Source: an uncultured Methylococcaceae bacterium
Lineage (GTDB): Bacteria; Pseudomonadota; Gammaproteobacteria; Methylococcales; Methylomonadaceae
Reading direction: 5' to 3'
NCBI GenBank assembly: GCA_903866825.1
Contig: CAIPPE010000189.1
Location: forward strand, 1-38,580
DNA length: 38,580 nt
Position 1 is the stretch's first letter; each line of letters begins with the position of its first letter. Below the pieces are notes generated by a model. The model searched no databases. It was given only the letters and a program-made list of their open reading frames with translations, and was not told the origin of the DNA. The translations under genes and the position numbers were made by a program. Below are positions 1-38,580 of this stretch, one piece after another.

Positions 1-54
1 ACCGCCGACCTAATGATTAACAGTCATCCGCTCTACCGACTGAGCTACAGGGGA
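1..54 (-). tRNA. tRNA-Asn (GTT), partial
   Basis: Reading the minus strand from 54 gives the acceptor 5' arm TCCCCTG, the D arm (TAGCTCAGTCGGTAGAGC) and an anticodon loop with GTT flanked by T and AA. The 3' part (T arm end, acceptor, CCA) lies beyond the window edge. It is the last member visible of the tRNA series that follows csrA. Confidence 0.9.
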
Positions 55-70
55 ATAATCTTTTCTTCAA

Positions 71-147
71 TGGCGCGCCCGGAGAGATTCGAACTCCCGA
101 CCGATCGGTTCGTAGCCGATTACTCTATCCAGCTGAGCTACGGGCGC
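71..147 (-). tRNA. tRNA-Arg (ACG)
   Basis: On the minus strand a complete 77-nt cloverleaf is visible: acceptor GCGCCCG pairs with CGGGCGC, the anticodon is ACG (wobble A expected to become inosine), the T loop reads TTCGAAT, and the 3' CCA is encoded. It lies after tRNA-Ser(GCT) downstream of csrA, the same order as csrA-serV-argV in E. coli. Confidence 0.95.
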
Positions 148-220
148 CTTATTGAGCCGCTTATTATATTTAACTTAACAGCCTGTGTCAATTTTTTATT
201 TAAAAAACAACTTTCAAAAA

Positions 221-312
221 TGGCGGAGAGAGAGGGGTTCGAACCCTCGATGGGAGTTAAAGCCCATACTCCCTTAGCAGGGGAGCGCCTTCAGCCACTC
301 GGCCATCTCTCC
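221..312 (-). tRNA. tRNA-Ser (GCT)
   Basis: This is a 92-nt class II tRNA on the minus strand. The acceptor GGAGAGA pairs with TCTCTCC, there is a long variable arm, the anticodon is GCT, the T loop is TTCGAAC and the CCA is encoded. It begins only nine bases after the csrA stop codon, so it is probably co-transcribed with csrA or processed from a shared transcript. Confidence 0.95.
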
Positions 313-321
313 TAAAACTCT

Positions 322-513
322 TTAATCTTCAGAATCAGTAGAACCAGCCTGCTCTTTTTTGATTCTTTCGTAAATCTCTTCCCTATGCACAGAAACATCT
401 TTTGGTGCATTGACACCTATACGCACTTGATTTCCTTTCACTCCAAGAACAGTGACAGTCACCTCATCACCTATCATCAAAGTCTCACCTACTCGACGTG
501 TCAATATAAGCAT
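322..513 (-). CDS. csrA: Carbon storage regulator CsrA
   Basis: This 63-residue protein matches the usual CsrA/RsmA length. CsrA is a dimeric RNA-binding protein that binds GGA motifs in mRNA leaders and blocks or stabilises translation of central-carbon, motility and biofilm genes. The N-terminal beta strand [16 protein letters not shown] and the RNA-binding VHREEIY near residues 42-48 are both present. The ATG at 513 has a good Shine-Dalgarno (GGGAG). The gene is followed directly by tRNA-Ser and tRNA-Arg as in E. coli, but upstream lies the yej-type transporter rather than alaS. Confidence 0.97.
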
Positions 514-577
514 GGTTTCTCCCTAAATATATGTTATAAACCGACTGTTCTTACACAGCATCCAACTAAGATTGTCC

Positions 578-583
578 ATTATA
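578..583 (-). promoter_or_regulatory. Candidate -10 box for csrA
   Basis: On the minus strand the hexamer TATAAT occurs 65 bases before the csrA start. The hexamer 17 bases further upstream (TTTTAT) is a poor -35 match, so this is a weak or activator-dependent sigma-70 promoter at best. Confidence 0.35.
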
Positions 584-615
584 TCAGCTTTTTTGTATAA
601 ATAAAACCTAAAATA

Positions 616-1968
616 CTACTCCGCATTTCGCCTTGGATCAAACGCATCCTGTACTGTATCAGCAAATAAATTTGCCGCCAAAACAAGTGCAAGCATAAAT
701 ATAAAAGCAGCTGATAGAGACCACCAAACGATTGGCTCACGGGCCAGTTCAAGCCGTGCCCCATTGATCATGTTACCCCAACTATAAGTAGTCGGGTCAA
801 CGCCTATATTAATGTAGGATAAAACCGCCTCAGCTAACACTAATGAACTAAAATCCAATACAACCGATATAAGTATAATGTGGACTACATTAGGTAAAAT
901 ATGACGAATCAAAATTGTTGATTTCTTTACACCTAAAGCACGCGCTGCTTGCACATATTCCATTTCTCTAAGCTTTAATGTCTCAGCCCTGAGTAATCGG
1001 CATAAGCCCGTCCAATTGGTCACACCCAGAATTAAACACAAAAACAGCAAGCGCATATCAGCACGCACGATAACACTAGTAAAACTTTGCTCATGATTCG
1101 TGATATACACCTGAACCATTAATATGGAAGCAGCTATTAACAGAACACTTGGAATTGAGTTAAGCGTCGTGTACAAATACTGAATAATGTCATCCAGCCA
1201 TCCCTGAAAGTACCCTGCAAGAATACCAAACACTATTGCTAATGGCAACATAATAAGCGTAGTCAAGGTCCCTAGCACCAAACCCGTACGAATACTCTTT
1301 ACTGTTTGGTAAAATACATCTTCACCCACCTTATCTGTACCAAAAACATGATAATAGGACGATAAGTAATTTAATGCATAGCCCAGTGAAACAATAACAA
1401 ATGTAACCAACAAGACGGTCCGCGTACTTGCCGGAATGGGTTCAAGCTTAATCCATTTTCTTTGTCGCTTATAACTTATTGCAAGATAGAACAATATTGG
1501 CAAACTACCGTAAGCAACACCTTGAGCAAGACCATAAATCGCTTTTTTTGAAACATCAGGAATCAGATCACTTTCTGGGTTTACCAGATAACTTCCTCCA
1601 TAAAGCAACCTGGGATAACCCCACTGGGTAGATCCGTCTTCCAACACCACAATTTCTTTACTATAAAGCGTAGTAGCAAAGGGCGCTGAATAGGTTTTCT
1701 CAACATGCTCTATTAAAGGCTTAGCCAAGTAATCCAGGCAGCTTATTACCTCATTACTTTTATCTTGGGTCGGTTTGAAATGCAATGAATCAATCAAACC
1801 AATCAATACAAAAAACAACAATACAACCAGAGAAGCAACTCCCACTTTACTACCCGCTATTTTCTGTAACGGGCGCTTAATATGTTCTTTATCCCGTAAA
1901 TATATCGCTAAAGCACAGATAACAATAATCAGCACAAATATCAGTGCATCCGTCCATAAAATAACCAT
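616..1968 (-). CDS. yejE: Peptide ABC transporter permease, YejE type
   Basis: This is the second inner-membrane permease of a Yej-type (microcin C / oligopeptide) importer of the DppC/OppC family. Two hydrophobic segments near the N-terminus, an extended soluble insert (about residues 65-150) and the usual five to six C-terminal helices are visible. The EAA loop that docks the ATPase is around EYVQAARALGVKKS. At 450 residues it is longer than E. coli YejE (about 340) because of the insert. Its ATG overlaps the stop of the upstream permease (TAATG), so the two are translationally coupled. No ATPase gene (yejF) follows; csrA comes next. Confidence 0.9.
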   Translation of the reverse strand: MVILWTDALIFVLIIVICALAIYLRDKEHIKRPLQKIAGSKVGVASLVVLLFFVLIGLIDSLHFKPTQDKSNEVISCLDYLAKPLIEHVEKTYSAPFATTLYSKEIVVLEDGSTQWGYPRLLYGGSYLVNPESDLIPDVSKKAIYGLAQGVAYGSLPILFYLAISYKRQRKWIKLEPIPASTRTVLLVTFVIVSLGYALNYLSSYYHVFGTDKVGEDVFYQTVKSIRTGLVLGTLTTLIMLPLAIVFGILAGYFQGWLDDIIQYLYTTLNSIPSVLLIAASILMVQVYITNHEQSFTSVIVRADMRLLFLCLILGVTNWTGLCRLLRAETLKLREMEYVQAARALGVKKSTILIRHILPNVVHIILISVVLDFSSLVLAEAVLSYINIGVDPTTYSWGNMINGARLELAREPIVWWSLSAAFIFMLALVLAANLFADTVQDAFDPRRNAE

Positions 1969-2945
1969 TAGGATAACCTCACCCGAGGGTCAACCAAGGT
2001 ATAAGAAATATCGGTCAACAATAAGCCAATCACATACAGCACCGAACCCAAGAATACCATTGCTCGAACAATAGCAAAATCCTGGCTATTAATCGCATCA
2101 ATCGTGTAACTTCCCAAACCAGGAATACTAAAAAACGATTCCATGATTAAACTGCCCATAAATAATAATGGCAAAATCACTACGACACCCGTTAGTATTG
2201 GAATCATAGCATTACGCAAGACATGCCTAAATAACGTTTGAGTTTCAGAGAGTCCTTTTGCTCTGGCAGTCCGAACATAATCTTTTTCCACTTCCTCTAA
2301 AAACAAAGTTCTATACCATCTGGCCCCAGAACCGACACCCGAAAAAACACCAATGATAACAGGCAATATCAGGAATTTAATCGCAGAAAAACCATCATCA
2401 TAGCCTGATATAGGGACTAACTTTAATACCTTAGCGACAATGAACTGCCCACCGATGATATAAAACAATGAGGAAATGGACATCAACGCCACACACAAAA
2501 CAATACCTGTCTTCTCTAAATACCCTCCCCTAAACAATACCATCATCAAAGCAAACGTCACATCAACTAACAATCCGACAATCAATGTCGGTAAGGCTAA
2601 GGCTAAGCTGGGCCACATCCGCTCCTGAATATCAGCACCAATATTTCTTCCGCTCTCCGAAACACCAAAGCGAAATAAAAACAATCCTACTGATTTTTGA
2701 TAAAAGATGGTTTGCGTCACTTTTTCTTCATTCGTCGCTGTTGCATTCCACAACAATGGCAAATCGTAGCCATGTTGTTGTTTCCAATTTGTAATTGCCT
2801 GTTCCGTCACACGTTTTTGACCTAATTGCATACGCGCCATGTCATTAGGACTGTTAACAATAAAAAACAACACAAACGTCAGAATATTCACACCGATTAA
2901 CAATGGCAAAGCATAAAGAAAGCGACGAATAATATATTGGATCAT
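1968..2945 (-). CDS. yejB: Peptide ABC transporter permease, YejB type
   Basis: This 325-residue DppB/OppB-family inner-membrane permease pairs with the YejE-type protein. The N-terminus MIQYIIRRFLYALPLLIGVN is the usual first helix of this family, and the EAA loop is DYVRTARAKGLSETQTLFRH. The C-terminal VDPRVRLS is also typical. The start overlaps the end of the binding-protein gene by four bases (ATGA) and the stop overlaps the next start, so the three genes form one tight operon in the order A-B-E. Confidence 0.92.
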   Translation of the reverse strand: MIQYIIRRFLYALPLLIGVNILTFVLFFIVNSPNDMARMQLGQKRVTEQAITNWKQQHGYDLPLLWNATATNEEKVTQTIFYQKSVGLFLFRFGVSESGRNIGADIQERMWPSLALALPTLIVGLLVDVTFALMMVLFRGGYLEKTGIVLCVALMSISSLFYIIGGQFIVAKVLKLVPISGYDDGFSAIKFLILPVIIGVFSGVGSGARWYRTLFLEEVEKDYVRTARAKGLSETQTLFRHVLRNAMIPILTGVVVILPLLFMGSLIMESFFSIPGLGSYTIDAINSQDFAIVRAMVFLGSVLYVIGLLLTDISYTLVDPRVRLS

Positions 2946-5077
2946 TGCAAAGTTTCCTTAGCACTACGGCGATAAACATGAATAGCGGGAATTAACAAAG
3001 CCACGAGTATTAATAAACCCAAGACGATTGGAAACCACACAGGATGATTCCAAACCTTTCTCTTTTCTGTTCTTTCTAGCGGATTTATACGAGTATATTT
3101 AAGACGATTATTCGCCATCACATTTGGCTTTAAATTACTATACCAACTATGGAACAAAGAAAAGTTCTTAGGATGAAAACCAAATACCCACGGCGCATCG
3201 TGCCGTATCACTTCCTGTAACTCCTGAATAATCTGGTATCGCTGTTCGTTATTATCCATATTCCGCATTTTTTCAAACAACTTATCGAACTCTGGACTTT
3301 GATAATTACCGGCATTCTCTCCACCATATTTAACCTTTGAATTAGGCCCATACAGTAAGAAAAATAAATTTTCAGGATCAGGGTAGTCTGCATTCCAACC
3401 CCAAACAAATATCTGCTCATTCCCTGTGCGCATTTTCTCTTGAAACCGGTTGTAATCAGTACCACGAACCACCAGTTTGATCCCTAGTTTTTCAAACTGT
3501 TTACGATACCAGTTCATAGTGGGCCGATCATCAATACTGACAGAAGCGGTATCAAAATACAAAATCAAGGACTCTTTAGTTTTTGGATCTATGCCATTTG
3601 GATAGCCAGCTTCTTCCATTAAATGTCTGGCTTCCTCAATTTTTTTTCTCTGTACTTTATCAGCTATCCAGTCATAATTAAAAGAATTGATCCCTTCTTT
3701 TGTATCTGTATAGCCAAAAATTCCTGGGGGGATTACCCCCTGTGCCACAACCCCTCGACCATTTCTGAAAATAGAAATAAACTCTTCATAATCAACAGCG
3801 ATTGATATAGCCTGACGGAGCTTTCTGGCTCTCTCACTATCTCCCCCAACAACTGGATCAAGCATGTTAAAGCCCATATAAAATATAGATGCCTCGACTA
3901 AAGTTTGCAGCTTAATACCTTTTTCAGCCATTGAATCCGTCAAGGTAGCGCCTCCACTTCCAGTAAATTGAATCGCTTGATCAAAACTGTCTGACGCTAT
4001 CCCGGAAGCATCATAATAACCTTGAAGAAACTTGGTCCAATAGGGAATAGTTTCCTTCTCTAAGGTAAAAACCACCTTATCAATAAACGGCAGTTTCTTA
4101 CCTGAATCCACCAGCAAACCTTGCTCTTTATCACTGGACTCTCCCTCAGAAGGATATGACTCGAAGTGAAAGTTAGGGTTTTTAACCAAAATCATCCGTC
4201 GGTTAGGATTATTTTCGGCTAACAAATATGGCCCTGTGCCGATAGGATACCAATCCAGAGTTATATTTTTGTTCGATAAGCCTGCCTGTTCATAAAATGC
4301 ATCAGCCTCCCAAGGCATAGCAGAGAAAAAGGGCATGGCTAACCAAAAAATGAACTGCGGATACTTTCCTTTAATTCGAATACGATACTGATAACGCCCA
4401 ATGACCTCAACTCCAGCAATCGACCTGTTTTTTAACTCAGTTTTTTGCAACAAAGCTACTTCTTTAGAAAACTCATCAAACCCTACAATATAATTCTTCA
4501 TAATCTCGGCGATTGGAGATTGAATCTTAGGGTGTGCCAACCGCTTAATCTGGTACACATAATCATCAGCCGTCAGTTCTCGTGTGCCAGTATCAACGAA
4601 ATCATTAAGCGTTTTTGCCTCCTGAACCTGCGCTTCTGACAAATAATGATAACTATAATCCCCTTGTGCATTTTTAGCTAAAGCTGGATGAGGCTGAAAC
4701 TGAATACCTGATTGAAGATCAATCACATAATCTGTATAAGCAATATCACTGTCTTGAACATCCTTTCCTAACTTATTACCCTGTTTATCAAGATAATTTA
4801 TCTCCGGCATTTTACTGGCTGCTAAGGGTGTTAACTGATAGGGTCTTTTTAAATAATGATATTGAAATGGCGGCTCATAAATCTGCGCAATAAATGCATA
4901 TTCATTTTCACTATAGGCTGTCGCAGGATCTAGGTGCTTGGGCCTCTCAGAAAAAGATTGATATAAAACAGAACTTGCACCCTCATCTTCTGTATAAGGA
5001 TTATTAAGTTGTGAGGCATCACAACCCATTAAAATCATTAAAATTATCAATTGACTTATATAGGTGCGTATATTCAT
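2942..5077 (-). CDS. yejA: Peptide ABC transporter substrate-binding lipoprotein, YejA type
   Basis: This is a solute-binding protein of family 5 (SBP_bac_5) that would capture peptides for the YejBE channel. Residues 1-19 form a lipoprotein signal ending in LMGC, so Cys19 is the expected lipidation site. The SBP_bac_5 core runs from about residue 40 to 650, with typical stretches such as DYVYQIKRL, TGPYLL and FVWGWNADYPDPENLF. At 711 residues it is about 100 longer than E. coli YejA. Unusually, it ends in a predicted membrane helix (about residues 680-702, PIVLGLLILVALLIPAIHVY) and a short basic tail, so it may be anchored at both ends. The signal and operon context make the role secure; the substrate is unknown. 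Confidence 0.92.
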   Translation of the reverse strand: MNIRTYISQLIILMILMGCDASQLNNPYTEDEGASSVLYQSFSERPKHLDPATAYSENEYAFIAQIYEPPFQYHYLKRPYQLTPLAASKMPEINYLDKQGNKLGKDVQDSDIAYTDYVIDLQSGIQFQPHPALAKNAQGDYSYHYLSEAQVQEAKTLNDFVDTGTRELTADDYVYQIKRLAHPKIQSPIAEIMKNYIVGFDEFSKEVALLQKTELKNRSIAGVEVIGRYQYRIRIKGKYPQFIFWLAMPFFSAMPWEADAFYEQAGLSNKNITLDWYPIGTGPYLLAENNPNRRMILVKNPNFHFESYPSEGESSDKEQGLLVDSGKKLPFIDKVVFTLEKETIPYWTKFLQGYYDASGIASDSFDQAIQFTGSGGATLTDSMAEKGIKLQTLVEASIFYMGFNMLDPVVGGDSERARKLRQAISIAVDYEEFISIFRNGRGVVAQGVIPPGIFGYTDTKEGINSFNYDWIADKVQRKKIEEARHLMEEAGYPNGIDPKTKESLILYFDTASVSIDDRPTMNWYRKQFEKLGIKLVVRGTDYNRFQEKMRTGNEQIFVWGWNADYPDPENLFFLLYGPNSKVKYGGENAGNYQSPEFDKLFEKMRNMDNNEQRYQIIQELQEVIRHDAPWVFGFHPKNFSLFHSWYSNLKPNVMANNRLKYTRINPLERTEKRKVWNHPVWFPIVLGLLILVALLIPAIHVYRRSAKETLQ

Positions 5078-5265
5078 AAACTAAAAATTAGACACGGATA
5101 ATTGAAACTTCGACAATTTAGGAAACTCGGTAAATTATAAAATAGAGTGACACATAAGCACATCGAGTCAATCAAGCGCTTAAAGTTCCATTGTAGCAAC
5201 AAAAACTATTAGACGGTGACCGAATCCTCAAGCTCGTTTCTTCTAGCGTCATAATTTAATCCATA

Positions 5266-5296
5266 AAAAAAGGGAGCTTATAGCTCCCTTTTTTTA
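5266..5296 (-). terminator. Rho-independent terminator after ppiD
   Basis: The hairpin AGGGAGCTTATAGCTCCCT is flanked by A runs on one side and T runs on the other, so it can work in both directions. It lies just downstream of the ppiD stop and upstream of the yej operon. Confidence 0.85.
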
Positions 5297-5314
5297 AGTT
5301 CCGATGAATTGAAA

Positions 5315-7186
5315 CTATTGTGCTTGAGGTTTTTTATTTACTTCAACATCAGCCTCGGCCTGCAAACTATTTAACACTTGATTAAATTCAGTTTGACCCA
5401 GCGCTTTCGCTATATTTTTCTTAGCCAATTCCAATTGTTTCTTATCATCTTCACTCATAACGCCTGCAGTAACTTTTGATAAGCTGACTACAACCTGTTC
5501 GCCAGAAGGTAATAATGTAAGAAAAATACTTGGCTTATCACCAACTGGTTTAGCCGCCTTAAAGATAGCATCACTCAGAGACTCAGGTAACTTATTTTTA
5601 CCACGCACTAGGCCTTTTTCTGATTTGATCTCTACTTTATTTTCATTAGCTACCGTTTGAATACTTGTTCCTGCTTCCAGACTTACCTGAATTTTCTTCG
5701 CTTTTTCAAGAGCTAAACGCTGCGCCTTTACTTTCACCAACTCTGCAGCAATCTCCCCCTTAACTTCAGCAATATCTTTCTTTGCTGCGGTCTTATGCTC
5801 TAAAAGTCTCAAGACAATCAAACGCTCACCGGTTTGCTCGATAGGCGCACTATTATTACCCTGTAAAACTTCTTCAGAAAATGCTGCATTACGTATTTTT
5901 TCATCAGCAGCAACACCCTCGCCTTTCTCTTTAGTAAACAATGACGATTTCTGAACAACCAGACTTAAGCCATCAGCAACTGTTTGTAAACTGTCAGGAT
6001 GCTCATAACTCGATTCTGTTAATTTTTCACCCGCCTCGTAAAAGGCATTTTCTGCCTGTGCTTTTTGATAGGCCGCTGTCACTTCTGGCTTTGCACTATC
6101 AAATGATTTGAGACCACCAGGCACTAACTCTGTCACCTTAATTAAATGATAACCAAATGCTGATTTAACAGGATTTGAGACCTCGCCCTGCTTTAAAGAA
6201 CTAGCTGCTTCTTCAAACGCTTTTTCCATTGAACCCAGATTGAATAATCCCAGATCACCGCCTTTCTTTGCAGTCAATTTATCATCTGAAACCTCCGCCG
6301 CAACAGCAGAAAAGTCTTTATTAACTAATTCCTGTTTTGCTTTTAAAGCTTTTTCCAATGCTTGTTTTTCAGTGACCTTATCATTGATTGCAATCAAAAT
6401 ATGGCTTATTTTTCTTCGCTCTGGAGTTGTATATTGATCTTTTTGCTCATCATAGAAGGCTTTTAACTTCTCGTCAGTTACCACAACTTTCTTTGCTAAA
6501 TCATTAAGCGAAAGCTCTACATATTCAACTGAAACCTGTTCAGGTGTTTGAAACAAATCTTGATGCTGCTGGTAGTAAGCAGTAATTTCTTCCGGTGCTG
6601 GCTGCTCATTCACAGGAGAAACCGGAACAACAATATAATCAACATCACGTTGTTGATTCTGAATTTTAAAATAGCTTTCAACATCAAATTGAGTTGCAAA
6701 ACTACTATCTACTACACTATGCTGAAACTGCTCCATAGTTAATGCATTCTTAATTCTGCTTACAAATTCAGCAGACGAAATTCTTTGCGAACCCAGTAAA
6801 GATTTATACTGCTTCTCGCTAAACTTTCCATCAACCTGAAAATAAGGCAGTGATTTAATAAAATCACGTGCTTCATTATCAGTGACTACAAGCCCCTCAG
6901 CATGCACATATTGCAATAAAACTTCATCCTTTATCAGTTTCTGCAACGCTTGAGCCTTTAAAATTGTCTCATCAACATTCATACCTTGAAGGTTCTGACT
7001 ATATTGCTCATAAGCTTTATTAACATCACGCTGATAAAAATCTTTATCACCTACAGACGCAACTGGTGCTTCGCCGCCTCCATCTAAATAATTATTAATG
7101 CCCCAGAGTGCAAAAGGCACACAAATTAATGTCAAGATTACCCATGCAAGGGCACCTTGAGACTTTTCTCTAATTTTGGTTAGCAT
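5315..7186 (-). CDS. ppiD: Periplasmic folding chaperone PpiD (SurA_N and PPIC domains)
   Basis: PpiD is an inner-membrane-anchored periplasmic chaperone that sits near the SecYEG exit and helps newly exported proteins fold. The protein has one N-terminal membrane helix (about residues 13-31, ALAWVILTLICVPFALWGI), a SurA-like N domain to about residue 190, and a parvulin (PPIC) domain at about 255-355 with ISHILIA and FGYHLIKV motifs. Its 623 residues equal the E. coli length. It sits downstream of hupB with two tRNAs between, as in many gammaproteobacteria. Whether the parvulin domain is enzymatically active cannot be judged; in E. coli it is largely inactive. Confidence 0.95.
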   Translation of the reverse strand: MLTKIREKSQGALAWVILTLICVPFALWGINNYLDGGGEAPVASVGDKDFYQRDVNKAYEQYSQNLQGMNVDETILKAQALQKLIKDEVLLQYVHAEGLVVTDNEARDFIKSLPYFQVDGKFSEKQYKSLLGSQRISSAEFVSRIKNALTMEQFQHSVVDSSFATQFDVESYFKIQNQQRDVDYIVVPVSPVNEQPAPEEITAYYQQHQDLFQTPEQVSVEYVELSLNDLAKKVVVTDEKLKAFYDEQKDQYTTPERRKISHILIAINDKVTEKQALEKALKAKQELVNKDFSAVAAEVSDDKLTAKKGGDLGLFNLGSMEKAFEEAASSLKQGEVSNPVKSAFGYHLIKVTELVPGGLKSFDSAKPEVTAAYQKAQAENAFYEAGEKLTESSYEHPDSLQTVADGLSLVVQKSSLFTKEKGEGVAADEKIRNAAFSEEVLQGNNSAPIEQTGERLIVLRLLEHKTAAKKDIAEVKGEIAAELVKVKAQRLALEKAKKIQVSLEAGTSIQTVANENKVEIKSEKGLVRGKNKLPESLSDAIFKAAKPVGDKPSIFLTLLPSGEQVVVSLSKVTAGVMSEDDKKQLELAKKNIAKALGQTEFNQVLNSLQAEADVEVNKKPQAQ

Positions 7187-7226
7187 AGATCAGCCCTAAT
7201 GAATCAATTTACGAAGCAAAAAAAAA

Positions 7227-7255
7227 CCCCGAACCAGCTTAGATTCGGGGCTTTT
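7227..7255 (-). terminator. Terminator of the tRNA-Val/tRNA-Asp unit
   Basis: The stem CCCCGAA/TTCGGGG has a 10-nt loop. On the minus strand it is followed by a run of T (complement of the A run at 7219-7226), and on the plus strand by TTTTT. It separates the two tRNAs from ppiD. Confidence 0.85.
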
Positions 7256-7260
7256 TAATT

Positions 7261-7337
7261 TGGCGGAGTGGACGGGGCTCGAACCCGCGACCACCGGCGT
7301 GACAGGCCGGTATTCTAACCAACTGAACTACCACTCC
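7261..7337 (-). tRNA. tRNA-Asp (GTC)
   Basis: This is a complete 77-nt cloverleaf on the minus strand. The acceptor GGAGTGG pairs with CCACTCC, the anticodon is GTC, the T loop is TTCGAGC and the CCA is encoded. Confidence 0.96.
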
Positions 7338-7343
7338 AAAGTC

Positions 7344-7419
7344 TGGTGGGTGCTGAGGGGTTCGAACCCCCGACCCTCGCCTTGTAAGGGCGATGCTCTC
7401 CCAGCTGAGCTAAGCACCC
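7344..7419 (-). tRNA. tRNA-Val (TAC)
   Basis: This is a complete 76-nt cloverleaf on the minus strand. The acceptor GGGTGCT pairs with AGCACCC, the anticodon is TAC, the T loop is TTCGAAC and the CCA is encoded. It lies six bases before tRNA-Asp, so the two share a transcript. Confidence 0.96.
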
Positions 7420-7511
7420 GACTAAAAAGTTATTATATATTACTTAATATAAAAAGTAAATAAAAATATTTTGTTTTAAGATTGAGCCGATAAGGAGCTC
7501 ATCAAAGACAA

Positions 7512-7784
7512 CTAGTTTACAGCATCTTTTAAAGATTTACCAGCTTTAAAAGATGGTATCTTCGCTGCCTTAATAGTTATTTCTTCGCCAGATTGAGGAT
7601 TTCGTCCTTTACGTTCTGCTCTTTCCTTAACAGAATAGGTGCCAAAGCCAACCAAAGCAACAGATTCACCTTTACTCAATGCACTTGTTACCGCTCCAAG
7701 AAATCCATCTAAAGCACGCCCAGCATCTACCTTAGTTAAGCCAGCTGACTCTGCGATAGCGTCGATAAGTTCCGATTTATTCAT
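7512..7784 (-). CDS. hupB: DNA-binding protein HU-beta
   Basis: HU is a small dimeric nucleoid protein that bends DNA and binds distorted DNA. The 90-residue length is exact for the family. The N-terminal [16 protein letters not shown], the beta-arm signature [19 protein letters not shown] and the [16 protein letters not shown] tail are diagnostic. The ATG at 7784 is preceded by a strong AGGGGG ribosome site. It follows lon, the standard gammaproteobacterial order. Confidence 0.97.
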
Positions 7785-7906
7785 TATTCCCCCTAAGGAA
7801 GTTATTTATTATATATATTTGTAAAACTCCTATGCTCATTCTAATTTGCTCTACACAGCAACAAAAAAAACACGACTATTTATAACAATAGGAGTTACAC
7901 AGTGTC

Positions 7907-7949
7907 AAGCTTTAAAACCCGCAGAAGCCATGTTTTTTGCGGTGCCGCT
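7907..7949 (-). terminator. Possible weak terminator after lon
   Basis: On the minus strand CCGCA and TGCGG form a five-base stem around a 14-nt loop, followed by GTTTTAAAG. The short stem makes this a weak call. It would partly separate lon from hupB. Confidence 0.35.
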
Positions 7950-7969
7950 TCATTTGGATTCCCTCAGTT

Positions 7970-10402
7970 TTAATGAGCCATAATACCTGATTGCTTAGTC
8001 TTATTAGTCTCGCCCTCAACTTTTAACTGCTCCCCTTCTACTTGTTTATTAAGCGGAACAGGCATGTATTGTAAAGCAACTGCCAACACTTCATCTATCC
8101 AATGCACTGGTTTAATATCCAGGTTCTGCTTTATATTTTCAGGTATCTCTACCAGGTCCTTTTCATTCTCCGCTGGAATTAAAACCGTTGTTATTCCGCC
8201 ACGATGCGCAGCCAAAAGCTTTTCTTTTAACCCGCCAATTGGCAACACCTCTCCGCGCAAAGTAATTTCACCCGTCATAGCAACGTTTGCACGCACAGGA
8301 ATCCTGGTTAAAGCAGAAATTATTGCAGTACACATCCCTATACCTGCACTTGGCCCATCTTTAGGTGTCGCACCTTCAGGAACATGAATATGAATATCAT
8401 TTTTTTGAAATAACTCATGATCTATTCCGAGTAAGTCCGAACGACTTCTAACCACAGTCATCGCAGCCTCAATAGATTCTTTCATGACCTCCCCCAACTT
8501 ACCCGTTGCTGAATGCTTACCCTTTCCGGGGATAACCGCAGTCTCAATAGTCAATAATTCGCCTCCCACCTCGGTCCAGGCCAAACCCGTCACCTGACCA
8601 ATTTGATCCTGCTCTTCAGCAAGTCCATAGTTAAATCGCTTAACGCCCAAGTAATCATTCAGATTCTCTGGTGTTATAGATATCTTTGTATCCGACGACT
8701 TTAACAAAAGACTCTTAACTACTTTACGGCAAATTTTTGAGATATCCCGCTCAAGATTTCGAACACCCGCCTCACGAGAATAATAACGGATCATATCTCT
8801 TACAGCAGTTTCTGAAATTTCAATCTCATGCTCTTCAAGACCATTATTCTTTATCTGCTTTGGAATCAAGTAACGAATCGCAATATTAATTTTTTCATCT
8901 TCGGTATAGCCGGCAAGGCGAATCACTTCCATCCTGTCTAGTAAGGCAGAAGGAATATTCATGGTATTAGCAGTGGCAACAAACATCACATCTGACAAAT
9001 CAAAATCAACCTCAAGATAATGATCTGAAAAGGTATGATTCTGCTCTGGGTCCAACACTTCTAAGAGAGCAGATGCCGGATCACCACGAAAATCCTGAGC
9101 CATTTTATCGATTTCGTCCAGTAAAAACATAGGGTTTCTGGTTTTTACCTTAGCCAGATTTTGCAAAATCTTACCCGGCATAGAACCGATATAGGTTCGC
9201 CTATGCCCTCGAATTTCTGCTTCATCTCTAACGCCCCCCAAAGCCATTCGCACATAAGTGCGATTGGTTGCCCTGGCGATAGACTCCCCTAATGAGGTTT
9301 TACCCACACCTGGAGGCCCGACCAAACATAATATTGGACCTTTTAATTGTTTGACCCGTTGCTGCACAGCAAGATACTCAAGGATACGTTCCTTTACCTT
9401 TTCTAATCCGTAATGCTCCGCCTCTAGCACTTGCTCTGCAATTTTAAGATCATGCCTTACCTTGGTTTTTTTCTTCCAAGGCACGTTGATCATCCAATCA
9501 ATATAGTTACGGACAACCGTAGCCTCAGCAGACATAGCGGGCATTAACTTAAGCTTATTCAGCTCTGTTTCTGCTTTTTTACGAGCCTCTTTTGACATGC
9601 CCGCATTTTCAATCTTCTTTTCCAACTCTTCAATTTCATTGGGCGCTTCATCCATATCACCTAATTCTTTTTGAATCGCTTTAATCTGTTCATTTAGATA
9701 ATATTCCCTTTGATTTTTCTCCATCTGCTGCTTAACACGCACCCGAATTTTTTTCTCCATTTCAAGTAAATCAACCTCGCCTTCCATTAAGGTCATTAAA
9801 TCTTCCAGACGCTTTTCAATATCTGCATGCTCAAGGATCGTTTGCTTATCACTGACTTTCAAAGTCATATGAGCAGCCATCGTATCAGCTAGACGACTAG
9901 GATCATCAATACCAGACAACGCATTTAAGACTTCAGGAGGAATTTTACTGTTTAATTTAACATATTGATCAAATGAACTGATTACCGTACGCTTTAAAAC
10001 ATCCAGGCCTTTTGCAGTCAACCTGATAACATCTTCAACCTTTTCAACCGCTGCCGAAAAAAAACTGCCGGTATCTTGATAATACAATACTTTACTACGT
10101 TCACTACCTTCAACTAAAACCTTTACCGTCCCATCCGGCAACTTTAATAACTGTAGAATATTAGCTAAGGTACCGACTTCATAAAGATCAGTAAAATCAG
10201 GCTCATCAACCTCTGCTTCCTTTTGCGCAACCAATAAAATCTGCTTATTGTCCTTCATTGCCGCATCCAGAGCATCAATAGAGCGCTCTCTTCCGACAAA
10301 TAAAGGAATAACCATGTGAGGATAAACCACCACATCTCTGAGTGGTAATACGGGAATCAAGTTATCTTTTTGCTGCAACTCTTTCATATTATGCGTTTCC
10401 AT
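7970..10402 (-). CDS. lon: ATP-dependent protease Lon
   Basis: Lon is a cytosolic AAA+ serine protease that degrades damaged and regulatory proteins. The domains are in order: N-terminal substrate domain ([13 protein letters not shown]...), a long coiled coil at about 190-300, Walker [10 protein letters not shown], Walker [10 protein letters not shown], and a protease domain with the catalytic serine in KDGPSAG and the lysine in GLKEKLLA. I choose the ATG at 10402 (810 residues), which has AAGG eight bases upstream. A longer form from TTG at 10420 (816 residues) has no ribosome site. It lies between clpX and hupB as expected. Confidence 0.95.
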
Positions 10403-10436
10403 AAGTGGAACCTTTGGCAATTTTTGGTTTAGAAAA

Positions 10437-10464
10437 TTATGGGGGCGCTAATTAAAATAGCAAG
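10437..10464 (-). promoter_or_regulatory. Possible heat-shock (sigma-32) promoter of lon
   Basis: On the minus strand CTTGCTA is followed after about 12-13 bases by CCCCCATAA, resembling the sigma-32 pattern CTTGAAA / CCCCAT. It would start transcription about 28 bases before the lon ATG. lon is a heat-shock gene in relatives, which supports the guess, but the match is imperfect. Confidence 0.35.
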
Positions 10465-10623
10465 GAATAAATATACAATTTATCACTTATCAAGAAAAAA
10501 CATAATAAATTGATATAAAAAATATAAAAGACTAACTATTGCGTCGTTTATTCTTTACTCAAAAGTTAATACCCTTTGAATAAACCAATGAACTAAGAAG
10601 TAATTATGGAGGAGACATAGAAG

Positions 10624-10661
10624 TGATCAATCCCATTTAATTTAACAAACAGGATTGATCA
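10624..10661 (-). terminator. Hairpin downstream of clpX
   Basis: A perfect 10-bp inverted repeat (TGATCAATCC / GGATTGATCA) with an 18-nt loop lies eight bases after the clpX stop. No T run follows it on the minus strand. It may protect the 3' end of the clpPX message rather than terminate it. Confidence 0.5.
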
Positions 10662-10669
10662 ATAAAGCA

Positions 10670-11944
10670 TTAAGATTCTGCTACAGCCTTTTTCTTTTCG
10701 GTTTCATAAACCAGAATAGGCTCTGAATGACCTAAAATTACACTTTCTTCGATAACTACCTTGCTAATATTATCAACCGAAGGTAACTCGTACATAGTAT
10801 TTAGCAATACATTTTCAACTATCGTTCTTAAGCCACGAGCGCCTGTTTTTCTTTCCATAGCTTTACGGGCAATAGCAACTAAAGATTCATCCCTAAACTC
10901 AAGCTCTGCACCTTCCATTTCAAACAAATGCTTATATTGCTTAGTCAGTGCATTTTTGGGCTCAGTCAATATTTGCACTAAAGCTTGTTCGTCCAATTCT
11001 TCCAAAGTTGCAATAATAGGCAAACGACCAACAAACTCAGGAATCAAACCATATTTAATCAAATCTTCAGATTCAACTTCTGCAAATAATTGACCAATAT
11101 TCTTGGATTCATCTTTTGTTTTAACATCCGCTGAAAAGCCTATGCCGCCTTTTTCAGAACGTGCTTTTATAACACGATCCAAACCGGCAAAAGCCCCACC
11201 AACGATAAACAGTATGTTCGCAGTATTAACCTGCAAAAACTCTCCCTGTGGATGCTTTCTCCCACCTTGAGGAGGCACTGACGCAATCGTTCCTTCAATT
11301 AACTTCAGTAAAGCTTGCTGAACACCTTCACCAGACACATCACGAGTAATAGATGGATTATCGGACTTCCTGGAGATTTTATCTATTTCATCAATATAGA
11401 CGATGCCAGTCTCTGCTTTCTCGACATCATAATCACATTTTTGGAGAATCTTCTGAATGATGTTCTCTACATCTTCGCCCACATAACCCGCTTCAGTCAG
11501 TGTGGTCGCATCAGCAATAGTAAAAGGTACATCCAACAAACGAGCCAACGTCTCAGCCAATAAAGTCTTACCTGAACCCGTAGGACCTATCAGCAAGATA
11601 TTGCTTTTTGCTAACTCAACAGAATCTTTTTTAGACTTGCTGCGTAAACGTTTATAGTGATTATATACAGCCACAGCCAAAATTTTCTTGGCTCGTTCCT
11701 GGCCGATGACATAACCATCAAGCTCTTCTTTAATTTCTTTCGGCTTAGGTAACTTATTACTCGCGAAAGAAGACGTATCCTCTTCCAGCTCGTCTTTGAT
11801 AATATCGTTACATAACTCGACACATTCGTCACATACATAAACTGAAGGCCCAGCGATAAGCTTTCTTACTTCATGCTGGCTTTTTCCGCAAAAAGAACAA
11901 TAAAGCAATTTATCACTGTCTTTACCGTGTTTATCATTACTCAT
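10670..11944 (-). CDS. clpX: ATP-dependent Clp protease ATPase subunit ClpX
   Basis: ClpX is the hexameric AAA+ unfoldase that feeds tagged substrates into ClpP. The N-terminal zinc-binding domain shows [11 protein letters not shown] then CDECVELC (about residues 16-46). Walker A is GPTGSGKT, the pore loop is GYVGEDVEN, and Walker B is IVYIDEIDK. The RKHPQGEF stretch and the sensor-2 region GARGLR are also present. Its 424 residues equal the E. coli length. It follows clpP after 72 bases that contain a hairpin. Confidence 0.97.
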
Positions 11945-11980
11945 AAATCAGCCCCTGCAAACTTTAAATGGCATTTTAAC

Positions 11981-12007
11981 TCCGATAAGGAAAAACTCCT
12001 TATCGGA
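11981..12007 (-). promoter_or_regulatory. Intergenic hairpin between clpP and clpX
   Basis: The stem TCCGATAAGG/CCTTATCGGA (10 bp, perfect) has a 7-nt loop. The flanking bases are not a T run, so it may be a partial attenuator or an RNA-processing and stability element that sets the clpP:clpX ratio. Confidence 0.5.
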
Positions 12008-12016
12008 TACCACACT

Positions 12017-12664
12017 TTATAAATCAGAACCTGTCACTCTAGTCGTCAATACCTTATCGATCAAGCCATAACTAACAGCGTCATCTGCACTTAAAAAGTT
12101 ATCTCTATCTGTATCCAGTTGAACTTTTTCCAAAGGCTGACCGGTATGATGCGACAAGACCTTATTTAGCTTGTCCCTTATCAACAAAATCTCTCTAGCA
12201 TGAATATCAAAATCAGAAGCCTGCCCCTGGAAACCACCTAAAGGCTGATGAATCATCATTCTTGAGTGCGGCAAACAATAACGCTTATTTTTTGCCCCAC
12301 CTGTTAACAACAACGCGCCCATACTGGCAGCCTGCCCAATACATAATGTACTGACATCCGGTTTAATAAACTGCATGGTATCATAAATTGACATCCCTGC
12401 GGTCACAGACCCACCCGGTGAATTAATATACAAATGAATGTCTTTATCCGGATTTTCAGATTCCAGAAAAAGTAACTGAGCGACAACCAAATTGGCCATG
12501 TAATCTTCAACCTGACCCACTAAAAAAATAACTCTCTCTTTTAAAAGTCTTGAGTAGATATCATAAGAACGTTCACCTCTAGCAGTTTGTTCGACAACAA
12601 TCGGCACCAAACCACCCGCAGCTTCCAAAGCTCTTGCCTGATTTATTACATGCTCTCTATACAT
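12017..12664 (-). CDS. clpP: ATP-dependent Clp protease proteolytic subunit ClpP
   Basis: ClpP is the tetradecameric serine peptidase of ClpXP/ClpAP. The catalytic triad is visible: Ser114 in [10 protein letters not shown], His139 in [10 protein letters not shown], and Asp188 in the DTDRDNF stretch. Its 215 residues, including a short propeptide, fit the family. The ATG at 12664 lies nine bases after the tig stop, so tig-clpP-clpX form one operon. Confidence 0.97.
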
Positions 12665-12673
12665 TGAAATACC

Positions 12674-13975
12674 TTAACGTTGTTGCTTATCCATGACATC
12701 ACTAAAGCTTAAAACCTCATCAGATACTTTTGCTTCTGCAACCAGCAGCTCAACAACCTGGTCTTCTAAGACCATTTGCCGAACTTCATTCAAACGACTT
12801 TCATCTGAATAATACCAAGCAACCACATCATCAGGGCGTTCATAATTTTTAGCCATGTCGTCGATGGTAGAGCGTACTTTATTAGCATCCAATTGAATAG
12901 CCTTTTTTTCAATAATTTCACCTAAAATCAAGCCTAACGCCACTCGACGCTTTGCCTGTTCTTCGAAAATATCGCGAGGCAGCTTTAAATCTTCCAGATT
13001 CATACGCTGTCTTTTAGCTGTTTCGATGTACGGTTTAATCATCTCTTCAATTTCAATATCGACCAATGAATTCGGCACAGCCAACTGTAATTTTTCATAC
13101 AGCGAATCCATTAATGAATTTTTCAACCGTCCTTTTAATGCTAACTCTAGCTCCCTTTCCATATTAGTTCTAACGTCGGCACGAAAAGACTCTACAGACC
13201 CATCCTGAACGCCATAAGCTTTAACAAACTCTTCGTCTATAGCCGCTAACAAAGGCTCTTCAACCTTAACGACTTCAATTTCGAACTCTGCAACTTTTCC
13301 TGCTAACTTTTCATTGCCATAGTCTTCTGGGAAAGTCAGGCTAAAAGTCTTGGTATCACCCGCCACTAGACCCACTAAATTATCCTCAAAGCCCGGAATC
13401 ATTTTTTTAGCACCGAGAACAACACTAAAGTCAAGCGCCTTACCATCAGTAAAATTCTCGCCCTCTGAAGTGCCTGAGAAATTAATAGTAATATTGTCTT
13501 GATCTTGAGCCGCACGATCAACTAATATCCATGTTAACTTTTGAGCTCGTAATTTCTCAATCATGGCATCAACATCGCTCTCATCAACGCTAGCGACAGA
13601 ACGAACCACTTCAAGTTGATCAACGCCTTCGAGAGAAATATCAGGATATACTTCAAAAACAGCCGTATATTTAAAACCTTCGGCTTCCTCTACAGGCTGA
13701 ATATGGGGATGACCCGCTGGTTTTAAATCCTGATCCTGTAAAGCACTAAAATAAGTATCTTTAATCAAGTCACTGGTGATTTCACCACGAACACGTTCGC
13801 CGTACAATTTCTTAACGACTTGCTGAGGTACTTTACCTGGACGAAAGCCATCAATTTTAACGTCTCGGGCTATCGACTTCAAACGCTCTGCCACCTTCTC
13901 CTGAACAACAGATTCTGGCACGATAACAGTCATTTTTCTGCTTAATTCTGATGTCTTTTCAACAGAAACTTGCAT
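12674..13975 (-). CDS. tig: Trigger factor
   Basis: Trigger factor is the ribosome-bound chaperone and prolyl isomerase that meets nascent chains at the tunnel exit. The ribosome-binding signature GFRPGKVP is at about residues 43-50, the FKBP-like domain is at about 150-245, and the C-terminal helical arms follow. Its 433 residues match the E. coli protein. It heads the tig-clpP-clpX operon, preceded by tRNA-Leu on the same strand. Confidence 0.97.
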   Translation of the reverse strand: MQVSVEKTSELSRKMTVIVPESVVQEKVAERLKSIARDVKIDGFRPGKVPQQVVKKLYGERVRGEITSDLIKDTYFSALQDQDLKPAGHPHIQPVEEAEGFKYTAVFEVYPDISLEGVDQLEVVRSVASVDESDVDAMIEKLRAQKLTWILVDRAAQDQDNITINFSGTSEGENFTDGKALDFSVVLGAKKMIPGFEDNLVGLVAGDTKTFSLTFPEDYGNEKLAGKVAEFEIEVVKVEEPLLAAIDEEFVKAYGVQDGSVESFRADVRTNMERELELALKGRLKNSLMDSLYEKLQLAVPNSLVDIEIEEMIKPYIETAKRQRMNLEDLKLPRDIFEEQAKRRVALGLILGEIIEKKAIQLDANKVRSTIDDMAKNYERPDDVVAWYYSDESRLNEVRQMVLEDQVVELLVAEAKVSDEVLSFSDVMDKQQR

Positions 13976-14080
13976 TGCTTTACCTCACATAATTTATAGA
14001 AGAATTTTATGAATACCGAATAACGGACAAACTAGAACTGAAGATAGAACGAGATTTCGCTCTACTATTATAGAATAGGG

Positions 14081-14165
<85 letters not shown>

Positions 14166-14239
14166 AATTTAATGAACGAGCTATTATAGTTAACCCCTTT
14201 AAACATAACAAGCTAAATATATAGAAATTTGCATAACAA

Positions 14240-15094
14240 CTAACGACTCACCGACACATTAAACCCTAACAGTCTGATTTTATCCGCAAATGCATCTAAT
14301 ACCTCAAAACTTAAAGGCTTCAATTTCGACGCTTCTGGTTGCAAAGAAAGCCTGGCCATTGAATACAACAATACCCCCTGTAACTCACAACCACTACTTT
14401 TAATCTCTGTCAGCAAATCAAGATAAGCAGATTGCTCCAATTCTGATAAGCCTCGATTATCGTAATCCACCAGACAGGTTTGCAGTTTTGTTTTGCAACA
14501 CTGTGTCGCTAGCATTAAGTTATTCACACTGGCTTTACAACTTTGCGCAGTGTTGTTAATTAAAGCCCGACCTTCTTCTGTAGCACTGTCCAATTTAAAC
14601 CAAACTTCACCATCATAAGCATCCAGCACCTTTAAACCCGCCTTAACTTTTGCCTGATGCACTAAACTCCCATTGGTAATTAACACATAACGACTCTGCG
14701 GAAAAATACCCAGTTCGGTTGCCACCTTCCCTATTAACGCCAAAGCATCAGGAAACTCTTTTAAACTGGTGGGCTCGCCATTACCTGCAATCGCTATATC
14801 CTTAATGACCCGCTTATCCTCATCGACGTCAAAACGCTCATAAAAATCACCTTCAATGACATCTTTAAGAAAAAGCCTTAATTCATCTTCTAATAACTTT
14901 AAATCTATTTCAGGAGCAGCGCCCAATGTTAATCCGGGCACCTGACAATAAATACAGCGCCAATTACAGGCATTATTGGTATTAAAGTTTATACCGATCG
15001 ATAAACCACCCATGCGCCGGGAAATAACTGGATATACATACTTTAACCCAACAATATCAGAACGGTGACTCGTCGTTGATAATTTCGATACCAT
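14240..15094 (-). CDS. Radical SAM protein, COG0731-like, function unknown
   Basis: The CNWRCIYC cysteine triad (C-x3-C-x2-C) in the N-terminal region would hold a 4Fe-4S cluster and make this a radical S-adenosylmethionine enzyme. The following AGNGEPTSLKEFPD stretch is the SAM-contacting GEP-like motif of the COG0731 group, related to wybutosine-synthesis TYW1. TYW1 itself is not bacterial, and the substrate here is unknown. I prefer ATG 15094 (284 residues) with a weak GTGGA site; GTG at 15103 adds three residues. It stands alone between tRNA-Leu and the divergent mtgA. Confidence 0.75.
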   Translation of the reverse strand: MVSKLSTTSHRSDIVGLKYVYPVISRRMGGLSIGINFNTNNACNWRCIYCQVPGLTLGAAPEIDLKLLEDELRLFLKDVIEGDFYERFDVDEDKRVIKDIAIAGNGEPTSLKEFPDALALIGKVATELGIFPQSRYVLITNGSLVHQAKVKAGLKVLDAYDGEVWFKLDSATEEGRALINNTAQSCKASVNNLMLATQCCKTKLQTCLVDYDNRGLSELEQSAYLDLLTEIKSSGCELQGVLLYSMARLSLQPEASKLKPLSFEVLDAFADKIRLLGFNVSVSR

Positions 15095-15329
15095 AAATTC
15101 CACTTAGCTATGACACTGTAACAGCCCCAATTCCAGGGCATTAAAACGCATTAATTTAATTAATTACCCCACCATAAAGTAAATTAATGACATTGATTCG
15201 AGCTTAATCTTGCGATGATTTTCAAAAAACATCATAAACAACAATTATATTGGGTATCGATTACTGGGTTTTCAAGCCCATATAAAGGCTTTATGATATA
15301 TAAAACTCATCACCGAGATAATTTAGAAC

Positions 15330-16064
15330 TTGAGAAAAAAATCCCGTTACTCGCGTTACGCAGATAATAAGCCTTCAAATAATAAGCCATCCTTATTATC
15401 ATTCAGCTTAATTCTGAAAAAGTGTCTTGTTTACTTTGTTGGATGCTCTCTGACACTGGTTTTGATATTACGCTTTATACCGGTGCCCACTAGCGCATTT
15501 ATGCTTTATCGGCATTATCAGGACTTAGTCGAAGAACACTCATTTAAAACAATAAATTATCAGTGGGTCAGCTTAAAAAACATTTCACCTAATGCGTCAT
15601 CAGCAGTGATCGCTTCTGAAGACCAATTGTTTTATCAGCACTTTGGCTTTGACTTAAACGCCATAGAAATTGCCATCAACGCCTATTTTAATGGCGGACA
15701 ACGACTTAGAGGCGCCAGCACTATCTCACAACAGGTCGCCAAGAATTTATTTTTAACTCCCGCTAAAACCTTCATACGTAAAGCCCTTGAGGTCTGGTTT
15801 ACATTGCTTATTGAATTACTCTGGAGCAAAGAAAGAATCTTATCCATCTATCTTAATATTGCAGAGTTTGGTGATCATCTATTTGGTATAGAAGCTGCAA
15901 GCCGATACTATTTTGGCACTTCGGCAAAAAACATTACCCGCTCACAGGCCGCCTTACTTGCCGCCACATTACCCAATCCTTTAAAACTACAAGCGGAACA
16001 TCCATCAAGCTATGTGCTAAGAAGACAAAGCTGGATATTAAGGCAAATGCAAAATCAGAACTGA
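15330..16064 (+). CDS. mtgA: Monofunctional peptidoglycan glycosyltransferase MtgA
   Basis: This is a family 51 glycosyltransferase that polymerises lipid II into glycan chains at the outer face of the inner membrane. One N-terminal membrane helix (about residues 28-50) is followed by the GT51 motifs ASEDQLFYQHFGFD (catalytic Glu), RGASTISQQVAKNLFL, KERILSIYLNIAEFG and EAASRYYFG. There is no transpeptidase domain. Its 244 residues are normal for MtgA. The start is TTG at 15330; the first ATG would remove the membrane anchor. Confidence 0.93.
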   Translation: MRKKSRYSRYADNKPSNNKPSLLSFSLILKKCLVYFVGCSLTLVLILRFIPVPTSAFMLYRHYQDLVEEHSFKTINYQWVSLKNISPNASSAVIASEDQLFYQHFGFDLNAIEIAINAYFNGGQRLRGASTISQQVAKNLFLTPAKTFIRKALEVWFTLLIELLWSKERILSIYLNIAEFGDHLFGIEAASRYYFGTSAKNITRSQAALLAATLPNPLKLQAEHPSSYVLRRQSWILRQMQNQN

Positions 16065-16166
16065 ATAATGATAACTTGCCAGCTATTTTTCGGCATTTTT
16101 ACTATTCCTTAAGCTTCCCAGCAGTTCCTCCAGTTATCACTGGACATCTCAAGCTTTTCAGTAACA

Positions 16167-16385
16167 TCATGACCTAAAATGAATCAGGCATTTAGCTTTT
16201 TTCAAGGCTTTATTGAGAATAGTATAGGTATCCCTGTCAAATGCGGGTCGACTTGAGCCTAATAAGTCCTGCACCTCTGCTTCATTTTTTGCAGTGCCGA
16301 AATAACACCAATGATCGATCAGATGCAAGTCGTTACCTTCCTTGATACCGATGGGTCCAGTATAGCTGAGTAACCAGGAAATTTG
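16167..16385 (-). pseudogene. Unrecognised C-terminal gene fragment abutting umuD
   Basis: On the minus strand about 72 codons read as protein-like sequence (from QISWLLSYTG to the stop at 16167, including DHWCYFGTAK and SSRPAFDRDTYTILNKALKK). The open frame runs on to 16577, but beyond about 16385 it is merely the antisense of the umuD remnant. I read it as the beheaded 3' end of an unrelated gene joined at the umuD break point. I do not recognise its family. Confidence 0.4.
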
Positions 16386-16586
16386 ACAAGGACCCTCATA
16401 AAAGAACAATCGAATAAGGTTGTTATTTGTGCCTTGAATGGCGAACTCACCGTAAAACGTTTGGAACGGGTTAATGATCAATGGCAATTGAAAGCGGAAA
16501 ACCCGGTCTATGCCAATATTATCCTGCATGACGAGTTGGATATGGTGATCTGGGGTGTTGTTACTCATGTGATTCATGCTCTGTAA
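16383..16586 (+). pseudogene. umuD: UmuD C-terminal remnant
   Basis: About 60 residues match the C-terminal half of UmuD, the LexA-like protein that is self-cleaved to form pol V with UmuC. VVICALNGELTVKRL aligns with E. coli IVIAAVDGEFTVKKL and carries the catalytic lysine, and the end (VIWGVVTHVIHAL) also fits. The first half, including the cleavage site and the catalytic serine, is missing: an in-frame TAA lies seven codons before position 16383 and unrelated sequence starts there. The stop overlaps the umuC start (TAATG) as in intact umuDC operons. Confidence 0.85.
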
Positions 16587-17863
16587 TGCAACCCTTACTC
16601 GCCCTCGTTGACTGCAACAATTTTTATGTTTCCTGTGAACGGGTTTTTCGCCCCGATCTGACAGGAAAACCGGTGGTGGTGCTCAGTAATAACGATGGCT
16701 GTGTGGTGTCCCGAAGCAAAGAAGTTAAAGAGCTGGGTATAAAAATGGGGGTTCCTGTTTTCCAGATTCAGCAACTAATCAATCAACATCAGATACAGCT
16801 CTTCTCATCCAACTACACGCTCTATGCCGATATGTCCTCACGGGTGATGTCGGTACTGGAAGAGTTTGCACCAACCCTGGAAGTCTATTCCATCGATGAA
16901 GCTTTTTTAGACTTAACTGGCGTGTGTCAGCAAGATCCTGTTGCGTATGGTCAACGTATTAGAAAAGCCGTTGTCAAAGCTACCGGCATTCCGGTATGTG
17001 TCGGCTTAGGCCCCACGAAAACACTGGCTAAACTCGCCAACTTTGCGGCCAAGAAATGGCAAAAAACCGAAGGCGTACTGGATTTATCGAATCCCCTACG
17101 CCGGGAAAAATTAATGAAGCTGGTCCCGGTCGGAGAAGTCTGGGGTATTGGTTCACGCACCACAAGCAAATTAAATAAACGGGGTATACACACGGTCTGG
17201 GATTTGGCCAGTCAGTCTAGCCATACTATTCAGCGCCAATTTAATATCGTCGTGGCCAGAACCGTCATGGAACTCAATGGTACGCCTTGTTTGGACCTGG
17301 ACGATATCAGCCCCGATAAACAGCAGATAGTGTGTTCCCGAAGTTTTAGCCGACGTTTAACCACCTGTCACGAACTGTCCCAGGCTCTGGCCGAGTTCTG
17401 TAGTCGTGCCGCAGAAAAGCTCAGGAAACAACACTCAGTGACCGCCTGTGTCACCGTGTTTATCCGAACCAGTCCGTTCAACCCACAAGAACCCCAATAT
17501 CAACGCTCAGCCAGTATCAAGCTGGACGCCGCCACCCAGGACACCCGAACCTTAATCACTGTTGCCCACCGCTTACTCATAGAGATTTTTAAAAGCGGCT
17601 ACAACTATCAAAAATGTGGTGTACAACTCAGTAAGATCCAACCCAAATTAGCACCCGGTCAGCTTGAACTTTTTGACTATGAGGACAGCAGCCTTCCCAT
17701 AGAAAACCGTCCCTTAATGGCAGTCATGGACAGCATTAACAAACGTTTCCCCAAGAGACTATCCATCGCAGCCACAGGCTTTGATAAATCCTGGAAAGCC
17801 AAAGCAGAACGGGTTTCACCTCGTTATACAACCGACTGGCGAGAGTTGGTTGGGGTTAAATAA
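16586..17863 (+). CDS. umuC: DNA polymerase V catalytic subunit UmuC
   Basis: UmuC is a Y-family translesion polymerase. The metal-binding Asp9 (LALVDCNNFYVSCERVF) and Asp104-Glu105 (YSIDEAFLDL) are intact. The helix-hairpin-helix region follows (VGEVWGIGSRTTSKL), then the little finger domain and a beta-clamp motif QLELF at about 359. The C-terminal DUF4113 region ends in SPRYTTDWRELVGVK. At 425 residues it is full length (E. coli 422). Because the partner umuD is truncated and no LexA box (CTGT-N8-ACAG) is visible upstream, SOS control and UmuD' supply must come from elsewhere, or the gene is on its way to decay. Confidence 0.95.
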   Translation: MQPLLALVDCNNFYVSCERVFRPDLTGKPVVVLSNNDGCVVSRSKEVKELGIKMGVPVFQIQQLINQHQIQLFSSNYTLYADMSSRVMSVLEEFAPTLEVYSIDEAFLDLTGVCQQDPVAYGQRIRKAVVKATGIPVCVGLGPTKTLAKLANFAAKKWQKTEGVLDLSNPLRREKLMKLVPVGEVWGIGSRTTSKLNKRGIHTVWDLASQSSHTIQRQFNIVVARTVMELNGTPCLDLDDISPDKQQIVCSRSFSRRLTTCHELSQALAEFCSRAAEKLRKQHSVTACVTVFIRTSPFNPQEPQYQRSASIKLDAATQDTRTLITVAHRLLIEIFKSGYNYQKCGVQLSKIQPKLAPGQLELFDYEDSSLPIENRPLMAVMDSINKRFPKRLSIAATGFDKSWKAKAERVSPRYTTDWRELVGVK

Positions 17864-17920
17864 AAGATCGGTGAGTTATATTTTTTTTAAATCATCAATC
17901 GCATAAATAAAGCATTTTGT

Positions 17921-19141
17921 TTATGCCATTGTCATCAGTACCGAGCCACTGACTGAAACAATTACGATGATCCACGGCGGAATTTTCCAGACTGTTAATA
18001 GCACAAATCCAGTCATAGCAAGCGCAAAGTCACTGCTATGATTAATGGTGCTTGTCCATAGAGGAGAATAAAGTGCCGCACCAAGCAGGCCTACTACGGC
18101 AGCATTCGCCCCACGCATAAGGCTCTTCGCGGCAGCCAACTGCATAAAATTATCCCAGAACGGCAACATACCGATAAGCAGTAAAATACCCGGTAAAAAC
18201 AGGGCAACAAGACAGATGAGTCCACCCAACACACCATTCGGCTGACCGTGCATGACTGTACCGAGATAAGCAGCGAAAGTAAATAGTGGGCCAGGGACTG
18301 CCTGTGCTGCGCCATACCCGTTAAGAAATGTGTTGTTATCTACCCATCCCGTTTGCACAACTTCTGCCTGCAACAAGGGTAAAACAACATGTCCACCACC
18401 AAATACCAATGCTCCAGAGCGATAGAAGGCGCTGATGACTTCAACAATATGACTTTGAGACAATACGGCAGCAATCGGTAATCCAGCCAGTAACAGAAAA
18501 AACACCACAAAAGATAAAACGCCTGCTCGCGGTGACAAGGAAAATGAAAGACATCCAGGCTTTGCGGCGGGTTCGGAACGGCAAAATAAAAGGCCGGAAA
18601 CCGCACCTAAAGTAATTGCCGCAATTTGCCCTGGTGTGCCTGATAACCCCATCACAATAAGCAGAGCACCCAAAGCAATGGTTGCCCTTTGTCGGTCAGG
18701 ACATAAGGATTTTGCCATACTCCAAACAGCTTGCGCGACTACGGCAACAGCTACGATCTTTAAGCCGTGCAGAATAGCCATGCCAATTGGTCCTTCGATT
18801 GACCCCGAAAAATAAGCGAAAACAATAAGCAAAATGGCTGAAGGTGACGTAAAGCCCAACCAGGCAGCACATCCACCCAGAAACCCACCGCGCATAAGCC
18901 CCAAGGCAAAGCCAACCTGGCTACTGGCGGGTCCAGGCAGAAACTGGCAAAGAGCAACAAGATCTGCAAACGCCTGCTCGTCTAGCCATTTTCGACGACC
19001 AACAAATTCATTCTGAAAATAACCCAGATGTGCAATTGGCCCGCCGAAAGAAGTTAAGCCTAATTTCAAAAAAACCAGGAAAACTTCTAAAAAGGTCGCG
19101 AACAGCGACTGCTTAGATGAAACGCTAATTTCTGTAGACAA
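17921..19141 (-). CDS. chrA: Chromate transporter ChrA (long, two-domain form)
   Basis: This CHR-family inner-membrane protein is known in relatives for proton-linked chromate efflux. Both homologous halves are present: the first has SFGGPIAHLGYFQNEFV and CQFLPGPASSQVGFALG, and the second has FGGGHVVLPLLQAEVV and AAQAVPGPLFTFAAYLG. The 406 residues and about 10-12 helices fit the long form. The start is TTG at 19141, with a GAGAG-like site about 10 bases upstream. It is divergent from the PepSY gene. Confidence 0.93.
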   Translation of the reverse strand: MSTEISVSSKQSLFATFLEVFLVFLKLGLTSFGGPIAHLGYFQNEFVGRRKWLDEQAFADLVALCQFLPGPASSQVGFALGLMRGGFLGGCAAWLGFTSPSAILLIVFAYFSGSIEGPIGMAILHGLKIVAVAVVAQAVWSMAKSLCPDRQRATIALGALLIVMGLSGTPGQIAAITLGAVSGLLFCRSEPAAKPGCLSFSLSPRAGVLSFVVFFLLLAGLPIAAVLSQSHIVEVISAFYRSGALVFGGGHVVLPLLQAEVVQTGWVDNNTFLNGYGAAQAVPGPLFTFAAYLGTVMHGQPNGVLGGLICLVALFLPGILLLIGMLPFWDNFMQLAAAKSLMRGANAAVVGLLGAALYSPLWTSTINHSSDFALAMTGFVLLTVWKIPPWIIVIVSVSGSVLMTMA

Positions 19142-19287
19142 TGGTAAACTCTCATATTAGATAATGGCGTGTTCCGATCCTCAAACCTCAGAAAATCATG
19201 TTCAGATTAAACCAGAATTTACAGCATTAACACACTATTTTAACAATATGGGATAATCTAGCGTTTACCGAACACTCTCGCAATGCC

Positions 19288-20631
19288 ATGAATAACCTAT
19301 TAACTCGCCTATTGACTAAAGCTGTCTGGCTTAAAATTCATTTATATTTAGCGTTACTAGTCGGCTTTCTTTTTGCGCTAATAGGACTTTCTGGCAGTCT
19401 AAACGTTTACCGTGATGAAATTGATACCTTCCTCAATCCTGAACTGTCGATTGCAGCACCGCAAAATAAATACCAGTCACTCGACAAAATCATAGCCTCG
19501 GTTCGTGCCGCACATCCAGACCGATACGACTCCTGGACGCTAGAAATGCCTCGCTCACCGCATGGCATGATGACAGCCTGGTATGAGAAACCTACCGAAA
19601 CATTCTTTGAGTATTATGCTCCCCTCATGATCTCGGTTAATCCTTATACCGGAGAAATTGTAAGCAGTCGATTCTGGGGACAAACCGTCATGACCTGGAT
19701 AGTTGATTTACATACCCAACTGAGACTTGACCAATTGGGAAGCAATACGGTGGGCGTTTTAGGATTACTCTTAGTCGTGTCTTGCTCAAGTGGTCTGTAT
19801 TTATGGTGGCCGAGCCTAAAAGAGATACTGAATTCTTTAAAAATCAGAAGCAATGGGGGGCTAAAACTATTACTTCTGGATGTGCATCGCTTATTAGGAT
19901 TATTGAGCGCCGGACCTTTAATCGTGTTGGCCATCACTGGAACGCTTTTAAGTTTTCCGTCATCACTTGAGTTTTTTACTGGTTCAACAGGCATGGAGCA
20001 TGGTCAGACCGGTCGAGATATTGTTAGCACAGCCATCCCCAACAATCATCCCACCGGTTTATCGTCAGCCACCTTCGTGGCTCAAAGCGTATTTCCTAAA
20101 GCAGAACTTAGACGCATCACCACGCCATTGGGTGATACCGGAATTTATCGCATAAACTTTCGCCAAACTAGTGAAATTAACCAGAAACATCCTTTTACGA
20201 CGGTATGGGTTGATCGCTGGAGTGGTCAGATTCGAGAAGTACGCAATCCAAACAGCTTTTCATCGGGTGAAACCTTTGCTACCTGGATATGGCCAATACA
20301 CACGGGCGAAGCCTTAGGGCCGAAAGGTCGCTTTATCTGGTTTCTGAGTGGCATAAGCCTGTTTATACTTTATGTCAGTGGCTTACTTCGCTGGTTATTT
20401 AGAACGAATAGAATCAATGATCGGCAAGCTGAGACTGCCATAAAACAGGCGCTTAATAACGGCCAAAAAGTGCTTTATCGAACCTTTTCTTTAATCAGTC
20501 GGCACTTATTAGAAACCAGCCAGCGCTTAACGCCTTATGTTAAAAAGGGATATGCTGCGGCTTTAGTATGGCTTAAGCATCTGTACCTAAAGTTTCAGTC
20601 CAGACACAAGCGACTCGGTAAAGATGATTAA
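19288..20631 (+). CDS. PepSY-domain integral membrane protein
   Basis: This protein has the PepSY-associated membrane layout: a helix at about residues 15-37, a large periplasmic PepSY region, helices near 148-175 and 200-223, a second periplasmic part containing WVDRWSGQIREVRNPN, and a last helix near 350-370. Conserved histidines occur by the membrane (KIHLYLAL, DLHTQL, DVHRLLGL, PIHTGEALG). Relatives sit next to siderophore receptors or act as ferric reductases, which suggests redox or iron handling. No receptor gene is adjacent. The ATG at 19288 has no strong ribosome site. Confidence 0.85.
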   Translation: MNNLLTRLLTKAVWLKIHLYLALLVGFLFALIGLSGSLNVYRDEIDTFLNPELSIAAPQNKYQSLDKIIASVRAAHPDRYDSWTLEMPRSPHGMMTAWYEKPTETFFEYYAPLMISVNPYTGEIVSSRFWGQTVMTWIVDLHTQLRLDQLGSNTVGVLGLLLVVSCSSGLYLWWPSLKEILNSLKIRSNGGLKLLLLDVHRLLGLLSAGPLIVLAITGTLLSFPSSLEFFTGSTGMEHGQTGRDIVSTAIPNNHPTGLSSATFVAQSVFPKAELRRITTPLGDTGIYRINFRQTSEINQKHPFTTVWVDRWSGQIREVRNPNSFSSGETFATWIWPIHTGEALGPKGRFIWFLSGISLFILYVSGLLRWLFRTNRINDRQAETAIKQALNNGQKVLYRTFSLISRHLLETSQRLTPYVKKGYAAALVWLKHLYLKFQSRHKRLGKDD

Positions 20632-20641
20632 TGTTATCCGT

Positions 20642-21679
20642 TTAATTTTTGGAATTGAGCTGACCACAGGCGGCTAATACATCATCGCCTTTAGTACCTC
20701 TTATTAAGGTCGGGATTTTAAACGTATCCAATACTGCTTTAAACTGTTCAATTTTATCCAAATCAGGACTCTGGTAATGTGAGCCGGGAAATGCGTTAAA
20801 AGGAATCAGGTTAATATAAGCACTTTTACCCGCTAATAAGCTGCCTAACTTCTTAGCATCTCCTGGAGCATCATTAAAGTCTTTGATCAGAATATATTCA
20901 TAGGTAACAAACTGTTTTTTGTTTAAAGGTATCTGGTCAATGTAGGTCAGCACTTCATCGAGCGGATATTTTTTATTGATGGGAATCAGTTCATTCCGCT
21001 TTGCTTCGAAAGGTGAATGCAGAGATAAGGCGAGATTCACCCCAGGAATTTCTTCGCTCCAGCGTTTAAGCCCAGGAATATAACCCGCTGTTGAAATGGT
21101 GATTTTTTGAATACCCACCGAGGTTCCGTGTTTTGATAAAAAGATCTCGCAGGCTTTTTTAACCGCATCAAAATTATGTAATGGTTCGCCCTGCCCCATA
21201 AAGACAATATTTAAAATTCTCTCTTCTCCCGGCCTATGGGTCGCTAACCAACGCCAAGCCTGAAGAAACTGCCCCACAATTTCACTGGTTGTTAAATTCC
21301 TGGTCAGTCCCTGTTTTCCGGTAAAACAAAAAGAACAGTTCATGGCACAGCCAACCTGCGATGAAAGGCAGATAGAATATTTATTATTAAACGGGATCAG
21401 GACAGTTTCGACTTTATGAGCGTCTTTAAGCTTAAAAAGAAACTTTACTGTTCGGTCTTTATTTGACTCATAAACCGTATCGATTTCGGGTAGAGAAAAG
21501 TCGAAGTTATTCTGAAAAAAGTCCACGGCTAGCTTGGCAATGTTATCAAGGCATTGAGTTTGTTCTTTTTTCTTATAATGCCAATTAAAAAGCACAGACG
21601 CAGCTGAGCCGTTTAAATTATTTTGATTTATAACGGTTTCTAAATCAGAATAATTCAAGTCATAAAAGGATTGCTTCAA
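20642..21679 (-). CDS. RlmN/Cfr-family radical SAM rRNA methyltransferase
   Basis: The cluster motif CAMNCSFC is present in a QVGCAMNCSFCFTGKQGL context, with GQGEPLHN and the methyl-carrying cysteine in the C-terminal DDVLAACGQL. This is the fold of RlmN, which methylates C2 of A2503 in 23S rRNA and A37 in some tRNAs. The 345 residues are slightly short and the N-terminus diverges from typical RlmN. The gene is not in the usual ndk-rlmN-pilF neighbourhood, so it may be a second paralogue. The start is TTG at 21679, backed by GGAG six bases upstream. Confidence 0.88.
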   Translation of the reverse strand: MKQSFYDLNYSDLETVINQNNLNGSAASVLFNWHYKKKEQTQCLDNIAKLAVDFFQNNFDFSLPEIDTVYESNKDRTVKFLFKLKDAHKVETVLIPFNNKYSICLSSQVGCAMNCSFCFTGKQGLTRNLTTSEIVGQFLQAWRWLATHRPGEERILNIVFMGQGEPLHNFDAVKKACEIFLSKHGTSVGIQKITISTAGYIPGLKRWSEEIPGVNLALSLHSPFEAKRNELIPINKKYPLDEVLTYIDQIPLNKKQFVTYEYILIKDFNDAPGDAKKLGSLLAGKSAYINLIPFNAFPGSHYQSPDLDKIEQFKAVLDTFKIPTLIRGTKGDDVLAACGQLNSKN

Positions 21680-21726
21680 TCGTGTCTCCGTGAAATTTTA
21701 ACAGGCTGCTCGTACAAAAAGGCTTT

Positions 21727-21907
21727 TTATCGATAGACATCGTCATGGCTGCCGACATCAAGCAAGATGATTTCTTGATCTGAAAATAATAAGGTTAGGG
21801 TAAGACGATAGCTAGATGTAATACTGACAGCCTGAATATTCTTTAACTTTCCGCCAAGATTGTGATACCTAAGATGCGGCTGAAAAGGATCACGTTCTAA
21901 GTTCTTC
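21727..21907 (-). pseudogene. RelE/YafQ-type toxin, N-terminally truncated
   Basis: About 58 residues match the C-terminal two thirds of a RelE-superfamily ribosome-dependent mRNase: ERDPFQPHLRYHNLGGKLKN, then YRLTLTLLFS and the typical end EIILLDVGSHDDVYR. The expected first 25-30 residues are absent. Upstream in this frame the sequence is simply the antitoxin gene read out of frame. The join falls inside the antitoxin's last codons, so a deletion across the antitoxin-toxin boundary is likely. No ATG is available in the matching part. Confidence 0.75.
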
Positions 21908-22147
21908 AAGCAGTTCCGCCGCTGAGCCACGATGCACCCGGCCTTCGCGCAGATCCTCCATCGAAGCCTGTAACCTCGCCATGTAGACCTCATTCTCCGC
22001 TTCAAGTAATGCTTGATAACGAGCTTCGTGCACTACCACGTAAAGCGGCTGATTATTTCTAATGACATGAACATCTCCTTTGGTAATTAGATCATCCACA
22101 GCGGCAATTCCGCGCCGCTTGATCTCTTGGGCAGGGACAGTATTCAT
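21890..22147 (-). CDS. Phd/YefM-family antitoxin
   Basis: This 85-residue protein has the Phd/StbD fold: an N-terminal DNA-binding beta-alpha part (PAQEIKRRGIAAVDDLITKG), the VHVIRNNQPLYVVVHEARYQALLEAE strand and helix, and a C-terminal helix that would neutralise the toxin. It is intact although its toxin is beheaded, so it may survive as an orphan antidote or as an autorepressor. The ATG is at 22147. Confidence 0.85.
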   Translation of the reverse strand: MNTVPAQEIKRRGIAAVDDLITKGDVHVIRNNQPLYVVVHEARYQALLEAENEVYMARLQASMEDLREGRVHRGSAAELLEELRT

Positions 22148-22291
22148 ATTTAGACCTTATTGAGTACTTACATAAGTACTATTAATAACATACTAAGTAG
22201 TAGATGGCAATTATCGAGAGAGAGCAAAAAAAACACCCTCTTTGCTGGAGATGGTGTCTGTTTAGTTTTAGAGACGATAGGCTATTTGTTT

Positions 22292-22358
22292 GTCACCCGA
22301 TAATCGGCTTGACTGACTGTAACGATCTATACTTCATATTTATTTATGCTAGACTAAA
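22292..22358 (+). repeat. Direct repeat DR1, copy 1
   Basis: About 62 bp (GTCACCCGATAATCGGCTTG through TTTATTTATGCT and AGACT) is nearly identical to 24513-24583 in the same orientation. There are a few substitutions and a 4-bp indel. Each copy is upstream of an intact plus-strand toxin-antitoxin module. Both hold TTGACT and TATACT, but only 13 bp apart, so a standard promoter is not evident. The remaining bases of the 22148-22484 gap show no gene I would defend. Confidence 0.85.
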
Positions 22359-22484
22359 TCAAGACGAGCCAGTTTTAACATCCAATACGTCAGTACAGGC
22401 TCAAGTAACCGATTTTTCAGAAGCAATGGATTCACAATAAGCGACAAAGTCTGATACCCATCGATTGAAGCAGGAAATAAAGAA

Positions 22485-22781
22485 ATGAGACTGACAACAC
22501 AACAAATAGACTTAATTACTCAAACAGTCTCTCGCTTAGCTGGCACTGGAACTGAGGTTTACTTATTTGGCTCTAGACTTAACGATCACACCAAGGGTGG
22601 AGATATTGATCTGTTAATTGAATCCGATACCCCCCTATCCTTAATACTCAGAGCAAAAATCAAAATGGAACTCGAAGCAAAAATTGGCTTATCCGTTGAC
22701 ATCGTTTCAAAAACCCGCAGTGGCGCCACCTCCGCATTTCAAAATATTGCCAAGTCTCAAGCAGTTCTATTGGAGATTTAA
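22485..22781 (+). CDS. Minimal nucleotidyltransferase antitoxin (MNT)
   Basis: This is a 98-residue MNT-family protein with the catalytic pattern GSR (29-31) followed by GGDIDLLIE with Asp40 and Asp42. In characterised MNT-HEPN pairs this protein AMPylates a tyrosine near the toxin's active site and so silences it. It has an AGGAAA ribosome site, and its stop codon directly abuts the TTG start of the HEPN gene, so the two form one coupled unit. Confidence 0.9.
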   Translation: MRLTTQQIDLITQTVSRLAGTGTEVYLFGSRLNDHTKGGDIDLLIESDTPLSLILRAKIKMELEAKIGLSVDIVSKTRSGATSAFQNIAKSQAVLLEI

Positions 22782-23315
22782 TTGAACTTAACACTGCTTA
22801 GTTCACAAAAACAGCATCTAGCAGAGCTATTAGAAGCAATTCAACGATGCGTTTACTTTCTTGATGCGTCTAGTCGTAAATTAGCATGGCCATTAACAGA
22901 TGATTTGCTGAAAGCGCACAAGAAAGATGTTGTGCTATTTGAAGCCATGGCCGCAATCAATGAAAGATTTGCAAAATTGCAAGATACATTAGGGGCTGCT
23001 ATGCGACATGCCTGTATTCTTTCCGGTGAACCAGCCGATAGTTTTCTTAAAATACTCGGTTTTTACGAAAAAGCAGGTGTACTTGAATCGGTTGAGTCAT
23101 GGCAATTATGCCGGATGGCTCGTAATCTTGCGGCTCATGACTATGATATCGATTATGCAGACATTGCGGAGCACTTTAATTCATTAAAGACATTAACCCC
23201 TATGTTGTATATGACCGCCGCACGCTTTCATAAGTATTGTAAAGAAGTGCTTTATATTGAGGCCACACAAACTGATTTCACCACAGAGTTTTTGCAGATT
23301 ATCAACGCGGAATAA
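22782..23315 (+). CDS. HEPN-domain toxin of the MNT-HEPN pair
   Basis: This 177-residue helical protein carries the HEPN RNase motif R-x4-H in RNLAAHDYDI (Arg114, Asn115, His119). Tyr121 after the histidine is in the RX4HXY position that MNT proteins AMPylate. It is longer than the roughly 130-residue HepT, with extra helices at the N-terminus. The start is TTG at 22782, immediately after the MNT stop. Motif and partner are both intact, so the pair is probably functional. Confidence 0.88.
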   Translation: MNLTLLSSQKQHLAELLEAIQRCVYFLDASSRKLAWPLTDDLLKAHKKDVVLFEAMAAINERFAKLQDTLGAAMRHACILSGEPADSFLKILGFYEKAGVLESVESWQLCRMARNLAAHDYDIDYADIAEHFNSLKTLTPMLYMTAARFHKYCKEVLYIEATQTDFTTEFLQIINAE

Positions 23316-23328
23316 CGAATAACTGGGA

Positions 23329-23382
23329 GTAACTGGCATCGTAGTAAACTTAAATAAATATAACTTTAACCCAGCCAGTTAC
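23329..23382. repeat. Inverted repeat between the HEPN gene and avd
   Basis: GTAACTGG and CCAGTTAC form an 8-bp inverted repeat around an AT-rich 38-bp loop. It lies between the convergent HEPN and avd genes, at the point where the avd reading frame stops early. It could be a weak two-way terminator or a scar. Confidence 0.35.
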
Positions 23383-23582
23383 CCATGTGCCAAATCCAGA
23401 TCCTGACTTTTATCGCGGCGGTAAGCGGCTGAAACCAAGGCTTCCAACACATCTAATAAGCCCGTTTCGATACGATCACCCAGTGTAAAGCGATGATTCC
23501 TTGGAAATTTATCGATTTGTGGAATAATCCACAGCAATAACTCATGGCAATCCTCTATTGCTTTCGGAGTGCTGTTAACCAT
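23379..23582 (-). pseudogene. avd: Avd (DGR accessory protein), C-terminally truncated
   Basis: The 67 residues match the first half of Avd/bAvd four-helix-bundle proteins: PKAIEDCHELLLWIIPQIDKFPRNHRFTLGDRIE, then GLLDVLEALVSAAYRRDKS. In DGRs Avd forms a basic pentamer that binds the reverse transcriptase and nucleic acid during mutagenic homing. Family members are about 110-130 residues; here helices 3 and 4 are missing after RRDKSQDLDL. The start has a strong GGAGGA site. It lies downstream of the target gene, the standard order, but no reverse transcriptase follows. Confidence 0.75.
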
Positions 23583-23635
23583 TATTCCTCCAAATCAAGA
23601 TTTCAAGAACCACTATAACCCTGAAAATAAAACGG

Positions 23636-23657
23636 GTCCGGTGCTATCGCACCGGAC
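23636..23657 (-). repeat. Hairpin downstream of the DGR variable region
   Basis: GTCCGGTGC and GCACCGGAC form a perfect 9-bp stem with a 4-nt loop, 62 bases after the target stop and before avd. In the Bordetella phage DGR a hairpin of similar size just after the VR is needed for efficient target recognition. On the minus strand it is followed by CCGTTTTATTTT, so it could also terminate transcription of the target gene. Confidence 0.7.
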
Positions 23658-23718
23658 TCCAAGGCATTACACAAGACCCAGCATAACAACCGTAAAGGAA
23701 AGAGTATAAAGAGTAAAG

Positions 23719-24423
23719 TTAATTGTCCTGGGCAAGCCGAAACCCCCGACTGTTGGTGCGAACCGTGGGCACATTCCAACCGCGGAAAGCCGAGCGAACG
23801 CAGGCAGGTTTGAGGACCCAAGACCCACCGCGAACAGTCAGACGGGTGCTTCCCGCTTCATACAAAGAATTGGTCCACTCCCAGACATTGCCAGACATAT
23901 CATATAGCCCATAAGCATTAGGCTGTTTTTGACCCACTGGATGAGTCGTATTGCTGGAATTGCTATCATACCAAGCCACTTCATCAAAACCATTTGAACC
24001 ACAATATTGTGTGTTGCTTCCGGCTTGACAGGCACTAAACCATTCATCTTCCGTTGGCAATCGATAGCGTTTACCGGTCAGGCTATTGAGACGTTGAAGA
24101 AACTGCTTGATATCATCATAGCTGACTTTTTCAACCGGACAGGTATCACCACAACTGGAGAAGTGAGAAGGATTATTGCCCATCACAGCCCGCCATTGGG
24201 CCTGAATCACTTCATATTTACCCATTGAGATACCCGTAGGCAGTCTGACCATCTCAATGTTTGGCCCTCGGCCTGTGGGTGTGGGTTGGAGTTCAACCGC
24301 TGCGGAATCCAGTCCGGCTGAGATCGGCTGTTGCGGTGGCACGGCAGATGAAGCTGCTTGAAGGGAGGCCACGGGTAAGCAGCAGAAAAATAGTAGAAGA
24401 ATGAGTCAGTGTTTAAGCAGCAT
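23719..24423 (-). pseudogene. DGR target protein (formylglycine-enzyme / C-type-lectin fold), TGA in the signal peptide
   Basis: The mature part shows the FGE-sulfatase fold common in bacterial DGR targets: EMVRLPTG, GKYEVIQAQWRAVMGNNPSHF, CPVEKVSYDD, RYRLPTEDEW, GLYDMSGNVWEW, RGGSW and a terminal GFRLAQD. Read from ATG 24423 the leader is MLLKH, then TGA at 24406-24408, then LILLLFFCCLPVASLQA: a good Sec signal peptide split by one stop. The open frame after the TGA allows a GTG start at 24372 (217 residues) that would leave the protein in the cytosol. Either the gene is inactive or a single base changed a Trp/Arg codon to stop. Avd lies downstream. Confidence 0.75.
23725..23825 (-). other. 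DGR variable region (VR) with IMH-like end
   Basis: Downstream of the RGGSW codons, about 100 bases encode VLKPACVRSAFRGWNVPTV and RTNSR, then GFRLAQ. This matches the usual DGR pattern of a fixed scaffold (VRSA, R, GFRLAQ) with hypervariable codons, many of NNC/NNT type, between. The constant end GGGTTTCGGCTTGCCCAG would be the IMH-type anchor. No adenine-rich template repeat of it occurs in this window. Confidence 0.65.
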
Positions 24424-24512
24424 GCTGGTTTAGAATCCCGTGGGGCTATGTGGTTTCTAAATATAACAAGTTCAGCGCTTAATCTGAATAGTGAGGGATT
24501 AAATAAAAGTTC

Positions 24513-24583
24513 GTCACCCGAAAATCGGCTTGACTGACTGTTACGTTCTATACTTCATATTTATTTATGCTTGATAGACTGAA
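24513..24583 (+). repeat. Direct repeat DR1, copy 2
   Basis: This is the second copy of the repeat at 22292, with AAAATC for ATAATC, GTTACGTT for GTAACGAT and a TGAT insertion before AGACT. It ends about 90 bases before the Phd-type antitoxin gene. The two copies bracket the MNT-HEPN and DGR-target segment. Confidence 0.85.
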
Positions 24584-24674
24584 GGAGAGTAGTTTTGTAC
24601 TTTTATTTCAACACTTGTGTTTAAACCATAAAATGGTCACAATGAACTCACTTTAACCAACAAAAGGATCTTAA

Positions 24675-24938
24675 ATGCAAGTTTCTATGCGTGAATTTAA
24701 GTCACATTTATCCACTTATATCACTCAAGCACAATCTGGACAGCAAATTGAGTTAACCTCACATCGTAAAGTGGTAGCACGGCTTATTGGTGTGCAATCG
24801 ATTGATAGTACTGGTATCTCGCGTTTATTAACATCAGGTATTGCAACTTGGCAGGGTGGAAAGCCGATAGGCGCCGCCTTTAAATTACAGGACAATGGCA
24901 AAACCGTTTCTACATTGGCGCTGGAAGATCGGGGATGA
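24675..24938 (+). CDS. Phd/YefM-family antitoxin of a VapC pair
   Basis: This 87-residue antitoxin begins with the typical MQVSMREFKSHLSTYITQAQSG and continues with IELTSHRKVVARLIGV, the Phd/YefM DNA-binding fold. The C-terminal part should wrap the toxin. It has an AAAGGA ribosome site, and its end overlaps the toxin start by four bases (ATGA), a sign of a co-translated pair. Confidence 0.9.
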   Translation: MQVSMREFKSHLSTYITQAQSGQQIELTSHRKVVARLIGVQSIDSTGISRLLTSGIATWQGGKPIGAAFKLQDNGKTVSTLALEDRG

Positions 24939-25357
24939 TTTTATTTTGCGACACCTCAGCGTTAGTTAAACTGTATATTGCAGAAGAAGGAAGTGAAGCT
25001 TTAAAACTGCGGGTACAGGAGGCTGAGGCCGTTGCAGTATCTAGAATTGCTTGGGCAGAAGCTTATGCGGCATTGTCCAGACGTGCCAGGGAAGTCCCTG
25101 CGGATGCTGTCATCATAGATCAGGCAAAGGCAGCACTTGCTGCAGATTGGCCTCACTTTGTGGTACTGGAAATTGACCAACCATTAGTTGAACGTGCGGG
25201 TGAATATGCTGATACTTTTGCCTTACGTGGCTATGATAGTGTTCAGCTCGCTGCGGCTTTTGAAGCTGGTCGTATTTCGCAAATGCCCATATTTTTTGCT
25301 TGTTTTGACTCACGTTTGAACAAGGCAGCCAAGTTGCTGGGCATGTCTTGTTTATAA
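24935..25357 (+). CDS. VapC-type PIN-domain toxin
   Basis: This 140-residue PIN ribonuclease has the full acidic set: Asp6 (FCDTSALVKLY), Glu42 (WAEAYAALSR), Asp101 (LRGYDSVQLAAA) and Asp125 (CFDSRLNKAA). VapC toxins cut specific tRNAs or rRNA. The pairing with a Phd-type antitoxin and the four-base overlap are typical. It appears intact. Confidence 0.92.
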   Translation: MILFCDTSALVKLYIAEEGSEALKLRVQEAEAVAVSRIAWAEAYAALSRRAREVPADAVIIDQAKAALAADWPHFVVLEIDQPLVERAGEYADTFALRGYDSVQLAAAFEAGRISQMPIFFACFDSRLNKAAKLLGMSCL

Positions 25358-25420
25358 ATGATCATTCATGGCAATCCTATCCTCTATTGCACCAGCCTCG
25401 GGTATTAAGTGAAACATCTT

Positions 25421-25696
25421 CTAAGACACCACTAGCTTACAACCCAATGCTTCAACAATTTTTGCAATGGTGTCAAAACGAGGATTTCCGTCATCAGCCA
25501 ATGACTTATACAAACTGGCACGAGTAACCCCTGATTGTTTAGCGACTTCTGTCATGCCTTTGGCACGGGCAGCAATAGAGAGCGCATGGATAAAATCAGA
25601 CACATCCCCGTATCTGGCTGATTCACGTAAAAAATTTTGAATATCATCATCAGTTTCATGTTCAGCAATATCAAACGGGGTCATAAGTTCTTTCAT
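25421..25696 (-). CDS. HigA-type antitoxin (HTH, addiction module antidote)
   Basis: This 91-residue protein belongs to the putative addiction module antidote family. It begins MKELMTPFDIAEHETDDDIQNFL, contains a helix-turn-helix around GMTEVAKQSGVTRASLYKSL, and continues NPRFDTIAKIVEALGCKL. It represses its own promoter in relatives. It has a strong GGAGG ribosome site inside the end of the toxin remnant, the usual toxin-first order of higBA. Confidence 0.9.
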   Translation of the reverse strand: MKELMTPFDIAEHETDDDIQNFLRESARYGDVSDFIHALSIAARAKGMTEVAKQSGVTRASLYKSLADDGNPRFDTIAKIVEALGCKLVVS

Positions 25697-25699
25697 AGT

Positions 25700-25909
25700 T
25701 TAATCCTCCAATGTGCTTAAAATAGTTTTAGCTTTATGGATGTCACGGTCTTGACTTGATTTATTACCACCAGCCAATAGTAAAACTACACGCTGATTTC
25801 TAATAGTGTAGTAAATTCTGACGTCGCGGTAAGCTTCATCCAACCATTCAAGTGCGGTATGGGTGAGGAAGGCCAACAGGTTTAGGGTGGCCAGAAAATT
25901 GGGTAGCGT
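25700..25909 (-). pseudogene. HigB/RelE-type toxin, N-terminally truncated
   Basis: On the minus strand a frame without ATG reads ...LEWLDEAYRDVRIYYTIRNQ, then RVVLLLAGGNKSSQDRDIHK and AKTILSTLED and a stop. The LLLAGGNKSSQDRDI part is the hallmark C-terminus of this toxin family, which usually has about 95-105 residues. Upstream the frame is open only to a TGA at 25910-25912, with no recognisable toxin N-terminus. The antitoxin downstream is intact. Confidence 0.7.
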
Positions 25910-26083
25910 TCAGTCAGGCGTTGCTTGCCGTTCCAGCGAACTTTCTCAAATGCCTGGACTTCACCTGTACGGGTAAAGTCAACCACCCATTAAAATAACC
26001 AAAATAACCGGGTGATATAAATGATACTAACGCTTTAACCAGCAAGTTCGGGGTAGTCTATCTTCATCGGTGTTAGCTATGCA

Positions 26084-28039
26084 TTACCCTTTGAACTCCC
26101 CCACCAACCGCTTAAAGCGTTTTAAATCCTCAGCCGTGGCGTCTTTACCATAATGCAGTTTAATAAATAACCGGGTTATCTGCTCTACCGTATCCGTCTG
26201 AGCCGGTAGGGTTATCATAACCCGCTCTCCAAACTCTTTAACCCCTTCATTACTGGCTTTTAATAAATGATACTTGCGCAGCTTTTTACAAAAGCGTTGA
26301 TAACTCCTCAGCACTGGCGAAACCTTATCGGGGGGTTGACGCAAAACCCAAGCCCCCATCAGCAGTGCCACAATAATAATACCGACCGATAAGCCATTCA
26401 TCATGCCTTTAAGATTAGCCATGCCAAAGTTGGATAAAAACTTTGCCTGATGCTGATTATCATAATTAATAATCCAGCGCTGCCAGGTGTAATCCACACT
26501 TTTCCATAGCTGCTCGCTTTGCTGGACTAGATTGACCTTATTTTGCACCGCCTCATTTGCAGGAAGATAACTAATCGCACCATTGGGTAAAGCCTGCTCA
26601 ACATTAATCGGCTGTTCAACCCGCTCAGGCGCAATCGCAGCCGTTGGATCAACCCGAACCCAGCCGCGTTGATCCAGCCATACCTCTGCCCAGGCATGGG
26701 CATCGGCCTGCCTGACTTCTAAAAAGCCCCCGACCTTATTCAGTTCACCGCCCTGATAACCTGTTACCACTCGCGCCGGGATATGTGCCACCCGCATTAA
26801 ATACACAAAAGCCGCCGCATAATGGCTACAAAACCCATAATGGGTTTCAAACAAAAACCGCTCAATCGGCCTGTCTTCCATTAACGGAGGTGTCAAGGTG
26901 TAACTAAAATGTTCGGTTCTAAAATGATTAAGCAACTGCTGGATAAAATGCTCAGGATGGTCATCACCGGCCTGTAATTGCGTCACCAATTGATTGATCT
27001 TATCAGACGGTGGACCGGGCAATTGCGTACTGTCTTTAAACTCGGTTTTAGTTAAAAAGCCGGTATTGTATTCAGGGTTAGAGGTAAGCTTATATTCCGC
27101 ACGTTTACCCGGATTTTCAGTGGTGATTAACTGATAGTAAGGACTCAAACGCAAAGGCACCGGAAACTCACTCGGCAAATCCAGCGCAAACACCCACGGC
27201 TTCTGTTGAGGTTCCATGAGCAACGTGTACTGATACCCATCTCCGTTAAAGGTTGGGTCATCCAGATAGCGACCAAAGCGCAGATCGTGAGAAGCCGTCC
27301 AGGTTTTACCATCGGTAAACGTAAACACCGGGCCGCGCCAATAACGCTGTTCGGGTGGCGGTAAGGGGCCGATAAACTTAACCCTGAACACCAGTTCCGC
27401 CGACATGCCCAGCTCACTGATAGAACCCGGCTCCATGCTATCGGTCAGGCCGGATTTTACCTGCTCTTTATCCTCAAAGAGTTTCCACTTCGGCGCTTCA
27501 AAGCGCGGGAAAAACACAAACAGAATCACTGTCATGGGCAAGGCTTGCAGCAAAAGCGTACTCGCCGTTTTTAAGGCTTTCTTTAAGGTGGCCTGCTGAC
27601 TGTTCAGGGCAATCAGCGTGGCTAATAACACGCTACTGACAAACAGGGTATAACCCGCCATGATTGGGCCTTGCTGAAACAGAAACTGCGTCGCCGCTAC
27701 GATAAACGCCAGATAAATGATCAGATAAATATCACGGGCAGATTTAAGCTCTAACAGCTTAAGCCCTAAAGCGACAATAAATAACTTGGTCCCGGCCTCA
27801 CGTCCCACCACCCCCTGATATTGGGTAGCTAGCAAGCCAATACCGGTTAGCATCAGCACAAACACCAGGATCTGTTTGGGTAGATAAGCCGGTTTCCAGA
27901 TGCCGATAAAACGCCAGCTTAACAAGACATAAAAAAAGCCCATGATCACGGCGGGCAAATGAGCGCAATGCGGCAAGGCTATCAAACCGATAGCGACCAG
28001 TAAAAACACTAAACTGATTTTGTGCTGAGAAAGAATCAT
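26084..28039 (-). CDS. Transglutaminase-like membrane protein, TgpA type (DUF3488)
   Basis: This 651-residue protein has several N-terminal helices (DUF3488, about residues 1-185) and then a periplasmic transglutaminase-like domain. The catalytic triad is visible: Cys in YGFCSHYAAAFV, His in QADAHAWAEVWL and Asp in VRVDPTAA. A further helix near residue 560 and a cytosolic tail (DUF4129-like) follow. Relatives such as Pseudomonas TgpA are essential for growth, but the substrate is unknown. It is the last gene of the moxR operon, starting five bases after the DUF58 stop. Confidence 0.92.
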   Translation of the reverse strand: MILSQHKISLVFLLVAIGLIALPHCAHLPAVIMGFFYVLLSWRFIGIWKPAYLPKQILVFVLMLTGIGLLATQYQGVVGREAGTKLFIVALGLKLLELKSARDIYLIIYLAFIVAATQFLFQQGPIMAGYTLFVSSVLLATLIALNSQQATLKKALKTASTLLLQALPMTVILFVFFPRFEAPKWKLFEDKEQVKSGLTDSMEPGSISELGMSAELVFRVKFIGPLPPPEQRYWRGPVFTFTDGKTWTASHDLRFGRYLDDPTFNGDGYQYTLLMEPQQKPWVFALDLPSEFPVPLRLSPYYQLITTENPGKRAEYKLTSNPEYNTGFLTKTEFKDSTQLPGPPSDKINQLVTQLQAGDDHPEHFIQQLLNHFRTEHFSYTLTPPLMEDRPIERFLFETHYGFCSHYAAAFVYLMRVAHIPARVVTGYQGGELNKVGGFLEVRQADAHAWAEVWLDQRGWVRVDPTAAIAPERVEQPINVEQALPNGAISYLPANEAVQNKVNLVQQSEQLWKSVDYTWQRWIINYDNQHQAKFLSNFGMANLKGMMNGLSVGIIIVALLMGAWVLRQPPDKVSPVLRSYQRFCKKLRKYHLLKASNEGVKEFGERVMITLPAQTDTVEQITRLFIKLHYGKDATAEDLKRFKRLVGEFKG

Positions 28040-28044
28040 CGTGA

Positions 28045-28941
28045 TTAAAAGAGTGCTAAGGCTTCAAGACAGCGTCGGGAGTGATGGAAACCCTGTGCCG
28101 GGCCAAGTTGTAAGCCGGGCAATGCAAAGCCATACACTAAATGGGCTTGTTCGGCTTCCAGCAGCCAGCGGCATAACTGGCTTAAGCGTTCTTCGGTACT
28201 GTGCCCTGACGTTTGGGCATAGTCTAGCCACAGTTCGGTGGCTTCTGCGTTGCCGTAGTGCTTGCTGAATAAGCCCTGACTTTTTGCAAAGGCCTTCCAG
28301 TGAATCTGCTTTAAGGAATCGCCCGGCTGATAGGTGCTTAAACCATAAAAATCATCAGCGCCTTTTTCTAAGCGGGTTAAATTAGACGCCGCACTGGCCG
28401 TACTCGGTAACGGCAGGCTGATAGCGCTCGGCTTGGGGTACACCAAAGTCGTCAGGTCCAGCGTCAAATCCGACCAGACTTTAAAAAACCCCAAGGGATA
28501 AGTACTGGATACGGTGACTTTATCGGCTGTTAACCAGCCTCTTTTCTGAGTCGGTACTGTTAAGGTAATACTGGCTTTACCTTGCGGCGTTAAAGCGATG
28601 GTTTCGGTATCCGCAAGCGTAACAGCGACACTCGGTCTTTCTAGCGGGGACGGATTGCCGAGATGAATCACAAAGCCGGCGTTTTCTCCGGCATATACGG
28701 GTGTATTCTGACCGGCTTGTACGGTCAGTCCAGCCAGTGCTTTATACGTGTGTAACAGGGTGACAGAAAACACACTCAAGAGCAGAAATGCCAGTAAATA
28801 CACCAGATTATTGTTGTAGATAAAGGCAATCAGCAACAACAAAACCGTCATCATCACAAAGTTAAAGCCGCGTTGAGTCGGGGCAATAAACAGGCGTTTT
28901 TGCGTTAAGGTGACGGGGGAATGCGTCGAGGCTGCGCTCAT
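28045..28941 (-). CDS. DUF58 domain protein
   Basis: This 298-residue protein has two N-terminal membrane helices (about residues 30-68) and the DUF58 signature YGLSTYQPGDSLKQIHWKAFAK near residue 200, preceding a degenerate von Willebrand A-like fold. DUF58 proteins almost always accompany a MoxR ATPase and a transglutaminase, as here, and are thought to join MoxR in assembling or maturing a partner complex. The start overlaps the moxR stop (ATGA). Confidence 0.92.
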   Translation of the reverse strand: MSAASTHSPVTLTQKRLFIAPTQRGFNFVMMTVLLLLIAFIYNNNLVYLLAFLLLSVFSVTLLHTYKALAGLTVQAGQNTPVYAGENAGFVIHLGNPSPLERPSVAVTLADTETIALTPQGKASITLTVPTQKRGWLTADKVTVSSTYPLGFFKVWSDLTLDLTTLVYPKPSAISLPLPSTASAASNLTRLEKGADDFYGLSTYQPGDSLKQIHWKAFAKSQGLFSKHYGNAEATELWLDYAQTSGHSTEERLSQLCRWLLEAEQAHLVYGFALPGLQLGPAQGFHHSRRCLEALALF

Positions 28942-29882
28942 GGAATAGCCACTTGCGCAAGAATAGGCGCCACAATCGCAAACGAATCGTGATTACCCGC
29001 TCTTAAGCGATGCCCGGCAACAGCCGCCAGAACGGCTTTAATATCTTCGGGAATCACCGTATCGCGTTGCTCCAGAAACGCCCAGGCTTTGGCGGCATTC
29101 AACAGCGCCAGGCCCGCTCTGGGTGACAAACCATAAGGGTAATCCGGTGAAGTTCGGGTAAAGTCTAAAATAGCCTGACAATAATCCAGTACCGGCTCGG
29201 AGACAAATACCTGCGCAACTTGTGTTTGCATCTGAAGTAATAATTCTGGGGGTAATTGCACAGGCAGGTTGGCAATCAGGCTGTGCCGACTTTGGCCCTT
29301 GAGTAATAAACGTTCGGCTTCATGATGCGGGTAGCCGAGTTCGATACGCATTAAAAACCGGTCTAGCTGGGATTCGGGTAGCGGAAAAGTGCCGATTTGA
29401 TGAGACGGGTTTTGGGTGGCAATCACAAAAAAAGGTTCAGGCAGAGCGTAGGTTTTGCCTTCTAAAGTGATGGTGTGTTCTTCCATGGCTTCTAACAAAG
29501 CACTTTGCGCTTTGGGAGTGGCGCGGTTGATTTCATCCGCCAGAACCAGTTGATTAAACAGGGGGCCGGGATGAAAGGTAAAGGACAGGTTTTTAGGATC
29601 AAAGATAGACGCGCCCAGTATGTCAGAGGGCAAAATGTCACTGGTAAACTGGATGCGTTGATATTGCAGGCCGAGCAGTTTAGCAAGCGTATGAGACAGG
29701 GTGGTTTTACCTACGCCGGGTACATCTTCAATCAATAAATGCCCACGGGCTAACAGACAACATAAGGCTAGCTTGATTTTATGGGATTTACCAAGAATCA
29801 CTTCATTGGCTGCGTTTAACAGGGGGGTGGTTTCGTTATACATAGGGTTATTGTTCGGGGTTGGGGATAGAGTGGGCATCAT
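28938..29882 (-). CDS. MoxR-family AAA+ ATPase
   Basis: This 314-residue AAA+ chaperone-like ATPase has Walker A EDVPGVGKTTLSHTLA, Walker B VLADEINRATPKAQSALLEAM, sensor 1 FVIATQNP and the MoxR-typical ESQLDRFLMRIELGYP. MoxR proteins help mature or activate enzyme complexes and membrane proteins. It leads the MoxR-DUF58-transglutaminase operon. The ATG at 29882 is followed by a second ATG, and either may be used. It starts 50 bases after the last prepilin gene and may be read through from it. Confidence 0.93.
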   Translation of the reverse strand: MMPTLSPTPNNNPMYNETTPLLNAANEVILGKSHKIKLALCCLLARGHLLIEDVPGVGKTTLSHTLAKLLGLQYQRIQFTSDILPSDILGASIFDPKNLSFTFHPGPLFNQLVLADEINRATPKAQSALLEAMEEHTITLEGKTYALPEPFFVIATQNPSHQIGTFPLPESQLDRFLMRIELGYPHHEAERLLLKGQSRHSLIANLPVQLPPELLLQMQTQVAQVFVSEPVLDYCQAILDFTRTSPDYPYGLSPRAGLALLNAAKAWAFLEQRDTVIPEDIKAVLAAVAGHRLRAGNHDSFAIVAPILAQVAIP

Positions 29883-29932
29883 GTGTGCCCACTGGGTTAA
29901 TTTAGGTTAGGGTTTGAATAAGTGAGTGCGGC

Positions 29933-32302
29933 TTACCAGTTAAAGACTAACGGGACGCCGGGTATAAAGATTTGTGGAATAGGGGCGGCATGGCCAGCGG
30001 GGTAAGTTGGGTTATTCCATGCACTGGATCTACACCCATCACCGTTAGAATCTGATGTAATGCTAATTGCGTTTTGACCGGCTGGAATTGGTGGTGGTGA
30101 AGATATTAGTGATGGGGTGATTGTGGATTCAGTCAAATTGTAAGTATAGGGCGTGCCTGTAAATAGCACTGTTTGTTGTAAATTATTATGTGCAGTCGTG
30201 CCAGGCCAACTGGCAACAGCAATGTCCACACCTGTTGTAGATGCATAACGATAGAAAACGTTAAGACAAATATTATCGGCGGCCTTGCAGGCAGAGCTGG
30301 TGGCTGGAAGGTAGGTGCCACATAAAGTATTTAAATAACTGGTATAGGGCGCAGAAAAAGTACATTGATAGGGGGATGAGTTTGTATTCCAGGGATATCC
30401 GCTACCTGACTCAGCACCGCTAAATGCATTGCAAATATTTCCGACATCTATAGTACTAGTACTGGCTGTTGAGAGTGTGCACGCATCGGTTGTACCGTTA
30501 CCTAAAGTAGTCGGTGTGCCGTTTAACGCAGAACAGGTATCATCTAGGGAGGTGGAACCGGCAGTTAGAGTACAGGTGCCTGCGCCACTACTTGTATTGC
30601 CACCCACTTTGTTACAGGTAATAAAATCCATACTTGGCATAAAGCAAGTGTTTGAAGTTGCATTCCATGTGCCGCCTCCGTAGCTACAAAAAGATTGTAG
30701 CGGCGGGGATGCGGTTCCAATTCCTGCAGTAGGCGATGCCCCAGTAACACTACAATAGGCATTACCAGTAGACCAAGTTTTGCCACTACATAAATATTGT
30801 GAGGGGGATGATATTGGAAAGGTAAAAGCACAACTGGTAACACCTGCTAAACTTGTTGAGCATGATGGGGTGGTTGTTGTTACATTAGAGAGTCCTGCAA
30901 CTGCTGCTAATTGGGTAACGGGGCTGGTGCTAAAAGGCCCCATAGTACAATTACCAACGGCGGGAATATTTAAGGTTCCTGGGCAGTTCGCTCTAGTGTA
31001 TGCGGTAGCGAGGGCAGGTAACTGACATCCTTGTCCAGTTTGATAATTAAGGCTCCAGAGTGCACAAAGATCTTGGTCGAATGTTGGAGGTAAATGACAA
31101 GAGTGTGGAGTAGCGGTGTAATCCCATTGCATTCCGCCAGCAGTACATAATGCTTGAGACAGTGGTGAAGAGGAAATCAATGGTAAAGTACAAGTATAAG
31201 GCGCCCCAACTGTAAGTTGACTCCAAGTGCCATTTAACTGAGTACACAAATTACTTGTTGGTGCTAAATGACAATTAGGTCCAGTCCAACCTCCTGAAGT
31301 ATCGCTAGCTAATGCACTTGTATCACCCGTGGTAGCAGATTTTTGATTATTCAAGATGGCGCACATATCAGTAGAAACAACACATTTTCCTGAGGAAGGA
31401 TCAAATGTCGAACCGGTAATATCGCAAATACCTTGATAGTTTGATGATGTTGATGCAGGTTCTAAAATATAACCGACATCTGCTGCTTTTAAGTTAACAG
31501 TAATGCTAGGATTGATAATATAGGGTGTATTTTGTGCGTTAATGACTGGTTGGGCGCTTTGGCTAGGATAGTCATTTTGAAAGGAATCTGTATTAGTTGA
31601 GGTGCCTACTGCACCGTCAGAGCCAAAGCTTTGTAATATGAGTTGACCAGAAGTAAGGTCTGGCTGATAAACCCAGCCGTAGTTATTTGCATTGCCTTTA
31701 GTAATAGAGTAATTGGTTCCATTATTTGTAAAGTTAATGGGAGCGGTGGATGCGGGGGGGTTAATGGTTGAATCACCCCAGCCATCTGAAAAGGCATAAT
31801 TTGTAGTTGGGTCATTCGATGTTTGTATATAAGGGCCGTTCCAGCCAGTGTTAAGACTAATTGTGGATGTTGTTAGTATAGGCTGCGGTGATAGTGGTTG
31901 TGGAGACCATTTGCCTGCTGGTGTTGGTGATGTGCAATTACTATAGGTGATTTGCGAAGATGTACCACTGGTTATGCAATTACCAATGACACTGCCAGCT
32001 ATATCAGTTAGCCATTTTGTGTTAGCTGGGCAAGTACCATCCAGTAATTCTTCTAGACAGTAAGGCAATCTCCCCATATCGGCTACAAACCCAGTTACCA
32101 CTGGGACACCATTAATCGTTTGAACATTAACAATCGCCTGTTTGATTTGATTAACCCGTTCAACAGTTTGATTATAACGAGACTGATCTTGCAGGCCTGA
32201 CATAGATTTAAGCATAACAGTGCCGACCACTGCCATAATCGTTAGGCCCATCATTAATTCTATTAGCGTAAAGCCTTTATTTCTCATACGACTTAAATTC
32301 AT
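29933..32302 (-). CDS. Giant prepilin-like protein with cysteine-pair repeats
   Basis: The N-terminus (NKGFTLIELMMGLTIMAVVGTVML) is a class III/IV prepilin signal: cleavage after Gly, Glu at +5, then a hydrophobic helix. The 789 residues are several times a normal pilin. After an N-terminal pilin-like part (to about 260), about ten loose repeats follow, each with a cysteine pair and often a Gly-Gly or Trp between (CTAGGMQWDYTATPHSCHLP; CSYGGGTWNATSNTCFMP; CTQLNGTWSQL...YTC). The tail is also rich in Ser, Thr and Asn. This suggests a surface-exposed, disulfide-bonded minor pilin or adhesin. It is translated five bases after the preceding prepilin. Confidence 0.8.
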   Translation of the reverse strand: MNLSRMRNKGFTLIELMMGLTIMAVVGTVMLKSMSGLQDQSRYNQTVERVNQIKQAIVNVQTINGVPVVTGFVADMGRLPYCLEELLDGTCPANTKWLTDIAGSVIGNCITSGTSSQITYSNCTSPTPAGKWSPQPLSPQPILTTSTISLNTGWNGPYIQTSNDPTTNYAFSDGWGDSTINPPASTAPINFTNNGTNYSITKGNANNYGWVYQPDLTSGQLILQSFGSDGAVGTSTNTDSFQNDYPSQSAQPVINAQNTPYIINPSITVNLKAADVGYILEPASTSSNYQGICDITGSTFDPSSGKCVVSTDMCAILNNQKSATTGDTSALASDTSGGWTGPNCHLAPTSNLCTQLNGTWSQLTVGAPYTCTLPLISSSPLSQALCTAGGMQWDYTATPHSCHLPPTFDQDLCALWSLNYQTGQGCQLPALATAYTRANCPGTLNIPAVGNCTMGPFSTSPVTQLAAVAGLSNVTTTTPSCSTSLAGVTSCAFTFPISSPSQYLCSGKTWSTGNAYCSVTGASPTAGIGTASPPLQSFCSYGGGTWNATSNTCFMPSMDFITCNKVGGNTSSGAGTCTLTAGSTSLDDTCSALNGTPTTLGNGTTDACTLSTASTSTIDVGNICNAFSGAESGSGYPWNTNSSPYQCTFSAPYTSYLNTLCGTYLPATSSACKAADNICLNVFYRYASTTGVDIAVASWPGTTAHNNLQQTVLFTGTPYTYNLTESTITPSLISSPPPIPAGQNAISITSDSNGDGCRSSAWNNPTYPAGHAAPIPQIFIPGVPLVFNW

Positions 32303-32307
32303 ACTAT

Positions 32308-33237
32308 TTATTTTGAACAGGGTTGGTTGCTGCCTGGGTCTACAGCATCTAAGTAAAGTACGCGGTCGTCACTATTTCTGGATGTCAACGTGCTTACAGG
32401 CACAAGCCCAATATTAGAACCAGATATGTCTGGTGTTAACTCAATCCCATTGATAGCTCCACCCGACACCAAGAAGAATTTATTGTTATAGTCTTCCATC
32501 AAAACAATTGGGGAACCTTGTAGAAGAAACGTCGTGCTACCATCAGTATTGGTTGCTACAACTGGATAGCTATCCAATGAAACGGTATTCGAATTGGACG
32601 TTATGAGTGTAGGTGGGGTCGGATTTGAAAAGCCGCAAACTCCTTTAGTATCAATAGGCGGCAAAGTGCTACCCGTTGGTAAATTATTCAATTTACCGAC
32701 AATTGCAGCGCAGGTTATTCCACCTGTAAGATACGGACCACGCCAACCACGTTGCGTTACAGCATTAAACGTTTGTGTGGTTGCGCTGGTTAGTATTGAT
32801 GTGGATGTATTAAACGATGGGTTGTTAGTCGTTGAATTAATAATGCCATTACCATACAGCGGATTATTAAACAGATTATTAAGGCTTGATGGACTGGGCG
32901 TAGCAACAACATCCACCGGCATCACTCCCATATCACTCCGATACCCCCCCTGCCCTCCACCGCCCATAATCGCATCCCTAATATTCGCCAGCGTCGCATC
33001 AGTTGCCACACATTCTGTATATCTCGCGGTTCCTGTAAACATCGGGATAGTCACACCTGCCAAAGCCACTAATATAAATAACACCACGGTCAGTTCAATC
33101 AGCGTAACGCCGCTCATAGACTTAAACTGAACAGACTTAAAGCCTGTTTTCTTATGGCGCCTAATATAAGAGTGAAATAACCCCCGATCGGGCATTATAA
33201 ACAGTGCTGTTTTCATCAATAAAATCACAGTATTCAT
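32308..33237 (-). CDS. Prepilin-like protein, first gene of a two-gene unit
   Basis: The signature SGVTLIELTVVLFILVALAG gives a prepilin cleavage after Gly with Glu at +5. The body (about 260 residues) is rich in Asn, Thr and Ser and has sparse cysteines (YTECVATD, GVCGF, NQPCSK). From the ATG at 33237 the leader would be 42 residues, unusually long; later ATGs at 33216, 33195 and 33117 give shorter leaders, none with a clear ribosome site, so the start is uncertain. It is followed by the giant prepilin and transcribed from a sigma-54 promoter. Confidence 0.8.
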   Translation of the reverse strand: MNTVILLMKTALFIMPDRGLFHSYIRRHKKTGFKSVQFKSMSGVTLIELTVVLFILVALAGVTIPMFTGTARYTECVATDATLANIRDAIMGGGGQGGYRSDMGVMPVDVVATPSPSSLNNLFNNPLYGNGIINSTTNNPSFNTSTSILTSATTQTFNAVTQRGWRGPYLTGGITCAAIVGKLNNLPTGSTLPPIDTKGVCGFSNPTPPTLITSNSNTVSLDSYPVVATNTDGSTTFLLQGSPIVLMEDYNNKFFLVSGGAINGIELTPDISGSNIGLVPVSTLTSRNSDDRVLYLDAVDPGSNQPCSK

Positions 33238-33305
33238 TTAAAAAGATTAAGTAAGGTAACTCGCAATAAATAAACTGGTTAAGTAAAGCGCACGATGAAA
33301 AAAAC

Positions 33306-33363
33306 AGGAGTGCAATAGCTTCAGCTATTGCCATTTAAAAAACAGCTAAAGCTGTTTTACTCC
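33306..33363. repeat. Double-hairpin REP-like element
   Basis: Two small hairpins lie in tandem: GCAATAGCT/AGCTATTGC and AACAGCT/AGCTGTT. They are enclosed by GGAGT and ACTCC, so the whole unit is imperfectly palindromic. The second half recurs at 38189-38212 (ACAGCTAAAGCTG...TTTACT). It lies within the predicted 5' leader of the prepilin at 33237. Confidence 0.6.
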
Positions 33364-33410
33364 AATAGACAAAGTGGGGGGGTATTATTGCGTCTTAACT
33401 AACTCAATTA

Positions 33411-33427
33411 GCAAAAAACAAGCCAAG
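33411..33427 (-). promoter_or_regulatory. Sigma-54 promoter of the two-prepilin unit
   Basis: The minus strand reads TTGGCTTGTTTTTTGCT, matching TTGGCACGNNNNTTGCT with exact GG-N10-GC spacing. Transcription would start near 33399, about 160 bases before the ATG at 33237. The AGGTCA-type sites at 33448-33515 lie upstream. Confidence 0.75.
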
Positions 33428-33447
33428 CTAATAGTTATGGACTATTC

Positions 33448-33515
33448 GCCCTTTGACCTCTGTTATCGTCCAGGAAAAAATAGGTCAAATGACACACTCT
33501 TGCGTGATATGACCT
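33448..33515. promoter_or_regulatory. Activator-binding sites (UAS) between divergent sigma-54 promoters
   Basis: Three sites with an AGGTCA core are seen: minus 33448-33459 (AGGTCAAAGGGC), plus 33482-33493 (AGGTCAAATGAC) and minus 33504-33515 (AGGTCATATCAC). Successive cores start 28 bp apart. The middle one is identical over 12 bp to the site at 38143. They lie between the prepilin promoter (33411) and the activator-gene promoter (33604) and could serve both. Confidence 0.65.
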
Positions 33516-33603
33516 GTTTTTCTTAAAAACAACGGGGACTGCTTAAGCCTTAACTTTTCGTTTTGCCCCCGATAATCCAGCGCTCATCAAGCTTATAAGC
33601 TGC

Positions 33604-33620
33604 TTGGCATGATAATCGCT
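33604..33620 (+). promoter_or_regulatory. Sigma-54 promoter of the activator gene
   Basis: TTGGCATGATAATCGCT matches the -24/-12 consensus with exact GG-N10-GC spacing. Transcription would start near 33631, about 80 bases before the activator ATG. This implies that the activator drives its own gene. The rest of 33524-33603 shows nothing I can name. Confidence 0.7.
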
Positions 33621-33709
33621 TAATATTATTAAGAACTTTAAATCCCAATGCCGCCAGTAAATACGGCAAGACGAGCCCGTCAGGGAATCACCTTCATTGA
33701 ACAATTTTA

Positions 33710-34678
33710 ATGGTCAAAGCAAGAAAAATCCTGGGCAAAGCCCCAGCGCTTAAAGCGTTACTGCGTGAAGTAAAAAAAATTGCCCATACCGAGGCTAATG
33801 TGCTTATTTCGGGAGAAACCGGCACCGGTAAAGAATTGATTGCCATTGCTCTGCAACAAAAAAGTCGTCGTGCCAAAGCCGTCTTTGTTACCTTAAATTG
33901 CGCAGCATTGTCACCGGAACTCTTGGAACCTACCCTATTCGGTTATATGAAGGGGGCGTTTACCAATGCCGATGAAGATACCCCAGGGATAATTGCAGCC
34001 GCTGATGGGGGGACATTATTTCTGGATGAAATCAATTCGCTGTCCTTGGCGCTGCAAGCAAAATTACTGCGCTTTGTTCAGAATCGTGAATATTTACCGG
34101 TAGGTGCCGCTAATACCTGTACCGCTGATGTTCGCATTATCGCGGCAACCAATGCGGTTATGCCTGAGATCATTGAGCAGGGGCGGTTTAGGGCTGATTT
34201 ATATTATCGCTTAAGTGTATTTGTGGTCGATATGCCGCCTTTACGGGAGCGTACTGAAGATATTAGCTTGTTGTTGGGTTATTATCTACGCCAATTTGCG
34301 GCTAAATATAGCCTGCGAACGACGATTATAAAGCCGGAGGCCATAGAAGTGCTTGAAAAATATGCCTGGCCCGGCAATATTCGGGAGCTGCGGAATTTGT
34401 GTGAATTCCTGACGATTTCCAAGTTTAGACGCTTGATAGGTGTCCATGATCTGCCGGCGCATTACCGTAAGACCGGTGCTCGCTGCAAGATTCTTTATTT
34501 TGAACTGCCTGAAGAGGGTCTGGACTGGTATCGCTTAGAGCAGTCCTTGCTGCAACAAGCCCTGACAGCAGCCGATGGCAATGTAAGTCAGGCGGCAGAT
34601 TTATTGGGCTTGACCCGACATGCACTGTATTACCGGATTAAAAAATGGGGGCTTAATGTTGATGCGGACCTCTTCTGA
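33710..34678 (+). CDS. Sigma-54-dependent activator without a sensor domain
   Basis: This 322-residue bacterial enhancer-binding protein consists only of the AAA+ domain and a Fis-type DNA-binding domain, like PspF. Walker A is GETGTGKE (35-42), Walker B is GTLFLDEIN (101-109), the arginine-finger region is FRADLYYRL, and the HTH is near 290-316 (NVSQAADLLGLTRHALYYRI). The sigma-54-contacting GAFTGA loop reads GAFTNA (82-87), a departure at a key glycine. An in-frame TGA nine bases before the ATG rules out a longer N-terminus. No strong ribosome site is seen. Lying among sigma-54-promoted prepilin genes, it is very probably their activator. Confidence 0.92.
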   Translation: MVKARKILGKAPALKALLREVKKIAHTEANVLISGETGTGKELIAIALQQKSRRAKAVFVTLNCAALSPELLEPTLFGYMKGAFTNADEDTPGIIAAADGGTLFLDEINSLSLALQAKLLRFVQNREYLPVGAANTCTADVRIIAATNAVMPEIIEQGRFRADLYYRLSVFVVDMPPLRERTEDISLLLGYYLRQFAAKYSLRTTIIKPEAIEVLEKYAWPGNIRELRNLCEFLTISKFRRLIGVHDLPAHYRKTGARCKILYFELPEEGLDWYRLEQSLLQQALTAADGNVSQAADLLGLTRHALYYRIKKWGLNVDADLF

Positions 34679-34688
34679 GGTTCGAGTA

Positions 34689-34806
34689 GGGCAAATGGCT
34701 TATTTTTTGCTGGAAATCTACCCCTTAAACTTTATTGTTAAACAGCCATTTATCAAGCCCGTTGTTTAAAAATACGGCATATGAAACAAAAGTCGGGAAA
34801 TGACCT
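34689..34806. promoter_or_regulatory. Upstream activator sites for the prepilin at 35089
   Basis: The stronger site is on the minus strand at 34795-34806 (AGGTCATTTCCC), about 70 bp upstream of the -24 element at 34876. A weaker related site lies at 34689-34700 (AGCCATTTGCCC on the minus strand). Both are followed on the plus strand by a T run, as are the sites near 33515 and 38154. Confidence 0.55.
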
Positions 34807-34873
34807 AGTTTTTAAATGGGCTAAAGCAGGGGTTAAATTTAACAAATCCCGATATAACAGGCTTTTTTAAAAG

Positions 34874-34890
34874 TTGGCACAGGCTTTGCT
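34874..34890 (+). promoter_or_regulatory. Sigma-54 promoter of the prepilin at 35089
   Basis: TTGGCACAGGCTTTGCT is close to a perfect match to TTGGCACGNNNNTTGCT, with exact GG-N10-GC spacing. Transcription would start near 34901, giving a leader of about 188 bases. Confidence 0.85.
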
Positions 34891-34900
34891 AACTATGTTT

Positions 34901-35088
34901 TCGCTAGCAACGTTGTTTGCTTCAAGGAAGAAACGCTAAGGAAGCCATTGTGCAGGAGCACACGAACGAGAGGAGATGGGTTTTCCCCCGCCGCCCTTTT
35001 GTTATCTGAAGGTCTCGTACACCGACAGATAATGACTGCGTTAGTATTAACCTTAACTTTACATAAAGCGATATGGAGAAAACCCATC
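34901..35088 (+). ncRNA. Structured mRNA leader, candidate cis-regulatory RNA
   Basis: Several pairings can be drawn. Hairpin 1 is TGTGC/GCACA with an AGGA loop (34949-34962). Hairpin 2 is TTATCTG/CAGATAA (35002-35008 with 35026-35032) with an inner GGT/ACC. ACGAGA (34966-34971) can pair with TCTCGT in the hairpin 2 loop (35013-35018), a pseudoknot. GATGGGTTTTC (34975-34985) is perfectly complementary to GAAAACCCATC (35078-35088), and the helix extends through one mismatch to cover the ribosome site GGAG at 35075. It matches no riboswitch class I know. Confidence 0.55.
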
Positions 35089-35976
35089 GTGAAAAATTAT
35101 AACTTAAAAGCAATAAAGCAACAGGCTGGTATGACCTTAATCGAATTAACAGTGGTCTTGTTAGTTCTAGTAGGTTTGGCAGGTTTAACAATTCCTTATA
35201 TCTCAGGATTTGTTGGCAAAACACACAATGCTACTTCTGCGGACAGTGGTGCTAGTTTATTTAACTCATTACAGTTGTATGCGGTTACCAATAACGGCTT
35301 ACCTAATGGTTTGAACGTTTTGACTAGTAGCGCAACTTCTGCGGGCATTATTCCAAACTATCTAGATAATAACTTCGTAAATACACAGACTTCAGCTACG
35401 ACACTTGCTACCATTACACCAGTTAACTTTGGTACAGTAACCGGAAGCGCAGCTATTCTTGGTTCGCTTAATGCTGCTAATTTCACTACAGCTACAGCAT
35501 TATCTGCAACGAATTTCTCATATGCTAATTCAGATGGTACGTATGGTTTTTCATCAGGTGGAAGCGCTACATTCGATCCAGAAATTACAGCGGCGGCAAT
35601 TACTGCAACTACAAATTTTGTTAGTGATACTGCTGGCGGTAAAGATTACACAACTGCTAATTATGCGGGCGGTCAAAACACAAGTATTTCTGGCGTGTTA
35701 GGTTATAAGGTTCCAACCAATCATGTATTGATTGTATTAGGTGTAGGCCAATCAAATGCTGCAATTGGCAAAACATTGTCTTCTGTGCCTGTGCATTTTG
35801 GTGACAAAGGTTCATTACAACCTACTTATACTTATAGCCGCTTCTTGGCTGCTGTTGATGTCGATACTTCTGGACAAAATGCACCAGCAAAAATCGTAGG
35901 TATCGTACATGCTCCAGATATTGGCGATAAATGGGAATCATTGTTTAGCAGCATCTCTGGATACTACAAAAGCTAA
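35089..35976 (+). CDS. Prepilin-like protein (paralogue of 36931-37947)
   Basis: The prepilin leader KQQAG is followed by MTLIELTVVLLVLVGLAGLT, with cleavage after Gly14 and Glu at +5. The mature part, about 280 residues, is rich in Ala, Thr, Asn and Ser and has no cysteine. It shares VLGVGQSNAAIGKTLSS and the YSRFLAAVDVD stretch near the C-terminus with the prepilin at 36931. I choose GTG 35089, which has GGAG 10 bases upstream (295 residues). The open frame extends upstream to 34948, but that part is leader RNA. It is transcribed from its own sigma-54 promoter. Confidence 0.88.
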   Translation: MKNYNLKAIKQQAGMTLIELTVVLLVLVGLAGLTIPYISGFVGKTHNATSADSGASLFNSLQLYAVTNNGLPNGLNVLTSSATSAGIIPNYLDNNFVNTQTSATTLATITPVNFGTVTGSAAILGSLNAANFTTATALSATNFSYANSDGTYGFSSGGSATFDPEITAAAITATTNFVSDTAGGKDYTTANYAGGQNTSISGVLGYKVPTNHVLIVLGVGQSNAAIGKTLSSVPVHFGDKGSLQPTYTYSRFLAAVDVDTSGQNAPAKIVGIVHAPDIGDKWESLFSSISGYYKS

Positions 35977-36027
35977 TATAGTCTAGTCTGACTTACTCGG
36001 CCTAAGTGTCTCTTAGGCTATCCCACC

Positions 36028-36058
36028 GGGGCAACAAGGAGGTTGCCCCATTCTTGTT
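36028..36058 (+). terminator. Terminator of the prepilin at 35089
   Basis: The stem GGGGCAAC/GTTGCCCC has a 6-nt loop followed by ATTCTTGTTT. A second small hairpin (GCCTAAG/CTTAGGC) lies just before it. Confidence 0.8.
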
Positions 36059-36238
36059 TAAGCCTCTCTGCCAATATCTTTCTTACTCGCAGCTTTCTCT
36101 ACTGTCATCGAATTCACATTCGATCATCAATCTCATGCTGCCATAGATGTCATCCTGATATGTACTTTATCAGATTAATAAATCCTATTTATTGGTGTTA
36201 TAAACAAGATCGAATTTACCTGTAAATAAAAGGCACTA

Positions 36239-36481
36239 ATGGTGTTTGATGATAAGTTTTTTGATGACTGGTTAGAAACTCAAGCACCCAAAGTGATGGC
36301 GCAGATTAGCGAGCTACCTAAGCATTTGATCTGATCAAATGCTGATTTACGTAGTGAGATGCGGGCGCTCCGCGAAGACATGGACAAGCGCTTTGAGCAA
36401 GTGGATAATCTTATGATTTGGTCATTCGCGTCTACACTGACAGTGGGCGGCATAGTCATCGTAGCCATTAAGTTTCTGTAA
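36239..36481 (+). pseudogene. Small coiled-coil membrane protein gene split by TGA
   Basis: One frame runs 81 codons from ATG 36239 to TAA 36481, with a single TGA at codon 32 (36332). Before it: MVFDDKFFDDWLETQAPK...; after it: SNADLRSEMRALREDMDKRF, then EQVDNLMIW and a C-terminal helix TVGGIVIVAIKFL. The layout (coiled coil then membrane anchor) resembles small DUF1640-like proteins. The TGA sits in a perfect 23-bp palindrome (36322-36344). Either the gene is broken or the downstream half starts anew; I see no ribosome site for the second option. Confidence 0.5.
36322..36344. repeat. Perfect 23-bp palindrome in the split gene
   Basis: AGCATTTGATC and GATCAAATGCT are exact inverted copies around one T. 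The stop codon that interrupts the reading frame lies at the centre, which suggests that the palindrome and the stop arose together. Confidence 0.8.
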
Positions 36482-36875
36482 ATAACCATCGAGTAAACTT
36501 AATAGCCCCACCGAACCCTCAGGGATGGCATCCCAATACCATTACCATTACACTAATGGTAAGTTGTTTTTACTCCACTATGACCCGAAAGACTCAGTGG
36601 ATTTAACTTCCCCGATTCCACTATGCCTCATTAAGGGCTACTTGCTTTCTACCGTTTATGTGATTTAAAAAATAATCATTTTGGAGATTAAAGGTGGGCA
36701 GTCAGTAGTCAAGATAATGTAAAACAACATCGAGGAATGTCGGTGCAGATCCTAGATAATCCGTATCCATTGATTCATAAATCGTCTTTACCAAATCGAG
36801 CGCAAACTTTATAAATCTTCTCGATCTGATGAACTGCGAACAGCCGCCTAGGTAGGCGTCTTTGCTTGAAAAAAA
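36482..36875. other. Intergenic region with small hairpins, no gene seen
   Basis: No credible gene is visible. There are inverted repeats: GGGATG/CATCCC (36522-36534); TTACCATTA/TAATGGTAA (36542-36562), the latter followed by GTTGTTTTT and usable as a plus-strand terminator; and CGCCTA/TAGGCG (36845-36858). The remainder has no recognisable RNA or promoter. Confidence 0.5.
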
Positions 36876-36908
36876 GGCGCGGTCCGGTGATTTTATCCGG
36901 GCCGCGCC
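36876..36908 (-). terminator. Strong terminator after the prepilin at 36931
   Basis: The stem GGCGCGG.CCGG / CCGG.CCGCGCC has one central mismatch and a 9-nt loop. It is flanked by T on both strands (7 T on the minus strand, 5 on the plus strand), so it is two-way. Confidence 0.9.
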
Positions 36909-36930
36909 TTTTTAATGGGAAAGCATTACA

Positions 36931-37947
36931 TTACAACATATTCTGCGTTGCGACCGAGCCTTTATAGTAATTAGTGATAGTGGTGCTGATGCCTTCAAGC
37001 TGCATTGAGCCATCGCCATAGATAATACCTATCATTTTTGCCGCCGATGTACCATTGGCGGCATCCACGTCAATAGCGGCAAAGTAACGGCTATAGACTA
37101 ATTGCGGCAGAGATGTCCCACCTGCACCTCCATTGATCGCAAAAACTACCGGAGACGATGCAATCGTTTTGCCTATCGCCGAATTGCTCTGTCCAACGCC
37201 CAATACAATGATTTGATGACCGGTTGGCACAGTGTATCCCAGTATGTTCGCTATTGTGTAACCCTGTGAATTATTCAGGTTCGCCATCATGCCACCACCT
37301 GTCTGAGTGTAGGTTCCAGAAGTCATTCCGCAGTTAACGATAACGTTGGGGCCGGCACAATAGTCGGTGAACATACCATCCCAGCTAGTGACCCAATTTG
37401 TAACTGATGAAACTGCAACCTGATTAGTAGAATTGGACCAGGCAGGGTTAAACGTTACATCGACCGTAGGACCACCCACACCCTGAGTGGCGGTATACGT
37501 TCCATCACCATTCGCTGTATACACAACTCCTGTATTGGGCGATTGCACCACGGAGGTTATCCCTGCCTTTATCAATGAGTTGCTGATGTTTGTGTTTGTG
37601 GTAAGGTTGGTAGATGCAGTCGTCCAATTCATCGGCTGCGAACCGGGGTACATCATCACATAACTGTCTATAGTTGTGTCTACAGCTGAACTCGGAGAGC
37701 CTGATGCAAGCGCCAGCAGATCAAGGTTGTTGGGTAAAGCATTGGTCTGATTTTGGTATAGCTGCAGAGAGTTGTTTAGGTCGGAAACGGTAAACGCACC
37801 GGTAGCTGAAGAAGTGTTGGCCATGAAGCCTGAGATATAAGGCACGGTTAAACCAGCAAGGCCGACCAACACCAGAAGCACAACGGTCAACTCGATTAAA
37901 GTCAAACCAGCCTGATGACTGATCTGTTTTATGGTAGAAATTTTCAT
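36931..37947 (-). CDS. Prepilin-like protein (paralogue of 35089-35976)
   Basis: The leader SHQAG precedes LTLIELTVVLLVLVGLAGLT, with cleavage after Gly14 and Glu at +5. The mature part of about 324 residues is rich in Asn, Thr, Ser and Gly. It has two cysteines (YCAGPNVIVNCGM), unlike its paralogue. The C-terminal block IVLGVGQSNSAIGKTIASSP plus YSRYFAAIDVD is shared with the prepilin at 35089. The ATG at 37947 follows GGGATAAAAAC. It is a single-gene unit with a sigma-54 promoter and a strong terminator. Confidence 0.88.
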   Translation of the reverse strand: MKISTIKQISHQAGLTLIELTVVLLVLVGLAGLTVPYISGFMANTSSATGAFTVSDLNNSLQLYQNQTNALPNNLDLLALASGSPSSAVDTTIDSYVMMYPGSQPMNWTTASTNLTTNTNISNSLIKAGITSVVQSPNTGVVYTANGDGTYTATQGVGGPTVDVTFNPAWSNSTNQVAVSSVTNWVTSWDGMFTDYCAGPNVIVNCGMTSGTYTQTGGGMMANLNNSQGYTIANILGYTVPTGHQIIVLGVGQSNSAIGKTIASSPVVFAINGGAGGTSLPQLVYSRYFAAIDVDAANGTSAAKMIGIIYGDGSMQLEGISTTITNYYKGSVATQNML

Positions 37948-38029
37948 TTTGTTTTTATCCCAAAAAAGGTTTTTTTATAAGTTAACGCCTGCGGATAATC
38001 GTGAGATACCGATAGGAAAAAATATAAAT

Positions 38030-38046
38030 GCAGAATTTATGCCATT
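38030..38046 (-). promoter_or_regulatory. Sigma-54 promoter of the prepilin at 36931
   Basis: The minus strand reads AATGGCATAAATTCTGC, followed by AT, with exact GG-N10-GC spacing against the -24/-12 consensus. Transcription would start near 38018, about 70 bases before the ATG at 37947. Confidence 0.75.
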
Positions 38047-38120
38047 AATGGCGGCAAAGGCATAGTACGCGAGCTTACCAGTCCTGAAACTAAACCAGGC
38101 TGAATGCCCGGCTAAAAAAT

Positions 38121-38154
38121 GAGTCATTTCACTCAAATAGGCAGGTCAAATGAC
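38121..38154. promoter_or_regulatory. Upstream activator sites for the prepilin at 36931
   Basis: Two sites are seen: GAGTCATTTCAC at 38121-38132 and AGGTCAAATGAC at 38143-38154. They lie about 80 and 105 bp upstream of the -24 element. The second is identical over 12 bp to the site at 33482. Confidence 0.6.
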
Positions 38155-38188
38155 TTATTTTTAATGTCACAGAATTTTTACAACTGTA

Positions 38189-38212
38189 CAACAGCTAAAG
38201 CTGCTTTACTTC
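38189..38212. repeat. REP-like half element
   Basis: CAACAGCTAAAGCTGCTTTACT repeats the second hairpin of the element at 33341-33362 with few changes. It lies upstream of the activator sites of the prepilin at 36931; the bases from here to 38320 show nothing else beyond a short palindrome AGGGTC/GACCCT. Confidence 0.5.
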
Positions 38213-38320
38213 ACCCTCTAAGCGGATTGGAAGGTCACGACAGGAATTAATTTGGCAACATGGGGGCCATTAGTTAGACCCATCACCCCCCCAGGGTCTG
38301 ACCCTATCGGTTCTATCGGT

Positions 38321-38580
38321 TCATAATTCGTCTTTAAATATGTCTGATAATTGTTGGGCATCAATAGCCAAATCAAACCAACGCTCAATCGTCTCTACTG
38401 GGGCATTACAAATTAAACGTGTGATTTCGGAAGGTATGGCACCAAAGTGTTTAGACAATAATCTTTGCAAAGCCAGCATTTCACCTTCCTGTTTACCTTC
38501 TAGCTTACCTTCTAGCTTACCTTCTAGTTTACCTTCTAATTTACCTTCTAGCTTACCTTCGAGCTTACCTTCTAGCTTGC
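38321..38580 (-). CDS. Rpn/PD-(D/E)XK-type protein, C-terminal part
   Basis: The frame is open to the window edge, so the 5' part, with any nuclease domain, is not seen. The visible end has about eight KLEG or KQEG repeats, then EMLALQRLLSKHFGAIPSEI, TRLICNAPVETIERWFDLAI and a stop after DIFKDEL. This tail, a charged GK(L/Q)EG repeat followed by LLxxRFGxxP...I, is typical of Rpn/DUF4351-type proteins (recombination-promoting nuclease, transposase-related). The 12-bp repeat could change in length by slippage. Confidence 0.75.
   Translation of the reverse strand, partial: KLEGKLEGKLEGKLEGKLEGKLEGKLEGKQEGEMLALQRLLSKHFGAIPSEITRLICNAPVETIERWFDLAIDAQQLSDIFKDEL
38483..38580 (-). repeat. 12-bp tandem repeat encoding KLEG
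   Basis: About eight tandem copies of the unit TACCTTCTAGCT (plus strand) continue past the window edge. Each encodes Lys-Leu-Glu-Gly with minor base changes, so the reading frame is kept whatever the copy number. Confidence 0.85.

Follow-up and report, generated by a model that had tools for sequence, protein, structure and literature searches.

Candidate sigma-54 promoters and paired operator dyads at prepilin genes of a Methylococcales bacterium suggest a wider regulon

Control of pilA by PilR together with sigma-54 is the textbook case of pilin regulation, in Pseudomonas and others. Sigma-54 has also been described as a controller of the cell exterior, and the compact type Ic activators PspF and HrpR–HrpS comprise about 320 residues with only an AAA+ domain and a Fis-type helix-turn-helix (HTH) (PMC3162934). 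In Azotobacter, VnfA1 and VnfA3 are paralogous, metal-linked enhancer-binding proteins (EBPs) with common targets (PMC9542535). Here we analyse a 38,580-nucleotide contig (the window) from an uncultured Methylococcaceae bacterium, probably a methane oxidiser, in which a sequence-only reading had seen a self-contained sigma-54 regulon of prepilin genes and their activator. In our best reading, the pilins would belong to a wider sigma-54 surface and metal regulon of one EBP family.

Predicted promoters and candidate operator dyads at the prepilin genes

The genes and predicted control elements lie along the window as follows (no strand is assigned to the dyads).

29933–32302, minus strand: large prepilin-like protein, 789 aa, prepilin motif present; PF07963 match of 29 bits
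32308–33237, minus strand: prepilin A, motif GVTLIE; weak PF07963 match (15 bits against a 21.2 cut-off), start codon uncertain
33410–33425, minus strand: predicted −24/−12 promoter of this prepilin pair, TGGCTTGTTTTTTGCT, score 13.2
33484–33493: candidate operator dyad D1, GTCAAATGAC, 10/10 match; aligned with TAGGTGATATGAC in genomes G033 and G012
33504–33513: candidate operator dyad D2, GTGATATGAC, 10/10 match; 20 bp from D1, D1–D2 pair score 37.9
33605–33620, plus strand: predicted −24/−12 promoter of the EBP gene, TGGCATGATAATCGCT, score 13.7
33710–34678, plus strand: EBP with Sigma54_activat AAA+ domain, lid and Fis-type HTH, without a sensory domain; GAFTNA loop
34795–34804: degenerate dyad ahead of prepilin 2, GGGAAATGAC, 9/10 match; pair score 15.6
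34875–34890, plus strand: predicted −24/−12 promoter of prepilin 2, TGGCACAGGCTTTGCT, score 16.6, the best in the window
34891–35088, plus strand: long pilin leader, partly common to relatives (alignment of five sequences)
35089–35976, plus strand: prepilin 2; GTG start at 35089 likely, longest open reading frame (ORF) from 34948
36931–37947, minus strand: prepilin 3, homologous to prepilin 2 (42–45%) and to the pilins of ten relatives
38029–38044, minus strand: predicted −24/−12 promoter of prepilin 3, TGGCATAAATTCTGCA, score 12.3
38123–38132: candidate operator dyad D3, GTCATTTCAC, 10/10 match
38145–38154: candidate operator dyad D4, GTCAAATGAC, 10/10 match; 22 bp from D3, D3–D4 pair score 32.7

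All four prepilins carry the type IV-like pattern G-[FMLV]-T-L-I-E with a hydrophobic stretch, and the Pfam N_methyl cut-off is reached solely by the 789-aa protein, whose gene shares the orientation of prepilin A and starts 5 bases past its end. The N-terminus of prepilin 2, VKNYNLKAIKQQAGMTLIEL, is similar to those of relatives' pilins, and contig C326 encodes an ATPase of the same pilus type. The consensus fold of the pilin leader has 9 of 43 pairs changed on both sides, with an unfavourable covariation term across the five sequences. No known RNA family reached its gathering score in the pilin leaders at the loci of six relatives, and a search of 33000–38580 returned two matches, both far under their cut-offs.

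Promoters were defined as GG-N10-GC in a TGGCAY..TTGCW context, in sense orientation ahead of a gene, and scored with an approximate matrix. The window contains 17 matches scoring at least 9 and only four scoring at least 12 (12.3–16.6), each in the expected gap and oriented towards its gene; these are the exact GG-N10-GC sites previously proposed ahead of the three prepilin units and the activator gene. A total of four is not unusual (40 shuffles gave a mean of 2.8 and a maximum of 7); each of the four gaps had a sense-strand site in merely 20–27 of 2,000 shuffles of its own sequence (23 for the gap of the prepilin pair). Sites scoring at least 14 precede 8 of 10 orthologous pilins of relatives, the EBP-gene promoter differs by one base upstream of its G033 and G012 orthologues, and the genome has one PF04552 match (rpoN, encoding sigma-54), on contig C67. 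Conservation in relatives and the rpoN match are consistent with the proposed sigma-54 control of the prepilins and the activator gene.

Six AGGTCA-core sites had been placed about 55–125 bp upstream of the promoters, and intergenic copies do lie at 33454, 33482, 33510, 34801, 38143 and 38232, but the hexamer is not enriched (17 copies in the window, 14.1 in shuffled sequence) and was rejected as the operator unit; the distance holds for four of the copies only, because the other two lie about 29 and 190 bp from the nearest promoter. The 12-mer AGGTCAAATGAC is indeed identical at 33482 and 38143, and the whole genome contains three occurrences, the third within an ORF. By our analysis the candidate operator is the dyad GTSAWWTSAC, paired 20–22 or 30–31 bp apart. 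Shuffled sequence gives 0.76 copies where the window has five; of the five, four make up two pairs in promoter gaps, and a pair arose in none of 3,000 shuffles of 33238–38340 (single-base shuffles, a weaker control). With +1 taken as 12 nt past the −12 GC, the dyad centres fall at about −90 to −144, in keeping with the common upstream operator at EBP-like distance that had been predicted.

A pair matrix trained on 18 hand-picked sites, all outside the window, scored the upstream region shared by the EBP gene and prepilin A at 37.9, that of prepilin 3 at 32.7 and that of prepilin 2 at 15.6. Control upstreams (n = 368), taken from the retrieved pilin and EBP loci and including divergent neighbours of targets, were bimodal, with 19 at 24.4 or above and then a gap down to 13.6; the prepilin 2 score falls in this empty range.

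The window EBP and its DsbD_2-linked relatives

The window EBP comprises 322 aa, with the Pfam Sigma54_activat match starting at residue 7. Pfam and a motif table identify Walker A and B, an arginine finger, sensor II and HTH_8. Window-type EBPs occur in 8 of 237 family genomes, and among nine loci seen the gene adjoins prepilins only here. The strict prepilin motif was found at none of the eight other loci, four of them shorter than 4.5 kb; G033, G012, G031, G011 and G006 gave short generic pilin matches or none (G033 and G011 are merely 74–75% complete). Upstream of the gene in G033 and G012 the −24/−12 site and both dyads are retained, D2 aligning with GTGATATAAC, and no pilins of window type were found in these two genomes, the former 74–75% complete.

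A related EBP, with two copies in this genome, is encoded beside a DsbD_2 membrane protein or forms a fusion with it. Both parts lie within one protein in all four family-f6 genomes tested, and a strong dyad pair stands ahead of three of four fusion genes. The −24/−12 sites beside the fusion genes of G091 and G094 face a divergent receptor gene, not the fusion. TIGR01778 (copper) is the best match of the receptor divergent from the two fusion genes, at 140 and 153 bits against 472; with scores so far below the cut-off, it was rejected as an identity and gives no more than a hint of a role in copper. No connection with sigma-54 appears in the passages considered from PMC12914433 and PMC12482762, which deal with the uptake of copper and lanthanides. 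In family f1, nothing links the EBP to the motif, because a pair of at least 24.4 precedes just one of the nine DsbD_2 genes examined (in G011).

No DsbD_2 gene is found among the ORFs adjoining the window EBP. In the EBP tree the six window-type rows form one clade (100/100), separate from the DsbD_2-linked EBPs, in a topology that fixes no order among the three branches. Judged by its sequence, the window EBP is a divergent paralogue of the DsbD_2-linked EBP, a relative of that family and not a member, and the DsbD_2-linked EBP is an equal or better candidate binder of the dyads.

Possible wider targets and competing readings

All ten dyad pairs seen in the genome, located only near listed single dyads, have the 20–22 or 30–31 bp spacing. 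Relaxing the dyad leaves little enrichment across the genome (72 matches, 55 for the reversed pattern), and 6 of 9 isolated matches fetched (L163–L171) lie inside ORFs. The GTSATATSAC count against its reversed pattern, taken over 121 genomes, was discarded for lack of specificity: it is likewise raised where no close EBP match exists (for example G112, 11 against 1), including in genomes of family f7.

Outside the window, pairs precede FecI/FecR/TonB, PepSY and exopolysaccharide genes, likely metal-uptake and slime functions. Six of the eight non-window pairs are followed by −24/−12-like sites, low-scoring in three; several non-window sites score merely 9.7–11, and the pair on C127 has no recognisable −24/−12 element downstream. 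Among relatives, orthologous pilins have a pair of at least 24.4 in 6 of 10 and one of 23.6 in a seventh, and G099, G094 and G049 have no pair ahead of theirs. A transposase gene lies directly upstream of the pilin gene in G049. The 14 stretches around relatives' pilins encode no EBP of the window or DsbD_2-linked family. The regulon can hardly be self-contained, since its dyad pair also precedes other genes of this genome, as well as relatives' pilins that have no such EBP nearby.

The same observations weigh on a dedicated local circuit, in which the window EBP alone would bind the operator and drive the three prepilin units and itself. Its gene sits between the prepilins, its promoter and dyads are kept in G033 and G012, its ATPase motifs are intact, and asparagine at position 5 of GAFTGA is counted as putatively functional (PMC3162934, section 6). 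However, the same operator precedes non-pilin genes here and orthologous pilins without an EBP of the same family nearby, and the eight other loci of window-type EBPs, four of them shorter than 4.5 kb, show no strict prepilin motif, which makes this circuit unlikely.

The sigma-54 contact loop permits another view. Where GAFTGA is expected, the window EBP has GAFTNA; across window-type EBPs, three copies carry GAFTNA and the one in G011 carries GAYTDA. The G006 copy has a deletion in place of the loop, has KQL where the arginine of YRL is expected and lacks the sensor I asparagine, yet keeps the HTH and the upstream dyads. Our literature search returned GAFTNA only in unrelated influenza work. 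According to PMC3162934, most single changes in this loop, chiefly those affecting F and T, lower or eliminate activity. Such a protein, binding DNA with an eroding loop, might act as a brake, either by competing with the DsbD_2-linked EBP or by poisoning its rings, and so feed back negatively. But G000, G033 and G012 preserve every other catalytic motif checked, GAFTGA is retained in G031 and three g15 copies, GAFTDA, GAYTDA and GAFTHA are listed as likely active (PMC4641369), and a position-5 asparagine is the putatively functional case mentioned above. We regard the brake, too, as improbable.

Still less credible is a classical PilS/PilR two-component system driving the pilins while the dyads serve something else, such as a repressor: the textbook role of PilR with sigma-54 on pilA and 17 unsorted first-look EBP candidates in this genome favour it, but the dyads come as phased pairs at a distance typical of EBP sites, −24/−12-like sites follow most non-window pairs, if with low scores in three, and dyads precede several genes of EBPs of the window or DsbD_2-linked family.

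We consider it reasonably probable that the four target promoters in the window belong to a larger sigma-54 regulon instead of forming a circuit closed in itself, with EBP dimers on the dyad pairs and the DsbD_2-linked EBP as the primary activator. Sigma-54 polymerase would wait at the four promoters; EBP dimers would occupy two dyads, two or three helical turns apart, and assemble an AAA+ ring that opens the promoter. The binder would be a member of one EBP family: the DsbD_2-linked EBP, joined in this genome by the window EBP. The DsbD_2 membrane protein is probably a sensor of a metal or redox signal; its EBP would activate the pilin, FecI/FecR/TonB, PepSY and exopolysaccharide genes. The sensor-less window EBP, whose own gene has the same promoter and dyads, is best read as an autoregulated second-tier co-activator. 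This wider-regulon reading builds on the promoters, the dyad pairs and their conservation, the target list, the family tree and the fusion, all of which the sequences themselves support. From these we infer binding, the acting EBP, the signal and the direction of feedback.

More tentatively, Methylococcales may possess an undescribed one-component sigma-54 system. An electron- or metal-handling DsbD_2, adjacent to or fused with the EBP, would gate it; phased dyad pairs would jointly switch metal-uptake receptors, ECF sigma factors, exopolysaccharide and pilus; and in lineages like the present one an added, autoregulated, sensor-less paralogue with a drifting sigma-54 contact loop would form a tunable feedback layer. 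No publication on the operator or on DsbD_2–EBP was found by title and abstract start, in a search whose coverage leaves out most subscription journals. For the control of pili in methanotroph-type bacteria, the analysis puts forward a concrete operator together with a list of targets and candidate regulators, and a single switch would connect exopolysaccharide and pili with likely uptake of metals. The DsbD_2–EBP fusion points to a form of input by which sigma-54 activators may receive a signal, and which lends itself to direct testing.

Comparison with known systems

As at pilA, pilin genes here have predicted sigma-54 promoters with upstream sites. The window EBP, however, lacks the receiver domain that, together with a partner PilS, defines PilR; its operator is common to metal-uptake and exopolysaccharide genes, and the pilins, of about 300 aa, have only a weak N-terminal family match. 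The window EBP shares the size and the two-domain layout of PspF and HrpR–HrpS, but its kin adjoin or fuse with DsbD_2, and it scores 258.3 bits against the NCBIfam equivalog cut-off of 443.55 for PspF (TIGR02974). VnfA1 and VnfA3 offer a parallel for paralogous, metal-linked EBPs with common targets, although these are other activators with other targets, and target sharing is inferred here. The surface, transport and exopolysaccharide targets agree with the view of sigma-54 as a controller of the cell exterior, to which this locus would add a concrete operator and an EBP family in Methylococcales, neither of which appears in the passages of PMC3162934 considered here.

Promoters and paired operators in the window

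The four GG-N10-GC promoters that the sequence-only reading had placed at three prepilin units and their sigma-54 enhancer-binding protein (EBP; 33710..34678, plus strand) are found within one base of the positions proposed, and they are the only sites in the window scoring at least 12 with an approximate −24/−12 matrix. Their number is ordinary (40 shuffles gave a mean of 2.8 and a maximum of 7). Their placement is unusual, with an equal-quality sense-strand site arising in the four gaps in 23, 22, 20 and 27 of 2000 shuffles.

The AGGTCA core proposed as the shared motif was not enriched in the window relative to shuffles. The 12-mer proposed as the common operator does occur twice in the window, but the genome total is only three, the third copy lying within an ORF. 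Alignment of the sequence upstream of the EBP gene with the corresponding regions of the G033 and G012 orthologues revealed, besides the −24/−12 element, two conserved blocks, TAGGTSAWATGAC and GTGATATRACCT, both variants of the dyad GTSAWWTSAC. The window holds five full matches to this dyad, against 0.76 expected, and four of them form two pairs; not even one such pair arose in 3000 single-base shuffles of the region.

Dyad pairs in the window
33484/33504: pair D1/D2, in the gap between the EBP gene and prepilin A (32308..33237, minus strand)
38123/38145: pair D3/D4, before prepilin 3 (36931..37947, minus strand)

With a dyad-pair matrix trained on 18 hand-chosen sites outside the window, the best pair scored 37.9 in the gap common to the EBP and prepilin A, 32.7 upstream of prepilin 3 and 15.6 upstream of prepilin 2 (35089..35976, plus strand). 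The controls, 368 upstream regions taken from 36 relatives' loci, fell into two groups, 19 scoring at least 24.4 and the others at most 13.6, in a control set that is not clean, several of the 19 being divergent neighbours of targets, TonB-type receptors or a prepilin. The −24/−12 promoters and paired dyads are present in the sequence; from them we infer that the promoters would depend on sigma-54 and that an EBP would bind the dyads.

The operator across the genome

The window makes up all of contig C189, one of 345 contigs in a 4.28-Mb genome. The regulon had been described as self-contained; the operator is in fact genome-wide. The genome contains 21 copies of the pattern GTSATATSAC and 6 of its reversed counterpart; 14 of the 21 are intergenic and 7 lie within clear ORFs, with the C295 and C302 sites scored as intergenic despite overlapping 60- and 54-aa ORFs taken as spurious (one labelling had put the C295 site inside an ORF). 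The looser GTSAWWTSAC shows hardly any enrichment (72 versus 55 reversed, with places known for the first 50 of the 72), and since six of nine isolated matches (L163–L171) fall within ORFs, single loose matches are mostly due to chance. Near the listed single dyads, at least eight dyad pairs were found outside the window, and the genome may hold more.

Dyad pairs on other contigs
C44, C127, C295: upstream of FecI/FecR systems
C217, C238: upstream of PepSY genes
C132, two pairs: upstream of exopolysaccharide-type genes, for an O-antigen-ligase-type protein and a WcaJ-type transferase
C117: upstream of a small-protein cluster

Profile searches covered the C44 sigma factor, two PepSY proteins (C127 and C238) and three TonB receptors (C44, C127 and C217); the remaining FecI/FecR names and the C217 PepSY name were assigned by eye. 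A correctly oriented −24/−12-like site follows six of the eight pairs (C44, C295, second C132, C117, C217 and C238), scoring 9.7–14.5, with three of the six at 11 or below, a range in which chance sites are common. For the first C132 pair such a site is questionable, and the C127 pair has none recognisable downstream. In all ten pairs seen, including those of the window, the dyads are spaced by 20–22 or 30–31 bp, which corresponds to roughly two or three turns of the helix.

The dyad-bearing C117 cluster (L132) comprises 81-, 240- and 118-aa genes, and its G033 counterpart directly precedes the EBP gene, which lies elsewhere in the present genome. DUF4351 genes occur on both C117 and the window contig, where a tandem repeat encoding KLEG units (38460–38580) belongs to a DUF4351-like protein truncated where the contig stops.

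Pilin genes of relatives

Comparing the intergenic regions of relatives, as the sequence-only reading had suggested, showed that dyads and −24/−12 elements recur upstream of several EBP and pilin orthologues. A pair scoring above 24.4 precedes six of ten orthologous pilins (G044, G070, G083, G062, G091 and G103), the G050 upstream region reaches 23.6, and the matrix scan found no pair before those of G099, G094 and G049. A transposase gene lies upstream of the G049 pilin (L085) and may explain the loss there. A −24/−12 site scoring at least 14 is found upstream of eight of the ten, at −370 in G094.

Among ORFs of at least 200 aa in 14 stretches of 3–20 kb around the relatives' pilins, none matched the window EBP at E 1e-20. 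Window-type EBPs, matching it at 1e-100, are present in 8 of 237 family genomes, none of which is one of these pilin genomes; five pilin genomes lie outside the family and that search, and their best EBP matches among those listed are about 1e-84 to 1e-92. The operator therefore stands before pilins in the absence of the window EBP.

The pilus machinery for the window's pilins appears to be encoded on C326, whose GspE/PilB-kind ATPase is 72% identical to that of the G062 pilin cluster and is adjoined, by eye, by secretin-, GspF- and PilT-like ORFs.

The −12 element and the pilin start are separated by a conserved leader of some 160–200 nt (34891–35088, L072, L074, L077 and L082); no Rfam family matched these leaders at gathering score. 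In a consensus fold of the five sequences, 9 of 43 pairs are changed on both sides, with a covariation term unfavourable overall, and a CTGCC/GGCAG hairpin becomes TTATCTG/CAGATAA in the window. After the prepilin pair, 26084–29882 holds MoxR-type ATPase, DUF58-like (below cut-off) and TgpA-type transglutaminase genes, and a similar order lies beside prepilins in G044 (L075, by eye).

Candidate activators

This genome also encodes two closely related EBPs (C192 and C132), each after a gene for a DsbD_2-type membrane protein, confirmed by Pfam for C192. The same order recurs in G044, G070, G049, G062, G050 and G026; five of these loci adjoin what we take to be rnc-era-recO-pdxJ-like genes, the exception, G049, adjoining a presumed pdxJ-like gene only. 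In all four family-f6 proteins tested, DsbD_2 and the EBP form a single polypeptide.

DsbD_2-Sigma54_activat-HTH_8 fusions
L123, L125, L129: fusion gene with a divergent receptor-like gene
L124: fusion gene

Strong dyad pairs (36.5, 37.5 and 30.0) precede three of the four fusion genes; in the fourth (G103), the 400 bp preceding the divergent ORF include a pair scoring 28.1, and the called start of the fusion gene may be too early. These pairs provide the best link between the DsbD_2-linked EBP and the motif. The −24/−12 sites beside the G091 and G094 fusion genes face the divergent receptor gene, and in family f1 a pair precedes one of nine DsbD_2 genes (G011). Among 274 genomes sampled from the class, 10 (this one included) have a single match spanning both halves, which shows that the pairing extends beyond this order; G075 has the halves as neighbouring matches. 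In ten loci from this set (3–5 kb each), no dyad pair was found.

The window EBP combines Sigma54_activat, lid and Fis-type HTH domains and lacks a sensor. Its closest named records come from a Methylococcales MAG (79%) and a Methylococcaceae one (76%), so that the host very probably belongs to the Methylococcales. No strict prepilin motif was found in eight other window-type loci (G033, G012, G031, G011, G006, G148, G149 and G152), of which four span less than 4.5 kb. A dyad pair precedes the EBP in G033, G012, G011 and G006 and is absent in G031, and none was found in the 3–4 kb loci of G148, G149 and G152; the −24/−12 element keeps its GG and GC in G033 and G012, and has GT for GC in G011 and G006. 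Because the window-type EBP adjoins a DsbD_2-type gene in G011 (by eye) and a conserved-type EBP in G006 and G152, an origin by duplication is compatible with its surroundings. The six window-type sequences used in a tree group as a single clade (100/100) with a long stem, next to the conserved and fused EBPs, with no resolved order among the three branches. Recognition helices differ somewhat (RDTLLYRMQK, conserved type; RHALYYRIKK, window type). Beside the G011 window-type EBP, a lipoprotein-like gene (L071 1965–2522, minus strand) with an upstream pair of 25.6 encodes repeated Cys/His-rich segments, and its product looks metal-binding by eye.

On balance, we lean towards the DsbD_2-linked EBP being the principal activator and the window EBP forming a second, autoregulated layer. 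The signal would enter through DsbD_2 and might be copper, a guess prompted by the fusion and a sub-threshold copper-receptor match.

The window EBP could instead be a brake. The sigma-54 contact loop reads GAFTNA in the window, G033 and G012 and GAYTDA in G011, with GAFTGA kept in G031 and three g15 copies; a G006 paralogue (L126 7196–8191, minus strand) has an in-frame deletion of the loop, has lost one arginine-finger residue, and keeps its HTH and upstream dyads. According to one study, single loop changes mostly lower activity (PMC3162934). We favour an activator over a brake, because the classification in that study puts N at loop position 5 among the putatively functional variants (PMC3162934) and another study treats GAFTDA, GAYTDA and GAFTHA as likely active (PMC4641369).
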